Assembly: GCA_902596545.1 (NCBI GenBank)
Contig: CACJUH010000006.1
Span: forward strand, 1 to 64,000
Direction of reading: 5' to 3'
Source: an uncultured Candidatus Actinomarina sp.
GTDB lineage: Bacteria > Actinomycetota > Acidimicrobiia > Actinomarinales > Actinomarinaceae
DNA length: 64,000 bases
The notes below the pieces were generated by a model that saw nothing but the letters and a program-made list of their open reading frames with translations, did not search any database and had not been told where the DNA came from. The translations under genes and the position numbers were made by a program. This document shows positions 1-64,000 of the stretch, piece after piece. Each line of letters begins with the position of its first letter. Within the stretch, counting starts at the first letter, position 1.

Positions 1-92
1 TTAGAAAGTTTCAATATGGCTTTAGTAAGGTTGTCAGCTCTATCTCCGATATTTGAACCTAAAGAAAGATAAATACTATTTAAATTTTTCAC
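1..92 (-). CDS. folK: 2-amino-4-hydroxy-6-hydroxymethyldihydropteridine pyrophosphokinase (HPPK), N-terminal fragment cut by window edge; GTG start overlaps folB stop
   Basis: Reverse strand reads (V)KNLNSIYLSLGSNIGDRADNLTKAILKLS, the typical HPPK N-terminus; follows folB. Confidence 0.82.
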   Translation of the reverse strand, partial: MKNLNSIYLSLGSNIGDRADNLTKAILKLS

Positions 93-447
93 TGTAAGTA
101 ACTGATAAATTATTTGTTTTTTCTTTCAAAATAGTATCCGGTTTATGAACTGTCACAATAATTTCAAATATTTTTACATTACTTTCGGAATTATATTTTT
201 TATAAATTTCTTGGGTAATTTTTTTTGATAATGTCTCGATGAGGTTAAAGCTTTCAGTTTTTACAATTCCAATTACATCATCCACTACGTTTTCATAGTT
301 AATTGTGTCATATATTTCATCACCTTGAAAATTATCTATAGTAATTTTTACATCTACAAGGAATTTTTGATCATTTGACTTTTCAATTTCGTAGATTCCG
401 TGTTTTCCTGATGTTTTGATCCCAAGAATATTTATGTCATATGACAT
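76..447 (-). CDS. folB: Dihydroneopterin aldolase
   Basis: FolB-like length and sequence (NFQGDEIYDTINYENVV...ETLSKKI...VTVHKP); between folP and folK. Confidence 0.85.
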   Translation of the reverse strand: MSYDINILGIKTSGKHGIYEIEKSNDQKFLVDVKITIDNFQGDEIYDTINYENVVDDVIGIVKTESFNLIETLSKKITQEIYKKYNSESNVKIFEIIVTVHKPDTILKEKTNNLSVTYSEKFK

Positions 448-450
448 TTT

Positions 451-942
451 TTAAGTATTTGGAATAAGGGCAATAGCCTTTGGAGATAGTGGCTTCTCTA
501 ATATCTTTTCTAATATTGTTCTAGCTAGAATTGGATCGTCTAAAAGTTCAGAATAAATTAAATATCCAGCAAGTATACCTGGCACCTCTTCATCTAAGTA
601 CTCTCTGTGTATTAGAAGCTTTCTTTCTTTGTCTGATAGTGCTTCTTTTATTGCCTCAAATATTATATTTAACGACTCCTTTGGGACATCATCTGCAAGA
701 GGATAATGGTAAGTCCTGAATCCTACCTCTTGGTAGTTCTTTAAATTAAAATCTGAGTCTAACAAAGAGAAAATTGCATTTATTCCTTGACTCTTAATCC
801 ACTGGATTTCTTCTTCTCTTCTAATTTTCCTTGGTGTTAATCCACCACCACCAATACATTCGGAAACTGCTAGTTTTCCTTCAATAATCCAGTTAAAGTC
901 ATTTGGTTTTAAACCAGCCATATTTCCTTTCTGTAAACACAA
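451..942 (-). CDS. Dual-specificity-phosphatase-like fold protein lacking the catalytic Cys/Arg; start may be internal Met at 921
   Basis: DSP-like pattern (NWIIEGKLAVSE...GINAIFSLLD...YHYPLADDVP...LLIHREYLDEEVPGILAGYLIY); HCX5R signature not intact. Confidence 0.6.
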   Translation of the reverse strand: MCLQKGNMAGLKPNDFNWIIEGKLAVSECIGGGGLTPRKIRREEEIQWIKSQGINAIFSLLDSDFNLKNYQEVGFRTYHYPLADDVPKESLNIIFEAIKEALSDKERKLLIHREYLDEEVPGILAGYLIYSELLDDPILARTILEKILEKPLSPKAIALIPNT

Positions 943-961
943 TAATAGCTTACACTAATTA

Positions 962-1705
962 CTAATTTGTTAGATGCATTCTCACTAGTGAAACCCCAGA
1001 ATCAACGCAGTGTTTAAATAAATCAGAATTTGACATTGGAATATTTTTAATAAATTTCTTTTTTGAATACCCAACAATCAAGGGAAAGTTGTCTTTAAGT
1101 TCTTTGATGTTCAGCAATAAATCAACAGAGTCAGATAAATTTTTACCAAACCCTAAACCTGGATCAATTGCGATTTGTTCTTCCCTAACTCCCAAACTTA
1201 TTAGTGATTTTATTTTTGAATTTAGGTGTTCCTTTACTTCCTTAACTACATCTTTATAAATCATTTTATGATGCAAAGATTCTGATTTAGGATGTCTATG
1301 AACTAAGATGATTTTTGATTTTGAATCAACGGCTAATCGAATCATTTCTTCTTTCATGAAGCCACTTACATCATTGATTATTTCAAAATTATTTTCAACT
1401 GCATGTTTTGTCACAATTGGATTAAATGAATCAATTGAAAATGAAAATTTATTTTGATTTATATTTATAAAATAATTTAACCTTTTAATCTCCTCTTCAG
1501 TTGTGACACTATCAAATCCTGGTTTAGTTGAAGCACAACCAACATCAATAAAATTGATATTTTTTTGTTTTGCTGAATTCAATAACTTATTTAATTTAGC
1601 GTCCTTATTAAATACGCCATCACCTGAAAATGAATCATTAGATAAATTTATAATTCCTAATATTTTTGAATTATCTAAAGATAATGCACGATTCCAATTG
1701 GACAA
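962..1705 (-). CDS. folP: Dihydropteroate synthase
   Basis: GIINLSNDSFSGDG, DVGCASTKPG, INDVSG, DPGLGFGK motifs. Confidence 0.93.
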   Translation of the reverse strand: MSNWNRALSLDNSKILGIINLSNDSFSGDGVFNKDAKLNKLLNSAKQKNINFIDVGCASTKPGFDSVTTEEEIKRLNYFININQNKFSFSIDSFNPIVTKHAVENNFEIINDVSGFMKEEMIRLAVDSKSKIILVHRHPKSESLHHKMIYKDVVKEVKEHLNSKIKSLISLGVREEQIAIDPGLGFGKNLSDSVDLLLNIKELKDNFPLIVGYSKKKFIKNIPMSNSDLFKHCVDSGVSLVRMHLTN

Positions 1706-1708
1706 TTT

Positions 1709-2266
1709 CTAAAAATTTAATATGGCTTCATTACGAAGCGTGTGGTCGATTTCGTAGATTCCGGTACTGTAAGTTGTTTCAAATTCAGTTTGGGAATTTT
1801 CAATATTTAACAAACTTGAACACATGTGATTTGCACTTATTTTTACCATTACACCTTTAGGATCAAGTGCATTTTGGATTTCAATTGCTATATTTTTTGT
1901 TAGAGTTTCCTGCAAAGTTAAATTATTTGAAAGTATATTTACGAGTTCACTAAATTTAGAAACTCCCGCTATTTTGCTATTTGGATAAACAGCTATATTG
2001 ACCAAGCCTGTAAAAGGAAGTAGGTGATGCTCACATAAGCTAACAAAATTTATTCCTTTTAAGTAGATAGGTTGATTATGTTCTACGTTGTCAAGATTAG
2101 TTAAAATTTCAGATGGTAAGTGTGATTTGTATAATTTTAACTCTATTTGCTCAAGAAACTTTTTGGAAAGTTTCATTATTTCCTCTTCTGATTTGTCAGT
2201 CTTTGTTTTTAAAAATTCGAAAAGAGCAATCTCAATATTGCTCTTAGTTTCATTTATAGAACTCAT
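1709..2266 (-). CDS. folE: GTP cyclohydrolase I
   Basis: SLCEHHLLPFTG and VMVKISANHMCSS motifs. Confidence 0.94.
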   Translation of the reverse strand: MSSINETKSNIEIALFEFLKTKTDKSEEEIMKLSKKFLEQIELKLYKSHLPSEILTNLDNVEHNQPIYLKGINFVSLCEHHLLPFTGLVNIAVYPNSKIAGVSKFSELVNILSNNLTLQETLTKNIAIEIQNALDPKGVMVKISANHMCSSLLNIENSQTEFETTYSTGIYEIDHTLRNEAILNF

Positions 2267-4125
2267 TAAGCAAGCCTTAGGCTTTTTCCAGAACCGGTTA
2301 TTTTAACTTTTGCAATAGTTTTAAAAATATCTGCTACTTCTTCTTTGTTTAATGTCTCTTTTTCCATTAACTGTTTGACCATAGCATCCATTTGTTTCTT
2401 AAATTTCTTCAGAATCTTTCCAGCAATTACATGTGCATCGTTTAACAAATTTCTTACTTCGTCGTCAATAGAAGAAGCTATTTCATCGGAGTAATCTTGT
2501 TGTCTTCCGTAATCTCTTCCTAAAAATACTTCATTAGATCCTTTTCCGTAAAGCATTGGCCCTAGCTTTTCACTCATCCCAAATTCCATAACCATTCTTC
2601 TAGCAATGTCTGTAGCTTTTTCTATGTCGTTTGAAGCACCTGTTGTAGGATCAGCAAAAATTAATTCTTCTGCTACTCGACCTCCCATCAACATTGCAAG
2701 CCTATCTTTAAGCTCAGCTTTGGATGAAAGATACTTTTCACTATCAGGAAGTGCTTGAGTATAACCTAAAGCTCGACCACGAGGAATAATGGTAACTTTG
2801 TGGATAGGGTCAGCATTAGGAAGGGCCCATCCAACTAGGGCATGGCCTGTTTCATGATAAGCGATAATTAATTTTTCTTCTTCGGTCATTACTTGGCTTT
2901 TCTTTTCTGGACCAGCCATTACCCTATCTATAGAATTTTCAATATCTGCAATGCCAATCGTTTTTTTATTTTTTCTTGCTGCTAATAAAGCTGCTTCATT
3001 TAATAAATTTGCTAAATCGGCCCCAGTAAAACCTGGTGTTTGTTTTGCTAATGTTTCAAAATTAACATTTTTTGCTAATGGCTTATCTTTTGCATGAACT
3101 TTAAGTATTTGTGTCCTTCCAGATAAATCTGGCCTACCAACAATGACTTGTCTATCAAATCTACCAGGCCTTAGAAGTGCTGGGTCTAAGACATCTGGTC
3201 TATTAGTCGCAGCCATAAGGATTACGCCCTGATTTGCTTCAAACCCATCCATCTCAACTAAGAGTTGGTTTAATGTTTGCTCCCGCTCATCATGACCTCC
3301 GCCTAAACCAGCCCCTCTCATTCTTCCAACCGCGTCAATTTCATCGATAAAAATTATTGCTGGAGATGCTTCTTTAGCTTTTTTAAATAGATCTCTAACT
3401 CTACTTGCTCCAACTCCGACAAACATTTCAACAAAATCGGATCCTGAAATACTAAAGAATGGAACTCCTGCCTCTCCTGCTACTGCTTTTGCTAAAAGAG
3501 TTTTTCCGGTTCCCGGTGGTCCAACAAGAAGAACCCCTTTTGGAATCTTTGCTCCTAACTTATTAAATTTTTCTGGAGACTTTAGGAATTCTTTAATCTC
3601 TTCAAGTTCTTCTTTAGCTTCTTCTACACCAGCGACATCTTTAAAAGTTACTTTTGGAGATTCTTCATCTAGTTCTTTTGCCTTTGATTTTCCAAATTGC
3701 ATTATTTGATTTCCGTTTGATCTAACCTGAGAAAACATATAAAACATGAAAGCAGCTAAGAATAGCCAAGGTAAAAATGCAAAAAAGTAGTCCTGAAATC
3801 CTGCAGGTTCTGTGTCTGTATTCAAAATAATATCTTGATCTACAAGGAGTTGAAAGACTTCTCCTTCAAAACCTTCTGGATACTCTGTTTGATAAATTGT
3901 GTCATCATTATTTAATTTAAATTCAACAAGATTGGACTGTTCTTTTATAGTTGCTTCAGATACATTTCCAGACTGTATGTCATTTTTAAATATTGTGAAA
4001 GATTTACTTTCTGGTGAGTTTACAGTTGAATTATATTGCTGTACTCCAAAAAATATTAAAAGACCAAGCCCAACATAAAGAAGAAAAGACCTGTTATTGT
4101 TTTTGTTTTCTTTTTTATTTTCCAT
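2266..4125 (-). CDS. ftsH: ATP-dependent zinc metalloprotease FtsH
   Basis: Walker [12 protein letters not shown] region, HETGH zinc site, N-terminal TMs. Confidence 0.98.
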
Positions 4126-4168
4126 CTTCTTAATTTAATACTGTTGAGTTTAAAAGCAATAGTGAGAT

Positions 4169-4681
4169 TTATGACAAAACGCCAAGGAAAGGGAGTTCTC
4201 TATATTTTCCTTCATAATCGAGACCATATCCAACAACAAATTCTGGTCCTATCTCAAATCCTGAATATTTTATGTCTACTGGTTCAGTTGCAACATCTTT
4301 TTTAATAAACATACACAATATTTCAATGCTTTTTGGGTTTCTAGATTCAAGCAAATTTTTTAAGTGAGATATAGTCAAACCTGTGTCAAAAATATCTTCA
4401 ACAATTAATATATTTTTTCCAGTTATATCTATATCTAAATCCTTATCAATTTTTATTTGACCAGTAGATTTTGTTCCTTCATAAGATTGGATGCTCATAA
4501 ATTCGAATGTTACATCTACATTGAGCTGCTTTGCTAAGTCGCTGATCACAATAAACGCACCTTTTAGGATTCCAACTATTACAAGTTCTTCTCCCGAGTA
4601 GTCTTTGTTGATTCTTTCAGCTAGTTCTTTAACTTTTTGTTCAATTTCATCTTGTTCAATTAGGACTTTAGATACTTTCAA
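4169..4681 (-). CDS. hpt: Hypoxanthine phosphoribosyltransferase
   Basis: VGILKGAF, ILIVEDIFDTGLT PRPP-binding motif; adjacent to tilS/ftsH. Confidence 0.94.
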   Translation of the reverse strand: MKVSKVLIEQDEIEQKVKELAERINKDYSGEELVIVGILKGAFIVISDLAKQLNVDVTFEFMSIQSYEGTKSTGQIKIDKDLDIDITGKNILIVEDIFDTGLTISHLKNLLESRNPKSIEILCMFIKKDVATEPVDIKYSGFEIGPEFVVGYGLDYEGKYRELPFLGVLS

Positions 4682-5933
4682 AATTGCTCTTTTCTATTGA
4701 AGTTGTAATTATATGTTTGTTGTTTTCTGAATCAAAATCTTTTACTAAATCACTTTTTCTAACCCCTGGAATCCATATGACTTCATTATCAATTTTTGCA
4801 ATAGGCCAAACTTCTCTGAGAGGTTCTTTAACTCCAAAAGACCTCAATACCTCAGATACTTTCTGTGATGAACCATTAATTGAAATCTTGTCACCACTAA
4901 AGATTGAGGATAGATTGAAATTTTCCACGAAATTTTGCGGTATTCCAAGTTTCCAATTGTTTGAATAATTACATTTTGTAGCATGTTGAAAATTAAAATA
5001 ACCAAAAGTCATGTCTTCATCAGAATTTAATTTCCACATTTCTTTTTCAATAAATACAACTAAACCAGATTGATTAGAAACCACCCAGTTTTTGTGATAA
5101 CTTACATGGCTTCCACTAGTAATTGATGAAAATATTTTTTTCAAATCATCTCCTTGGAGACCACTTTGTCCAATAGATGAAGAGATTAAAGAAATTAAGT
5201 AATTTGATCTTGAATCATTTTCCTGAATAAGTAAAAGCGGTACTTCAAAATATCCTTTTGCAAACTTAATAAATTTTCTTACTTCTACTTTATTTTCAAG
5301 CAGCACCTCTATTTCCAAAATTAAATTGAAAATTTTATTATTTATCTCTCCTTGAAATCTTTCATCTACTTCTGGTATTAATTGGTTTCTAATCCAATTT
5401 CTAGAAATTTCATTATTTTGGTTTGTAGTGTCTTCAGTAAATGCAATATTGTTTTTTATTGCATAATCTTGGATCTCAGACTTCTTTGTATTTATAAGTG
5501 GTCTTAATAAATTTTCATTTTCAGCTTTGATTGATGTTAGCCCTTTTAGCCTGGTGCCTCTAAATAGATTAATCAAAAAAGTTTCAACTTTATCATCTTT
5601 ATGATGACCTGTTACTAATATTTCATTTTTTTTAAGATTATCAAATAATAAACTGTACCTTTTTTCTCTCATTTTTGTTTCGGAGGCGTTTTCTTCTAAA
5701 TCTGTAATTATATTTTCATGGCTTGTTTCAAGATTTTTTGCAATTTCTTCAGCAGATTTTTGTAATAAACTAGAGTCTTTCTGATTATGATTAACAAAAA
5801 TTGTTCTATAAGACAGATTTAGTTCATTAAAGATTGAAGCTAATACCGCACTATCAACACCTCCGCTAAGTGCTAAAACATATTCATTGTTTTTATTAAC
5901 TAATTTGAGTATCTTATTTTTAATATCTGTCAT
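4668..5933 (-). CDS. tilS: tRNA(Ile)-lysidine synthase
   Basis: SGGVDS PP-loop, GHHKDDKVETFL, C-terminal TilS domain. Confidence 0.93.
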   Translation of the reverse strand: MTDIKNKILKLVNKNNEYVLALSGGVDSAVLASIFNELNLSYRTIFVNHNQKDSSLLQKSAEEIAKNLETSHENIITDLEENASETKMREKRYSLLFDNLKKNEILVTGHHKDDKVETFLINLFRGTRLKGLTSIKAENENLLRPLINTKKSEIQDYAIKNNIAFTEDTTNQNNEISRNWIRNQLIPEVDERFQGEINNKIFNLILEIEVLLENKVEVRKFIKFAKGYFEVPLLLIQENDSRSNYLISLISSSIGQSGLQGDDLKKIFSSITSGSHVSYHKNWVVSNQSGLVVFIEKEMWKLNSDEDMTFGYFNFQHATKCNYSNNWKLGIPQNFVENFNLSSIFSGDKISINGSSQKVSEVLRSFGVKEPLREVWPIAKIDNEVIWIPGVRKSDLVKDFDSENNKHIITTSIEKSNFESI

Positions 5934-5948
5934 AAAGAAAAAGTTTTT

Positions 5949-6212
5949 TTATTTCTCTATAACCTTATATCTTTTTCGAGTTACTTGTCTGAAATATTGA
6001 ATAACGTTTCCAAGAATTACTAATGTTGCTATAGCAACAGTTGTTGGAATTAAGAATCTGTAGGTCCATGCTACATCTTCAATTTGCTCTGGTGGCTCTT
6101 CAACCACGATCGCTGGAGTTGGTACTTCTCCTTCAGTATGATCGTCTGCAATTACAATTCCTGCAGGAGAGAACAGAATTAATAAACCCAAAATTAAAAG
6201 AAACTTTTTCAC
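5949..6212 (-). CDS. Small secreted/membrane protein, signal peptide plus one TM helix
   Basis: ORF with SD context; MKKFLLILGLLILFSPAGIVIA signal; TM near C-term. Confidence 0.6.
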   Translation of the reverse strand: MKKFLLILGLLILFSPAGIVIADDHTEGEVPTPAIVVEEPPEQIEDVAWTYRFLIPTTVAIATLVILGNVIQYFRQVTRKRYKVIEK

Positions 6213-6275
6213 AATATGAGACTACTAAAAGAAATTAGAAATAAGAAGAATTTAATGATTTTTATTTACCGATTG

Positions 6276-7109
6276 CTAAATATTTAATCTGTATTTTTCA
6301 GAAAATTTAATCAACTTAGTTTGATTTATTTCTTTTACTTTATAGTCTTCAATGTCTTTTGGAACATTCACAGATTTTTTTAGTGTTGTTAGTTCTTTAA
6401 ATAGTTTTAAAAGTTCAAAATTGTTAGCTATAGTTTCAGCATGCCTCTTACCGCCTCTAATTGTATTTTTCCAATTGTCTACATTATTTAAAATTAAATC
6501 AATATTTTCATATTTTTGAAGAAGCAAAGCTGCAGTCTTTTGACCTATTCCCTTCATTCCTGGAATTCCATCAGAGCTATCTCCTGTAAGAGCAAGAAAA
6601 TCCGGTATTTGATTTGGCAAGATACCAAATTTTTCTTTTACTCCTTTATCGTTTGTAAAAGTTTTATACCTAGTCGAATACATTACAATCTCATCTCCTT
6701 TTACACATTGCATTAAATCTTTATCTAATGAACCAATTATGATTTTTATATTTTTGTCACTAAATTGTTCGCATACCGATGCAATTCCATCATCAGCTTC
6801 ATATTTCTTCATAGACAAAAGGGTTATTCCAAGTAATTTTGTTACTTCCTCAGCTAGAGGAAATTGATTAAGGATATCCGGATCAATATCGTTACTGGAT
6901 TTATAACCGTCATAAAGCTCGTTACGAAATGACTCAACTGTTGAATCAAAAGATACACACAAATATTTATATTGTTTTTTTAAGGAGTTGAGGTGAGTTA
7001 TGTATCCCTTTAATGCTCCAACTTCAGCTCCACCTGGTGAAATTCTACTTGGGTAACCAAAATGCGACCTAAATAATTCATATGTACCATCAACAATATA
7101 TATCTCCAT
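6276..7109 (-). CDS. Stand-alone 5'-3' exonuclease (PolA N-terminal/flap nuclease family)
   Basis: VDGTYELFR, KYEADDGIA, GSLDKDLMQ, LTGDSSDGIPGMKGIGQKTA (H3TH). Confidence 0.88.
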   Translation of the reverse strand: MEIYIVDGTYELFRSHFGYPSRISPGGAEVGALKGYITHLNSLKKQYKYLCVSFDSTVESFRNELYDGYKSSNDIDPDILNQFPLAEEVTKLLGITLLSMKKYEADDGIASVCEQFSDKNIKIIIGSLDKDLMQCVKGDEIVMYSTRYKTFTNDKGVKEKFGILPNQIPDFLALTGDSSDGIPGMKGIGQKTAALLLQKYENIDLILNNVDNWKNTIRGGKRHAETIANNFELLKLFKELTTLKKSVNVPKDIEDYKVKEINQTKLIKFSEKYRLNI

Positions 7110-7147
7110 ACTTTGATTTTACTTCATGAAAATAAACCCTTGAAAGC

Positions 7148-7184
7148 AAAAATCCCGATTGATCTTGCGACCCTTCGGGATTTT
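7148..7184 (-). terminator. Stem-loop, possible bidirectional intrinsic terminator
   Basis: AAAATCCCGA/TCGGGATTTT inverted repeat, 16-nt loop, T-rich on both sides. Confidence 0.55.
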
Positions 7185-7308
7185 CTGTTCTATCTTCTTT
7201 TCTATCTTTCGATTTCTTTTCCGATAGTGTTCTATAAATATACGTTAGTTTTTATTCTTACGCAAGATATTTACTAATCTATTTTTCGCGAAGTTTTTAG
7301 TTCAAATT

Positions 7309-8589
7309 TTATTTTGTGCTATCTAAAGCCTGCGAAAGATCCTCAAGAATGTCTTCAATGTCTTCTATGCCTATTGAAAGTCTTATAAGCTCAGGAGGAG
7401 AACCAGCAGCTATCAACTGATCATCATCTAATTGTGAATGTGTAGTTGTTGCAGGATGAATTGCAAGAGATCTTGTGTCTCCAACGTTAGCCACATGTCT
7501 AAACATTTTTAAATTATCTATAAACTTTTGACCAGAATCTTTACCTCCTTTAATCCCGAACACAACCATAGTTCCGCCTGTACCCTTCAGGTATTTTTGA
7601 GAAAGATCATATGCAGGATCGTCCTTTAATCCAGGAAAACGTACCCACTCAACGAGCTTGTGATCTAATAAAAATTCAGCAACTTTAATTGCATTTTCAC
7701 AATGTCTCTCCATTCTCAATCCAAGAGTTTCAAGACCACTCATTACTTCAAAGGCTGTATCTGGTGACATATTTGCACCCAAATTTCGTAATGGAACAGT
7801 TCTTAATCTTAGAGAGTAAGCAACATTGCTTAAATCTCCTAAGTCATGACCCCATCTCATTCCCCCATAGCTAGTGTCTGGTTTGTCATAAAGAGGAAAA
7901 TTTCCATTGCCCCAGTTAAACCCGCCTTTTTCAATAACCGCTCCTGCAATTACCCTGCCATGACCAGACATCCATTTAGTTAATGAGTAGACAACAATAT
8001 CTGCTCCAAAATCAAAAGACTTTTGAATTGCAGATGTTGTAAAAGTCGCATCAACAATTAGGGGGATGCCGTTGGCGTGAGCGATTTCAGATAAGGCTGT
8101 GATGTCTGCAACAACAAGTCCTGGATTGGTAATTGTCTCACAATATATAGCTCTAGTTTTTTCATCAATACTTTCTTCCACTGCTTTGAAATCAGTTATA
8201 TCTACTTTTTTTGCATTTATTCCGTATTCGGGAAGTATGTTATCAAACATTGTGTAGGTTCCCCCATAAAGTTGGCTTGCAGAAATAAAGTTATCCCCTT
8301 GGCTCATGATATTTATTAGAGAATACAAAACTGCAGATGTACCAGAAGATAAAGCAACACACATAGCACCATCTTCTAAAGCAGTAAGCCTTGCTTCTAG
8401 AGCACCAACAGTTGGATTCCCAATTCGAGAATAAATGTTTCCAAACTCTTTTAAAGCAAACAAACTAGCAGCGTGTTCCGTATTGTTGAATTGATAAGCA
8501 GTTGTTCTATAAATTGGAACAGTTATAGCGCCTTCTGCATCAGCATCTGAATCCCATCCAGCATGAATGAGTTTTGAATTAAATTTCAT
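7309..8589 (-). CDS. metY: O-acetylhomoserine sulfhydrylase (Cys/Met metabolism PLP enzyme)
   Basis: Cys/Met PLP family: YSRIGNPT, SLTKWMSGHG; SAM riboswitch upstream. Confidence 0.92.
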   Translation of the reverse strand: MKFNSKLIHAGWDSDADAEGAITVPIYRTTAYQFNNTEHAASLFALKEFGNIYSRIGNPTVGALEARLTALEDGAMCVALSSGTSAVLYSLINIMSQGDNFISASQLYGGTYTMFDNILPEYGINAKKVDITDFKAVEESIDEKTRAIYCETITNPGLVVADITALSEIAHANGIPLIVDATFTTSAIQKSFDFGADIVVYSLTKWMSGHGRVIAGAVIEKGGFNWGNGNFPLYDKPDTSYGGMRWGHDLGDLSNVAYSLRLRTVPLRNLGANMSPDTAFEVMSGLETLGLRMERHCENAIKVAEFLLDHKLVEWVRFPGLKDDPAYDLSQKYLKGTGGTMVVFGIKGGKDSGQKFIDNLKMFRHVANVGDTRSLAIHPATTTHSQLDDDQLIAAGSPPELIRLSIGIEDIEDILEDLSQALDSTK

Positions 8590-8594
8590 TAATT

Positions 8595-8705
8595 TTCTCC
8601 TTTTATAGGAGAAGGATTTGACTACTTAGTTGCATTTCTGCCACATCTTCAAGCACCTTGGATAGTCTTCCAGGTTGCCGAGGTCTTAACCTTCTCTTTA
8701 TGTTC
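8595..8705 (-). promoter_or_regulatory. SAM-I/IV-clan riboswitch plus SD-sequestering expression platform upstream of metY
   Basis: Reverse strand: AAAGAGAAGGTTAAGACCTCGGCAACCTGGAAGACTATCCAAGGTGCTTGAAGATGTGGCAG, then TTCTCCT-ATAAA-AGGAGAA hairpin containing the SD. Confidence 0.82.
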
Positions 8706-8733
8706 TTAAAAATTATATCAAAAATTTTTAAGA
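8704..8733 (-). terminator. AT-rich 11-bp hairpin just after metK, before the metY riboswitch
   Basis: TCTTAAAAATT (8704-8714) / AATTTTTAAGA (8723-8733), 8-nt loop. Confidence 0.5.
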
Positions 8734-8736
8734 CTT

Positions 8737-9825
8737 CTAAATATTTTCTATTTTTTCCCAATTTCTATCATCGTGACCAAAATGGGAAAAAAGTGTATCT
8801 ATTCGATAATTGACATTTATTAGGTTGAGTCTTTCAATTATTGCTCCAGGTTTCATATCAAACTTATTGACAAAGTCTTTAATGACATTTTCTTTAACAT
8901 TTGAAGTATCGAAAGTATTAACTGTCAATTCATACGGTTCTGCTTTCCCTATAGCATAAGAAACTCTTACAAGACATTCATCAGCAAGTTTATGAAAAAC
9001 AATATTTTTTGCTAAGTGTCTTGCTGCATAGGCAGCTGATCTATCAACCTTGCTAGGGTCTTTACCCGAAAATGCTCCACCGCCTACAGGTACAGATGGA
9101 CCATATGCATCTACTACAATTTTTCTACCTGTTAAACCAGTATCACCTGCTGGGCCTCCTTTGATAAAAGACCCTGAAGGATTTAAATCCAATTGAAAAT
9201 TCTGATTTACGTGATTTGCTACAATTTCTGACACCTGATCGTGAAGTTTTTGAATATTAATCTCTTTTTTATGTTGAGTTGACACAACTACTTTTGCTTT
9301 ATCTCCTCCAGTGGTTACTTGAACTTTTGAATCAAGGTCAAGCATTGGGTCTGAATTCTGTAAATCCCACAATGTCTTTTGTATATTTCTAGAAATATCA
9401 AATGTCGGAGGCATAAATGACTCTGTTTTATTAGTTGCAAATCCAATCATTATTCCTTGGTCTCCTGCTCCTTGGTCTTCGTCTTCTTCTACTGCTGCCC
9501 TAATTTCTTCTGACTGTGGTGTTAGTTCGTTGTAAATAGATAATCTATCAAGATCAAAATCTTCAAAACTAGTTTTTATAGTTTTGTTTAGTGCTTCATG
9601 AACAATTGTTTTAATGTCTTCTGTAGAAATATTTGCAATTTCACTTATTTCTCCACCAACCATTACTAAACCACCATCTTTGGTTCCAGTTAAAACTGTT
9701 TCTACAGCCACTCTTGATGAAGGATTGTTTTCTAAAGCTTTGGTTAAAACATAATCTGAAATTAAATCTGCTATTTTATCTGGATGTCCAGGTGATACAG
9801 TTTCTGCTGTGACATATTTAAACAA
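8737..9825 (-). CDS. metK: S-adenosylmethionine synthetase (TTG start)
   Basis: SPGHPDKIADLISD, GAGDQGIMIGFA, GGAFSGKDPSKVDRSAAYAAR. Confidence 0.96.
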   Translation of the reverse strand: MFKYVTAETVSPGHPDKIADLISDYVLTKALENNPSSRVAVETVLTGTKDGGLVMVGGEISEIANISTEDIKTIVHEALNKTIKTSFEDFDLDRLSIYNELTPQSEEIRAAVEEDEDQGAGDQGIMIGFATNKTESFMPPTFDISRNIQKTLWDLQNSDPMLDLDSKVQVTTGGDKAKVVVSTQHKKEINIQKLHDQVSEIVANHVNQNFQLDLNPSGSFIKGGPAGDTGLTGRKIVVDAYGPSVPVGGGAFSGKDPSKVDRSAAYAARHLAKNIVFHKLADECLVRVSYAIGKAEPYELTVNTFDTSNVKENVIKDFVNKFDMKPGAIIERLNLINVNYRIDTLFSHFGHDDRNWEKIENI

Positions 9826-9849
9826 TTAAAACTCCTTATTAAACAAAAG

Positions 9850-9945
9850 GAAAAAAGCCATTTTTTGTTGTAATAACCACATCAAAAAGCACCTTAGTTG
9901 GCAATCTAGGTTGCTGAGGCTTCCCTCTCTTTATGCAAAACTCAT
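9850..9945 (-). promoter_or_regulatory. SAM-I/IV-clan riboswitch upstream of metK
   Basis: Reverse strand: AAAGAGAGGGAAGCCTCAGCAACCTAGATTGCCAACTAAGGTGCTTTTTGATGTGG; shares conserved blocks with the metY leader. Confidence 0.82.
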
Positions 9946-10018
9946 AGTAATAAAATTTATGTTTTTTTCAAAGAACATATGTAAAAGTTTAAGTTACTAA
10001 GTTAGCTAACCTTCTTAT

Positions 10019-11197
10019 ATGCTTACCGAAATAAAAAAAATTTCAAGCCTACTTTTGTCTGTAGCTTTTTCTTCGATAGGTTTTATAGCTTCTATTACTG
10101 TAACCGTACTTGCTGCAAGAGAAGTTTCTAGCAATCCACTTTTTGTTGGTTTTCCAAATGCAGTAGGGGTAGGGGGTGCAGTCTTAGGAACTCGAATGAT
10201 ATATTTAATATCAAAAACTAATTCTCAACTTAATGCACTGGCTTTTACCTTTTTAATAGGTGCCTTTGGGGGAGCAATTATGTTTTATAGTCTTATAATT
10301 GATTCTTTTTTGCTTCTGTTGCTTGGAGCTTTCATCTTAGGAATTGGACAATCAGCAACACTTCAAACCAGGTACGCAGCTTCATTTGTGGCAGGTACGA
10401 AATTTAAAGCTACTGCATTGTCTCTAGCAGTTTGGTTTTCAGTTTTTGGTTCTGTATTTGGACCACGTATGGTTGGAAGCTATTCAAATTTTTTTGAAAA
10501 TATATTTAACTCTGACCTAATCGTTGGTTATGTAATTGCGTTCGTTGGAATGCTATTTGCAGCGGCCTCTCTGTTCACATTTACTTCAAAAAAAAGTATT
10601 TTAAGGAGCCCAAGTGATTTAGAAAATGAATCAAGTGATCAAAGTTCTGAAAGAAAAAATGGTAACTTATTATCGCTTCTCTTAGTTTTAAATCATTTCA
10701 CAATGGTTGTAATAATGTCTGCTACACCATTGCATATACAAGATATAGGTGAAACCGTTCAGCTTGTTGGAATTATTATTAGCTATCACACTTTAGGGAT
10801 GTTTCTATTTTCACCCATTCTCGGAAATTATGTAGATAAATATGGATACAAGAAATTTACATATGTAGGAACAGTAATTTTATTTATAAGTTGCTTAATT
10901 ACTTTAATTAATTCTGGACCTACTGCGTTAAAAATAGGTTTATACCTATTAGGACTTGGATGGAATTTTAATTATGTTGCAATTAGTGCAGCTATTTCAA
11001 AATTTTCAATCAAGTACAGAACTCCTCTAAACATAAAAAGTGACTCTTTTGTTTTCTTAGGAAGTTTTGTAGCTCATACATCTTTAGGCTTAAGCTACTT
11101 GCTAATTGGATTTAAAGGGTTATCTTTTGTAGGAATTGCTGTAAGTGTTTTTTTATTTTACAATTTAAAAAATCTAAATAAGTTAAATATTGAATGA
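10019..11197 (+). CDS. MFS transporter
   Basis: About 12 hydrophobic segments, MFS-like organisation. Confidence 0.75.
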   Translation: MLTEIKKISSLLLSVAFSSIGFIASITVTVLAAREVSSNPLFVGFPNAVGVGGAVLGTRMIYLISKTNSQLNALAFTFLIGAFGGAIMFYSLIIDSFLLLLLGAFILGIGQSATLQTRYAASFVAGTKFKATALSLAVWFSVFGSVFGPRMVGSYSNFFENIFNSDLIVGYVIAFVGMLFAAASLFTFTSKKSILRSPSDLENESSDQSSERKNGNLLSLLLVLNHFTMVVIMSATPLHIQDIGETVQLVGIIISYHTLGMFLFSPILGNYVDKYGYKKFTYVGTVILFISCLITLINSGPTALKIGLYLLGLGWNFNYVAISAAISKFSIKYRTPLNIKSDSFVFLGSFVAHTSLGLSYLLIGFKGLSFVGIAVSVFLFYNLKNLNKLNIE

Positions 11198-11799
11198 ATA
11201 AAAATTTCTCAAAAGCTGAAAAAAGTTTGATAGAAAGTGATCCAAAATTAGGAAAAGTTATTGAAAATAACGGCCATTTACAATTTTCAATCAAAAAAAT
11301 AGACCCGTTTAATGAATTAGTAAATATTGTTATTTCACAGTTCATTTCCACAAAAGCTGCCAAAGGCATCAAAGAAAAAATGTTGAAGCAACTCAATGAA
11401 GAAAGTTTTAAAATTTTAAGTTTCAAAAACCTTACTGTCAATCAAATAAAAAGCCTCGGATTAAGTAAAAACAAGGCTAAGTCTATTAAATCGTTAGTGT
11501 TGTTCTTTAGTCAAAATCCAAATTCTAAAAATCTATATAGGCTGTCCGAGGAAGAACGATACGATAAATTAATTAAAATTTTTGGAATCGGTAAATGGAG
11601 TATTGAGATGTTTGAGATGTTTTGTGTTAGAAACAAAAATATTTTTTCTAGCGGAGATGCTGCTATTAGGGTCGCAATGGAAGAACTTAGAATGGTCAAA
11701 AAAACTAGCGATTTTGAAAAATATGATAAATATGCAAAAAAGTGGGACCCTTATAAAACTATTGCGTGCTTACATCTTTGGCATTTTATTGAATCTTAG
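11194..11799 (+). CDS. DNA-3-methyladenine glycosylase II-like HhH-GPD protein
   Basis: IFGIGKWSIEMFEMFCVRNKNIFSSGDAAIRVAM HhH-GPD signature with Asp. Confidence 0.8.
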   Translation: MNKNFSKAEKSLIESDPKLGKVIENNGHLQFSIKKIDPFNELVNIVISQFISTKAAKGIKEKMLKQLNEESFKILSFKNLTVNQIKSLGLSKNKAKSIKSLVLFFSQNPNSKNLYRLSEEERYDKLIKIFGIGKWSIEMFEMFCVRNKNIFSSGDAAIRVAMEELRMVKKTSDFEKYDKYAKKWDPYKTIACLHLWHFIES

Positions 11800-13064
11800 G
11801 CTGAAACAAGCACATCCTTAACTGGATGTGGTATCGGGGTTGGCCTTATCTCAAGGGATTCATCTATTTCAAAATTGTCAATATTTTGTACAAATTTGTA
11901 GATTACGTTTTTGTAAATATAGCTTGCAAAGAACTTACCTAAACATGTATGAGCCCCTCCAGCAAATGGAAAATAAGCTTTGTTATGATAGTTTGGATCA
12001 ATAAATCTATATGGATCAAAAACATCTGGGTTGTCCCAGTACCTGTCATCGTGATGTAAAAGTAATGGACTTATCGTCACATAAGTACCTGCTTTAAGTG
12101 GGTAGCTCTGAATTTCGGTATCCCTTACAACATATCTGATTGAAAATGGCACAGGTGGATAATATCTCATAGCTTCTTTAAATATTGACTCCCCTACTAA
12201 TCCATTCTTCAATGAGGAGATGTCAGAATGATTAACTTCATTTGCTTCTTTAATTAAGTCATTCCTGAAATCTACATTTTGAGACAAACTATAAATTGAA
12301 TTTGTGAGAGTGATAGTTGTAGTGTCATGAGCTGCCAACAGTAAAAAAATCATGTGTTCAGCTATCTCAAAATTTGTTAATCCCGCATCCCCTTTATTTG
12401 TATTTACTAATTCAGCAAATAAAGTTTTTTTGCTGTCATCATTAATAAGTCCTGCTTTTGATTCAAAATAATCAAGTAAAAACTCGCGTGCTTTGAGTCC
12501 TTTTTTCATTTTGGTAAATGGCAGTGGCCATCTTATTGCAGAAGTTGCAGAAGCAATTGAATCCATAAAAAGTTTGTTTAACTTTTCAGATTCGTCTTGT
12601 TTTACATCAAGAAAAAAAAGACTCAGAGAAATATCAAACATAAGCTGTTTAACAGATTGATACAAATTAAAGCTCCCAGCTTTCTTTAAGTTTTCTACCC
12701 ATTGATTAATAATTGGTTGAATGATTTCTAAATATCCATGAATTGCATCGTGTCGAAAAGAATCTTGCAGTAAAGTTCTATGATATTTGTGATCATCAAA
12801 ATCTCTTAACATTAATCCATTTTCAAAAGTTGGTCCTAGTGATACAGCCCAACCTTCCTTGGAAGAAAATAGATCGTCTTTATCTAAAAAAATATCTTTT
12901 GTAGCCTCTGGGGTTAAAAGTGCAATAAACTTTTCATTTAACAACGAAATCTGAAATACATCTCCATATTTTTCTTGCATTTCAGAAGTAAATTTAAGCG
13001 CATTACGTTGAAAAGGCAAAGAATGACCAATGATTGGAAGGCTTGGAATTACTGGAACTGTCAT
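11796..13064 (-). CDS. Cytochrome P450
   Basis: AAHDTTT I-helix, EAMRYYPP (ExxR), FPFAGGAHTCLGKFFA heme loop. Confidence 0.94.
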   Translation of the reverse strand: MTVPVIPSLPIIGHSLPFQRNALKFTSEMQEKYGDVFQISLLNEKFIALLTPEATKDIFLDKDDLFSSKEGWAVSLGPTFENGLMLRDFDDHKYHRTLLQDSFRHDAIHGYLEIIQPIINQWVENLKKAGSFNLYQSVKQLMFDISLSLFFLDVKQDESEKLNKLFMDSIASATSAIRWPLPFTKMKKGLKAREFLLDYFESKAGLINDDSKKTLFAELVNTNKGDAGLTNFEIAEHMIFLLLAAHDTTTITLTNSIYSLSQNVDFRNDLIKEANEVNHSDISSLKNGLVGESIFKEAMRYYPPVPFSIRYVVRDTEIQSYPLKAGTYVTISPLLLHHDDRYWDNPDVFDPYRFIDPNYHNKAYFPFAGGAHTCLGKFFASYIYKNVIYKFVQNIDNFEIDESLEIRPTPIPHPVKDVLVSA

Positions 13065-13118
13065 GTAAATATTTTACAATTTAAAATTAAAGTTTAAAAA
13101 GAAAAAAGCATATTTCTA

Positions 13119-13943
13119 TTAGATATCAAACTGCATCAAATCTTTACCAACTACAATTTCTCCATCAAAATGTTTAGCAATTCTTTCTACTAAGACATCT
13201 TCATCAAAAACAGGAGGTACAAAATGGTTTAAGATTAATTTTTTAACACTTGCATTACTGGCTAATAACCCAACTTCTTCTGGTGTTGTATGATAATCAC
13301 TTATATTTTCAATCGTGTCCGATGACATTCGTACTGGATCATAATCCAAACCCACAAACACTTCATGTACTAAAATATCGGCATCTTTTGAAGATTTTTC
13401 TAGAACCTTACAGTATCGAGTGTCCCCAGAAAAAATTATATTTTTTGGTCCAAGAATAAATTTATACCCAAATGCAGGATCAACAGGATGATGGTCCACT
13501 TTTACACTTTCTATGGTTGCGTTATCAAGCTCGATTTTTAATTCATTATTAATTTCGGTAATTTCATATGCTAATCCCTCTACGTTAGGTCTTTTCTCCC
13601 ATTCTTTGCGTAAATCTAATTCTTCTTTATAAGCTTCAAAGATTTTATCGAAATGGCTTTTTAGACCTTTCGGGCCAAATACTTTAAATTTACTTTCTCG
13701 CCCAGTGTGCCACCCAGATATGAATAATTGATATAAGTCAACAATATGATCTGAGTGTAAATGGGTAATAAAAAAATAGTCTATTTCTCCTGGCTTTATT
13801 CCTGCTTCACTAAGCCTTTGAGTGACTCCCGAACCAGCATCAATTAAATAATTTTTTCCTTCATAGGACACTAAACTACTTGGTCCATATCTTAAATGAC
13901 TTGGACTTGGACAACCTGTACCTAAAAGGGTCAATTTGTTCAT
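13119..13943 (-). CDS. Metallo-beta-lactamase-fold hydrolase, RNase Z/arylsulfatase-like
   Basis: LLGTGCPSP, HLHSDHIVD, FSGDTRY, LNHFVPP. Confidence 0.83.
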   Translation of the reverse strand: MNKLTLLGTGCPSPSHLRYGPSSLVSYEGKNYLIDAGSGVTQRLSEAGIKPGEIDYFFITHLHSDHIVDLYQLFISGWHTGRESKFKVFGPKGLKSHFDKIFEAYKEELDLRKEWEKRPNVEGLAYEITEINNELKIELDNATIESVKVDHHPVDPAFGYKFILGPKNIIFSGDTRYCKVLEKSSKDADILVHEVFVGLDYDPVRMSSDTIENISDYHTTPEEVGLLASNASVKKLILNHFVPPVFDEDVLVERIAKHFDGEIVVGKDLMQFDI

Positions 13944-13947
13944 TTTA

Positions 13948-14781
13948 TTAAACCTCTAGTGACAAGTTGCTTAATACTACTTGCGGCCTCATACCAGAAC
14001 TTATGTCTGCCATAGCTATTTCAACTTTGACCGCAAATTCGTACATCTCTCTTGATATGTTCTGTTGAATGATTATTGAGTTAGTTAAATACTCAAGGCA
14101 ACTAACAATAAGTGAATTAAGAGTTAAAGATACATCATCAAGATTATCAATGACTTTCTTACATTCGTTTACTAATGCAAATGAGTGGATCAAATTACTT
14201 AACTCTTTTTTTTGGATAGTTAAAATATCTAAAATTTTTTTAAAAGACTGATTTCCATCAACTATTTCAAAATCTAAAAAATCAATAAAGTCTTCATCTG
14301 AATAATTAAACTTTATATCTTTATCAGTATCAACAAAAATAGTTCTACATCTACTTTTTATAGTTGAGAGAATCATGTTGTTTGAATCATCTCTACTGTG
14401 AGACCAAAAATTCCCAGTAGACAGTATCAAAAATACACTTGTTTTTGATGGCTCTTCTATAGTCTTTAATAGTGCATTTGATGCTTCCTCGGTCAAAGAT
14501 TTTAGTGGTGGAAATATGACGACCTTATATCTTCCCTCAATTGGAGAAAGATTATCTTGTGTTATAACTGTCCTAATATCTTCAACACCTAATGTACGAA
14601 GATTGTCAGATTCAACTATTTTTATATCTGGATGGGCATCTATAGATTCATCGTTAAATGCAATAAGGCCTGCAAATTTTTTTGCTTGTTTGATAAGTTC
14701 TCTTGACGAGTTTGAAAACAGAAGATAGGCATGGAATACGCCATCTAATTCTTTTTCAAGTGATTTATTAAGCTTTGTCAA
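13948..14781 (-). CDS. holB: DNA polymerase III delta' subunit-like
   Basis: HAYLLFSNS, LGVEDIRTV, EEASNALLKTIEEPS; beside tmk. Confidence 0.82.
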   Translation of the reverse strand: MTKLNKSLEKELDGVFHAYLLFSNSSRELIKQAKKFAGLIAFNDESIDAHPDIKIVESDNLRTLGVEDIRTVITQDNLSPIEGRYKVVIFPPLKSLTEEASNALLKTIEEPSKTSVFLILSTGNFWSHSRDDSNNMILSTIKSRCRTIFVDTDKDIKFNYSDEDFIDFLDFEIVDGNQSFKKILDILTIQKKELSNLIHSFALVNECKKVIDNLDDVSLTLNSLIVSCLEYLTNSIIIQQNISREMYEFAVKVEIAMADISSGMRPQVVLSNLSLEV

Positions 14782-15376
14782 TTCCTAACCAGTTACATAT
14801 CTTCATCAAATTTTCTTCTAAATTTTTTTCAGCGTCTAATACTAAGAAGCTTTCCGAAAATTCTTCTGAAAGCCTCAAATATCCTTCTCTTATATTTTGA
14901 AAAAACTCTATTTTGTCACTACCAATTCTGTCTGCAACTTTTTGACGATCTAAGGAAACTAATGGATCAATATCAAGTAAAACAACTTTTTCTGGCCAGA
15001 AACCTCCAATAGCAATATCGTTTAACTGATAAATTTTTTCATAGCCTAATTCTCTTCCAACACCCTGGTAAGCAACAGAGGAATATGCACTTCTATCTGA
15101 CAAAATTTTTATTTCATTTTGAATTGATGGTTTTATAAGCTCGTTTACTAATTGAGATCTTTGAGCACAAAACAATAAGGCTTCTGTGAGAGGGTCAACT
15201 TTGTAGTCATGGCTTAATAATAACTCCCTAATACCTTCACCGACTTTAGTTCCGCCTGGTTCTCTGACTATCTTATTTTCTATTTTGTTCTCATTTAGAA
15301 TTTTTGAAAGCTGTTCAATGATGCTTGACTTTCCAGATCCATCAATCCCTTCAAAAGCTACATAGTCACAATTCAT
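14768..15376 (-). CDS. tmk: Thymidylate kinase
   Basis: FEGIDGSGKSS, REPGGTKVGEGIREL, DRSAYSSVAYQG. Confidence 0.95.
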   Translation of the reverse strand: MNCDYVAFEGIDGSGKSSIIEQLSKILNENKIENKIVREPGGTKVGEGIRELLLSHDYKVDPLTEALLFCAQRSQLVNELIKPSIQNEIKILSDRSAYSSVAYQGVGRELGYEKIYQLNDIAIGGFWPEKVVLLDIDPLVSLDRQKVADRIGSDKIEFFQNIREGYLRLSEEFSESFLVLDAEKNLEENLMKICNWLGIDKA

Positions 15377-16704
15377 AATGGTTCATCTTCATCAGTATCA
15401 AGGTTTAATCTTAACTTGTTAAAATTGGAATTTTCAAATCCAAAATCTTTAATTATCGTTCTGTACCCTTTAACAAAAGTAATTAAACCAGAAAGCAATA
15501 TAAACCCAGAGCTTATTCTTAAAACAAAAAGTACTCCATCAAACTCAAAATATTGATTTATAAAATTTGCGGCAAATCCAGAAATAAATAGTGAAAGTAG
15601 AATTGACAATCTCCCAATTGTATAAAAATTACCAAATACTCTTCCTCTTAAATTTTTATCTGTTGTGCTTTGAAGATAACTTATAGTTAACAAGTAAACA
15701 GATCCTGATCCTATTCCTGAAATAAAAATAAAAAATAAGATTGTGGAAAATTCTGATGAGTTAAATGCAAATAAAAGTGAGAGGCCAGTTATTACCATAC
15801 TTATACCAATAAAAAATGGGATTCTACTGAACGAAGTTACAAAGTAACTTAAAATTACCATTGTAAAAATAATCCCAAACCCAAACGAAGCAATCATAAA
15901 ACCAAAAGAGCTCTGAGTAAACTTAAGTGACTCAGTCAAGTATGTGTTTCCTAAAACAAAAAGAGCTCCTGCCCCAACAAGACTTAACGATATCGATGTT
16001 GTCACTGTTCTGAGTTCTTGAACAGAAAGAAAATAATTTAAGCCTTCCTTAAGATCACCAAGAACATTCGATTGCTTTTCTATATTTTTATTTGGAGAAT
16101 CTGTTTTAAGATACAAAAGTAAAAATGATGAAATTAAAAAAGTGACCGAATCAATTACAAATATTACAGATCCGTTCCAACCATTTCCATAAGAAACAAT
16201 TCCTTCAATTAAAGAATTATCAGAAATTACACCAAAAGCTAATGAAGCTAGTGGAAGTGACGCATATGTGCCTACTGTAAACAAAGAATTTGCTTTAACT
16301 AAATATTCATTGTCAACTACTTCAGGAACTACTGATTCTCTTGAAGGTTGTCTGATAAGGGAAAAAATTTCAGATAAAAAATTTATAAGAAAAAGTTGAA
16401 TTAAGGTAGTTGTAAAAAAAAGTCCTAGAACTATAACCATTCTTGATAGATCACATATGATCATCACATTTTTTTTATTAAACCTATCAGCCAATATTCC
16501 TGCGAAAGATGACATGAGCGCAGGGATTATCCTTGCAACTATTGGAATAACGGCGGTAAGCTCAGAATTGCCACCTTCAGATCCTAAATAACTTGCTAAT
16601 GCGACAGAAGCAAATAATGTTGCCCAGTCTCCAAAGCTTGACAAAGTGCCCGACCACCATAGAACTGAGAACTGAGATTTTGAAAATATTTTTATTGATT
16701 TCAT
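15373..16704 (-). CDS. MFS transporter (enterobactin exporter-like family)
   Basis: MFS topology; LADRFNKKNVMIICDLSRM motif. Confidence 0.8.
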   Translation of the reverse strand: MKSIKIFSKSQFSVLWWSGTLSSFGDWATLFASVALASYLGSEGGNSELTAVIPIVARIIPALMSSFAGILADRFNKKNVMIICDLSRMVIVLGLFFTTTLIQLFLINFLSEIFSLIRQPSRESVVPEVVDNEYLVKANSLFTVGTYASLPLASLAFGVISDNSLIEGIVSYGNGWNGSVIFVIDSVTFLISSFLLLYLKTDSPNKNIEKQSNVLGDLKEGLNYFLSVQELRTVTTSISLSLVGAGALFVLGNTYLTESLKFTQSSFGFMIASFGFGIIFTMVILSYFVTSFSRIPFFIGISMVITGLSLLFAFNSSEFSTILFFIFISGIGSGSVYLLTISYLQSTTDKNLRGRVFGNFYTIGRLSILLSLFISGFAANFINQYFEFDGVLFVLRISSGFILLSGLITFVKGYRTIIKDFGFENSNFNKLRLNLDTDEDEPL

Positions 16705-16791
16705 TGCCTTATACCCATCCTAGTTTATGTTTAGAATACTTTTTTTCTTAAATCCTGTACATATGACAAAAATAGTGTTATCAATAAGGAC

Positions 16792-19482
16792 ATGTCAAAA
16801 CCTTTAGTTATTGTTGAGTCGCCAACAAAAGTAAAAACTATTTCTAAGATTCTAGGTTCTGAATATATCGTTAAATCAAGTGTTGGCCACATAAGGGACC
16901 TTCCACGTAATGCTAAAGCTATACCTGCTAGCTATTCCAATAAGGAAATCTTGTGGGGTGCTGTTAAGCCTAAGAATTTTGAGAATATATATGTAATACC
17001 TGAAGACAGAAAAGCAATTGTTAAAGAACTAAAAGACATAGCAGATGAAGCGTCGGATGTATATCTAGCGACTGATGATGATAGAGAAGGTGAAGCTATT
17101 GCATATCATTTGATGGAATCACTTGAACTCAAAAGTGAACCAAAGAGAATTAAGTTCAATGAAATTACAGAAGCAGCAGTAACAAACGCAATCAATAATC
17201 CTGAAACTATTGATATTGGCAAATTTAAATCTTATGAGGCCAGGAGAACTCTTGATCGGATGATTGGATATGAAATTTCACCAAAAGTTAGGGATCTTGG
17301 AGGAGCATTCATCTCTACAGGAAGAGTCCAGGGTCCTGCTATCAGGTTAATTGTTGAGAGAGAAGAAGAAAGACTAAAATTTGTAAAATCAAAATATTTT
17401 GAAATCAATGCATTATGTAAAAGTAATGATTATGAATTTACAGCAAATCTTAAAAGAGTTAGTGGAAAGAGGTTGGCTTCATCTTCGGATTTTAATGAAA
17501 AAGGAAATAAGACTAGTAAGGATAAAAAATACCTAGATGAAAATGAAGCTAACGAAATAGTTAGTATATTAAAAAATCAAACTGCATCAATCTCATCCAT
17601 TAAAGAGTCCTCTCGGAGTGGTAAGCCTCCAAAGCCATTTAAAACAACAAGTTTACAATCTTCCGCTAGAAGTAATTTGGGTTTTCAGCCAAGAAAAACC
17701 ATGAGTGTGGCCCAGCGGCTTTACCAAGAAGGTTTAATTACATATATGAGAACTGATTCAATCAGGTTATCAGATGTCGCAATTAAAGCCTCAAGAGCTT
17801 ACATTAAGGAAAATTTTTCTGAAAAACACTTACCCGATTCTCCAAATCTATATGGTGACAGCAAAAATGCACAAGCAGCCCACGAAGCAATTAGGCCTTC
17901 TGGTGAAAGCTTCACTACTCCTCAAGAATTACTAAAAACACATAAAGAAGACAGCGATGAGTACAAGCTTTACAGTTTAATTTTTAACACAACAGTCGCA
18001 TCTCAGATGACTGATGCTCAAGGAATTACAAAAACTATTGAAATAGAAGCGAAAGAAAATACTTTCTCTCCTTTAATTTTGGGAATCTCAGGGACAACTT
18101 GGACATTTGGTGGATATAGGGATTTAATTAAAGATTTGTCAGAGAAGTCTCAAGAGCTTCCAGACTTGAGAGAAAATGATGAAATAAAAATTATTGAAAC
18201 AGAGAGCGAAGAAAAATATACAAATCCTCCCAATAGGTATTCTTCAACTTCACTTATTAATAAATTGGAGGAATTAGGTATAGGTAGGCCATCAACATAC
18301 GTTTCAATTATTGAAAGCATTACTTCCGTATTTATTAATTCTGAATCTAGTCTTAAACCAAGAATTTTAGCTATAGCTTTAATCAATAATTTCATGAAAC
18401 CTTATTTCAATCAATATATTGATTATGAGTTCTCAAAAACTATGGAAGATGATTTAGATTTAATTCTTGAAAGTAAAAATCCAGAGGAATCAAAAATTGA
18501 ATTTCTCGTGAAATCTCATGAGACAATCAAAAGCCACGTTGAAGATTATGGTATCCAAGACCCACTGGCTTTGACTACTGTAAAATTACCATTTGAATCA
18601 CGGTATGTCGTAAAAACAGGAAGAATACAGGGAAAAATACCATATCCATATTTATTGAGAGATGATGATTTTAAGGTTGGATTACCCCCCGAGATAACCA
18701 TAGAAGAAATAGAAGCTGAATATATAAGTGAAATTGAAGCCCAACAAGAGAAAAGCTTAAAAAAAGAGAGAATAGTTGCAAAATGCCCTGAATGTTCTTC
18801 ATCTATATTTATAAAACTTGGACCAAATGGAAGTTTTTATATACAACATGGAATAAAAGAAAAAGGTGTAAGGCAAGAAAAATGCGTTTATAAAAATTTA
18901 ATTGGACCTATTTTTGAAGATGAAGATCCAGATAAATTAACAGAAGAAGAATGTATTAAAAGATTTTCACTATCAGCTAAAAATCCTAGATATGTCACAT
19001 CGTTAAATGAATGGACTTATTCTGCAGCAGTTGGACCCTATGGAGGTTATGCAATGAAACAACGAGACAGAACGGTATTTGAAAATTCGGAATTAGCGAA
19101 AATGAAGAAGGATGAAATAAGAGAGTTGATAGAAAATGAAAAATCAAGAAAAATATCTAATTTTCTTGGTGGTGAAATATTGAAACTTCCAAAAAGTGCA
19201 AGCAAAGAAAGTATGATTGATAAAATTTCTAAACATTTTGAACTTAATGAAAAAGATATAAAGACATTATCGAAAGAAAATTTAGTTGAACTTGCCAAAT
19301 CATTAGAGATTGTATTTTATAGAGGAAGATTCAGAATGAAGCCTGAGGATGCAACTAAAGATAATCTTATTAACAAAATTCTTTTTGAGAAAAAAAACAA
19401 ACCACTTGAAAGTCCAAGAAAAGCTCTAACTGTTTCCCCTTCAGAAGTTCTTGAACTGTTTGGAGATACTGAATCTAGTTAG
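16792..19482 (+). CDS. topA: DNA topoisomerase I
   Basis: VIVESPTKVKTI, ATDDDREGEAIAYHL, GLITYMRTDS active site. Confidence 0.97.
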   Translation: MSKPLVIVESPTKVKTISKILGSEYIVKSSVGHIRDLPRNAKAIPASYSNKEILWGAVKPKNFENIYVIPEDRKAIVKELKDIADEASDVYLATDDDREGEAIAYHLMESLELKSEPKRIKFNEITEAAVTNAINNPETIDIGKFKSYEARRTLDRMIGYEISPKVRDLGGAFISTGRVQGPAIRLIVEREEERLKFVKSKYFEINALCKSNDYEFTANLKRVSGKRLASSSDFNEKGNKTSKDKKYLDENEANEIVSILKNQTASISSIKESSRSGKPPKPFKTTSLQSSARSNLGFQPRKTMSVAQRLYQEGLITYMRTDSIRLSDVAIKASRAYIKENFSEKHLPDSPNLYGDSKNAQAAHEAIRPSGESFTTPQELLKTHKEDSDEYKLYSLIFNTTVASQMTDAQGITKTIEIEAKENTFSPLILGISGTTWTFGGYRDLIKDLSEKSQELPDLRENDEIKIIETESEEKYTNPPNRYSSTSLINKLEELGIGRPSTYVSIIESITSVFINSESSLKPRILAIALINNFMKPYFNQYIDYEFSKTMEDDLDLILESKNPEESKIEFLVKSHETIKSHVEDYGIQDPLALTTVKLPFESRYVVKTGRIQGKIPYPYLLRDDDFKVGLPPEITIEEIEAEYISEIEAQQEKSLKKERIVAKCPECSSSIFIKLGPNGSFYIQHGIKEKGVRQEKCVYKNLIGPIFEDEDPDKLTEEECIKRFSLSAKNPRYVTSLNEWTYSAAVGPYGGYAMKQRDRTVFENSELAKMKKDEIRELIENEKSRKISNFLGGEILKLPKSASKESMIDKISKHFELNEKDIKTLSKENLVELAKSLEIVFYRGRFRMKPEDATKDNLINKILFEKKNKPLESPRKALTVSPSEVLELFGDTESS

Positions 19483-20518
19483 TGTTTATTTTGAATTTTT
19501 CAACTACAGATTCCCATGAAAAATTTTCTTCAACAAATAACTTTGAATTACTTCCAAAATCTTTAATCATGTCCTTGTTTTCATAGAAATATTTAATAGC
19601 ATCATATATTTCGTTTCTTGAACCAACAATAAAACCAGTTTTTCCAGGAATAATAGTTTCGAAAGCCCCTCCAGAACTTCCAACAAGAACTGGTAATCCA
19701 TAGCTTGCAGCTTCTAAATAAACTAACCCTAGACCTTCATATTCTCTTCCAAAAAATCTAGATTTTGCAGGCATGACAAATAAATCTAAGTCTTTGTAAA
19801 AACTATCCAACGCATTTTCATCATCATCTGAGTAAAAATTTACCTCTTGAGATGAAATATCGGAAAGTTTTTTTAAATACTTTTCTAGTTTTCCATAACC
19901 GAAAATATTTAATGTAACGTCATATCCATCCATTTGTAAATCATTTAAAGAATCAATAACCCAATCAATTTTTTTTCTGGATACAAATCGACTACTTACT
20001 CCTACAATTAATTTTTCATTTTCATTAAATTCTTTTTGATATTCATTTTTTTCTACACCTGCACCAATAAGTACAATCTCAGTTGAAGTAATTTCTTGTA
20101 ATTTTCTACCTGTAAAGTAGCTAACAGTAAATATTTTTTCTAAGGATTCAAGTGATCTTCTAAATATTTTTTTGACAATTGGAATCGAATCAATCACATT
20201 GAATTCCGCTCCATGAATAATCATATACTGCTTCAATCCAAAATTTTTTAATTTATTAACCAAGTAGAACTGTGGATTGCTTGATGCGTGTAAAATTATT
20301 TCGATGTTGTGCTGATTAATTATTTGATTAATTTCTCTTAAATGAGTTCTACTACCAAAGATAAACCTTGATTTAGAGTTAACAACATTAGGTCCTTCTG
20401 CCCAATTTGGGGCATATATTATTTTTTCAAATTCAAGATGGTCTTCAAAAGATTTTATGTAAGTAGAAATTCCACCTTTTTTTGGAAAATAATCATTCGT
20501 TATAACTAATGTTTTCAT
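19475..20518 (-). CDS. GT4-like glycosyltransferase
   Basis: TNDYFPKKGGISTY N-term, VGVSSRFVSRKKIDWVIDSL, EYEGLGLVYLEAASYGLPVLVG. Confidence 0.88.
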   Translation of the reverse strand: MKTLVITNDYFPKKGGISTYIKSFEDHLEFEKIIYAPNWAEGPNVVNSKSRFIFGSRTHLREINQIINQHNIEIILHASSNPQFYLVNKLKNFGLKQYMIIHGAEFNVIDSIPIVKKIFRRSLESLEKIFTVSYFTGRKLQEITSTEIVLIGAGVEKNEYQKEFNENEKLIVGVSSRFVSRKKIDWVIDSLNDLQMDGYDVTLNIFGYGKLEKYLKKLSDISSQEVNFYSDDDENALDSFYKDLDLFVMPAKSRFFGREYEGLGLVYLEAASYGLPVLVGSSGGAFETIIPGKTGFIVGSRNEIYDAIKYFYENKDMIKDFGSNSKLFVEENFSWESVVEKFKINTN

Positions 20519-21722
20519 ATCCTATTTTTCCTACATTATAAGACCATAAAGAATATTTGTTGTCCTTGACCTCCAGACAAGATACTCCTAAATTATTCGG
20601 AATCGTAAATGATGAAGCAGCTTTTAGTTCTGGACAGTTTAAAAAAGTTGTAATTGCAGCTTTAATAGTACCGCCATGGCTAGCAACTAACATTTTGGCT
20701 TTATCATAATCGTTTAGTAAATCTCTTACTCTAATGCCGGCATCATTCATTGACTCTCCATCTATTCCGTATTTAACTCTAAAGTTAATGAACAAGGACT
20801 GAATAAAATTTTCTCTATAATTTTCCATTATTTCTGATGTGCTTAAACCTTCCCACTGACCTAAGTCCATTTCAGCTAAAAGTTCAGTTGCGATAATATC
20901 TTTATCATCAACTATTAATGAGATAGTTTCAAAAGCTCTTTTAAATGATGAAGATAAATATAAATCATAATTTGAAAATTTACCTTTGAGTTCTTTTGCA
21001 GTTTCAACACCATATGTATTTAAAGGATTGTCAACATGACCCTGCCATACGCCTTGAGTGTTAGAATCGGTCTGACCGTGTCTAATAAAAGTTACAATCC
21101 TACTTTTATCTTTAGCTGGATAATCAATATATGAATTAGGTAGGTGAATAGCATCGTTGAATTTATTAACTTGCATTACAGAGTCTCTTTTTATAACTGT
21201 AGAAACGGATGTATTTTGAATATTGCCAATTGGATATGGATACTGATTAAACCCTAGAACTAACCCTATAGCTGTACCAATAAAGAAACCATGTGTAACT
21301 ACTATGCATTCAGAGTCTTCATCAATATTTTCAAAAATATAATCAACCTCTTGTTGGACTCTTTGTTTAAACTCCTGAACAGATTCTCCATTTGGAAAAA
21401 CATATGTGTCATCTTGTAAAGCATCAAATATGTCTAAATTATCTGAATATGTTTCTTTTACAGACTTTCCTGTGAAGTCTCCAACATTTATTTCTCTTAA
21501 ATTTTCTCTTACCGTTGGTGAATCTGATAAGAAATAAGCAGTTTCTTTTGCTCTAGCCAGATCTGAGGTGAAAACTGTTTGATTTTTTAAATTTAACCTA
21601 TCTGACAAAAGCTTGGCTTGAGCTTTTCCAATTTTACTTAATTTTGTATTTGTATGACCCTGCCAAATTCCATCTTTATTTTGCTCTGTTTCTCCATGGC
21701 GAACAAAATGAACTGTTTTCAA
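20493..21722 (-). CDS. Tandem-domain histidine phosphatase (two phosphoglycerate mutase-like domains)
   Basis: Two RHG motifs (FVRHGETEQN, FIRHGQTDSN) and two distal His motifs (VVTHGFF, VASHGGT). Confidence 0.9.
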   Translation of the reverse strand: MKTVHFVRHGETEQNKDGIWQGHTNTKLSKIGKAQAKLLSDRLNLKNQTVFTSDLARAKETAYFLSDSPTVRENLREINVGDFTGKSVKETYSDNLDIFDALQDDTYVFPNGESVQEFKQRVQQEVDYIFENIDEDSECIVVTHGFFIGTAIGLVLGFNQYPYPIGNIQNTSVSTVIKRDSVMQVNKFNDAIHLPNSYIDYPAKDKSRIVTFIRHGQTDSNTQGVWQGHVDNPLNTYGVETAKELKGKFSNYDLYLSSSFKRAFETISLIVDDKDIIATELLAEMDLGQWEGLSTSEIMENYRENFIQSLFINFRVKYGIDGESMNDAGIRVRDLLNDYDKAKMLVASHGGTIKAAITTFLNCPELKAASSFTIPNNLGVSCLEVKDNKYSLWSYNVGKIGYENISYNE

Positions 21723-21729
21723 TTAAATT

Positions 21730-23772
21730 TTAAAACGCAGAAGCAAATATCAGACTTACTATAGTCATAACTTTGATAACAATATTCATTGCCGGACCAG
21801 ATGTGTCTTTAAATGGATCCCCTATAGTATCTCCAATTACTGCAGCTTTATGTTCTTCAGATCCTTTACCAGCGCCGCCACCAGCTTCAATATATTTTTT
21901 TGCATTGTCCCATGCGCCACCTGAGTTAGCCATAAATATTGCAAGTAAGAACCCTGTTACTAAAGCACCAGCTAAAAAGCCACCAAGAGCTTCTTTGTTC
22001 CAGAAACCAATAATTAAAGGCGATACAATTGCAAGACCGCCTGGAAGAAGCATTTCTTTTAAAGCTGCTGAAGTTGCAATATCAACACATTCTTCATATT
22101 CAGGAGTTACACCTTCTTTTCCTTCACGCAATCCAGGTATTTCTCTAAATTGACGCCTGACTTCTTCAATCATTTTAAATGCAGCTCTTCCTACTGCATT
22201 AATTGTCATTGCAGCAAATAAGAAAGGAAACATTCCACCTAAAAACAATCCTGCTGTAACTTCTACTTGCGTAATATCGAGTTCAGTCAGACCTGCGCTT
22301 TGCACAAATGCAGAGAATAAAGCTAATGCTGTTACAGCAGCAGACCCAATTGCAAATCCCTTTGCAATTGCAGCTGTTGTGTTTCCTAATGAATCGAGTT
22401 CATCTGTAGCTTTTCTAACTTCAGGATCAAGATGTGCCATTTCTGCAATACCACCTGCGTTATCTGCAATAGGACCATAAGCATCGACTGCAACAGTTAT
22501 TCCGAGTGTTGCCAAAACACCAATTGCTGCAACGGCAACACCATAGATTCCGCCAGACTCTCCTAAAGCCCATGCTCCAGATGTATAAGCTCCACCAACA
22601 CCAATGACAACTACCACTACTGAAAATGCAGCAGATCGCATTCCTTCAGAAATTCCAGATAAAACTACTGTCGCTGGTCCAGTTTTAGCTTGATCTGCAA
22701 TGTTTTTTACAATTGAATAGTGGTCAGAGGTAAACCATTCTGATATTTGACCAACAGTAATACCAACGAGCAAACCGATGATAACTGATATAAATAATCC
22801 TATTGGGTTTTCTGAAAAATCAGCAAACATCGTATCTGATAGAAAATACACACCAATAGCAGTTATTCCTGCAGCTGAGTAGGTTCCTCTGTGAAGTGCT
22901 TGAGCTAATTTGCCTTCCTTAGGTACTACAAGAAAAGAAGAAACGATAGATGCCAACATGCCTATGGTTCCTACTGCTAGTGGGAAAAATAGTAGCGAAG
23001 GCAAAACATCAGTTCCAGCAAATACAATAGCTGCATAAGCTAATGGCGCTACTAGAGACCCAACGTAGCTTTCAAAAAGATCTGCACCCATTCCTGCAAC
23101 ATCACCAACATTGTCTCCAACGTTATCTGCAATTGTTGCTGGGTTTCTAGGATCATCTTCGGGTATTCCTGCTTCTACTTTTCCAACCAAATCAGCACCA
23201 ACATCTGCTGCTTTTGTATAGATACCCCCACCGACTCTAGCAAAAAGAGCAATAGAAGACCCCCCTAAGCCGATTGCAGCTAAAATATCATAACCATTTT
23301 CTAAATTCATTATGTCAATAAATACCCAATAACCCAATGCAACACCAAGAAGGCCTAATCCAGCAACTGAAAATCCCATTACTGCTCCTCCCCTGAACGC
23401 AACAGGTAAAGCTTTAAGTGTACCTCCGTCTCTTGCAGCTTCAGTAGTTCTGCCGTTGGCAGCTGTTGCAATTCTCATTCCGATAAATCCTGCTAGTGAT
23501 GAAAATAGAGCGCCTCCTACAAATGCTATAGCTCCGTATGGATAGCCCCAATCAGTTAAGGTTGAAATTAAAACTGCAAGAATTACAACAAAAATACTTA
23601 CCCAGGAATATTGTCTTTTAAGAAATGCCATTGAGCCTTTTCTTATCGCATCGGATAGGCTTTGAACTTTACTGTCTGTTACCTCTATTGAAAGTATTCT
23701 GTTAGCAAAATATGCTGCAAGACCAAGTCCGAGCAAGGCTGCAATAATTGAACCTTGGTAGTTTAATAACAT
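21730..23772 (-). CDS. hppA: Membrane-bound ion-pumping pyrophosphatase
   Basis: DVGADLVGKVEAGIPEDDPRNPATIADNVGDNVGD; multi-TM. Confidence 0.97.
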   Translation of the reverse strand: MLLNYQGSIIAALLGLGLAAYFANRILSIEVTDSKVQSLSDAIRKGSMAFLKRQYSWVSIFVVILAVLISTLTDWGYPYGAIAFVGGALFSSLAGFIGMRIATAANGRTTEAARDGGTLKALPVAFRGGAVMGFSVAGLGLLGVALGYWVFIDIMNLENGYDILAAIGLGGSSIALFARVGGGIYTKAADVGADLVGKVEAGIPEDDPRNPATIADNVGDNVGDVAGMGADLFESYVGSLVAPLAYAAIVFAGTDVLPSLLFFPLAVGTIGMLASIVSSFLVVPKEGKLAQALHRGTYSAAGITAIGVYFLSDTMFADFSENPIGLFISVIIGLLVGITVGQISEWFTSDHYSIVKNIADQAKTGPATVVLSGISEGMRSAAFSVVVVVIGVGGAYTSGAWALGESGGIYGVAVAAIGVLATLGITVAVDAYGPIADNAGGIAEMAHLDPEVRKATDELDSLGNTTAAIAKGFAIGSAAVTALALFSAFVQSAGLTELDITQVEVTAGLFLGGMFPFLFAAMTINAVGRAAFKMIEEVRRQFREIPGLREGKEGVTPEYEECVDIATSAALKEMLLPGGLAIVSPLIIGFWNKEALGGFLAGALVTGFLLAIFMANSGGAWDNAKKYIEAGGGAGKGSEEHKAAVIGDTIGDPFKDTSGPAMNIVIKVMTIVSLIFASAF

Positions 23773-23835
23773 TTAATTTTCCCCTTTTTTGAACAAATTA
23801 ATAATAATAAAGTTAAATTATTTTGTAGTAAAAAA

Positions 23836-25062
23836 TTACTCTACTACTGGAGTTTCGAACCTTTCATCATCATCTCTCTCAGATAAAGGCACTTTTTGTA
23901 ATATTCTATTAAGTAATATAGGCGCAATAACTGTTGTTACTATGACCATCCAGATAATTATTGAGATAATATCACCTGTAATTATGTCTGATAATGTGGT
24001 TGTAGCTACAGCAACAAATATCAGCCCAACCTCTCCTCTTGGAGACATTCCAATTCCAATTAAAGAAGTATTTAATCCTTTGCCCATAGCTCCTAGAGCT
24101 GATACATATTTACCAACAAACGCTAAAAGACTTACCAACATTCCATATAAAAATACATCAAGAGAAGCTAGAGTTTGAATGTTCACTTCCGAACCAATAT
24201 AAACAAAAAATATTGGAACGAGTAAAAAGTTTAGAGGCTTCATCTCATCTCTAATTCTATGAGTCATGCCTGATTCACCAGCAACTACACCCCCTGCAAA
24301 AGCTCCTACAATAGGATGAAGTCCAACAAAGTGCGCTGCAGCACCGAGAAGCATTGCAAAAATAAAGCTTCCTGTTACAAATGTTCCTGGTGATGGAATT
24401 TTTACAAAGAAGTTAAATATTGGTTTTGAAAGTTTTCTTCCAACAATTACTACTGCAACTAAAAAACCGACTGCCTTTGCACTGATTACTCCAAGATCAA
24501 CTATTGAGAAATCACCTGAACTTCCTAAAACCCCTGCAACAACAGTAAGAATTAATAAACCTAAAATATCATCTACAACTGCTGCGCCTATAATTGTTTT
24601 TGCTTCTCTTGATTTTAAAGCACCTAAGTCTCCAAAAACTCTGGCGGTAATGCCTACTGAAGTTGCTGTCATTGCTGCACCTACAAATAAAGCTATTCCG
24701 AACTGATCTTCTCCTCCTAAATTGAGTGCATAAATTGAGCCAAAGCCAAGAGCAAATGGTGCCACAACACCAATTAATGCTACGAGAAGAGAAGTTGAGC
24801 CTAATTCAATAAACTCGTCTAAATTAGTTTCTAGTCCTACTTCAAACAGCAAAAGGACCACGCCAATTTCAGCTAAAGTTGATACAACATCTCCTGATTC
24901 AAAATGTGGAAGAAGTCCTAATCCGTAATACCCAATGATGATTCCGATAACTAGCTCGCCTATTACTGCAGGCTGATTAATTCTTCTCATTAATTCTGCA
25001 CCGAACTTAGCAGCTACTAATATAATCGCTATTTCCAAAAACTTTTCTATTATTGTTTCCAT
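23836..25062 (-). CDS. Na+/H+ (CPA2-type) antiporter
   Basis: RINQPAVIGELVIGIIIG, VLLLFEVGLET, AAVVDDILGLL, GMSPRGEVGLI. Confidence 0.92.
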   Translation of the reverse strand: METIIEKFLEIAIILVAAKFGAELMRRINQPAVIGELVIGIIIGYYGLGLLPHFESGDVVSTLAEIGVVLLLFEVGLETNLDEFIELGSTSLLVALIGVVAPFALGFGSIYALNLGGEDQFGIALFVGAAMTATSVGITARVFGDLGALKSREAKTIIGAAVVDDILGLLILTVVAGVLGSSGDFSIVDLGVISAKAVGFLVAVVIVGRKLSKPIFNFFVKIPSPGTFVTGSFIFAMLLGAAAHFVGLHPIVGAFAGGVVAGESGMTHRIRDEMKPLNFLLVPIFFVYIGSEVNIQTLASLDVFLYGMLVSLLAFVGKYVSALGAMGKGLNTSLIGIGMSPRGEVGLIFVAVATTTLSDIITGDIISIIIWMVIVTTVIAPILLNRILQKVPLSERDDDERFETPVVE

Positions 25063-25179
25063 GATGCTTCATTCTAAATCAGCACAGATTAAATGATAAG
25101 AAATTAGAAATTGGAAAAATAAAACAAAAAACATCCCTCTAGATTAAATTCGAAAAAAAATATATAATTTATACCTGAA

Positions 25180-26577
25180 ATGGGAAAAACATTATTTGAA
25201 AAAATCTGGGATAGACACTTAGTTGCGTCTATAGATGAGAGTACAAATTTAGTATTTATAGATTTACATCTTGTACATGAAGTAACATCACCTCAGGCGT
25301 TTGATAGTTTAAGGCTAGCTGGTAGAAAAGTTAAGCATCCTGAAATGACCCTTGCAACTGTCGATCATGGTGTCCCAACTTCAAATAGACTACTGGGAAT
25401 AAAAGACCCTTTATCTAAAATCCAGATTGAAGCACTTGAAAATAATTGTGAAGAATTTGGAGTTACATTATTTGGTATTAATGATCCGCGTCAAGGAATC
25501 GTACATGTTATAGGACCAGAACAAGGAATAACCCAACCAGGAATGACAATTGTTTGTGGTGATAGCCACACAGCAACTCATGGAGCATTCGGTGCACTAG
25601 CTTTTGGCATAGGAACTTCAGAAGTAGAACATGTTTTAGCTACACAAACATTGGCAATGGAAAAACCCAAAACAATGAAAGTTGAAGTAATTGGAGATGT
25701 ATCTGAAGGTGTAGGACCAAAAGATATAATTCTAGGAATAATCAGAAAAATTGGAACTGGTGGTGGAGCCGGTCATGTTATTGAATATGTAGGTAATGTT
25801 ATTCAAAATATGACTATGGAAAACAGAATGACTATCTGCAATATGTCAATTGAAGGAGGAGCTAGAGCAGGAATGATCGCTCCAGATGAGGTAACTTTCA
25901 ATTATCTAAAAGAGAAAAATTATGCTCCTAAGGGTTCTGACTGGGATGATGCAATTGCTGAATGGGGAAATTTATACTCTGACGAAGATGCTGAGTTTGA
26001 TAAAGTTGTAACAATAAACGCTGATGAACTTGAACCATCTATATCATGGGGAACAAATCCTTCACAGGTAATTTTTGTTAACGATACCATTCCTCATCCA
26101 GAAGATTTTAATGAAGAATCTGAAAAAGAAGCGGCATCAAGAGCTCTGGAATATATGGATTTAAAGCCTGGAGAAAAAATTAATGAAATCCAATTGGATA
26201 GAGTTTTTATTGGTAGCTGCACCAATGGAAGAATCGAAGATTTAAGAGAAGCTGCAGAAGTAGTAAAAGGAAAAAAAGTCTCATCGACAATAGGCGCGAT
26301 GATTGTTCCTGGATCAACACTTGTTAAAAAACAAGCGGAAGAAGAAGGATTAGACAAAATCTTTATTGAAGCCGGTTTTGACTGGAGAGAAGCAGGTTGC
26401 TCAATGTGTTTAGGAATGAATCCAGACATTTTAAGTCCCGGTGAAAGATGTGCCTCTACATCAAATAGAAATTATGAAGGTAGACAAGGTGCTGGAGGAC
26501 GAACCCATTTAGTGAGTCCAAAAATGGCAGCTGCTGCAGCTTTATATGGAAAATTTGTTGATATAAGGAACCTGTAA
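25180..26577 (+). CDS. leuC: 3-isopropylmalate dehydratase large subunit
   Basis: [59 protein letters not shown]. Confidence 0.98.
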
Positions 26578-27165
26578 ATGAAGAAACTAAGCACTATTAA
26601 TTCAACAATGCTTCCACTTAATATGTCTAATGTTGACACTGATCAAATAATGCCAAAACAATTTCTTAAGCGTGTTGAACGCTCAGGTTATGGTGAGTTC
26701 TTGTTTTATGATTGGAAGAAAGAGCCTGAATTTCCTTTAAATAATAAAGCATATCAAGGGTCGAAAGTTTTAGTTGCAGGAGATAATTTTGGAACTGGTT
26801 CTTCTAGGGAGCATGCACCTTGGGGCTTACAAGATTGGGGATTTGATGCAATAATTTCAACTAAATTTGCTGATATTTTCAGATTAAATTCAATCAATAT
26901 CGGTCTTGTACCTATAGAAACAAGTCAAGAAAATGTAGATGCACTTTTTGAGAAAATTGAAGCTACTCCAAGTACCAACATAGAAATTTCTATAGAAAAT
27001 AAAACAGTTCAATGTGAGGAAATAGCATTTTCATTTGAATTAGATGATTTTTCTCAAAAACGAATCCTTGAAGGTTTAGACAAAATTGATATAACATTGG
27101 GGTACACAGATCAAATAGATAGCTTTAGTAAATCTAGAAAGAAATGGATGCCTAAACTAGCTTAG
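26578..27165 (+). CDS. leuD: 3-isopropylmalate dehydratase small subunit
   Basis: NVDTDQIMPKQFLK, GDNFGTGSSREHAPWGLQDWGF. Confidence 0.97.
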   Translation: MKKLSTINSTMLPLNMSNVDTDQIMPKQFLKRVERSGYGEFLFYDWKKEPEFPLNNKAYQGSKVLVAGDNFGTGSSREHAPWGLQDWGFDAIISTKFADIFRLNSINIGLVPIETSQENVDALFEKIEATPSTNIEISIENKTVQCEEIAFSFELDDFSQKRILEGLDKIDITLGYTDQIDSFSKSRKKWMPKLA

Positions 27166-28255
27166 ACAAAGTCAAACTTAAGCTATCTGCGACCTCTTCT
27201 GATAACAAAAGTCCATTGTGTATTTGCAGTGAAGGTCTTAAGCTTTCATTATTTTTATATTCATCAAACCAGTTTTCAATTAAAAGATTATCAATATATT
27301 TTTGTAAATTTGTAGATAGCTCAATGGAAGAGGTTCTAGGAACTGCTCCTGGTAAGTTTGCAATTGCAGAAATGATTACACCGTTTCTTATTTCAAAAGG
27401 GTCACTGTGAGTATTAGGTGTGACACCTTCAACGCAACCACCTTGATCAATAGCAACATCAACAATGACTGTTCCTTTCTCCATTGCGCTAATGTCTTCT
27501 TCTGTTACTACTACTGGCGGCTTCCTGCCTGGAAGTAAAACAGCACCGATTACTAAGTCAGCTGATCTAATTGCATTTACAGCTTCATCAGTCCCGCTAA
27601 TTATTGTCGAAATATTTTCGCCGTATTTATTTTTTAAATCCTCTAAAGTGTTCTCATTTACATCAATAGCAGTTACCGAAGCTCCAATTTGAACAGATTT
27701 GTGTATTGAAGATCTACCAACTTCACCACAACCTATAATTGTGACTTTTGAATTTTTCTCTCGTGAAATTGCAGATAAAAGTACCCCTTTACCTTGAGAT
27801 GAATACTCTAAAAATTGCATACCTTTTTGAATTGCTAGGTTACCTGCAATCCTTGACATTGGAATCAGCAAGGGGTATTCTTTTCCATCCATAATCATTT
27901 CAGTTGCAATACCGGTTAATTTCTTATCAAGCAATGCCTTTGTTAATGATATATTTGATGACAAATGAAGGTATCCAAACAATACATGAGATGAATTCAA
28001 CAATTCCAGTTCTTGAGGTTGAGGCTCCTTAACTTTGCATATAATTTCAGAAATTTCATAAAGCTCTTCTGCAGAATGTATTATTTTTGCTCCGGCATCC
28101 TCATAATCTTTATCAGTGAATCCAGACCCTAATCCTGCTTGTGTTTCAACAAAAATATCTGCTAAACCAGTAAATTGGGTAATGTGCTCTGGTATTAGTG
28201 CAATTCTTCCTTCATCCTGTTTTACTTCTTTTGGAATTCCAAGCTTTTTAATCAT
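27152..28255 (-). CDS. ald: Alanine dehydrogenase
   Basis: GIPKEVKQDEGRIALIPEH; Rossmann GCGEVGRSSI; VDVAIDQGGCVE. Confidence 0.96.
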   Translation of the reverse strand: MIKKLGIPKEVKQDEGRIALIPEHITQFTGLADIFVETQAGLGSGFTDKDYEDAGAKIIHSAEELYEISEIICKVKEPQPQELELLNSSHVLFGYLHLSSNISLTKALLDKKLTGIATEMIMDGKEYPLLIPMSRIAGNLAIQKGMQFLEYSSQGKGVLLSAISREKNSKVTIIGCGEVGRSSIHKSVQIGASVTAIDVNENTLEDLKNKYGENISTIISGTDEAVNAIRSADLVIGAVLLPGRKPPVVVTEEDISAMEKGTVIVDVAIDQGGCVEGVTPNTHSDPFEIRNGVIISAIANLPGAVPRTSSIELSTNLQKYIDNLLIENWFDEYKNNESLRPSLQIHNGLLLSEEVADSLSLTLSKLV

Positions 28256-29363
28256 TTGCTGGAACTGTCTCCTGTAAATGTTTATCTAAATACTTCATGA
28301 ATGGAGTTCCGCCTGTACCAACAATGTTAGAGTTCGAATTGTTTGTTAATGACTGTTCGTAAATATAAACTCTCGCATACTCTAGATGCTTGTCCCTAAA
28401 AGTATGGACCTCTTTTATTAATTCGTTGATAATCTCAACTGATTCTTCATTTATATTTAATTTTGTTCTTTCATTATTTGACCATTCATCTAAGCCATTT
28501 AATAGCTCCCTATGTTCTTTTGGCATATAAAGTCTCATCTCATCAAGATACTCTCTTAAAGGATCATTGGAATGAGTAACTCCGAGAAGAGCATCTAATG
28601 CAGGAACAATTGAACTTTGGGCACCTGTTTCTCCCCTGAAAAGCTGTGGTTTTCCATTGTATGCATCAACACCTTCGTAAATTACACCATCAGGTGTTGC
28701 AGGATTATTTTTCCAGCCAAATATGTAGGGCCTAACTCGATTGTAATAAATAAATGGATCACATTTTTCTGGCATCCTATTCATAATCGAATTTATTTTT
28801 CTGATACTATCTAAAGCTTTTTGTAAATATGATTGATCTAAATTTTTTTCAAGAAAATAAGATTTCAAATTTGATAATATTTCTTTCGCTTCATATTCAA
28901 TGGCAACATGAATCATGATAAACCAGTCTTCATCTACTCCACCTAGAAAATTTTGCATAATTAATATATTTTCAACATCAAAAGGTTTGTCTGGGTCTGC
29001 TATCTTCCAGTTATTTAAAGCATATGAAGCATAAGAAAGTATTGGAGGTCTATCTAGTTTTTGTGAAATCTCATACCAGGTTTTTGAGATTTGAATAGGT
29101 ATTACGTTTTCGACTTTACTTTTTCCCCACATGTAAGCATGGCCAATATATGAATAAAGAAGCATTGCTCTCTCAAGTTCGCTTAAAGATAGTTTTGAGA
29201 TATCTTTTTCTATTTCAAGCTTTGATACCCTATCTGTTATTTGTTCGTTAGCCAAAACTTTTGGTAACTCTTCTGCGAGCAATTCTATATCTTCGAAACC
29301 CCCAGGTAGTTGTTCACAAATAACTTCTGGAATAAATCCACTATTTAAGATATCTTGATTCAT
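28248..29363 (-). CDS. Indoleamine 2,3-dioxygenase family heme protein
   Basis: FRDKHLEYARVYIYEQ (proximal His region), GTGGTPFMKYL C-term, EMRLYMPKEHREL. Confidence 0.85.
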   Translation of the reverse strand: MNQDILNSGFIPEVICEQLPGGFEDIELLAEELPKVLANEQITDRVSKLEIEKDISKLSLSELERAMLLYSYIGHAYMWGKSKVENVIPIQISKTWYEISQKLDRPPILSYASYALNNWKIADPDKPFDVENILIMQNFLGGVDEDWFIMIHVAIEYEAKEILSNLKSYFLEKNLDQSYLQKALDSIRKINSIMNRMPEKCDPFIYYNRVRPYIFGWKNNPATPDGVIYEGVDAYNGKPQLFRGETGAQSSIVPALDALLGVTHSNDPLREYLDEMRLYMPKEHRELLNGLDEWSNNERTKLNINEESVEIINELIKEVHTFRDKHLEYARVYIYEQSLTNNSNSNIVGTGGTPFMKYLDKHLQETVPAND

Positions 29364-29426
29364 ATTTCCCCCATGGCTATAGATTTATTACTTCTACATT
29401 ACAATGGTAAACTATGTTCGATTAAC

Positions 29427-30920
29427 ATGGAAAGCAATTTTTTTATAATACTTGGAAATCAGCTCTTTAATCCAAAAATACTTAATAAAAATAATTGTAA
29501 TGAAGTTTTCATGGCCGAGGACCTTGGATTGTGTACTTATTTCAAACACCACAAAGCGAAGCTATATTTATTTTTAACAGCAATGAGAGAGTACAGAGAT
29601 GAACTAACGAAAAATTCAATTAAAGTCAATTACTTTAAATTAGATGAAAGAGATGACAACGATAAATATTCCATATTTTTGGCTAAATTCTTAAAATCAA
29701 AAAAAATAAACCATATTCATATGTTTGAAATAGAAGATAAAGAATTTGAACTTGAATTAGTTTCACACTTAAAAAAAGAAGATATTGAAATAACATTTGT
29801 TAAATCGCCAATGTTTTTATTTAAAAGAGAAGATTTTGTACCTATGGCTAAAGGTAAAAAAGTTTACAGAATGTCTTCTTTTTATCAAAAGGCTAGAAAA
29901 AGTTTAAATATATTGGTTGATGAAAATCAGAAACCCATTGGAGGTAAGTGGTCTTTTGATGAAGAGAACAGAAAAAAAATTCCTAAAGGAGTAGAACCAC
30001 CAAAAAACTTGAAATTTAAAGCGTCTAAACATCACAACGACATAATTAATTTGATTAACAAATACTTTAATAAACACCCAGGAAACTTAGAAAATATCTG
30101 GTTTCCAGTCAACAGGAAAGGAGCTGAAAAACAACTCGAAGATTTTTTAAAAAACAAATTTACAAATTTTGGTATTTATGAAGATGCGATGTTGGAGGGA
30201 AAAAATTTCCTATTTCATAGTTGTATAAGTGCATTGTTGAATATTGGTTTACTTGATCCAGAAACTGTCATTAAGAAAACCATGAAGTTCGCATCAGATA
30301 ATAATATTCCCATTAATTCACTTGAAGGTTTTATTAGGCAGATAATTGGCTGGCGTGAATTTATAAGAGGTATTTATCATGAAGAAGGCAAGTTCCAAAT
30401 TAAACAAAATTATTGGAACCACGAAAAAAAGTTGACGAAGTCTTGGTACGAGGGAACAACTGGCATAGACCCTCTTGATGATTGTATCAAAACTACTTTA
30501 AATGATGGATACATTCATCACATACCAAGGTTGATGGTGATCAGCAATATCATGAATCTTGCTGGAATCGCTCCTAAAGAAATTTATAAATGGTTTATGG
30601 AAATGTATATAGACTCTTCAGACTGGGTGATGGTACCAAATGTATTCGGAATGGCAACATATGCTGATGGAGGTCTTATGTCAACAAAGCCTTACACTTG
30701 TGGATCGAATTATATTTTAAAAATGTCCAATTATAAAAAGGGTGATTGGTGTGATGTTCTAGATGGACTTTATTGGAAATTTACGGAAGAAAATAGAACT
30801 TTTTATGAAAATAACCCACGACTTGCACTATTAACTCGTACGCTTGACAAAATGAATCCGGAAAGAAAACAGCATATTTTTAGTCAAGCAGAAATGTTTA
30901 TAGAAAAAAATACAAATTAA
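29427..30920 (+). CDS. CryPro/PF04244 cryptochrome-photolyase-related protein (start corrected from 29355)
   Basis: FFIILGNQLF; FIRQIIGWREFIRGIY; IHHIPRLMVISNIMNLAGI...DWVMVPNVFGMATYADGGLMSTKPYTCGSNYILKM. Confidence 0.88.
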   Translation: MESNFFIILGNQLFNPKILNKNNCNEVFMAEDLGLCTYFKHHKAKLYLFLTAMREYRDELTKNSIKVNYFKLDERDDNDKYSIFLAKFLKSKKINHIHMFEIEDKEFELELVSHLKKEDIEITFVKSPMFLFKREDFVPMAKGKKVYRMSSFYQKARKSLNILVDENQKPIGGKWSFDEENRKKIPKGVEPPKNLKFKASKHHNDIINLINKYFNKHPGNLENIWFPVNRKGAEKQLEDFLKNKFTNFGIYEDAMLEGKNFLFHSCISALLNIGLLDPETVIKKTMKFASDNNIPINSLEGFIRQIIGWREFIRGIYHEEGKFQIKQNYWNHEKKLTKSWYEGTTGIDPLDDCIKTTLNDGYIHHIPRLMVISNIMNLAGIAPKEIYKWFMEMYIDSSDWVMVPNVFGMATYADGGLMSTKPYTCGSNYILKMSNYKKGDWCDVLDGLYWKFTEENRTFYENNPRLALLTRTLDKMNPERKQHIFSQAEMFIEKNTN

Positions 30921-31696
30921 GTTTGTGAATTTAAATATTTTCTAAACAATATCGGTTCATCAGTAATAATTCCGTCACATCCTAAATCCAAACATATTTT
31001 TAAATTATCTAAAGAATTCACAGTCCAAATGTGAAGTTGTAAATCGTTTAATTTACAAAAATCAACTAATTTTTTTGAATAAATCTGCATACCTTTCCAC
31101 TTGAATGGAGCTTGCAAAGCCTGTACTTGAAAATTTCTTTTTTTTATCGGCAGGAATCTAGCAATTGCGTTTTCTCTAAAAGTTCCTGATGTAGCAATTT
31201 GACCTTTACTTTCAAGTAAAAATTTATCAAGCCTTGATGGGCTAAATGAAGAAACTAAAACTCTGTTTTGTGCGTTTAATGACAAGACAATTTCTACAAC
31301 TTTTTTTGCGAGACCTGTCTCTTTCAAATCAAGATTAAATTTTAGAACATGGCTCATCAATAAAGCATCCTCCAGTCTTACAAAACTTGTTGTATTGCCC
31401 GGTAAATTGTTCCTATTGTAAAATTCGTACCCAGCATTAATAGTTTTTATTTCAGACCAATTGAAATCTCTTACTTTTCCTTCTACGTCAGTGGTTCTAT
31501 TAAATGAATCGTCATGATGTAAAAATATTTCGCCATCCTTCGACATTCTCAAATCAGTTTCAAAATGGGTAAAGCCTTCAGATATAACCATTTGAAGACC
31601 GTGAAGTGTATTTTCAGGAACTATATTTGAACCACCTCTGTGAGGAATAATTAATGGCTTTTGACCATCAAAGTAGCTTAAGTTATCCAGAAACAC
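30917..31696 (-). CDS. Glycerophosphodiester phosphodiesterase
   Basis: IPHRGGSNIVPENTL; FETDLRMSKDGEIFLHHD; DGIITDEP. Confidence 0.92.
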   Translation of the reverse strand: MFLDNLSYFDGQKPLIIPHRGGSNIVPENTLHGLQMVISEGFTHFETDLRMSKDGEIFLHHDDSFNRTTDVEGKVRDFNWSEIKTINAGYEFYNRNNLPGNTTSFVRLEDALLMSHVLKFNLDLKETGLAKKVVEIVLSLNAQNRVLVSSFSPSRLDKFLLESKGQIATSGTFRENAIARFLPIKKRNFQVQALQAPFKWKGMQIYSKKLVDFCKLNDLQLHIWTVNSLDNLKICLDLGCDGIITDEPILFRKYLNSQT

Positions 31697-33008
31697 CGCC
31701 GGTGAAATTAAATTCTTTTAAATGGAGTTTAGGTACTGAAAGAATGCCTTCTCCAAATTCTGAGTCTGCATACCTTGAATGATTTCCTACTGATTCGACA
31801 TTTCCATTTGCTAATGCTGAGATAAAGCTTTGAGTAAAGCGTAGTCTTCCAACTGGTTTGGTTATTTTTCCATTTTCTACTAAAAATGAGCCATTTCTAT
31901 TCAAACCTGTGACTACTTGTGTTATTGGATCTAATACTCTGCAATACCAAAATTCATTGATGTAAATTCCTTTTTTTACATCAGATATCATATCCTCAAA
32001 ACTTTTATCACCATTCAATAGCTTTACGTTTGTTCCAATTCCCCCAAAGTTTTCACCCCAACCAAAAAGTTCATGAAATGTATTTTTCATTCCAAGCTCG
32101 TTAGCAGTTCTTCTTGTGTGGAAATAAGATTGGGGAACACCATTATTAACAACATCTAAGTTTAACTTTTTGGAACCCGATGCATCAATTTTAAAACCAA
32201 TTGAATCTTGATCTTCAGGAGTATCAACCAAACTAATTTTTTCATCAAATTGTTGTTCTCCAACAATAATTGGACTCATGCCGTCGATTTTACTTTTTGC
32301 GTTAAAACCGTAGACTTCTAAAAAGACCAATATTGTACTTACTGCTTCATGTCCTAAAACAACCTCATAATTTCCCGGATCAATATCGATTGGATTTTGT
32401 GAGTCAGTAGCAAGTTTGGCTGCTTCAAACCCAGCAGCTGTACCTTCAAGAGAGGCAAGAGTTTGACCACCTCTGTGTGAAGATCCAGCAGATGTATCTG
32501 TTCTAAAGATGCCATCTATAAATGCACTACTTGATGAGTCACAAGAATTTAAACCATTAGAGTTCCAAACAAAATAATTGTTAATATAAGTTGAACAATA
32601 TCCAGCTGCATTCATACTTTTCCCCTCGTCAATAAACTCTTTAACAACTTTTGCTCTGTCGTCAGGAGTTGACTCTTCAAGGTCTTTGAATCCTTCATAA
32701 GAATTAGATTTATCTGGAAGTCCTGACCATCCCTTGTCTATAGGACTGTCCTCTAAAGAGACTAGAGCTTTGTTAACAAATTCTCCTACATCCTTGATAG
32801 CTGTCAGATTATTAGAGATTGTTGTGGTTTTTGAATCTTTGTGAATTGTTAAATAAATTTCTGCTGATTCTTCATCTACATTTTGATGAATTTGGGAATT
32901 AGCAAATCTTGTAAGTGCACTTTTTGAATGCATTAACTTTAGTTCACACTCTATTTCGTCTGGAAGATTTTTTTTAACCTCCTCGAGTAAGTCATCCCAA
33001 ATTTTCAT
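31683..33008 (-). CDS. TldD/PmbA family protein (TldE-like)
   Basis: TldE/PmbA-like sequence overlapping a tldD-like gene. Confidence 0.82.
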   Translation of the reverse strand: MKIWDDLLEEVKKNLPDEIECELKLMHSKSALTRFANSQIHQNVDEESAEIYLTIHKDSKTTTISNNLTAIKDVGEFVNKALVSLEDSPIDKGWSGLPDKSNSYEGFKDLEESTPDDRAKVVKEFIDEGKSMNAAGYCSTYINNYFVWNSNGLNSCDSSSSAFIDGIFRTDTSAGSSHRGGQTLASLEGTAAGFEAAKLATDSQNPIDIDPGNYEVVLGHEAVSTILVFLEVYGFNAKSKIDGMSPIIVGEQQFDEKISLVDTPEDQDSIGFKIDASGSKKLNLDVVNNGVPQSYFHTRRTANELGMKNTFHELFGWGENFGGIGTNVKLLNGDKSFEDMISDVKKGIYINEFWYCRVLDPITQVVTGLNRNGSFLVENGKITKPVGRLRFTQSFISALANGNVESVGNHSRYADSEFGEGILSVPKLHLKEFNFTGGVSG

Positions 33009-34441
33009 CCTCTAACTCCAATTCTTGTATCTTTAAATCTTGCGGGGGATGCTGGATGACCAGTATGTCCTACTTGGCTTGGTTGACCTTTTCCACAGTT
33101 TGGAGTTCCCCAAAAAACCCACTCTTCTTCACCAGCTAACATATCCATATTTCCCCAAAATTGAGGTGTAATTCCTGTATAAGTTGGGTTTTTTACCATA
33201 TCTATAATTTTTCCGTTTTTGACAAGCCAGCCAACTTCACATCCAAATTGAAAATTTAATCTAAGATCGTCTATCGACCAAGACCTGTTTGTCTCCATGT
33301 ATACACCATTTTCAGTTGACTGGATTATTTCATCTAATGAAGATGTACCAGGCAACAGCCCAACATTAGTCATTCTTACCATAGGGAGTCTGCCAAATCC
33401 ATCTGCTCGAACCATTCCACCAGGTTTGACTCCTGCGACTGCTGCACTATCTCTCCCTGAAAGAACTCCAGTCCAAATTCCTTCTTTTACGATGTCTACT
33501 CTTTGTGCAGGAGTACCCTCGTCATCATACTTAAAAGTTGCAAGTGCACCAGGCAAAGTTGCATCAGCAACAATATTCATTAGTTCTGAACCATATTTAT
33601 GTTGGTTTAATTTTTTTAATTCTAAGTGTGATGTACCTGCATATGCCGCTTCCCACCCCAGGATTCTGTCTAGTTCTATTGCATGACCCACAGATTCATG
33701 AATTTGCAGAGCAAGTTGACTTCCTTCTAAAATCAAATCCATTGTTCCTTCAGGACATTGTGGGGCTACTAATAATCTCTGAGATTCTTCGGCTAATCTT
33801 TCAGTGTGATTTTCAAATTCAAAACTTTTTATTACTTCCCATCCGCCTGTTCTGTATTCACCAAAAGATTGTGGATATGAACGAATTTGAGTTTCTCCAT
33901 CTCCAACTGCTAATGATGAAATCCCTCCTCCGGACTCAATAATATTTTGATAAATTTTATGGCCCTGGCTTGATGCAAACCATTTTTCAGTATCCCAAAA
34001 ATCTAATCTGCCTGAAGCTCTAGAACTCCCAAGTTTTTTCATTTGTTCGGTAGATCTAAGGAGCAAATCAACTTGATCTGTGCTTGAAGTAGAAAATGGA
34101 TTTTCGTCATGAGGAGTTGTATAACTATCTTCAACTACTGGTACATCTGCAAAGGGTAGATCATCACCCGAAACCATAGATGAAGCTTTTGCAATTTGAA
34201 AAGCTTTAATACCCGCATTAATTAATGAAGGTTTTGATAGATCATAAGTTGAGTAAAAGCCCCAAGATGAACCTACTAAAGCCCTAATTCCTATACCTAT
34301 TTTTTCCGATTCATTGTAGTTTTCTACTTCACCATTTTTAGCTGCTATATTTCTTGATTTTGAAATTAAAATTCTTGCATCAGAATATTTTGCACCACTA
34401 TTTACGGCAGAATCAATAGCTAATTCAAGGTATTCAAACAT
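33005..34441 (-). CDS. tldD: TldD-like metalloprotease
   Basis: LQIHESVGHAIELDR HExxxH motif; GGMVRADGFGRLPMVRMTNVGLLPG. Confidence 0.9.
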   Translation of the reverse strand: MFEYLELAIDSAVNSGAKYSDARILISKSRNIAAKNGEVENYNESEKIGIGIRALVGSSWGFYSTYDLSKPSLINAGIKAFQIAKASSMVSGDDLPFADVPVVEDSYTTPHDENPFSTSSTDQVDLLLRSTEQMKKLGSSRASGRLDFWDTEKWFASSQGHKIYQNIIESGGGISSLAVGDGETQIRSYPQSFGEYRTGGWEVIKSFEFENHTERLAEESQRLLVAPQCPEGTMDLILEGSQLALQIHESVGHAIELDRILGWEAAYAGTSHLELKKLNQHKYGSELMNIVADATLPGALATFKYDDEGTPAQRVDIVKEGIWTGVLSGRDSAAVAGVKPGGMVRADGFGRLPMVRMTNVGLLPGTSSLDEIIQSTENGVYMETNRSWSIDDLRLNFQFGCEVGWLVKNGKIIDMVKNPTYTGITPQFWGNMDMLAGEEEWVFWGTPNCGKGQPSQVGHTGHPASPARFKDTRIGVRG

Positions 34442-34493
34442 GTATTTAGCTTAACAACGATGAATAGAGTTAAGCGAATTTCTTATGAAAAAA

Positions 34494-35549
34494 TTAAACT
34501 AAATCTTGTTCTCTAATTCCAAATGACGGATGTCTTAATCTACAAAGAGCAAGTTTTTCTAATTGTCTAATTCTTTCTCTTGTTAAATCAAATTCTTCAC
34601 CAATTTCTTCAAGAGTTCTAGGAACGCCATCATAAAAACCATATCTCAGTGCAAGAATTCTTCCCTCTCTCTCAGGCAATCTGCTTATGCTGTCTCGTAA
34701 ACTTTCAGCAACATCAAGATCTTGAACTATCAACGAAGGATCGCTTGCGTCTTCATCTTGAATAAAATCTCCAAGTTGAGCACCGTCTTCACCAACTGGC
34801 TGTTCTAGAGAAACAGTATCAGCAACACTTAAAGCAAGTTCAACTTTGTCTACGCCTACACCTGCTTCTTTTGCAATTTCCTGAGGTTTTGGATCTCTAC
34901 CTAACTCAGCTTTTAATTGTGCTTGCGCTGCTCTAACAGCTGCCATTGTGTCATGTAAGTGAACAGGAATTCTCACAGTACGAGATTTATCTGCTATTGC
35001 TCTTGTAATTGCCTGTCTAATCCACCAAGTAGCATAGGTTGAGAATTTAAAACCTTTTCTCCAATCAAATTTTTCAACTGCTCTAATTAAGCCTAAGTTA
35101 CCTTCTTGAATCAAGTCTAAAAAGTCAATTCCAGATGTGTTTGCATATCTCCTAGCATTTGCAACAACAAGTCTTAAGTTAGCTGTCAAAAACGCATCTT
35201 TCGCTTCTGCGCCTTTCTTTCTATCTCTTTTGAGTCTTATCTCACCTTTTTTATCTTTAAATTGTTTTTTATGAAGTTTGACAGCAGCTTTTTCACCTGA
35301 TTCAATTTTTTGGGCTAATTCTACTTCTTGCTCAGCAGTCAATAAGTCAAAGTTACCAATAGCTGTAAGGTATTGACTTACGAGATCAGTAGTAAGTTTT
35401 CCTTTGTCGTCAGCTAATTTTTTTGTAAGAGATTTAGCTTTTTCACGAGCAGCTTTTTCCTGTTCAGGTGTTAAAGTCGTGTCTTCATTTGAAAAATCGA
35501 CCTCTTTAGCCTCAGGTTTTGGTTTTGAAGGAATTGTTTTAGTTACCAT
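34494..35549 (-). CDS. Primary-type sigma-70 factor
   Basis: Region 2 [53 protein letters not shown]; region 4 [27 protein letters not shown]. Confidence 0.96.
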
Positions 35550-35619
35550 CGTATATTTTGACTTTTCCTTTTCTCATCTAGTTACAAAGATGAAGTCTAT
35601 AACCATGTTTAATTTAAAG

Positions 35620-36504
35620 CTAATTTGTAGGTAGATTATTTTTTACCTTATCCAAACTCACATATATATAGGTAATCCATAATAAATCAGCCATTGCTAG
35701 ATGAAAAATACTAAGAAATAGAACAATGTTTGATAAAACATTAGTAACACCAAGAAAAATTGCTGCAAAAATCAAAAATTTAAGAAAATTTGTGTTTATA
35801 TTGAATCTTTCTTGAAGTTGCTTGGATTCAATATATAAACCTATTGATAAAATTGTTGAAACTATAGGATGAAAAATTCTCAATCTGGTCAATAACTCAG
35901 AAGTTTTATCAAAATCATCCAGAAAACCTTCATAAAAAGACGCGCTTGGATATAGTACATCAGCAAGGGCAGTTATTGATCCAGTAGCCCCAGTAAGAAG
36001 AAAGAAAATAGATATAATAATAAAATTTCTATCCCAAAGATTTTTTATACTGTCTAATTTGTTTTCAAGTATTTTATAGAGAATTACATAGCTAGCTAAA
36101 AGGCCGAAAGTATTAACTAGGTGGATTGGTACAGCAATGATTCTAGGTAGTGAACTATTTAATCCTACCCATTCAAATACCACTATTACAGCACCTATTA
36201 ATGCCTCAAATAGTACAAAAAATGTGAGATAGTTTACTGCGGTTCGTGCAATATTGTCTTTTTCTAATTTTCTTGAATTAATAAAAATATACATAGTAAC
36301 AATTAACAAGACTCCACTAACGCTTCGATGTGAAAACTCAATAATTTCTGATGTATCTGAAAGCGTTGGAATTATTTTTCCTTTGCATGTTGGCCAAGTT
36401 GCACCACAACCATCCCCAGATCCTGTTGCTCTTACAAATGCACCAGCAAGAATAGATAGCACTGAAAGGACTAAACCTAGTTTTGTGTAAAAAAGTAATC
36501 TCAC
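35620..36504 (-). CDS. ctaA: Heme A synthase (COX15/CtaA family)
   Basis: GAFVRATGSGDGCGATWPTCKGKIIP; EFSHRSVSG; eight TM. Confidence 0.88.
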   Translation of the reverse strand: MRLLFYTKLGLVLSVLSILAGAFVRATGSGDGCGATWPTCKGKIIPTLSDTSEIIEFSHRSVSGVLLIVTMYIFINSRKLEKDNIARTAVNYLTFFVLFEALIGAVIVVFEWVGLNSSLPRIIAVPIHLVNTFGLLASYVILYKILENKLDSIKNLWDRNFIIISIFFLLTGATGSITALADVLYPSASFYEGFLDDFDKTSELLTRLRIFHPIVSTILSIGLYIESKQLQERFNINTNFLKFLIFAAIFLGVTNVLSNIVLFLSIFHLAMADLLWITYIYVSLDKVKNNLPTN

Positions 36505-37085
36505 AATAAGTTATCTATAAATAAGTTGAAGGAGTCCCAAAATAGCTGAAAAAAACTAAAAATAATTACACCTAAAATAGAAAGCAGACCAAGAGTTTTT
36601 AAATTTCTCGAAAAATAAAAACCTATTTGATTTTCATCATATATATATGGTTTTTCTAAAACATTCTGTGCAGGTGCAGCTGTGTCTTCTTCAAAATAGT
36701 AATCATCTGTAATGTGTTCAATTTCATTATCAAATTCATACTCTGTAGTATTTTGCGGTTGTTTTTGAAACAAGTTTCGTAACTTATCAATTTTTGTATT
36801 TGTAACATCTATTTTTTCATTTTTTACTTTGAAAATATCATCCTCAGCAGTTTTGACTTGGCTATTTATTTTACTTTGCGAACTGTATCCTTCTAATGAT
36901 TCGCTAATTTCAGTACCTAGTAATCCTTCTAGTGCATCAATTACCTTGGTTTCAATTGGAAAACTAGTTCCTGCTTCCCATTGTTTAACTTCTTTTAGTT
37001 TTACACCAGTAAATGAAGCAATCTGTTTATTGCTTAATCCTCTATCTTTCTTAAGTTCATTAAATATTTGGTGAAAACTTTTCAT
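36501..37085 (-). CDS. N-terminal helix-turn-helix, C-terminal TM protein (RodZ-like layout)
   Basis: LKKDRGLSNKQIASFTGVKLKEVKQWEAG HTH; C-term TM. Confidence 0.6.
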   Translation of the reverse strand: MKSFHQIFNELKKDRGLSNKQIASFTGVKLKEVKQWEAGTSFPIETKVIDALEGLLGTEISESLEGYSSQSKINSQVKTAEDDIFKVKNEKIDVTNTKIDKLRNLFQKQPQNTTEYEFDNEIEHITDDYYFEEDTAAPAQNVLEKPYIYDENQIGFYFSRNLKTLGLLSILGVIIFSFFQLFWDSFNLFIDNLL

Positions 37086-37137
37086 TACATTTAATTCTAT
37101 TCAAATAATATTTTTTTATATAACTAGTCTTAATAAT

Positions 37138-37229
37138 GGAGGTGAATGAGCGCCTGGTGGGCTCCACAGTCTTCAAAACTGTTGAAAGGTGTAAAAGTCT
37201 TTGGCAGGTTCGATTCCTGTCCACCTCCG
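37138..37229 (+). tRNA. selC: tRNA-Sec, anticodon TCA at 37173-37175
   Basis: Acceptor GGAGGTG/CACCTCC; anticodon stem ACAGT/ACTGT with loop CTTCAAA; long variable arm; T-loop TTCGATT; 92 nt. Confidence 0.93.
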
Positions 37230-37264
37230 CTAATTTATACTTTTTTTGTGTTTAATATAAGAAA

Positions 37265-37591
37265 ATGACAGAAGAAAATACCTTAGACAACATTGATTTT
37301 GCACCACCTGGATTTAAAGTTTCACCAGGTTGGAGAGTGGGTCATTTGAGAGAAGAGACTTTTACTAAATCTGGATTATTAGTTCCAGCAGGTAGCGAAA
37401 AAACTTCTGAAGCACTTCCTTTAATCGATGTTGATTCTGGAAATCAATTTTGGGCAGTTGCAAGTGGTGCATGGAAATTTATATGGCCACCAACAGGTAA
37501 GGTCGTATTAGCAGTAAGAGAGTCTCAAATTATTGCTGAAGAAGAAATCTCTAATAAATCTGATAGTGGACAACTACCTATAATGAAATAA
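37265..37591 (+). CDS. Small protein with possible divergent GroES-like fold
   Basis: TKSGLLVPAGSEKTSE and VVLAVRESQIIAEEE resemble GroES segments; weak overall. Confidence 0.4.
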   Translation: MTEENTLDNIDFAPPGFKVSPGWRVGHLREETFTKSGLLVPAGSEKTSEALPLIDVDSGNQFWAVASGAWKFIWPPTGKVVLAVRESQIIAEEEISNKSDSGQLPIMK

Positions 37592-38911
37592 TTGAATCAA
37601 AGAAATAACCCTAACCAATCCGATAGAAAACTTCTAACTGTATCAGACAGAGATATATTTGTAACTACTCAAAAAGCTTTACTAGTCGGAATAATCCTAA
37701 AAAATGAAATCAGAGCAGATAAAGAAGAATCTCTCAAAGAACTTATTAACCTAGTAAAAACGGCTGGCTCAAATCCCACAATTATACAAACAAAAAGAGT
37801 TGAAAGAGTAGACCCTAAAACTTACATAGGAAAAGGTTCTATTGCAGAATTAGTAGACATTTCTGATGCAAATGATATAGATGTTGTCATATTTGATTGT
37901 GAACTTACTCCAAATCAACAAAAAGAACTTCGTGCATTATTTAAATGTGACGTTGTTGATAGAACTGGTTTAATCTTAGATATATTTGCCTTACATGCTC
38001 AATCAAAGGAAGCAACTTTACAGGTCGAACTTGCATTATCAATTTATTTAAAACCAAGATTGGCTGGCTTGGGAAAAACTTTAAATCAGCAAGGTGGTGG
38101 CATAGGCACTAGAGGTCCTGGTGAGACTAAGCTAGAAACAGATAATCGATTAATTGACAACAGAATTAACAAATTAAAAAAAGAAATAAAAAAAGTAGGT
38201 AAACAAAGAGAAGTTCAATCAAGTTTTAGGAAAAAAAACAATACTCCATTAGTTTCAATAGTTGGATATACAAATGCTGGTAAATCTACTTTACTTGAAA
38301 AAATAACAGAGTCTAAAACCTATGTCGCTAATGAGTTGTTTGCAACTGTAGATTCCCTTCAACGAGAATTAAAAGTAGATGATTTAAGCGAACCAATTAT
38401 TATTTCTGATACAGTTGGTTTCATACAAAACCTTCCTACAACATTGATCGATTCATTTAAATCAACACTCACAGTAGTGAAAGAAGCTAACCTGCTTATA
38501 CATGTTGTTGACGCTGCATCTGCTATTCCAGAAATGCATATTTCTACAGTACATGAAATTCTGAAACAAATTGAATCAAATGTAGAAGAGCTTTTAGTCT
38601 TCAACAAGATAGATAAAATAGATAAAGCATCTCTAAATTTTTTACAGGAAAAATATGAAAGTGCAATTTTTGTTTCTTCGATAAAACAAACAAATCTTGA
38701 TCAATTGATTTCAGCAATTACTTATAAAATTTTTGGAAATTTAATTGAAGTTAAACTTTTAACAAGCCCTAAGCATTTAGATACACTACATAAGTTTTCA
38801 ACAATCAAAAATGTAGTCAATAAAGAAGATCAATTAGAAGTTGAGGTATCAATAAGAAATTATTATCTAAATAATTTAGTTAAAAAGGAAGTTGTTAAAA
38901 TTCTCTCATGA
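37592..38911 (+). CDS. hflX: GTPase HflX (TTG start)
   Basis: TYIGKGSIAEL, DRTGLILDIFALHAQSKEATLQVELA, GGGIGTRGPGETKLETDNR, VGYTNAGKSTL. Confidence 0.96.
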   Translation: MNQRNNPNQSDRKLLTVSDRDIFVTTQKALLVGIILKNEIRADKEESLKELINLVKTAGSNPTIIQTKRVERVDPKTYIGKGSIAELVDISDANDIDVVIFDCELTPNQQKELRALFKCDVVDRTGLILDIFALHAQSKEATLQVELALSIYLKPRLAGLGKTLNQQGGGIGTRGPGETKLETDNRLIDNRINKLKKEIKKVGKQREVQSSFRKKNNTPLVSIVGYTNAGKSTLLEKITESKTYVANELFATVDSLQRELKVDDLSEPIIISDTVGFIQNLPTTLIDSFKSTLTVVKEANLLIHVVDAASAIPEMHISTVHEILKQIESNVEELLVFNKIDKIDKASLNFLQEKYESAIFVSSIKQTNLDQLISAITYKIFGNLIEVKLLTSPKHLDTLHKFSTIKNVVNKEDQLEVEVSIRNYYLNNLVKKEVVKILS

Positions 38912-40272
38912 GTGAAACAATAGGTATTGTTGGCATCGGAGTAATGGGGAGAAATATCGCATTAAATTTTTCTGATAATGACATAAATGTAGTTGTATTT
39001 AACAAGTCCAAAGATAAGATTGATGACCTTATTCATGAGGGTTCTAAAAAAAATATATCTGGATTTACTAGCCTCAATGAATTTGTAAAAAATATTGAAA
39101 GTCCGAGAAACATTCTTTTAATGGTTCCATCTGGTGAGGCTACTAATAGTGTAGCGGAAGAACTATTAGATTTGCTCGATCATGACGATGTTTTAATTGA
39201 TGGTGGAAATTCTTTTTATAAAGATAGCCTTGAACTTGGAAATAAATGTAAAAAGAAAAAAATACGCTTTGTAGGTATGGGTGTTTCAGGTGGAGAAACA
39301 GGAGCAAGGCACGGACCTGCATTAATGCTTGGCACTGGTGACAACATTCCAGAAAATTTATTATCAATGATCAAATCTATATCAGCAAAAAGCAGTTATG
39401 GGGACTGCGTTGGCGTTTACAAAGGTTATGGCACTGGACACTTTATAAAAATGCTACATAATGGAATTGAGTATGCTGAAATGCAAATACTTGCAGAAAT
39501 TTATAGTATTTTAAAGAGTTCTAACCTTAGTAATATAGAAATTAGTAATTTTTTTGAAAGTCTTAAAGAAAAAAATCAATCTTCTTACTTAATTGAAATA
39601 TCTTCAGAAATTATAAAAAAGAAAACAAATAACGAATATCTAATTGATACTATTAAGCCTGTTGCCAATAACAAAGGTACTGGTAAATTAACAGTAGAAA
39701 CGTCTCTAGAATCCAACTTTCCTTTGCCTAGTATCTATGAAGCTTTTAACGCAAGAGTAGAAAGTCATTTTCAAAAAATTTGGCCCAAAGTTACACATTC
39801 AAAAAATTTAAATGTCGATTTAAATAAAATTGAAAATACAATATATTTTGCACGTCTTTCAACTTTGATTCAAGGAATTTTATTTATTGAGCATTTCAGC
39901 AACAAGGAAAGCCTTGAAATTAAAATTCCAGAAGTATTACAAAATTGGCTAGCAGGTTGCATAATTCGATCTGACTTACTTAAAGATATTAAAGAAATTT
40001 ATGAAGAAATTTCAACAGATTCATCCATTGTTGAAATAGAGGAAATACAAAACCAATTAGAAGAAAAATTAGATGACATTAAAACAACAATTAATAAAGC
40101 TGTTGAAAGTCAGATTGCTCTACCGGTAATTTATTCCTCATATAATTGGTATATCAATTCCTCGAATAATTTCAACCCTTCATCATTAATCCAAGCTCAG
40201 CGAGATTTCTTTGGTGCACACATGGTCCAACTTTTAAATGAAGATGAATTTATACACTTAGACTGGGTTTGA
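38908..40272 (+). CDS. gnd: 6-phosphogluconate dehydrogenase, decarboxylating
   Basis: GIVGIGVMGRNIALNF; MGVSGGETGARHGPALMLG; GTGHFIKMLHNGIEYAEMQ. Confidence 0.95.
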   Translation: MSETIGIVGIGVMGRNIALNFSDNDINVVVFNKSKDKIDDLIHEGSKKNISGFTSLNEFVKNIESPRNILLMVPSGEATNSVAEELLDLLDHDDVLIDGGNSFYKDSLELGNKCKKKKIRFVGMGVSGGETGARHGPALMLGTGDNIPENLLSMIKSISAKSSYGDCVGVYKGYGTGHFIKMLHNGIEYAEMQILAEIYSILKSSNLSNIEISNFFESLKEKNQSSYLIEISSEIIKKKTNNEYLIDTIKPVANNKGTGKLTVETSLESNFPLPSIYEAFNARVESHFQKIWPKVTHSKNLNVDLNKIENTIYFARLSTLIQGILFIEHFSNKESLEIKIPEVLQNWLAGCIIRSDLLKDIKEIYEEISTDSSIVEIEEIQNQLEEKLDDIKTTINKAVESQIALPVIYSSYNWYINSSNNFNPSSLIQAQRDFFGAHMVQLLNEDEFIHLDWV

Positions 40273-40291
40273 TTCTCATATAAACTACAAT

Positions 40292-42811
40292 TTGTTAATG
40301 AATCAAAATATTTTACTTCCAAAATTAGCAATACCTAACAGATATGAAATAAGTCTTGATATCGACCTTAAAAATTTTAAATATCTTGGAAAAGAAATCG
40401 TATTCATAGAGGTTGTAGAGGACACTGACGAAATACATTTACATGCAGTCGGTTTAACAATCAATTCTTCTTTTATAGAAGACGATAATGGAGCACATAT
40501 TGACGGATCTGTAAATTATCTAAATGAAGATGAAAAAATAATAATAAACTTTGAAGAAAAAGTTACCTCTGGTGACTGGAAATTATATATTGATTTCGAA
40601 GGTGAAATTGTTGATGATTTAAGAGGTTTTTATAGAAGCAAGTTTGTAGATGAAAATAATGAACAACACTGGATAGCTACAACCCAATTTGAACCCACTT
40701 CTGCAAGAATGGCTTTTCCCTGTTGGGATGAACCAGAATATAAGTCGGTTTTTTCAATAACTCTTACATCTGATAAATCAGATATAAGAGTTAGCAATGA
40801 AAAAGTTATTAGTGAAACAACCTTGAACGAGAAAACTACAAGTAAGTTTGAAGACTCAATGAGAATGTCTACCTATCTTGTTGCTTTTGTGGTTGGTCCT
40901 CTAGAAATTACTGAAATAGGAAAATCTAAAACAACAGATGTTAGAGTTGTTCACAGGCCTGGATTTGGGCACCAAACAAAATTTGCAGGAGAAGCAGCCA
41001 TAAAAATTTTGGACTTTTTTGAAAATTATTATGATATCAATTACCCAGGAACGAAATTAGATTTAATAGCTATCCCAGATTTTGCTATGGGCGCCATGGA
41101 AAATGTCGGTGCTGTAACTTTTAGAGAAACTTTGCTGTTAATTGATGTTGAAAAGGCTACAAGAGCAGAGTTGTCTAGGTCTGTTGAAGTTGTTGCGCAT
41201 GAACTTGCACATATGTGGTTTGGAGATTTAGTAACAATGAAATGGTGGGATGGAATTTGGTTAAATGAAGCATTCGCAAGTTTAATGGAAGTGATTGCCT
41301 CAGAAGCTACCTATCCGGAATTTAAGTTGTGGAATGAATTAAACCTAGCAAGAAGCCAGGGTTTTAATGTAGATTCGCTTAAATCTTCAAGACCAGTTGA
41401 GTTTGAAGTTGCAACACCAGAAGAAGCGGAAGAAATGTTTGATGTTCTAACATATCAAAAAGGTTCTACTGTTTTAAGAATGTTTGAAACTTTTATTGGT
41501 GAAGAAAATTTTAAAAAAGGTGTCAGAAATTATTTGAACAAACACAAATATAAAAATACCCACTCATCTGATTTGTGGACAGAGCTTTCTGGAGAAACAG
41601 AATATGATTTAGAAGATATCTTGCCCACTTGGATAAAACAAGAAGGCTATCCAATAATTAGTATTGAACATAATGAAAATACAAATTTTACTTTTTCGCA
41701 ATCAAAGTTTTTAATTGATGGCGAGACTGATGATTCATTGTGGAAAGTTCCTATAAATATCCGTTTTCTAGATAATGGTAAAAGTCAAAAAGTTCTTTTA
41801 GAAAACAAGTCTGACTCTTTTGAGCTTATTGGCAATGTACCATTCATCAATAACGGAGGTTGGTCCTTTTTCCACTCAACATATGAAGCTGAACATCTAA
41901 ATGAAATTATTCGCTACTTTGATGATTTGGATATTAATGAAAAATACCGACTACTTGAAGATTCATGGATGTCATTAAGGACAGAGAAGCTGACTTTAGA
42001 AAGTTTCCTTAAACTAATTGATTTATATAAAAATGAATCCGATAAAAATATATGGTCTTTAGTTTCAGGGATATTTGCCACTCTTCATAAGATAGATTCA
42101 AGTAATGAACTAGAAAATTATATAGCACAATTCTGTAAACCATTATTGGACAAATTGGGAAGCGAGTATAAAGAAGGTATAGATCAAGAAATGTCCCAAT
42201 TGAAATCATTGATTTGTTTTTTGTATGCAAAATACTCAAAAGATGATAAATTTATTTCACACTTCACAGATCAATTTAATTCAGAAAAATATAAAGACTA
42301 TTCTGATGGAAATTACTATAACTTAGTCCTCTCTGTATCAGGATTAGACAAATCAATTTCAATTAATAATTATTTAAACAACTTCATTAATTCAGATTCT
42401 CCACAAATTGAAGCTAGGTTTAGATCAAGCCTTCCAGGAGTTAATGATCCAGAGACTCCAAAAGTAGTTATTGAAGCAATACTTAATGAGACTATAAGAG
42501 GTGCTGATGCCCCATACTTGCTTGCTGGCCTGATATCACATCCTGAAAATGGTAAAGATGCTTGGGAAATTATAAAGTCAAACTGGGAAGATTTACTGAA
42601 AGTAATGCCTGAATGGACTTCATCACGAATTCTTGACGGGCTACCCTCTGTTTATGATGAAAATATAGGAAAAGACATCCAAGATTTCATAAAATTAAAC
42701 CCACTTCCATCTGCAGAAAAACTAATGAAGCAAAAGTTTGAAAGATTAAATGCAAATATTAAATTTAAAAATTCAATAAATAGTGTTTTAAAAAAGGCTA
42801 AATTTGTATAA
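40292..42811 (+). CDS. pepN: M1 family aminopeptidase
   Basis: GAMENVGAVTFRE; HELAHMWFGDLVTMKWWDGIWLNEAFAS. Confidence 0.96.
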   Translation: MLMNQNILLPKLAIPNRYEISLDIDLKNFKYLGKEIVFIEVVEDTDEIHLHAVGLTINSSFIEDDNGAHIDGSVNYLNEDEKIIINFEEKVTSGDWKLYIDFEGEIVDDLRGFYRSKFVDENNEQHWIATTQFEPTSARMAFPCWDEPEYKSVFSITLTSDKSDIRVSNEKVISETTLNEKTTSKFEDSMRMSTYLVAFVVGPLEITEIGKSKTTDVRVVHRPGFGHQTKFAGEAAIKILDFFENYYDINYPGTKLDLIAIPDFAMGAMENVGAVTFRETLLLIDVEKATRAELSRSVEVVAHELAHMWFGDLVTMKWWDGIWLNEAFASLMEVIASEATYPEFKLWNELNLARSQGFNVDSLKSSRPVEFEVATPEEAEEMFDVLTYQKGSTVLRMFETFIGEENFKKGVRNYLNKHKYKNTHSSDLWTELSGETEYDLEDILPTWIKQEGYPIISIEHNENTNFTFSQSKFLIDGETDDSLWKVPINIRFLDNGKSQKVLLENKSDSFELIGNVPFINNGGWSFFHSTYEAEHLNEIIRYFDDLDINEKYRLLEDSWMSLRTEKLTLESFLKLIDLYKNESDKNIWSLVSGIFATLHKIDSSNELENYIAQFCKPLLDKLGSEYKEGIDQEMSQLKSLICFLYAKYSKDDKFISHFTDQFNSEKYKDYSDGNYYNLVLSVSGLDKSISINNYLNNFINSDSPQIEARFRSSLPGVNDPETPKVVIEAILNETIRGADAPYLLAGLISHPENGKDAWEIIKSNWEDLLKVMPEWTSSRILDGLPSVYDENIGKDIQDFIKLNPLPSAEKLMKQKFERLNANIKFKNSINSVLKKAKFV

Positions 42812-42822
42812 AAGGAGATGAA

Positions 42823-43641
42823 ATGAAACCAAGAATTGCTGTATTTTTACAACCTCAACATGCAGAGTATGACCAGATAAGAAAAGCTGCTAAGGAATCA
42901 GAAGAAATTGGTGCAGATGTTATTTACAACTGGGACCATTTCTATCCACTATACAAAGAAGATGGTACACAATGGGAACAAGGTGAAAGAAGAGAGGGAA
43001 AGCATTTTGAATGTTGGACTATGCTAGCTAGCTGGGCTGAAGTGACAGATAACATTGATATAGGTCCCTTAGTTACTTGTAATTCATATAGAAATCCTGA
43101 ACTACTAGCTGATATGGCTAGAACAGTTGACCACATATCTGATGGGCGAGTAATTCTTGGAATCGGCTCAGGTTGGTTTGAACAAGATTATGAAGAGTAT
43201 GGTTATGAGTTTGGCACAGCAATATGGAGACTCAAAGAACTAGAAAAATCATTGGAAAGAATTGTAAAAAGGATGGGTAAATTAGATCCGCAGCCTAAAA
43301 GAAAGATACCCATACTAATCGGAGGTGGTGGAGAAAAAGTGACTCTTAGGCTAGTCGCACAGTATGCAGACATTTGGCATGGATTTGCAACGAAAACAGA
43401 AGAACGAAGTGGCATTGAAACTGTAGCACACAAAAATTCAGTATTAAACAATTGGTGTTCTGAAGTAGGAAGAGATCCAAATGAAATACAAAGATCAATT
43501 GGAATAGATATTAAAAGAATTGATCTTGCCGATGATCTGTTGGAAGCTGGAGCTACTGAAGTAACTTTAGCCGTTAATGGACCAGGATATGATTTATCTT
43601 TAGTCAAAGAGTGGATTGCATGGAGAGATTCAAAAGAATAG
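42823..43641 (+). CDS. LLM class F420-dependent oxidoreductase
   Basis: Luciferase-like: RTVDHISDGRVILGIGSGWFEQDYEEYG. Confidence 0.9.
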   Translation: MKPRIAVFLQPQHAEYDQIRKAAKESEEIGADVIYNWDHFYPLYKEDGTQWEQGERREGKHFECWTMLASWAEVTDNIDIGPLVTCNSYRNPELLADMARTVDHISDGRVILGIGSGWFEQDYEEYGYEFGTAIWRLKELEKSLERIVKRMGKLDPQPKRKIPILIGGGGEKVTLRLVAQYADIWHGFATKTEERSGIETVAHKNSVLNNWCSEVGRDPNEIQRSIGIDIKRIDLADDLLEAGATEVTLAVNGPGYDLSLVKEWIAWRDSKE

Positions 43642-43651
43642 ACAGCAAGAC

Positions 43652-44575
43652 ATGGATATATTAATTCTCATATTTGGATTTGTAGTAGGATTAATTTTTT
43701 TAGTGAAGGGTGCAGATGAAATGGTTGATTCTGCCATCCAGATCGCCCTAAAATTCAAAATTCCCAGTTCTATAATAGGTGCAACATTTATTGGATTTGG
43801 TACATCTGCACCAGAATTATTTGCAAGTACGGGAGCAGCATTAAATGGAGATTTGGATCTGGGAATTGGAAATATAGTAGGTTCAAATATAGCTAATTCA
43901 CTACTTGTAGTAGCCGTTTTGTATCTCACAATTCCAAAGGACTTTGATAAGAAAATTAAGCTCAATCAACTTAGTCCGGTTTGGATGGCAATCCTCACCA
44001 CTGTATTTGTATCAACTTATGTTCTCTTTAGTAGCTTTCCGCTTTACTTAGGAATTGTCCTGTTAGTTTTGACAATTTATGTAGTTTACAAAATGGTAAG
44101 TACTGACAGTGTTGAAGAAGAAGATTTCAAACCTGAAGAAAAAAACTACGTATGGCTCAGGGGATTACTTTCATTAGCCGCAACTCTTTATGGAAGTCAA
44201 TTAGTGGTTGATAATGCAGTTAAGCTAGCAGAAACATTTGGCGTTTCATCTTTGGTAATAGGTTCAACGATTATTGCAATTGGTACCAGTCTTCCGGAAG
44301 TTGCTGGAACAATAGCAGCAGCAAGGATGAGAAAGCCTGACATTGTTTTTGGAAATATTTTTGGTTCAAATCTTTTTAATATTGGATTAGTTGGTGGTGT
44401 AGCAATTTCAATAAGCCCTGGAAATATTCTCTCAAGAATTGATTACCAGCTATTTATGATGTATTTTGTTTCTTTTCTTGTAATATTTTTATCAAGAAAT
44501 GTCATAAAAAGAAACTTTGTTGTTGGGTATTCTTTTATAGCTTTTTATCTTCTATTTATTATTAGTCTTTTTTAA
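43652..44575 (+). CDS. CaCA family Ca2+/Na+ antiporter (start corrected from 43616)
   Basis: Two inverted repeats GATFIGFGTSAPELFAS and GSTIIAIGTSLPEVAGT. Confidence 0.93.
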   Translation: MDILILIFGFVVGLIFLVKGADEMVDSAIQIALKFKIPSSIIGATFIGFGTSAPELFASTGAALNGDLDLGIGNIVGSNIANSLLVVAVLYLTIPKDFDKKIKLNQLSPVWMAILTTVFVSTYVLFSSFPLYLGIVLLVLTIYVVYKMVSTDSVEEEDFKPEEKNYVWLRGLLSLAATLYGSQLVVDNAVKLAETFGVSSLVIGSTIIAIGTSLPEVAGTIAAARMRKPDIVFGNIFGSNLFNIGLVGGVAISISPGNILSRIDYQLFMMYFVSFLVIFLSRNVIKRNFVVGYSFIAFYLLFIISLF

Positions 44576-45395
44576 TATTTTTATTTTTTAAAAAAAAGAT
44601 TAATCCTAAAAATGCGAGAAGGGCTCCTCCAATTTGATTCCAGGTAAATACACCAATCGTAGAATCTCCCATTCCAAATCTTAAAGTGTCTAAAAATGCT
44701 CTTTGAGTTCCATACCATACTGCCCATAAACCAATCCACGATCCTTTGCCAAATTCATAACGATTTTGTAATGATCTAAAAATAAAGAAAACAATTAACG
44801 CAAGAATTAAGTCATACAGTGCAACGTGATGGTATGTTCCACAAGTTAGCAGTGGCTCCATACATTCTAAAGAATTGTGTTGTGGGGCAACGTCATATCC
44901 CGGCTTAATTTCATAACCTAAAAAGAAGCTTGTTTCTCTTCCTAGATGTTCAACGATAGCAAGATCGCCAATTCTTCCAATAACAGTTCCAAGTATTAAT
45001 CCTGTGGCAGCGTAATCTCCATATTGTTTAAAGTCTTCTTTATTAAAAATGCTAATTTTTAGATATGCAGCAATAATTCCCCCTGCCATACCACCCATAA
45101 TTGAATAGCTACCAGCTAATGTAAAAACATCACTTAATCCATACCCTGGATTTGCATACCATTGTGCAGGTATGGTAAAAAATCTTGCACCAAGAATGGC
45201 TCCAAAGATTGCCCAGGTTAGCGCTTCAGAGAATAAAATTGAGTTCGCACCGTCTTGTTCTGAGAGTTTTAAAGCATGACTAGCCCCAAAATAAAATCCA
45301 ATTGCTGCAAAAACTCCATGTAACGAAAGAAATACTGGCCCAACTTTGGTAATTGGTATTGGAGGATAAGTTATTGAAAAAAATATTTCTTCCAT
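44562..45395 (-). CDS. lgt: Prolipoprotein diacylglyceryl transferase family
   Basis: Lgt-like YSIMGGMAGGI, GRIGDLAIVEHLGRET, YHHVALYDLILALIVF. Confidence 0.78.
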   Translation of the reverse strand: MEEIFFSITYPPIPITKVGPVFLSLHGVFAAIGFYFGASHALKLSEQDGANSILFSEALTWAIFGAILGARFFTIPAQWYANPGYGLSDVFTLAGSYSIMGGMAGGIIAAYLKISIFNKEDFKQYGDYAATGLILGTVIGRIGDLAIVEHLGRETSFFLGYEIKPGYDVAPQHNSLECMEPLLTCGTYHHVALYDLILALIVFFIFRSLQNRYEFGKGSWIGLWAVWYGTQRAFLDTLRFGMGDSTIGVFTWNQIGGALLAFLGLIFFLKNKNIKKD

Positions 45396-45397
45396 GA

Positions 45398-46279
45398 TTA
45401 AGTATTCCTTATTGTAAAAAGAATGTCAGCAATCATAGACAAAAATATTACTGCTAGATAAGTATTAGAAAACACAAAGTACGATATTGGTTTGATTTTA
45501 TCTGAGTACAAACCATAAGATTTAATCATTAAATAGATTCCAAAAATTAATGCCAAAAATAAATAAATCAAACCAAGCTGTAATACCGGTGCTATTAAAA
45601 GAGATGTTATTACGGTGGCACATGAATAAACACCAATAAAAATTGATGTTCTTTTTTTTGATTCTTGGGTTGGCAACATTGGAAATTCTGCGCCCCTATA
45701 GTCTTCTACATTTTCAATTGATAATGCCCAAAAATGAGCAGGAGTCCAAAGAAAAACAAGTAAAAATAAAAGCCATGATCCCGTATCAAGTTCAGTTCCT
45801 GTTGCAGCCCACCCTATAAGAACAGGCGCAGCTCCAGCTGCACCCCCAATAACAATATTTTGATTTGTTCTAGGTTTTAAAATCAATGTATATATAAAAG
45901 AGTAAAAAATGTTTGCCGTTAATGCAATATATGCTGCTAGCGGAGTTGTTTGTGTGTATAAAATTATAAATCCTATTAGTGCCAACAAAATTGAATACAT
46001 ATAAGCATTTTTTACGGAAATAGTTCCAGTGACAAGGGGCCTGTCAGATGTTCTTGCCATTAATTTATCAGTTTCTATTTCAAAAATTTGATTTAGAACA
46101 TTAGCGCTTACTGCTAATGCTGTACCGCCAAATAATGTAAACAAAACCAACTCAACAGGTGGAAAGCCATATATAGAGACAACCATTGATGGTACAGTTG
46201 TAATAAGTAACAGCTCAACAATTCTTAATTTAGAAAGTTTTAAATAATTAGAAGCAACTTTTTTTGTTTGAACCTTCAT
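45398..46279 (-). CDS. ctaB: Protoheme IX farnesyltransferase
   Basis: NVLNQIFEIETDKLMARTSDRPLVTG; AAGAAPVLIGW; WTPAHFWALSI. Confidence 0.95.
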   Translation of the reverse strand: MKVQTKKVASNYLKLSKLRIVELLLITTVPSMVVSIYGFPPVELVLFTLFGGTALAVSANVLNQIFEIETDKLMARTSDRPLVTGTISVKNAYMYSILLALIGFIILYTQTTPLAAYIALTANIFYSFIYTLILKPRTNQNIVIGGAAGAAPVLIGWAATGTELDTGSWLLFLLVFLWTPAHFWALSIENVEDYRGAEFPMLPTQESKKRTSIFIGVYSCATVITSLLIAPVLQLGLIYLFLALIFGIYLMIKSYGLYSDKIKPISYFVFSNTYLAVIFLSMIADILFTIRNT

Positions 46280-46350
46280 AGTGACATAGTACTTTAATTA
46301 CACTATATATTGTTTGAACGCTATTCTTAAATATTGTTGATAATATAAAT

Positions 46351-47370
46351 ATGCTTGTGAAAAAAATTTTTAAGTTAAAGAATTTAAGATACGTGCTGCT
46401 TGTTTTTCTCTCTGCATGTATCGAAGACGCTCCTCTCGATTCCCTTAGCCCTGAGGGTCCTTATGCAAGATCAATCGATGAATTATTCTGGATAACTTTT
46501 TGGATTGCTGTTGTAATCTTTGTAATAGTTCAAGGTGCGCTACTTCTATCAGTTTTTGTGTATAAAGAAAAACCAGACTCTCCAGAGCCAAAACAAATTC
46601 ATGGAAATACAAAACTCGAGATATTATGGACAGTTATACCTGTATTAATTTTGGCTGCAATCGCAGTCCCAACAGTAAGAACAATCTTTGATTTAGCAAG
46701 AGAACCAGAGAATGCCCTTAAAATTGAAGTGATTGGTCATCAATGGTGGTTTGAATATAAATATCCTGATTATGGAATAACTACTGCAAATGTTCTAGTG
46801 ATTCCTGCAGACAGACCTGTCCGACTTGAAATGTGGTCTAACGATGTTCTTCACAATTACTGGGTACCAAAATTAAATGGAAAAAGATACCTTGTACCTG
46901 GACAGACAACTTATCTTAATCTTCATGCGGATTCGCCTAATGAGTTTTGGGCACAGTGCGGAGAGTATTGTGGATTAAGCCATTCGAAAATGCGTGGTAG
47001 AGTTTTATCATTATCCCAAAGTGATTTTGATGCGTGGGTAAAAAATGAACAGAGAGATGCTACTGCATTTAGTACTGATGATTTATCTTTAGCGGCAGAA
47101 GGACAACAAGTTTACTTAAATGCTGGTTGTACACAATGCCATGTAATAAATGGTGTTTGGGATGTTCAGGGAGATAGAATCGCACCAAATCTTACTCATT
47201 TTGCCAATCGAAATGTTTTTGCTGGTGCGGCATTAAAAAATAATCCGGAAAATCTCACAAAATGGCTTGCTAATCCAGCAGAGATAAAACCTGGTACATT
47301 TATGCCTAACCTAGAATTGACTGAATCAGAAATTAATGCTTTAATTGCGTATCTGGAGACACTTAAATGA
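46351..47370 (+). CDS. ctaC: Cytochrome c oxidase subunit II with C-terminal cytochrome c domain, lipoprotein
   Basis: Lipobox LSAC; CuA CGEYCGLSHSKMRG; CTQCH heme site. Confidence 0.96.
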   Translation: MLVKKIFKLKNLRYVLLVFLSACIEDAPLDSLSPEGPYARSIDELFWITFWIAVVIFVIVQGALLLSVFVYKEKPDSPEPKQIHGNTKLEILWTVIPVLILAAIAVPTVRTIFDLAREPENALKIEVIGHQWWFEYKYPDYGITTANVLVIPADRPVRLEMWSNDVLHNYWVPKLNGKRYLVPGQTTYLNLHADSPNEFWAQCGEYCGLSHSKMRGRVLSLSQSDFDAWVKNEQRDATAFSTDDLSLAAEGQQVYLNAGCTQCHVINGVWDVQGDRIAPNLTHFANRNVFAGAALKNNPENLTKWLANPAEIKPGTFMPNLELTESEINALIAYLETLK

Positions 47371-49328
47371 CAAAAATAATTGAGCCAAATAAACAAAGTA
47401 ATATCTTTAAAAGGCCTTCTTCCGAGACAGGTATATGGAGTTGGATAACAACTGTAGATCACAAAAGAATCGGAATCATGTATGGCTATGCCGCATTCTT
47501 CTTTTTATTGATTGGTGGACTTGAAGCATTAATCTTGAGAATTCAGCTTTCACAACCAGATAATAATTTCTTAACGGCTGCAGAGTACAATGCGATGTTT
47601 ACCATGCACGGAACAACAATGATCTTTTTGGCAATAATGCCTATCAGCGCTGCATTCTTTAATTATTTACTTCCACTACAAATTGGGGCTAGAGATGTTG
47701 CTTTTCCAAGACTCAATGCTTTGTCTTTCTGGATATTTATATTTGGAGGAGCTTTCCTTTACTCTACTTTTATTTTTGGAACTGCAGGTGCTCCGGAAGG
47801 TGGATACCTTGCTGAAGAAGTTGGTTGGCTAGGTTCTGCTCCTAACGGTGGCTGGTTTGGATATCAACCAAATGCTGGAATGAAATATTCGCCTGGCACA
47901 GCGATGGATTATTGGGCAATTGGTCTTCAGATTTTAGGAATAGCATCACTTATATCTGCATTTAATTTCATTACGACAATTATCAACATGCGTACAAAAG
48001 GTATGAGATTTATGAGGATGCCAGTATTTACATGGATGACTTTTGCTGTTTCATTCTTACTTGCATTTTCTCTACCTATCATTGCAATCGCGCTTTTTTA
48101 CGTAACATTTGATAGAAAATTTGGAACTACTTTCTTTCTTACTGAAGGAGGTGGAGATCCGGTTCTCTGGCAGCATTTATTTTGGCTTTTTGGTCATCCA
48201 GAAGTATATATTCTAATTCTTCCAGCATTTGGTATAGTCTCTGAGGTTCTTCCTACTTTTGCTAGGAAGCCATTGTTTGGTTATGCAGCAATTGTTTTTG
48301 CTGGTTTTGGAATTGCATTTATAGGTTTCGGAGTATGGGCACACCATATGTTTGCGTCTGCAATTAGTCCTGTAGCTCAAGCGGGCTTTGGGCTATCAAC
48401 AATGGTCATAGCTGTACCCACGGGTGTTAAAATCTTTAATTGGCTGGGTACTATTTGGGGCGGAAAAATTAAACTTAACACCCCTATGTTGTTTTCTTTA
48501 GGTTTTATTGGGATGTTTGTTATTGGTGGATTAAGTGGTGTAACACATTCTGTAGTGCCTGCGGACACTCAACAAACTGATACTTATTACATTGTTGCTC
48601 ATTTTCATTATGTACTTTTTGGAGGAGCATTGTTTGGCATCTTTTCAGGACTTTACTACTGGTTTCCAAAGGTTTGGGGCAAAATGTACAATGAGACTTT
48701 AGGAAAAATTCATTTTTGGCTAATGTTAATCGGCTTTAATCTTACTTTTGGTCCTATGCATTGGTTAGGGCTGCAAGGCCAAGTCAGAAGAACCTGGGTC
48801 TATGCTGAAGAAACTAATCTTCAATTTTGGAATATTATTGTGACCATTGGTGCATTTATAATTGCTGTCTCAATAATTGTTTTTATGATTAATTGGATTT
48901 TCTCAAAGAGAAATGGAGAGAAAGCTCCATTTGACCCTTGGGATGCTAGGACAATTGAGTGGACTATCCCATCACCAACTCCTGTATGGAACTTTTCAAA
49001 AGCTCCAGAAGTGAAATCATTAGATGATTTTTGGCATGCGAAATATGAAGAAGATGAAGAAGGAAGAGCTGTAAGAAAAGAGTCAGCTGATCAAATGCTA
49101 TTAGATCTTGAAGAAGAGGGTCTTAATCCAACAGAAAATATAGTATTGCCTAACCCTTCGTATTTTCCAATTGTACTTGCTGCAGGCTTACCATTTTTGG
49201 GCTACGCAGTTATTTATAAGTCTATCCCACTTGCTTTGGTTGGTGCTTTGCTTCTTTTAATTGGAGGTTTTGGCTGGGGAACAGAACCATTAGAAGAAGA
49301 GGTTGAAGAAAATTTAGAGCATGAGTAG
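47367..49328 (+). CDS. ctaD: Cytochrome c oxidase subunit I
   Basis: MHGTTMIF; FGHPEVYILILPAFGI; HFHYVLFGG. Confidence 0.98.
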   Translation: MTKIIEPNKQSNIFKRPSSETGIWSWITTVDHKRIGIMYGYAAFFFLLIGGLEALILRIQLSQPDNNFLTAAEYNAMFTMHGTTMIFLAIMPISAAFFNYLLPLQIGARDVAFPRLNALSFWIFIFGGAFLYSTFIFGTAGAPEGGYLAEEVGWLGSAPNGGWFGYQPNAGMKYSPGTAMDYWAIGLQILGIASLISAFNFITTIINMRTKGMRFMRMPVFTWMTFAVSFLLAFSLPIIAIALFYVTFDRKFGTTFFLTEGGGDPVLWQHLFWLFGHPEVYILILPAFGIVSEVLPTFARKPLFGYAAIVFAGFGIAFIGFGVWAHHMFASAISPVAQAGFGLSTMVIAVPTGVKIFNWLGTIWGGKIKLNTPMLFSLGFIGMFVIGGLSGVTHSVVPADTQQTDTYYIVAHFHYVLFGGALFGIFSGLYYWFPKVWGKMYNETLGKIHFWLMLIGFNLTFGPMHWLGLQGQVRRTWVYAEETNLQFWNIIVTIGAFIIAVSIIVFMINWIFSKRNGEKAPFDPWDARTIEWTIPSPTPVWNFSKAPEVKSLDDFWHAKYEEDEEGRAVRKESADQMLLDLEEEGLNPTENIVLPNPSYFPIVLAAGLPFLGYAVIYKSIPLALVGALLLLIGGFGWGTEPLEEEVEENLEHE

Positions 49329-49905
49329 TTCTCATTCATATCCACACGAACCTACAGGAGTAGAAACCAGAAAACTTGGAATGTGGGTGTTCCTTTCAAC
49401 TGAAATATTATTTTTTGGCACTTTAATAACCACTTTTATGATTTTTAAAGGAAGAGACTTTCCGGGTATCAAATTAACAGATGTTTATGACATACCATTT
49501 ACATCAATTAGCTCTTTTATACTCTTGATGAGTTCTTTAACAATGGTTTTAGCTCACAATGCTCTGGAAGCAAATGATCAAGAAAAGACTAGGGTTTGGC
49601 TTTTAGCAACTGCGATGTTGGGTTCAGTATTTTTAGCAGGCCAGATTTATGAATTCACAGAGTTTTATCATAAAGGTTTTGAACTTACTACAAATATCTT
49701 TAGTTCAACTTTCTATGTATTAACAGGTTTTCATGGACTTCATGTATTTATTGGTGTAGTCCTTCTTCTTGCGCTTTGGGGTATTGGACAAAGGCAGCGA
49801 GGACTGAACTTAGAAGGTGGAATGAATCTTGAGTTTGTAGCCCTCTACTGGCACTTTGTCGATATAGTCTGGATAGTATTGTTTACAGTAGTATATTTGA
49901 TCTAA
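49321..49905 (+). CDS. ctaE: Cytochrome c oxidase subunit III
   Basis: STEILFFGTL; FHGLHVFIG; YWHFVDIVWIVLF. Confidence 0.96.
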   Translation: MSSSHSYPHEPTGVETRKLGMWVFLSTEILFFGTLITTFMIFKGRDFPGIKLTDVYDIPFTSISSFILLMSSLTMVLAHNALEANDQEKTRVWLLATAMLGSVFLAGQIYEFTEFYHKGFELTTNIFSSTFYVLTGFHGLHVFIGVVLLLALWGIGQRQRGLNLEGGMNLEFVALYWHFVDIVWIVLFTVVYLI

Positions 49906-49906
49906 G

Positions 49907-50206
49907 ATGTCTGAAAATCATATAGAGCACCCTACTCCAAAAAGATATGTACAAATTGCAATAGTACTTGGAATACTTACGGCGATTGAAATAGCTTTAT
50001 ATTACACAGAAGACATTGTAGGAGTGTTTACTGATCCTATATTGATAATTCTAGCTGTAGGAAAATTCATAATTGTAGTCGGATGGTTTATGCATCTTCG
50101 TTTTGAAAATAAAATGGTCAATAGATTCTTCGCTGGTGGAATGATATTGGCTTTGTTTTTATTTGCAATTGTAATGATCGAGCGGGCATCAGCTAACTTT
50201 TTTTAA
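49907..50206 (+). CDS. Cytochrome c oxidase subunit IV-like
   Basis: Small 3-TM protein, FIIVVGWFMHLRFE; directly after ctaE. Confidence 0.85.
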   Translation: MSENHIEHPTPKRYVQIAIVLGILTAIEIALYYTEDIVGVFTDPILIILAVGKFIIVVGWFMHLRFENKMVNRFFAGGMILALFLFAIVMIERASANFF

Positions 50207-50212
50207 TTTATA

Positions 50213-50992
50213 ATGGAAAACTTACCTTGGCACCCTCATTATGATGTATGGGCACTAATCATTTCATTAGTTATATTTTTTGAACTATCAACAAAAAATG
50301 AAATAATTAAAAAAGAAAAAAGAAGGCTGTGGTATTCAGGCCTTTTAATTCTTTGGGTTTTTACCGACTATCCAATTCATGACATTGGTGAAAAATATTT
50401 GTTTTCTGTTCATTCTGTTGAGCACCTAGTTTTAGCCTTGGTCTCACCTCCATTACTACTTATGGGCATGCATAAAGATATGAAAAAATTAGTGTCTGTA
50501 AAGCCTCTAATAATGGTTCTTAAAATAACTTCAAAACCAGTTGTGGCATTCTTTTTGTTTAATTTTGTAATGGTTGGAATGCACTGGTCTTCAGTTGTAA
50601 ATCTTATGGTAACCAACACATTGTTTCACTTCATGATACATTCTGTAATGCTCCTAGTCTCACTAAATATGTGGATACCGGTAATTGGTTTTAATGATGA
50701 GATCAAACCGTTAAATTCAGCTGCAAGAATAGGCTATTTATTCCTTCAGTCACTACTTCCTACAATACCTGCAAGCTTTCTAGCATTTGGCACTGAACCC
50801 TTATACAGCGCTTACTTAAATACTGATAGCATTTTTAATATTTCAGTTATCAACGACCAAACACTTGCAGGGTTGATTTTAAAACTCGGAGGAGGAATAA
50901 TACTCTGGATATCCATCTTGGTTATATGGATGAAGTGGTATCAAGATGAAAAAACGTTCGATGACGTAGTTAGAAATAGTTCAACAGACTAG
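50213..50992 (+). CDS. CtaG/Caa3-type oxidase assembly factor
   Basis: Multi-TM; HSVEHLVLALVSPPLLLMGM; ends oxidase cluster. Confidence 0.85.
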   Translation: MENLPWHPHYDVWALIISLVIFFELSTKNEIIKKEKRRLWYSGLLILWVFTDYPIHDIGEKYLFSVHSVEHLVLALVSPPLLLMGMHKDMKKLVSVKPLIMVLKITSKPVVAFFLFNFVMVGMHWSSVVNLMVTNTLFHFMIHSVMLLVSLNMWIPVIGFNDEIKPLNSAARIGYLFLQSLLPTIPASFLAFGTEPLYSAYLNTDSIFNISVINDQTLAGLILKLGGGIILWISILVIWMKWYQDEKTFDDVVRNSSTD

Positions 50993-51009
50993 AATTATAT
51001 AGATTTACT

Positions 51010-52125
51010 ATGGATGGACAAAAATTAGAACAATTGAGTAGCTCTAGCGGTATACCCCTGGACTTACTTTCTCGGTCAATCCAAGCTAGAGCTGAAGCTT
51101 CTGGTGTCACATCAGATGATATTCTGAATAGTTGGAACGGAGGAGATGCTATACCAGCTCCTACTGCAGTGGTAACTACTGCTGAAGAAAAAGAAACAGT
51201 CGTTGAAGATCAAGTTGCCACCAGTGAAATTGAAGAAGTAATAGAGGATCCTCCTGCTGAAGTTCAAGTTGAAGAAGTTAGTGCTGTGACAACTCTTTTG
51301 ATTGAGGATGCTCCCCCTCCTGTATCTATAAGTCAAAAAATATTAAAGTCCTTAAAATACGGATTAGGTTTTGGAGTTTTAGCTGGATTTATTCAAGGAC
51401 TACTAGCAAGTTCATATCTTTATGATGGTTTGATATTAGAGGCAGAGACTCAAAAGCTAATCGCTGAATACAATACTGTTTCTTTTGTGCTTATAGTGTC
51501 ACTAACAACTGCTTTTATTGGTGCTATAAATTCATTGAATATCAAAAAATTTCTTGATACAAACTTTGAAGGCTTTGGAGTGCTGACAAATGATAGAGAA
51601 TCAATATACACTGGTGTTGGATTGGGTCTCGTGTTTGGATCCTCTTCGGCTTTTTACGTAATAAATAGCATCGGTCAGTCAATAGAAGGAATTCTACCGG
51701 AAGATCCAGTTACAAATCTTATAAGCGTCGGAGGGGCATTTTGGAGAATAGTAATTTTAGCAACAATCATACAGGCAACAATTTCTGTACTTACTATGAT
51801 CTTAGGAGTTCCAAAAGGGTTAGAAAGTGATGAAAATATTGAAGCAAACAAAATTAGAAATAGAATCGTTGGCTCAATAGTCATCCCACTTGGTTCTATT
51901 GTTGTGGGTGGAGTCATTGCCGTAGCAATTGCTCAGGTTTTCCTTAACTTTCATGAATATGCTCCTTTATTCGCCTTAATAATATCAGCTGCAATATTGC
52001 TGTTTGCAAGCGTAATGAGTTCAGCGCCAAAAATTAAAATTACTAGAAATGAAGTATTGATTGCATCTGCAGGTGTAATAACTTTAATAATCATCATTGC
52101 AAGTGTTGCGGCAAGCCAACACTAA
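51010..52125 (+). CDS. Uncharacterised membrane protein: small helical N-term, acidic/Pro linker, multi-TM C-term
   Basis: ORF with tight spacing to flanking genes; composition and hydropathy by eye. Confidence 0.6.
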   Translation: MDGQKLEQLSSSSGIPLDLLSRSIQARAEASGVTSDDILNSWNGGDAIPAPTAVVTTAEEKETVVEDQVATSEIEEVIEDPPAEVQVEEVSAVTTLLIEDAPPPVSISQKILKSLKYGLGFGVLAGFIQGLLASSYLYDGLILEAETQKLIAEYNTVSFVLIVSLTTAFIGAINSLNIKKFLDTNFEGFGVLTNDRESIYTGVGLGLVFGSSSAFYVINSIGQSIEGILPEDPVTNLISVGGAFWRIVILATIIQATISVLTMILGVPKGLESDENIEANKIRNRIVGSIVIPLGSIVVGGVIAVAIAQVFLNFHEYAPLFALIISAAILLFASVMSSAPKIKITRNEVLIASAGVITLIIIIASVAASQH

Positions 52126-52129
52126 GTTT

Positions 52130-53389
52130 ATGAATCAAGCTTTCAATCAAATAGAGACTGTAAAGGAATATTTGATGCTGGATAGGTGGTCTGATATTAA
52201 AAGAGACTATTCTCCAGAAAATATAAGTTCTTTGAGACCTTCAATTAAAGTCGAGCATACCTTGTCTGAGATTGGATCAAATTCGCTTTTTAACTTACTT
52301 TGCAGAGAAGACTCTTGGGTTTCTGGACTTGGCGCAGCAACAGCTCAACAAGCACTCCAAATGTTTCACCTTGATTATGAAATTATATATGTAAGTGGAT
52401 GGCAAGTAGCAGCAGAAAGTAACTTAGGTGTAAATACTTATCCAGATTTATCTTTGTATCCATCGAACAGTACTCCAAATTTTGTCAAAAAAATAAATAA
52501 CACTCTGGTTAGAAGAATGTCTGAACTTAATAAAAAACAAATACCTCCAATTGTTGCAGATGGCGAATCTGGATTTGGTGGAGTTTATAATGTTTTTGAA
52601 CTCACTAATCAATTCATCGATGCCGGAGTCTCAGGAGTACATTTTGAAGATCAACTTGCGTCAGAAAAAAAATGTGGACACGTTGGTGGCAAGGTTATAA
52701 TCCCAACGCATGAATATATTAAAAAATTAAATTCTGCAAGGTTAGCTAGTGATGTTGCAGGAGTACCAATAATATTAATCGCAAGAACAGATGCGTTAAA
52801 TGCCAAACTAATGACGTCTGACTTTGATGATAGAGATAGTCAATACTTAAACAAAAATAGAACAAATGATGGGTATTTCTTAATTGATAAAAATCAGGAA
52901 ATGGCAATTTCTAAGTCCCTAAGTTATGCAGAATATGCAGATATCATTTGGTGCGAAACCAACTCACCAGATTTAGGATTTGCAAAAGAGTTTGCAGACG
53001 AAATAAAAAACCAATATCCAAATAAAATATTAGCTTATAATTGCTCTCCGTCTTTCAATTGGTTGGATAAGTTTAGTAAAGAAGAAATTGAAAATTTTCA
53101 AAAGAATTTAAATGAGTATGGTTATAAGTTACAATTTGTATCTCTTGCAGGATTTCATTCAATGGCTAGCTCAATGTATGATTTAGCGAATAAGTACAAG
53201 GGTGGAAATATGAATGCAATAATTGAGCTTCAGAAATTTGAAACAAATCTGTCTAAGGAAGGTTACACAGGCATTAAACATCAACAAGAAGTTGGTGGAG
53301 ACTACTATGAAAAAATTGGTGAAGCATTACTTGGTGAAGAATCAGACCTACTTTCGAAAAAAGACTCTACAGAGAATACACAATTTTAA
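52130..53389 (+). CDS. aceA: Isocitrate lyase (start corrected from 52097)
   Basis: VSGWQVAAESN; PPIVADGESGFGG; HFEDQLASEKKCGHVGGK; LIARTDA. Confidence 0.93.
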   Translation: MNQAFNQIETVKEYLMLDRWSDIKRDYSPENISSLRPSIKVEHTLSEIGSNSLFNLLCREDSWVSGLGAATAQQALQMFHLDYEIIYVSGWQVAAESNLGVNTYPDLSLYPSNSTPNFVKKINNTLVRRMSELNKKQIPPIVADGESGFGGVYNVFELTNQFIDAGVSGVHFEDQLASEKKCGHVGGKVIIPTHEYIKKLNSARLASDVAGVPIILIARTDALNAKLMTSDFDDRDSQYLNKNRTNDGYFLIDKNQEMAISKSLSYAEYADIIWCETNSPDLGFAKEFADEIKNQYPNKILAYNCSPSFNWLDKFSKEEIENFQKNLNEYGYKLQFVSLAGFHSMASSMYDLANKYKGGNMNAIIELQKFETNLSKEGYTGIKHQQEVGGDYYEKIGEALLGEESDLLSKKDSTENTQF

Positions 53390-53401
53390 TAGAATATAAA
53401 A

Positions 53402-54250
53402 ATGACATATTTTAAAAACAAAACAGTAATTATGAGCGGAGGCTCGCGTGGTGTTGGTCTCGAGATTGCAAAAGCACTGGGCAAAGACGGAGCAAATATT
53501 GCAATACTAGCAAAAACTACAGAGCCACACCCAACTCTTCCCGGCACAATCTTTACTGCAGCTGATGAGATTGAGGAGGTTGGAGGAACTGCACTCCCGA
53601 TAGTTTGTGACATTAGGTACGAGGATCAAGTTGAAGCAGCAGTTGAGGAAACTGTAAATAAGTTTGGTGGTATTGATATATGTATTAATAACGCAAGTGC
53701 CATACATTTAACCGATACTGTCAATACGCCTATGAAAAGATACGACTTGATGCATAACATTAATGTGCGTGGCACTTTTATGCTTAGCCAAAAATGTATA
53801 CCTCATCTTATTAAAGGAGATAACTCACACATTTTGACGCTTTCACCGCCTTTAGACATAGCGCGAAAGTGGTTTGGTATGACTCTTGCTTACACAACCG
53901 CAAAGTATGGAATGTCACTTGTTGCACATGGTCTGGCTGAAGAACTTGGAAAGCACAATGTTGCATCTAATTGTCTGTGGCCAAGAACCTCTCTTGACAC
54001 CGCAGCTGTAAGAAATGTAATCGGAGAAGAGCTAGTAAAAGGTTCCAGGAAGCCTTCAATATATGCTGATGCCGCATATGCAGTATTAAAAAGAGACTCT
54101 TCATCATGCACCGGTAATTTCTTTTTAGACCAAGACGTACTTGAGGAAGAAGGCGTTACAGATTTTGATCAGTACGCAATAGATCCAGAGGCAAAGCTTG
54201 TATCAGACTTTTTTGTCGATGACAATCCTGAAGATTGGATTCAGGCTTAG
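53402..54250 (+). CDS. SDR family oxidoreductase, HSDL2-like
   Basis: MSGGSRGVGLEIAKAL; CINNAS; AYTTAKYGM. Confidence 0.88.
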   Translation: MTYFKNKTVIMSGGSRGVGLEIAKALGKDGANIAILAKTTEPHPTLPGTIFTAADEIEEVGGTALPIVCDIRYEDQVEAAVEETVNKFGGIDICINNASAIHLTDTVNTPMKRYDLMHNINVRGTFMLSQKCIPHLIKGDNSHILTLSPPLDIARKWFGMTLAYTTAKYGMSLVAHGLAEELGKHNVASNCLWPRTSLDTAAVRNVIGEELVKGSRKPSIYADAAYAVLKRDSSSCTGNFFLDQDVLEEEGVTDFDQYAIDPEAKLVSDFFVDDNPEDWIQA

Positions 54251-54474
54251 TTACCTAAAAAGTCTATTACGCTTTCCCAGCCTTTAGAAACACCTTTATA
54301 GAACTCTGTATAGTTACATTTTGAGCAAGTTACTGCTAAAAACTTTCTATTCTGTATATTCATAAATCTTGACCAAGTTTTACCAGTCATTGTCACTGTG
54401 TCTTCAGAATATTCAGTTGATTCACATTTGGGACATGTCCAAATTTTTTGTTGTGTTGGATACCTTTCTTCCAT
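54247..54474 (-). CDS. Small zinc-ribbon protein
   Basis: CPKCE...CSKCNYTEFY paired CxxC. Confidence 0.72.
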   Translation of the reverse strand: MEERYPTQQKIWTCPKCESTEYSEDTVTMTGKTWSRFMNIQNRKFLAVTCSKCNYTEFYKGVSKGWESVIDFLGN

Positions 54475-54534
54475 ATTTTTATACTAATTATTTTTTTAGA
54501 TGGAATCTGTAATTAGAGAAAGGTAAAATTTAGT

Positions 54535-56502
54535 ATGCATAATATTCTGCGCATACTTTTTTTATCTTTTCTTATGATGCTTTTTGCGTGTGGAGGTGAA
54601 GAGTCTGCCAATTTAGATCCACAAGTTATAAGAGTCGTCGATGATGAGTTTTCTCCAAAAGTAATAAGAGTTGAGCCTGGTACTACAGTAATTTGGGAAT
54701 CTGGTGGAGCAAATGATCATAATGTAATTGCAAGTGACGGTTCATGGCAAGCCATATCATCAGACTATTTTGAATATGGAATTATTACAAAAGGCGATCA
54801 GTATGAACACACATTTAATGAACCAGGAGTTTACGATTATTACTGTCCATATCATGGAACTAATAACAAAGGTATGGTCGGGACAGTTATTGTAGGAGAT
54901 GTTGATTATGCAGTTGAGCCTGAAAAAGTAATCGTCAGTTTAAGTGAAAATGTTTTGAGTGTTGGTCAAGGTGAAAAATTTACAAAAATTCAAGACGCTG
55001 TTGATGTTGCACAAGAAGGAGATTTGATTCTAATTAACCCAGGAGTTTATAACGAAAGCATAACTGTGACTACTTCGTATTTAACACTGAGGGGCACTGA
55101 TAGAAACAAAGTGATAATAGATGGTCAGTTTATGAGTGAAAACGGAATACAGATTTACGAAACAGACGGAGTAACAGTTGAGAATTTGTCTGTAAGAAAC
55201 TTTACATTAAATGGGGTATATTGGAATACAGCAAAAGGGTTTAAGGGCTCTTATTTAACTGTTTACAACAATGGAGATTACGGTGTTTATGCATTTAACT
55301 CAACTGATGGCATATTTGATAATGTATATGCATCTGGACACCCAGATAGTGGAATTTACATTGGACAGTGTTATCCGTGTAATTCTTTAATCTACGATAA
55401 TGTAGTTGAGGGCAATGCATTAGGGTATTCGGGAACTAATGCAGGAGGTCACCTGTATTTATATAACAATATATGGCGTGATAATATGTCAGGTATTGTT
55501 CCAAATACTCTTGACTCTGAGCTCAATCCTCCTGGAAGGGAAACAACAATTGTAGGAAATCTTGTGATTAATAATAATAACTACGAAGCACCTACAAACC
55601 GATTTGGCGTTGTAGCTAAAGGTATGGGAATTGTTGTTCCGGGAAGGGTTGGAGATGTAATTGAAAAAAATCTAGTAATTAATCATGATCGTTATGGAAT
55701 TGTCGCAAGCCCGATGCTTGATGCAAATTTATACTTTTCACAACATGTAAGTGTTGTTGATAATGTTGTTTTAGATTCTGGGTATACAGATTTGGCCTTA
55801 GCGGGTCCTTGGGGTCCTGGAAACTGTTTTGAAAATAATGTTTACCAAACAAGCACACCTCCATTACTTGAGCAAGTACATAACTGTAGTTCTATAAATT
55901 CAACTAATATACTTGCTAGGTTTCCACTACAAGGTGATCCTTCGGGGCTTATGATGCTTGCTGGATTTTTTGCTGATGCACAAACTACTGATTTAGACAA
56001 AAATAGATACAAAGAATACCCTTGGCCAAAAGAACAAATGAATATGGAGTTTTCTGATATTAATAAGCCGTCTCCAGCAATAAATTTATTTTATGTACCA
56101 AACTTAGAAGAGATAAATGTACCTACAAACTTACTTAATGAGGATTTAGAAAATTACTACAATGCTGAAAAGGAGATAATTATGAGCGGAGTTCCAATTT
56201 CAAGCCCGACATTATGGCAGCTATTATTTCAACTTTACGGATACTTAATGCCGTTTGTGTTGTACGCTGCTTGGGCTGCTTTAGCAATAAAAGATATTGA
56301 CTCTAACGACAAAGTAAATGGAAGTATGAAATATGTGTGGTTGGGGGTGGTTTATCTAGTACCGTTTTTTGGTGTTCTTGTTTACCATCTTGTAGGACCA
56401 AGTGCTATATCACGCAGCATGAAGCTAGCGGCTATAGTTGGTGGTCTATTTAGCTATATTGCAATACTTGTTGCTGGCGCAGTAATTAGTGGCTTAGTTT
56501 AA
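54535..56502 (+). CDS. Lipoprotein: cupredoxin domain, NosD-like parallel beta-helix, C-terminal TMs
   Basis: Lipobox LFAC; DHNV...YYCPYHGTNNKGM copper ligands; repetitive beta-helix; C-term PLDc_N-like TM pair. Confidence 0.82.
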   Translation: MHNILRILFLSFLMMLFACGGEESANLDPQVIRVVDDEFSPKVIRVEPGTTVIWESGGANDHNVIASDGSWQAISSDYFEYGIITKGDQYEHTFNEPGVYDYYCPYHGTNNKGMVGTVIVGDVDYAVEPEKVIVSLSENVLSVGQGEKFTKIQDAVDVAQEGDLILINPGVYNESITVTTSYLTLRGTDRNKVIIDGQFMSENGIQIYETDGVTVENLSVRNFTLNGVYWNTAKGFKGSYLTVYNNGDYGVYAFNSTDGIFDNVYASGHPDSGIYIGQCYPCNSLIYDNVVEGNALGYSGTNAGGHLYLYNNIWRDNMSGIVPNTLDSELNPPGRETTIVGNLVINNNNYEAPTNRFGVVAKGMGIVVPGRVGDVIEKNLVINHDRYGIVASPMLDANLYFSQHVSVVDNVVLDSGYTDLALAGPWGPGNCFENNVYQTSTPPLLEQVHNCSSINSTNILARFPLQGDPSGLMMLAGFFADAQTTDLDKNRYKEYPWPKEQMNMEFSDINKPSPAINLFYVPNLEEINVPTNLLNEDLENYYNAEKEIIMSGVPISSPTLWQLLFQLYGYLMPFVLYAAWAALAIKDIDSNDKVNGSMKYVWLGVVYLVPFFGVLVYHLVGPSAISRSMKLAAIVGGLFSYIAILVAGAVISGLV

Positions 56503-56523
56503 AGTAAAACTTAAATTTAATTT

Positions 56524-57375
56524 ATGTCTTTTGAAAAGATACTCTGCTTTGGATCATTAAATCCTGATTTAATTTACTTTGTTGATGAAATACCGAAAAA
56601 AGGTGATGATATCAGAAGTTCAGACTCGCTTGTCAGAGCGGGTGGTACAGCAATTAATTGTGCTGAAAAAATTGTTCTTTGGAACAAATCTGTTCATGTA
56701 AGAGGAAATAGCATTGGTAAAGATCCTTTAGGAGAATATTTAGTTAACTATCTCAAGTCAAAAAATATTAATCATCATGATTTAATAATCGACAAAGGTA
56801 CCACACCGACTTGCTCGATCTTTGTAGACAAAACGGGAGAGAGAACTATTGTTTCTTCAGGGTACCAAAAGTCGAGTTGGAACAACTTTGATGATATAGG
56901 TTCATATGACTCACTAATGTTAGATCGATATTCAATTGAATTTGTAAAAGAGGAACTTATTGAAATTCAAAAAAATAAAAATTTGTTTGTTAGCCAAGCG
57001 GGATATGAACACAAGATTGATTACAAATTAGATTTTTTAACTGTAAGTAAGGATGAAATTAGCGTGAATGAGGCAAATGATTTAGTAGATTCAAAAACTG
57101 TGAGATATATCTTATTAACATCGTCAAATCTACCAGCAAGATTAATTAGTCTTGAAGGAGCAATAGAGATTGTTCCTCCTGATTTTAAAACCATAAATGC
57201 AAATGGGGCTGGTGATACAACAGCTGCCTATATTGCTGCGTTTGGTGTTGAAGATCTTATTCCCAACATCAAAAAAGCGTGCGCAGCTGGTGCAATTGTG
57301 GCTGGAACTAATGATGAACCTACAATTGAAAAAATAGAAGAAATCGCTGAGCTTGTTGAGGTAAACCCACGATAG
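56524..57375 (+). CDS. PfkB/ribokinase family sugar kinase
   Basis: FGSLNPDLIYFV; GGTAINCAEKI; NANGAGDTTAAYIAAF. Confidence 0.9.
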   Translation: MSFEKILCFGSLNPDLIYFVDEIPKKGDDIRSSDSLVRAGGTAINCAEKIVLWNKSVHVRGNSIGKDPLGEYLVNYLKSKNINHHDLIIDKGTTPTCSIFVDKTGERTIVSSGYQKSSWNNFDDIGSYDSLMLDRYSIEFVKEELIEIQKNKNLFVSQAGYEHKIDYKLDFLTVSKDEISVNEANDLVDSKTVRYILLTSSNLPARLISLEGAIEIVPPDFKTINANGAGDTTAAYIAAFGVEDLIPNIKKACAAGAIVAGTNDEPTIEKIEEIAELVEVNPR

Positions 57376-57416
57376 CGATTTATACTTTTTCAAAAAATCT
57401 ACTATTATAAATAAAT

Positions 57417-59204
57417 ATGGCAGTTCCCTATAAAGCGCCCGTTAAAGACATTGTTTTTGGCTACGAAGTTATAGATTCTTATAATGTTTTAAATAAAATA
57501 TCTGAGTTTAGTGATTTTTCTGAAGATATTGTAATCCCAACTATGGAGGAATGTGCAAAATTTTCTGAAGAAGTGCTGGCTCCTATTAATGCTATAGGCG
57601 ATCAACAAGGCGCATCTATTGAAAATGGTAATGTAACAATGCCTGAGGAATTTGTTGATGCATATAAAAAGTTTATTGAAGCTGGATGGGCATCTATATC
57701 ACTACCTGAAGAAATAGGTGGAGGAGGGATGCCAATAACTCTTTCTGGTGGTACGTTAGAGATTTTAAGTACTGCTAATTTAGCATTTGGATTGGCTCCT
57801 GGATTAAGTGCCGGTGCAATATCAGCGATCAATTTTCATGGAAATCAAGAACAAAAAGATAAATTTCTTCCAAAGCTTGTCTCAGGACAATGGACAGGAA
57901 CGATGAACTTAAGTGAACCTCAATCAGGTTCTGATTTGGGAACTATAACAACAAAAGCAGAAAAACAAGATGATGGTACATATAAGGTCACTGGTACAAA
58001 AGTTTGGATTACTTTTGGTGAACATAATATGACTGAAAATATAATCCACCTAGTTCTTGCAAAAGTACCTGGTTCTCCAGAAGGAACTAAAGGCATTTCT
58101 ATGTTTATTGTTCCAAAAGTTATGGTTAACGACGATGGCTCATTGGGTGACAATAATAATGTGTCCTGTATATCCATAGAGGAAAAACTTGGTATACATG
58201 CAAGTCCTACATGTGTAATGGAATACGATGGTTCAGTAGGCTATTTAGTTGGTGAAGAAAATAGAGGGCTAAACTACATGTTTACCATGATGAATGAGGC
58301 AAGAGTTTGGGTAGGTGGTCAAGGTTTAGCTTGTGCATCTGGTGCACTACAAGGCGCATCTCAGTATGCTCGAGACCGAGTTCAGGGAAGACCAGTCGGA
58401 ATGTCTAAAGAGGATGCTAAAAAATCAACAATTATTGATCATGCGGACGTAAGAAGAATGCTTATAACAATCAAATCTTATGTAGATGCTATGAGATACC
58501 TTATGTATGACAACCAATTAATGCTTGACTTAGAGTACTTCGCGGAAGGAGAACTAAAAGAGTTTGGTGAAGAGAGATGCGGTATTCTTACACCTATTAC
58601 TAAAGCCTGGATATCAGATTTAGGTGTTGAATTGTCTTCTATTGCCATTCAAGTTTATGGAGGAATGGGCTATGTAGAAGAGACTGGTGTGGCTCAATAC
58701 TTAAGAGATTCTCGTATTGCTCCGATTTATGAAGGAACAAATGGTATTCAAGCATTAGACCTTATGTTTAGAAAGCTTCCCCTTGACAATGGACAGGCAA
58801 TGCAAAGATTGCTTGCTGATGTAAATAAAGTTATAGATGAAATGAATGAAGGTGGAGAAGTTTTATCAGATCTGGCACAAAAACTCAAGGTTGAAGTTGA
58901 TCGACTTTCAGAAGTCACTTTATGGTTAGGTTCAAAAATGCTTGAAGGTGAACTTGTAGATGCAAGTGCCGGCGCAACCCCATATTTGAAGATGTTTGGA
59001 CAAGTTCTTGGAGGCTACTATATGGGCAAAGCAGCGATTTTAGCTACTAAAAAACTTGAAGAAACAGGTGATGAATACTACAAAGAGAAAATCACATTAT
59101 CAAAGTTTTATATAGAACAGCTTTTGCCTTTAGCATCTGGTTATGCTTCTTCTGTGACAGCAGGTAAAGATGATTTATTCAATATAAAAGCTGAGAGCTT
59201 TTAA
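57417..59204 (+). CDS. Acyl-CoA dehydrogenase (long form)
   Basis: GTMNLSEPQSGSDLGTITTKAE; VTGTKVWITFGEH; QVYGGMGYVEETGVAQYLRDSRIAPIYEGTNGIQALDL. Confidence 0.95.
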   Translation: MAVPYKAPVKDIVFGYEVIDSYNVLNKISEFSDFSEDIVIPTMEECAKFSEEVLAPINAIGDQQGASIENGNVTMPEEFVDAYKKFIEAGWASISLPEEIGGGGMPITLSGGTLEILSTANLAFGLAPGLSAGAISAINFHGNQEQKDKFLPKLVSGQWTGTMNLSEPQSGSDLGTITTKAEKQDDGTYKVTGTKVWITFGEHNMTENIIHLVLAKVPGSPEGTKGISMFIVPKVMVNDDGSLGDNNNVSCISIEEKLGIHASPTCVMEYDGSVGYLVGEENRGLNYMFTMMNEARVWVGGQGLACASGALQGASQYARDRVQGRPVGMSKEDAKKSTIIDHADVRRMLITIKSYVDAMRYLMYDNQLMLDLEYFAEGELKEFGEERCGILTPITKAWISDLGVELSSIAIQVYGGMGYVEETGVAQYLRDSRIAPIYEGTNGIQALDLMFRKLPLDNGQAMQRLLADVNKVIDEMNEGGEVLSDLAQKLKVEVDRLSEVTLWLGSKMLEGELVDASAGATPYLKMFGQVLGGYYMGKAAILATKKLEETGDEYYKEKITLSKFYIEQLLPLASGYASSVTAGKDDLFNIKAESF

Positions 59205-59588
59205 TTGCTTGATACTTTAGAAAATAAAAATAATCTCATAGCTTTAGTTGGTGCAAGCAATGATCCAAAAAAATATGGAAACAAGATATTGTTAGACCTT
59301 GTTTCAAAAGGGTACAACGTGGCACCAGTAAATAGTAAAGAAAAAACAATTGCTGGTATTAAATCATACAAAAATGTTTTAGATCTCAAAGAATCTCCAT
59401 CAATAATCAACTTTGTAGTCCCTCCGTCAATAGGTTTTCGCATTACTAAAGAATTAGTTGAAAATAACTTCGACAATTTTTGGTATCAACCTGGTGCGGA
59501 AAGTGAAGAAATTTCTTATTTTTTAAATGAAAATAAGAAAAATTTTATAGATGATAAGTGCATTATGGTGGTTACAAAGCTTAATTAA
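59205..59588 (+). CDS. CoA-binding (YccU-like) protein, TTG start
   Basis: LVGASNDPKKYGNKILLDLVSKGYNVAPVN; WYQPGAESEEI. Confidence 0.82.
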   Translation: MLDTLENKNNLIALVGASNDPKKYGNKILLDLVSKGYNVAPVNSKEKTIAGIKSYKNVLDLKESPSIINFVVPPSIGFRITKELVENNFDNFWYQPGAESEEISYFLNENKKNFIDDKCIMVVTKLN

Positions 59589-60622
59589 TCTTCAGAATCA
59601 AGTTTTAAATTGTCCATTTGATCAACAACTTTTCTTAACTCATTAGTTCTAGTTTCACTCAAATCTTTGTATTTTTTCTGCAAGCTTTCAATTGATGCAC
59701 CGACTTGGTCAACTGAACTATGATATTTTTCCCACTGAACCATAAACTTTTTATGCAATTCAATTAAGTCCTTTGCTTGATCTTGTAAATTAAAAGTATC
59801 AACGGCACTTCTTATTGTTGACAAATAAACAAGTAGCAAAGAGGGTGGAACAAGAATAACCTTTTTTTCCATGGCTTCATCATAGATATCAACATTTTTT
59901 GTTTTTAATTCAAGTTCATTTTCAACAATAAATTGAAAGACTCCCTCAACAGGAACGAACATAAGAGCATAATCAATTGTGTTATTAGCTGGGTCTATAT
60001 AACCTTCTTTTGTAACTTCATCAACCCTATCTCTTACATCTTGTAAAAAGCTATTTTTTAATTCTTTTGATTTATCTTCAAGAATACTTATTTCATTTTC
60101 TTCAATCGTATTATTTATCTTGTCAACAACGCCCAAATAAGAAATATAGTTTTGCAGAGGGAATTTTACGTCTAAATGTAATACTTTCTCATTAGGGAGA
60201 TTGAGTGTTATGTCTGGCTTACCGCCTGTTTCGAGAATTTCTTGAGTTTTAAAATGCTGACCTTTAACTAATCCCCCGTCCTCAAGTATTTTTTCAGCTT
60301 GTATTTCTCCCCAATTTCCTCTTTTTTGATTACTGGAAAGAGTTAAATTTAATTTTGAAGTCAAAGAAGTTAAATCTTGAAGTTTTGTGTTTATTCCTTC
60401 TTTAGTAGTTAAGTATTCTGAATAGCGTTCTTCAATGTTTTTTATTTGTGAATTCAGTTCTCCTAAGGTTTGATTAAAAGGGTACTCTTCGTCATTTAAA
60501 TCGATTTTGTTTTCTTCTAAAGCCTGCAAAACTTCAATTTGCGTATCTTTCTTTTTAGCTAAATTTGACATGAAAATATATACAACTAAACCAGAGATTA
60601 TGACAGAAATTGTAATTTCCAT
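59585..60622 (-). CDS. rmuC: DNA recombination protein RmuC family
   Basis: N-term TM, coiled coil, KRGNWGEIQAEKILEDGGL, LHLDVKFPLQNY, FVPVEGVFQFI. Confidence 0.93.
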   Translation of the reverse strand: MEITISVIISGLVVYIFMSNLAKKKDTQIEVLQALEENKIDLNDEEYPFNQTLGELNSQIKNIEERYSEYLTTKEGINTKLQDLTSLTSKLNLTLSSNQKRGNWGEIQAEKILEDGGLVKGQHFKTQEILETGGKPDITLNLPNEKVLHLDVKFPLQNYISYLGVVDKINNTIEENEISILEDKSKELKNSFLQDVRDRVDEVTKEGYIDPANNTIDYALMFVPVEGVFQFIVENELELKTKNVDIYDEAMEKKVILVPPSLLLVYLSTIRSAVDTFNLQDQAKDLIELHKKFMVQWEKYHSSVDQVGASIESLQKKYKDLSETRTNELRKVVDQMDNLKLDSED

Positions 60623-60672
60623 ATTATTAGATTAGCAACTTATAAAGACAGTATTGAAATGACTGATAAGAT

Positions 60673-61806
60673 TTATGCCCATACAGTATCAAATAGCTTT
60701 TTATAACCAAATTCAAAGTTTTCTGTACTAAAATTTTCTTTTACAAATAATCTTGCATTTACACCCGTCTGAGTTGCATGTTCATAATTTTCAATTATAA
60801 ATTTTAATTTTTCAGTTAAGTCGATTTCATTATTATTTTCGAATATGAATCCAGTTTCATTTTCGATAACTAAATCTGTCATGCCTGTGTCGCTTGAAAT
60901 TAAAACTGGGCAAGCTGTAGATTGTGCTTCAATTATCACTCTCCCCAGCCCTTCAGATTTTGAAGGAAGAATAAATAAGTTTGCAGTTGAATACTTTGAA
61001 ATTAGCTCTTGAGAATCTATAAATGGCGTCATTTTAATTCTTTCAGAGTGTTTTGAGTTCTTGATTGAGTTTTGTAATTTTTCTAAATACTTACTATTTG
61101 GGGTTGAACCGATAATTTCCAACGATAAATTTTTATCAATTGGCTCTAATGCCTTAACTATTAAATCTGGATTTTTTCTATCTGTAACACTGCCGACAAA
61201 AATTATTTTAAAAGTATCTTTGTAAGACCTGTTTTCATCCGCATTAAGGTATGTATCTATATTTATCCAAGCTGGAAAACGAACAAATAAACCACTGTAT
61301 CCAAACTCTTTAACTTGTTTTTCAGTAAATTCAGATATAGATCTTATCGAATCTGCATTATTAATTGAATACTTCGCAAAGTAAGTAAATATTGAAATAT
61401 AAAATTTTGGTAATAGTAAATTTTTCTCTAGTCCAATAGTGTCAATAAAATCTCCGTGCGTTTCAACTATGATTTTTACAGGAAATTTTCTAATCTTTAA
61501 TGAGAGGACAGCAAAAAAACCAGTTATAGGATCTTGCAAACAAACAATCTCAATATTCTGATCTTTTACAATTTTTGGGATTCTAAATAAGAATAAAAAA
61601 ATAATTTGAAGATAATTTAAAAACCTATTTTTATTTTTTTTATTAAGGATGGTCCCAACGCCCTCAACAAAAGAACTAGATTTTTCCTCACTAAATGCAA
61701 AAACTATAGGGTTGCACACTTTTGAAAGTGATTGAAATTTTTTTTGAATATCTTTTGATATGGGGTTCGAGTAGACGGTTGGAGAAACAAATAAAACTTT
61801 ATTCAT
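60673..61806 (-). CDS. GT4-like glycosyltransferase
   Basis: FVGSVTDRKNPDLIVKAL; LPSKSEGLGRVIIEAQSTACPVL. Confidence 0.9.
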   Translation of the reverse strand: MNKVLFVSPTVYSNPISKDIQKKFQSLSKVCNPIVFAFSEEKSSSFVEGVGTILNKKNKNRFLNYLQIIFLFLFRIPKIVKDQNIEIVCLQDPITGFFAVLSLKIRKFPVKIIVETHGDFIDTIGLEKNLLLPKFYISIFTYFAKYSINNADSIRSISEFTEKQVKEFGYSGLFVRFPAWINIDTYLNADENRSYKDTFKIIFVGSVTDRKNPDLIVKALEPIDKNLSLEIIGSTPNSKYLEKLQNSIKNSKHSERIKMTPFIDSQELISKYSTANLFILPSKSEGLGRVIIEAQSTACPVLISSDTGMTDLVIENETGFIFENNNEIDLTEKLKFIIENYEHATQTGVNARLFVKENFSTENFEFGYKKLFDTVWA

Positions 61807-62722
61807 TGTTTAAAAAGCTATTAATCTCTTCTAATAGTTCATCTGCGTGAGTCCACGGAACAGAATGACCGGCATCATTAATAACTTTCGATTTAACAGT
61901 ATTTAAACGGTTTATGACTTCATTAGATGTTTCTTCAGGGACTAATTTGTCTTTACCACCAGTAATAACCAATGTGTCAGAATGTATTTCATGAATCCAA
62001 GGTCTTGCGTCATAAGGAACAACAAACCTTCCTCCGTCACCATATATAAAGTCATCTTTTGACCTATGTAAATTATTCCATGCCCACTCTGTGTACTCAT
62101 CTTCAATAGATTGGCTTTTCCTTAAGAAAGAAAATTTTGATTGAGGATTAAAATTTGGAAAAAGTCTTTCTCGAATTCTTACAAAACTTATAAATACCTT
62201 AAATGCTATTTTGTCACTATAAACAGCACCCCCCAGCCAACTAAATGGGGTTATTAAAACTAATTTTCTAATCAAGGATTGTTTTTTTCTAGCAACAGAC
62301 ATCCCAACAGCGCTTCCCATCGACCAACCAACAATGTCACACTCTTCTATTCCAAGTTTTTCTAGAATGCTTATAACCAGATCAGCATTTTCGTCTACAT
62401 CCCATCTTTTCCAACTTGAATCTGACTTTCCATGATTTCTTAAATCAATTGCAATAAATGAATTTTTATTTTTAATTTTTGGCAACACTTTAAACCAGCT
62501 ACCTAATGAATCAGACCCCCAGCTATGTAAAAAAACAATAGGGGTTGTTCCATCTACATATGATTCTCTAATAAAATACTCTTTTTCCCTTACAAAAATA
62601 GTTCTGCCAGGAAACTTACTTGGATGAATTTGAGTATTACCAGAAATATCTCCTTTTTTTGTTTCAAGCAAGTTTTTCAAAATTGTTGCAAAAGCAAAAA
62701 ATTTAGTAATTGTTTTTATCAT
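61799..62722 (-). CDS. Alpha/beta hydrolase
   Basis: FLHSWGSD; IVGWSMGSAVGM nucleophile elbow; INDAGHSVPW. Confidence 0.9.
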   Translation of the reverse strand: MIKTITKFFAFATILKNLLETKKGDISGNTQIHPSKFPGRTIFVREKEYFIRESYVDGTTPIVFLHSWGSDSLGSWFKVLPKIKNKNSFIAIDLRNHGKSDSSWKRWDVDENADLVISILEKLGIEECDIVGWSMGSAVGMSVARKKQSLIRKLVLITPFSWLGGAVYSDKIAFKVFISFVRIRERLFPNFNPQSKFSFLRKSQSIEDEYTEWAWNNLHRSKDDFIYGDGGRFVVPYDARPWIHEIHSDTLVITGGKDKLVPEETSNEVINRLNTVKSKVINDAGHSVPWTHADELLEEINSFLNNE

Positions 62723-63759
62723 TTGCTATTAATGATATTGACTTTATTTTTATATCTAGAAACAATATCTCCAATTTCACATATATTTAATCCAAGTCTG
62801 TCAGATATATCATCTAAATCAATTGAATTATCATTTGGTGCTGAAATTAGTAAACCACCACTTGTTTGAGCATCTGATAAAATTTTTACAAAAGATTCTT
62901 GATCGTCGCTATAAATTATATTTTCTTTAGCTGAATCAAAATTTCTTTTAGACCCAGAAGGATAAACTCCATTATTCAAATATTCTTTTGCATGTTCAAT
63001 AACAGGTACATTGTCTAAATAAATATTTACTGTCACTTCAGAATCTCCAATCATTTCTATTAAGTGCCCTAATAATCCAAAACCTGTGACATCTGTTATT
63101 GCATTTGCATTTAATTCTTTGGCAGCTTCTAATGCTTTGTCATTCAATGTTGTCATTACTTCAGTTACTTCAGATATCGCTTTTTCACTTGCTATATTCT
63201 TTTTTATAGCAGAAGAGATGATTCCAGAACCTAAAGGTTTAGTCAAAAAAAGTTTATCGCCTACTTGAAGATTTCTTTTTTTATAAATAGCATCATTAAT
63301 TATTCCTGTTACAGCAAAACCGTACTTTGGCTCTTTGTCGTCGATACTGTGTCCTCCAATGATGTTACAACCAGCACTTTGCATGATCTCTAAACCGCCT
63401 TTTAAAACCTCAGACAATATTTCAAAACTTAAATCTTCTCTTGGCCATGAAACAAGCTGTAAGGAAGATATTGGGGTTCCGCCCATTGCATAAATATCAG
63501 ATAATGCGTTAGCTGCTGCAACTTTTCCCCAATCAAACGGGTTATCTAATATAGGAGTAAAAAAGTCTACAGTCTGAACTACTCTGATTCCATTACCAAT
63601 ATCAATAACACCTCCGTCATCAGGCGAATCAAGACCTACCAATATTTGTGAAGTATCAGAATTATTTTGTTGTTTAAAATGCGTCAGTACCTGAGCAAGC
63701 TCTTTTTGTGAGAGTTTACATGCTCAACCAGCACCATGTGAGTACTCAGTTAATCTCAT
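62719..63759 (-). CDS. selD: Selenophosphate synthetase SelD, itself a selenoprotein: in-frame UGA (Sec12) at 63724-63726; ORF track truncates it to 62719-63642
   Basis: Reverse strand: MRLTEYSHGAGUACKLSQKELAQVLTHFKQQNNSDTSQILVGLDSPDDGG..., SD AGGAGG upstream; GGHSIDDKEPKYG, ITDVTGFGLLGHL downstream. Confidence 0.95.
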
Positions 63760-63770
63760 TCCACCTCCTT

Positions 63771-64000
63771 TTAAGGGCGCTCAATATTTACTTCGTTTTT
63801 AAAAGTTTCTTGAATTTCATTAATTAAGGGGTGGTGAGAGTAGTCTATTTCATTTATTTTAGAAACAGGTATCGCATGTTTTGCGGTAGATAATACAAAA
63901 CCACATTGTATAGTTTCTAATTCATCTTCAGCTAAACGTCCAATAGATACATCTAATTTTTTTTCTTCTCCAAAGCGAATTAAATATTTTCGAGTTATTG
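63771..64000 (-). CDS. C-terminal fragment of a PLP class IV aminotransferase/aminodeoxychorismate lyase-like enzyme, cut by window edge
   Basis: Reverse strand: ITRKYLIRFGEEKKLDVSIGRLAEDELETIQCGFVLSTAKHAIPVSKINEIDYSHHPLINEIQETFKNEVNIERP*. Confidence 0.6.
   Translation of the reverse strand, partial: ITRKYLIRFGEEKKLDVSIGRLAEDELETIQCGFVLSTAKHAIPVSKINEIDYSHHPLINEIQETFKNEVNIERP

Follow-up and report, generated by a model that had tools for sequence, protein, structure and literature searches.

SAM-I/IV riboswitches were described from metagenomes as Rfam family RF01725, named SAM-I-IV-variant (PMC2864571), and the features that distinguish them from SAM-IV riboswitches have been laid out (PMC6890682). 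Strand exchange is a general riboswitch mechanism (PMC10907184), and the P1-regulated riboswitches are defined by use of the P1 3' strand as the switching strand (PMC11477058). The stretch analyzed here (the window; 64,000 nucleotides) belongs to a draft genome of Candidatus Actinomarina (1.10 Mb, 17 contigs), and the metY leader that it contains departs from the P1-regulated definition, as the complementary partner in this leader is formed by J1/2 and the 5' strand of P2. From sequence and folding models, and with a probability of roughly 0.75, we read the metY leader as a SAM-I/IV riboswitch that would turn translation OFF at high SAM by strand exchange.

The switch site is located on the minus strand between two genes of methionine metabolism: metK (9825-8737), encoding methionine adenosyltransferase (TIGR01034, 352 bits), and metY (8589-7309), encoding an O-acetylhomoserine aminocarboxypropyltransferase of 426 aa (NCBIfam TIGR01326, 545.5 bits against a cut-off of 495.1). 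The metY AUG occupies 8589-8587 and the leader spans 8708-8590, both on the minus strand. On the same strand, a consensus scan placed a -10 element TATAAT, preceded by TG, at 8717-8712 and a weak -35 candidate TTTAGA at 8741-8736. In the other metY loci compared, TATAAT, nearly always as GATATAAT, again abuts the 5' end of the aptamer, and because of this recurring position the metY mRNA should start approximately at P1, near 8705. Around the -10 element, just past the metK stop codon, 8733-8704 holds an A+T-rich inverted repeat with perfect arms of 11 bp (TCTTAAAAATT / AATTTTTAAGA); relatives inspected by eye are without it. Elsewhere in the window (37138-37228), this streamlined genome encodes a full-length selenocysteine tRNA (RF01852, 75.4 bits).

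Upstream of metY, positions 8708-8616 of the minus strand match RF01725 over the full model (1-99) with 74.0 bits (E 1.7e-10; gathering cut-off 41.1 bits). The only other match in the genome precedes metK (9941-9851, minus strand, 61.6 bits), and RF01725 matches were detected in 34 of 42 Actinomarinales genomes. The SAM-I model RF00162 and the SAM-IV model RF00634 gave zero matches in the genome, with the positive controls working for both, and membership of the metY leader in either class was ruled out on this ground. A sequence-only reading of this DNA had proposed a SAM riboswitch before metY and a comparison with the SAM covariance models; that comparison upholds the proposal and assigns the class. 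Judged by its sequence, the leader is a real SAM-I/IV riboswitch by family, and as such it would be expected to bind SAM. A search for phage carriage of the finding returned no match, and two homologues in viral contigs were unrelated.

The Infernal (cmscan) alignment resolves the anatomy of the aptamer, with all elements on the minus strand: P1 is formed by ACAU/AUGU (8703-8700 with 8646-8643), P2 by G8694:C8680 together with AGGU/ACCU (8692-8689 with 8684-8681), P3 spans 8679-8652, and the P4 hairpin GCA-GAAA-UGC follows P1 at 8641-8632. P2 contains a single bulged A and shows no internal loop or kink-turn split; an unsplit P2 was taken as a mark of SAM-I/IV after PMC2864571 and PMC6890682. 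The pseudoknot PK-2 pairs GACUA in the P3 loop (8667-8663), read from the sequence, with UAGUC (8624-8620), placed from sequence and alignment four nucleotides upstream of the switching sequence. This pairing is maintained across the metY leaders in the alignment. In the metF leaders it appears as GGCUA/UAGCC, changed on both sides, and in metK leaders several other complementary pairs occupy its place, these having been found by a complementarity search and thus being somewhat favoured. A second pseudoknot, PK-1 as UAAG/CUUG, is possible in the window; it is broken in other leaders (CUAG, CCUG), which agrees with its absence.

In the same alignment GAGAAGG (8696-8690, minus strand), which is invariant in 31/31 metY leaders, comprises the end of J1/2 and the 5' strand of P2, in line with the earlier suggestion that it lies partly in the aptamer core and P2. 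As this segment is not P1, its pairing with CCUUCUC is predicted to destroy the SAM-binding fold; since that helix excludes the SAM fold, SAM should free CCUUCUCC to mask the Shine-Dalgarno (SD) sequence, giving OFF control at the level of translation, a direction that would fit the expectation for a methionine gene. The sequence-only reading had found the SAM-favoured state not obvious, and the anatomy of the aptamer now settles it, by inference, for OFF. It had also noted that GAGAAGG taken as part of P1 would predict an ON switch, in which SAM would stabilize GAGAAGG:CCUUCUC in the manner of P1 and expose the SD. Although this helix, like a P1, joins distant strands and encloses the aptamer, Infernal places P1 elsewhere, the SAM fold needs GAGAAGG in J1/2-P2, and induction by SAM would make little sense for metY and metK; the ON reading was therefore discarded as extremely improbable.

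Central to the OFF switch is the sequence CCUUCUCC (8615-8608, minus strand), which adjoins PK-2 on its 3' side and was delimited from pair counts in 31 leaders and from fold ensembles. Seven perfect pairs connect CCUUCUC (8615-8609) to GAGAAGG in an anti-aptamer (ON) helix, and seven perfect pairs connect UUCUCCU (8613-8607) to AGGAGAA (8601-8595), the SD region, which forms the 3' arm of a masking hairpin with a 5-nt loop (8606-8602). On the sequence, all three strands lie where the sequence-only reading had placed them. Of the perfect 7-bp hairpin seven nucleotides before the AUG that it described, the seven pairs stand, while the spacing applies to the end of the GGAG core, the hairpin itself ending 5 nt before the AUG. 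Scanning between the aptamer and the AUG found no intrinsic terminator, which agrees with the translational switch proposed earlier. In sequence and models, the same stretch can thus enter either a helix that disrupts the aptamer or, to its exclusion, one that masks the SD, as in a strand-exchange translational OFF switch. Shuffling of the 28 nt that precede the SD recreated TTCTCC in 1.0% of cases and TTCTCCT in 0.2%. Because GAGAA is common to GAGAAGG and the SD, complementarity to one automatically gives five pairs with the other; the independent evidence for dual pairing is the two extra nucleotides used by the anti-aptamer helix alone.

To follow both helices across the genus, pairs were counted by anchored positions rather than from MAFFT alignment columns in 31 distinct metY leaders, which come from one genus and represent close relatives rather than independent samples. 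The sequence-only reading had hinged on at least one of the alternative helices being conserved; both are maintained in this set, while adjacent spacer and loop bases vary. Among the seven anti-aptamer pairs, six are standard in 31/31 leaders (one of them G-C in 25 and G-U in 6), and the remaining one is A-C in 3 leaders and A-U in the other 28. Of the core masking pairs, six in number, five are likewise standard in 31/31 and the sixth in 28/31; the extra U-A pair at the loop end of the hairpin is special to the window leader. The GGAGAA core is present in all metY leaders except one, which has GGAGAG. Little covariation is seen, because the aptamer fixes GAGAAGG and the ribosome fixes GGAGAA. 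The YC dinucleotide 5' of UUCUCC (8615-8614), which is unable to pair in the masking hairpin, is more telling: the C adjoining UUCUCC is invariant, the base before it is C in 25 leaders and U in 6, and the two always stand opposite the aptamer GG, whereas the next base 5' may be U, A, G or C. Such a pattern would be expected under selection on the anti-aptamer helix itself. In three leaders one pair is lost by a U to C change; their spacers allow an extension, AACC:GGUU, which formed in the forced anti-aptamer fold of one of them (L003). For 29/31 metY leaders, 95 or more of 100 spacer shuffles fell below the joint score for the same nucleotides having two partners; this score averaged 4.66 against 1.15 for shuffled spacers.

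Folding models were then compared for the two states. With the aptamer imposed, the probability that the SD is paired, P(SD paired), was about 1.00 in the window leader and 0.99 on average in the genus; with the anti-aptamer helix imposed and the RNA ending at the AUG, it was 0.08 and 0.05, respectively. The unconstrained window leader, ending at the AUG or 12 nt past it, gave a probability of the anti-aptamer helix of 0.36-0.40 and was thus nearly balanced; once 30 nt of coding sequence were included, this probability was 0.03 (genus median 0.04) and the masked state dominated. In a growing transcript with CCUUCUCC already out and the SD still to be made, the same probability was 0.99-1.00. 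As the equilibrium model has no clean ON state, the ON state must arise from transcription order or ribosome loading; the models make a co-transcriptional switch plausible and do not clearly support a switch at equilibrium. When the loop-end pairs were removed in silico by C8608A/U8607A, P(SD paired) was 0.01 in the free ensemble and still 0.74 under an imposed aptamer.

The dominance of the masking hairpin in the free ensemble once coding sequence is included is also what one would expect of an OFF switch that works without any anti-aptamer helix, in which SAM and PK-2 promote the SD hairpin or set its position, with the complementarity to GAGAAGG as a by-product of the common GAGAA. Five of the seven anti-aptamer pairs indeed follow from SD complementarity alone, and PK-2 of SAM-I/IV is reportedly tied to the switch, as Trausch is said to have found in 2014. 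Nevertheless, the conserved YC serves the anti-aptamer helix only, and a hairpin lacking an alternative partner would form with or without SAM: in silico removal of CC 8614-8615 left P(SD paired) at 0.99 in both states. We regard this alternative as unlikely. A further possibility is that the aptamer is real and the hairpin merely tunes translation start constitutively, with little response to SAM at metY. A strong hairpin of 6-7 bp by itself lowers initiation, and equilibrium models retain it in most leaders; however, the aptamer is conserved and lies within a few nucleotides of the promoter, and no aptamer-free metY leader was seen among the genomes compared (two aptamer-negative genomes offered no metY leader, as the match in G036 starts at a contig edge and G031 has a distant homologue only). 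Constitutive tuning is accordingly judged very unlikely, well behind the hairpin-only switch.

Under strand exchange, RNA polymerase would produce the aptamer first, i.e., P1, P2, P3, P4, and PK-2. With SAM bound, P2 and PK-2 would be locked, so that the emerging CCUUCUCC would find its P2 partner occupied and pair instead with the next-emerging SD, AGGAGAA, blocking the ribosome start. Without SAM, CCUUCUC would invade the aptamer and pair with GAGAAGG, destroying the SAM site; CCUUCUCC would be consumed in the anti-aptamer helix, the SD would stay open, and metY would be translated. We infer SAM binding, this succession of steps in the cell, and its consequence for translation, whereas the aptamer family and the two conserved, mutually exclusive helices are apparent from sequence and models.

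The analysis was extended to the remaining SAM-I/IV leaders of the genus. The metK leaders (23 distinct; 9941-9826 in the window) have spacers that differ from those of metY and change faster between species. In most of them a spacer segment pairs with near certainty with the aptamer 5' strand while the SD is still to be transcribed, and imposing the aptamer leaves the SD masked. In leader L011, for example, GGAGAGAG:CUCUCUCC competes with CUCUCC:GGAGAG, and its relative L093 carries UUCUCC:GGAGAA, a compensated change. The mean joint score of metK leaders was 3.26 against 1.21 for shuffled spacers, with only 8/23 leaders reaching the top 5% of shuffles. SAM-I/IV leaders of metF, encoding methylenetetrahydrofolate reductase, were found in two genomes; one (L118) may switch through GCAUUU:AAAUGC at P1. 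In the other (L119), UUUCUUC:GAAGAAA complementarity encloses the start codon.

In three other Actinomarina genomes a different SAM-I/IV aptamer, with an intrinsic terminator behind it, stands before unrelated or unknown genes, one of which weakly matches a hydrolase family. These leaders are L114 (from position 357, plus strand) and, on the minus strand, L115 and L116 (around G018:C3:65988-66087 and G032:C1:41599-41698). In L115 and L116, GCAUCAG of the aptamer pairs with CUGAUGU while the terminator that contains the latter is still unfinished, and by sequence GCAUCAG can act as an antiterminator; the match in L114 is weaker. The metK, metF, and terminator-type leaders all employ the 5' side of the aptamer, and the renewed pairing of the metK and terminator-type leaders with this strand, through other sequences, argues further against complementarity as a by-product at metY. 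We tentatively propose, at slightly less than even odds, that the SAM-I/IV platforms of Candidatus Actinomarina share one design rule: a downstream strand invades the aptamer 5' side (P1 5' strand, J1/2 or P2 5' strand) and not the P1 3' strand, in a translational version (metY, metK, and probably metF) and in a terminator version before accessory genes. Invasion from the 5' side is plausibly explained by P4 and PK-2 occupying the 3' side in SAM-I/IV aptamers. Outside the genus, a crude helix search against shuffles found nothing convincing at 18 loci of the class for which a start codon, itself uncertain, was located.

If correct, the proposed switch provides a testable mechanism for SAM-I/IV in a marine bacterium that ranks among the smallest free-living ones and for which there is no genetics. 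It would also illustrate how strand exchange remains possible, by invasion of the aptamer 5' side, for a riboswitch whose 3' side is engaged in a pseudoknot. The genus offers natural repeats of this solution: conserved at metY, rapidly changing at metK, and in a terminator version. The aptamer family is known, while the expression platform is newly worked out here; a literature search, whose scope did not include the SAM-I/IV crystal-structure paper, found no description of 5'-strand alternative pairing or of the platform, which does not suffice to call the platform new.

Among known systems, the metY leader resembles the described SAM-I/IV riboswitches (RF01725) in its full-model match, in P1, P2 without an internal loop, P3, P4, and PK-2, in its marine source, and in its position before methionine genes. 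It differs in that the Rfam consensus ends with aggag just past PK-2, whereas PK-2 and the metY start codon are set apart by a distinct switching sequence of 8 nt and a hairpin. With SAM-IV (RF00634; PMC6890682) it has in common the PK-2 pseudoknot and a hairpin after P1; SAM-IV, in contrast, has a split P2a/P2b and PK-1, neither of which is supported in the metY leader, which has no RF00634 match. SAM-I (RF00162), including the translational SAM-I riboswitch of Xanthomonas (PMC7270179), is similar in the kind of ligand site, in OFF control, and in an SD masked by a hairpin when SAM is bound, but the metY leader does not match RF00162 and its switching partner would be the J1/2-P2 5' strand. 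The SAM-V riboswitch before metY, known from marine Pelagibacter (PMC6061858), shares the marine setting, the gene, and translational OFF control by SAM; it is an unrelated H-type pseudoknot that occludes the SD directly, whereas the Actinomarina metY leader would reach the same outcome by strand exchange through a separate hairpin.
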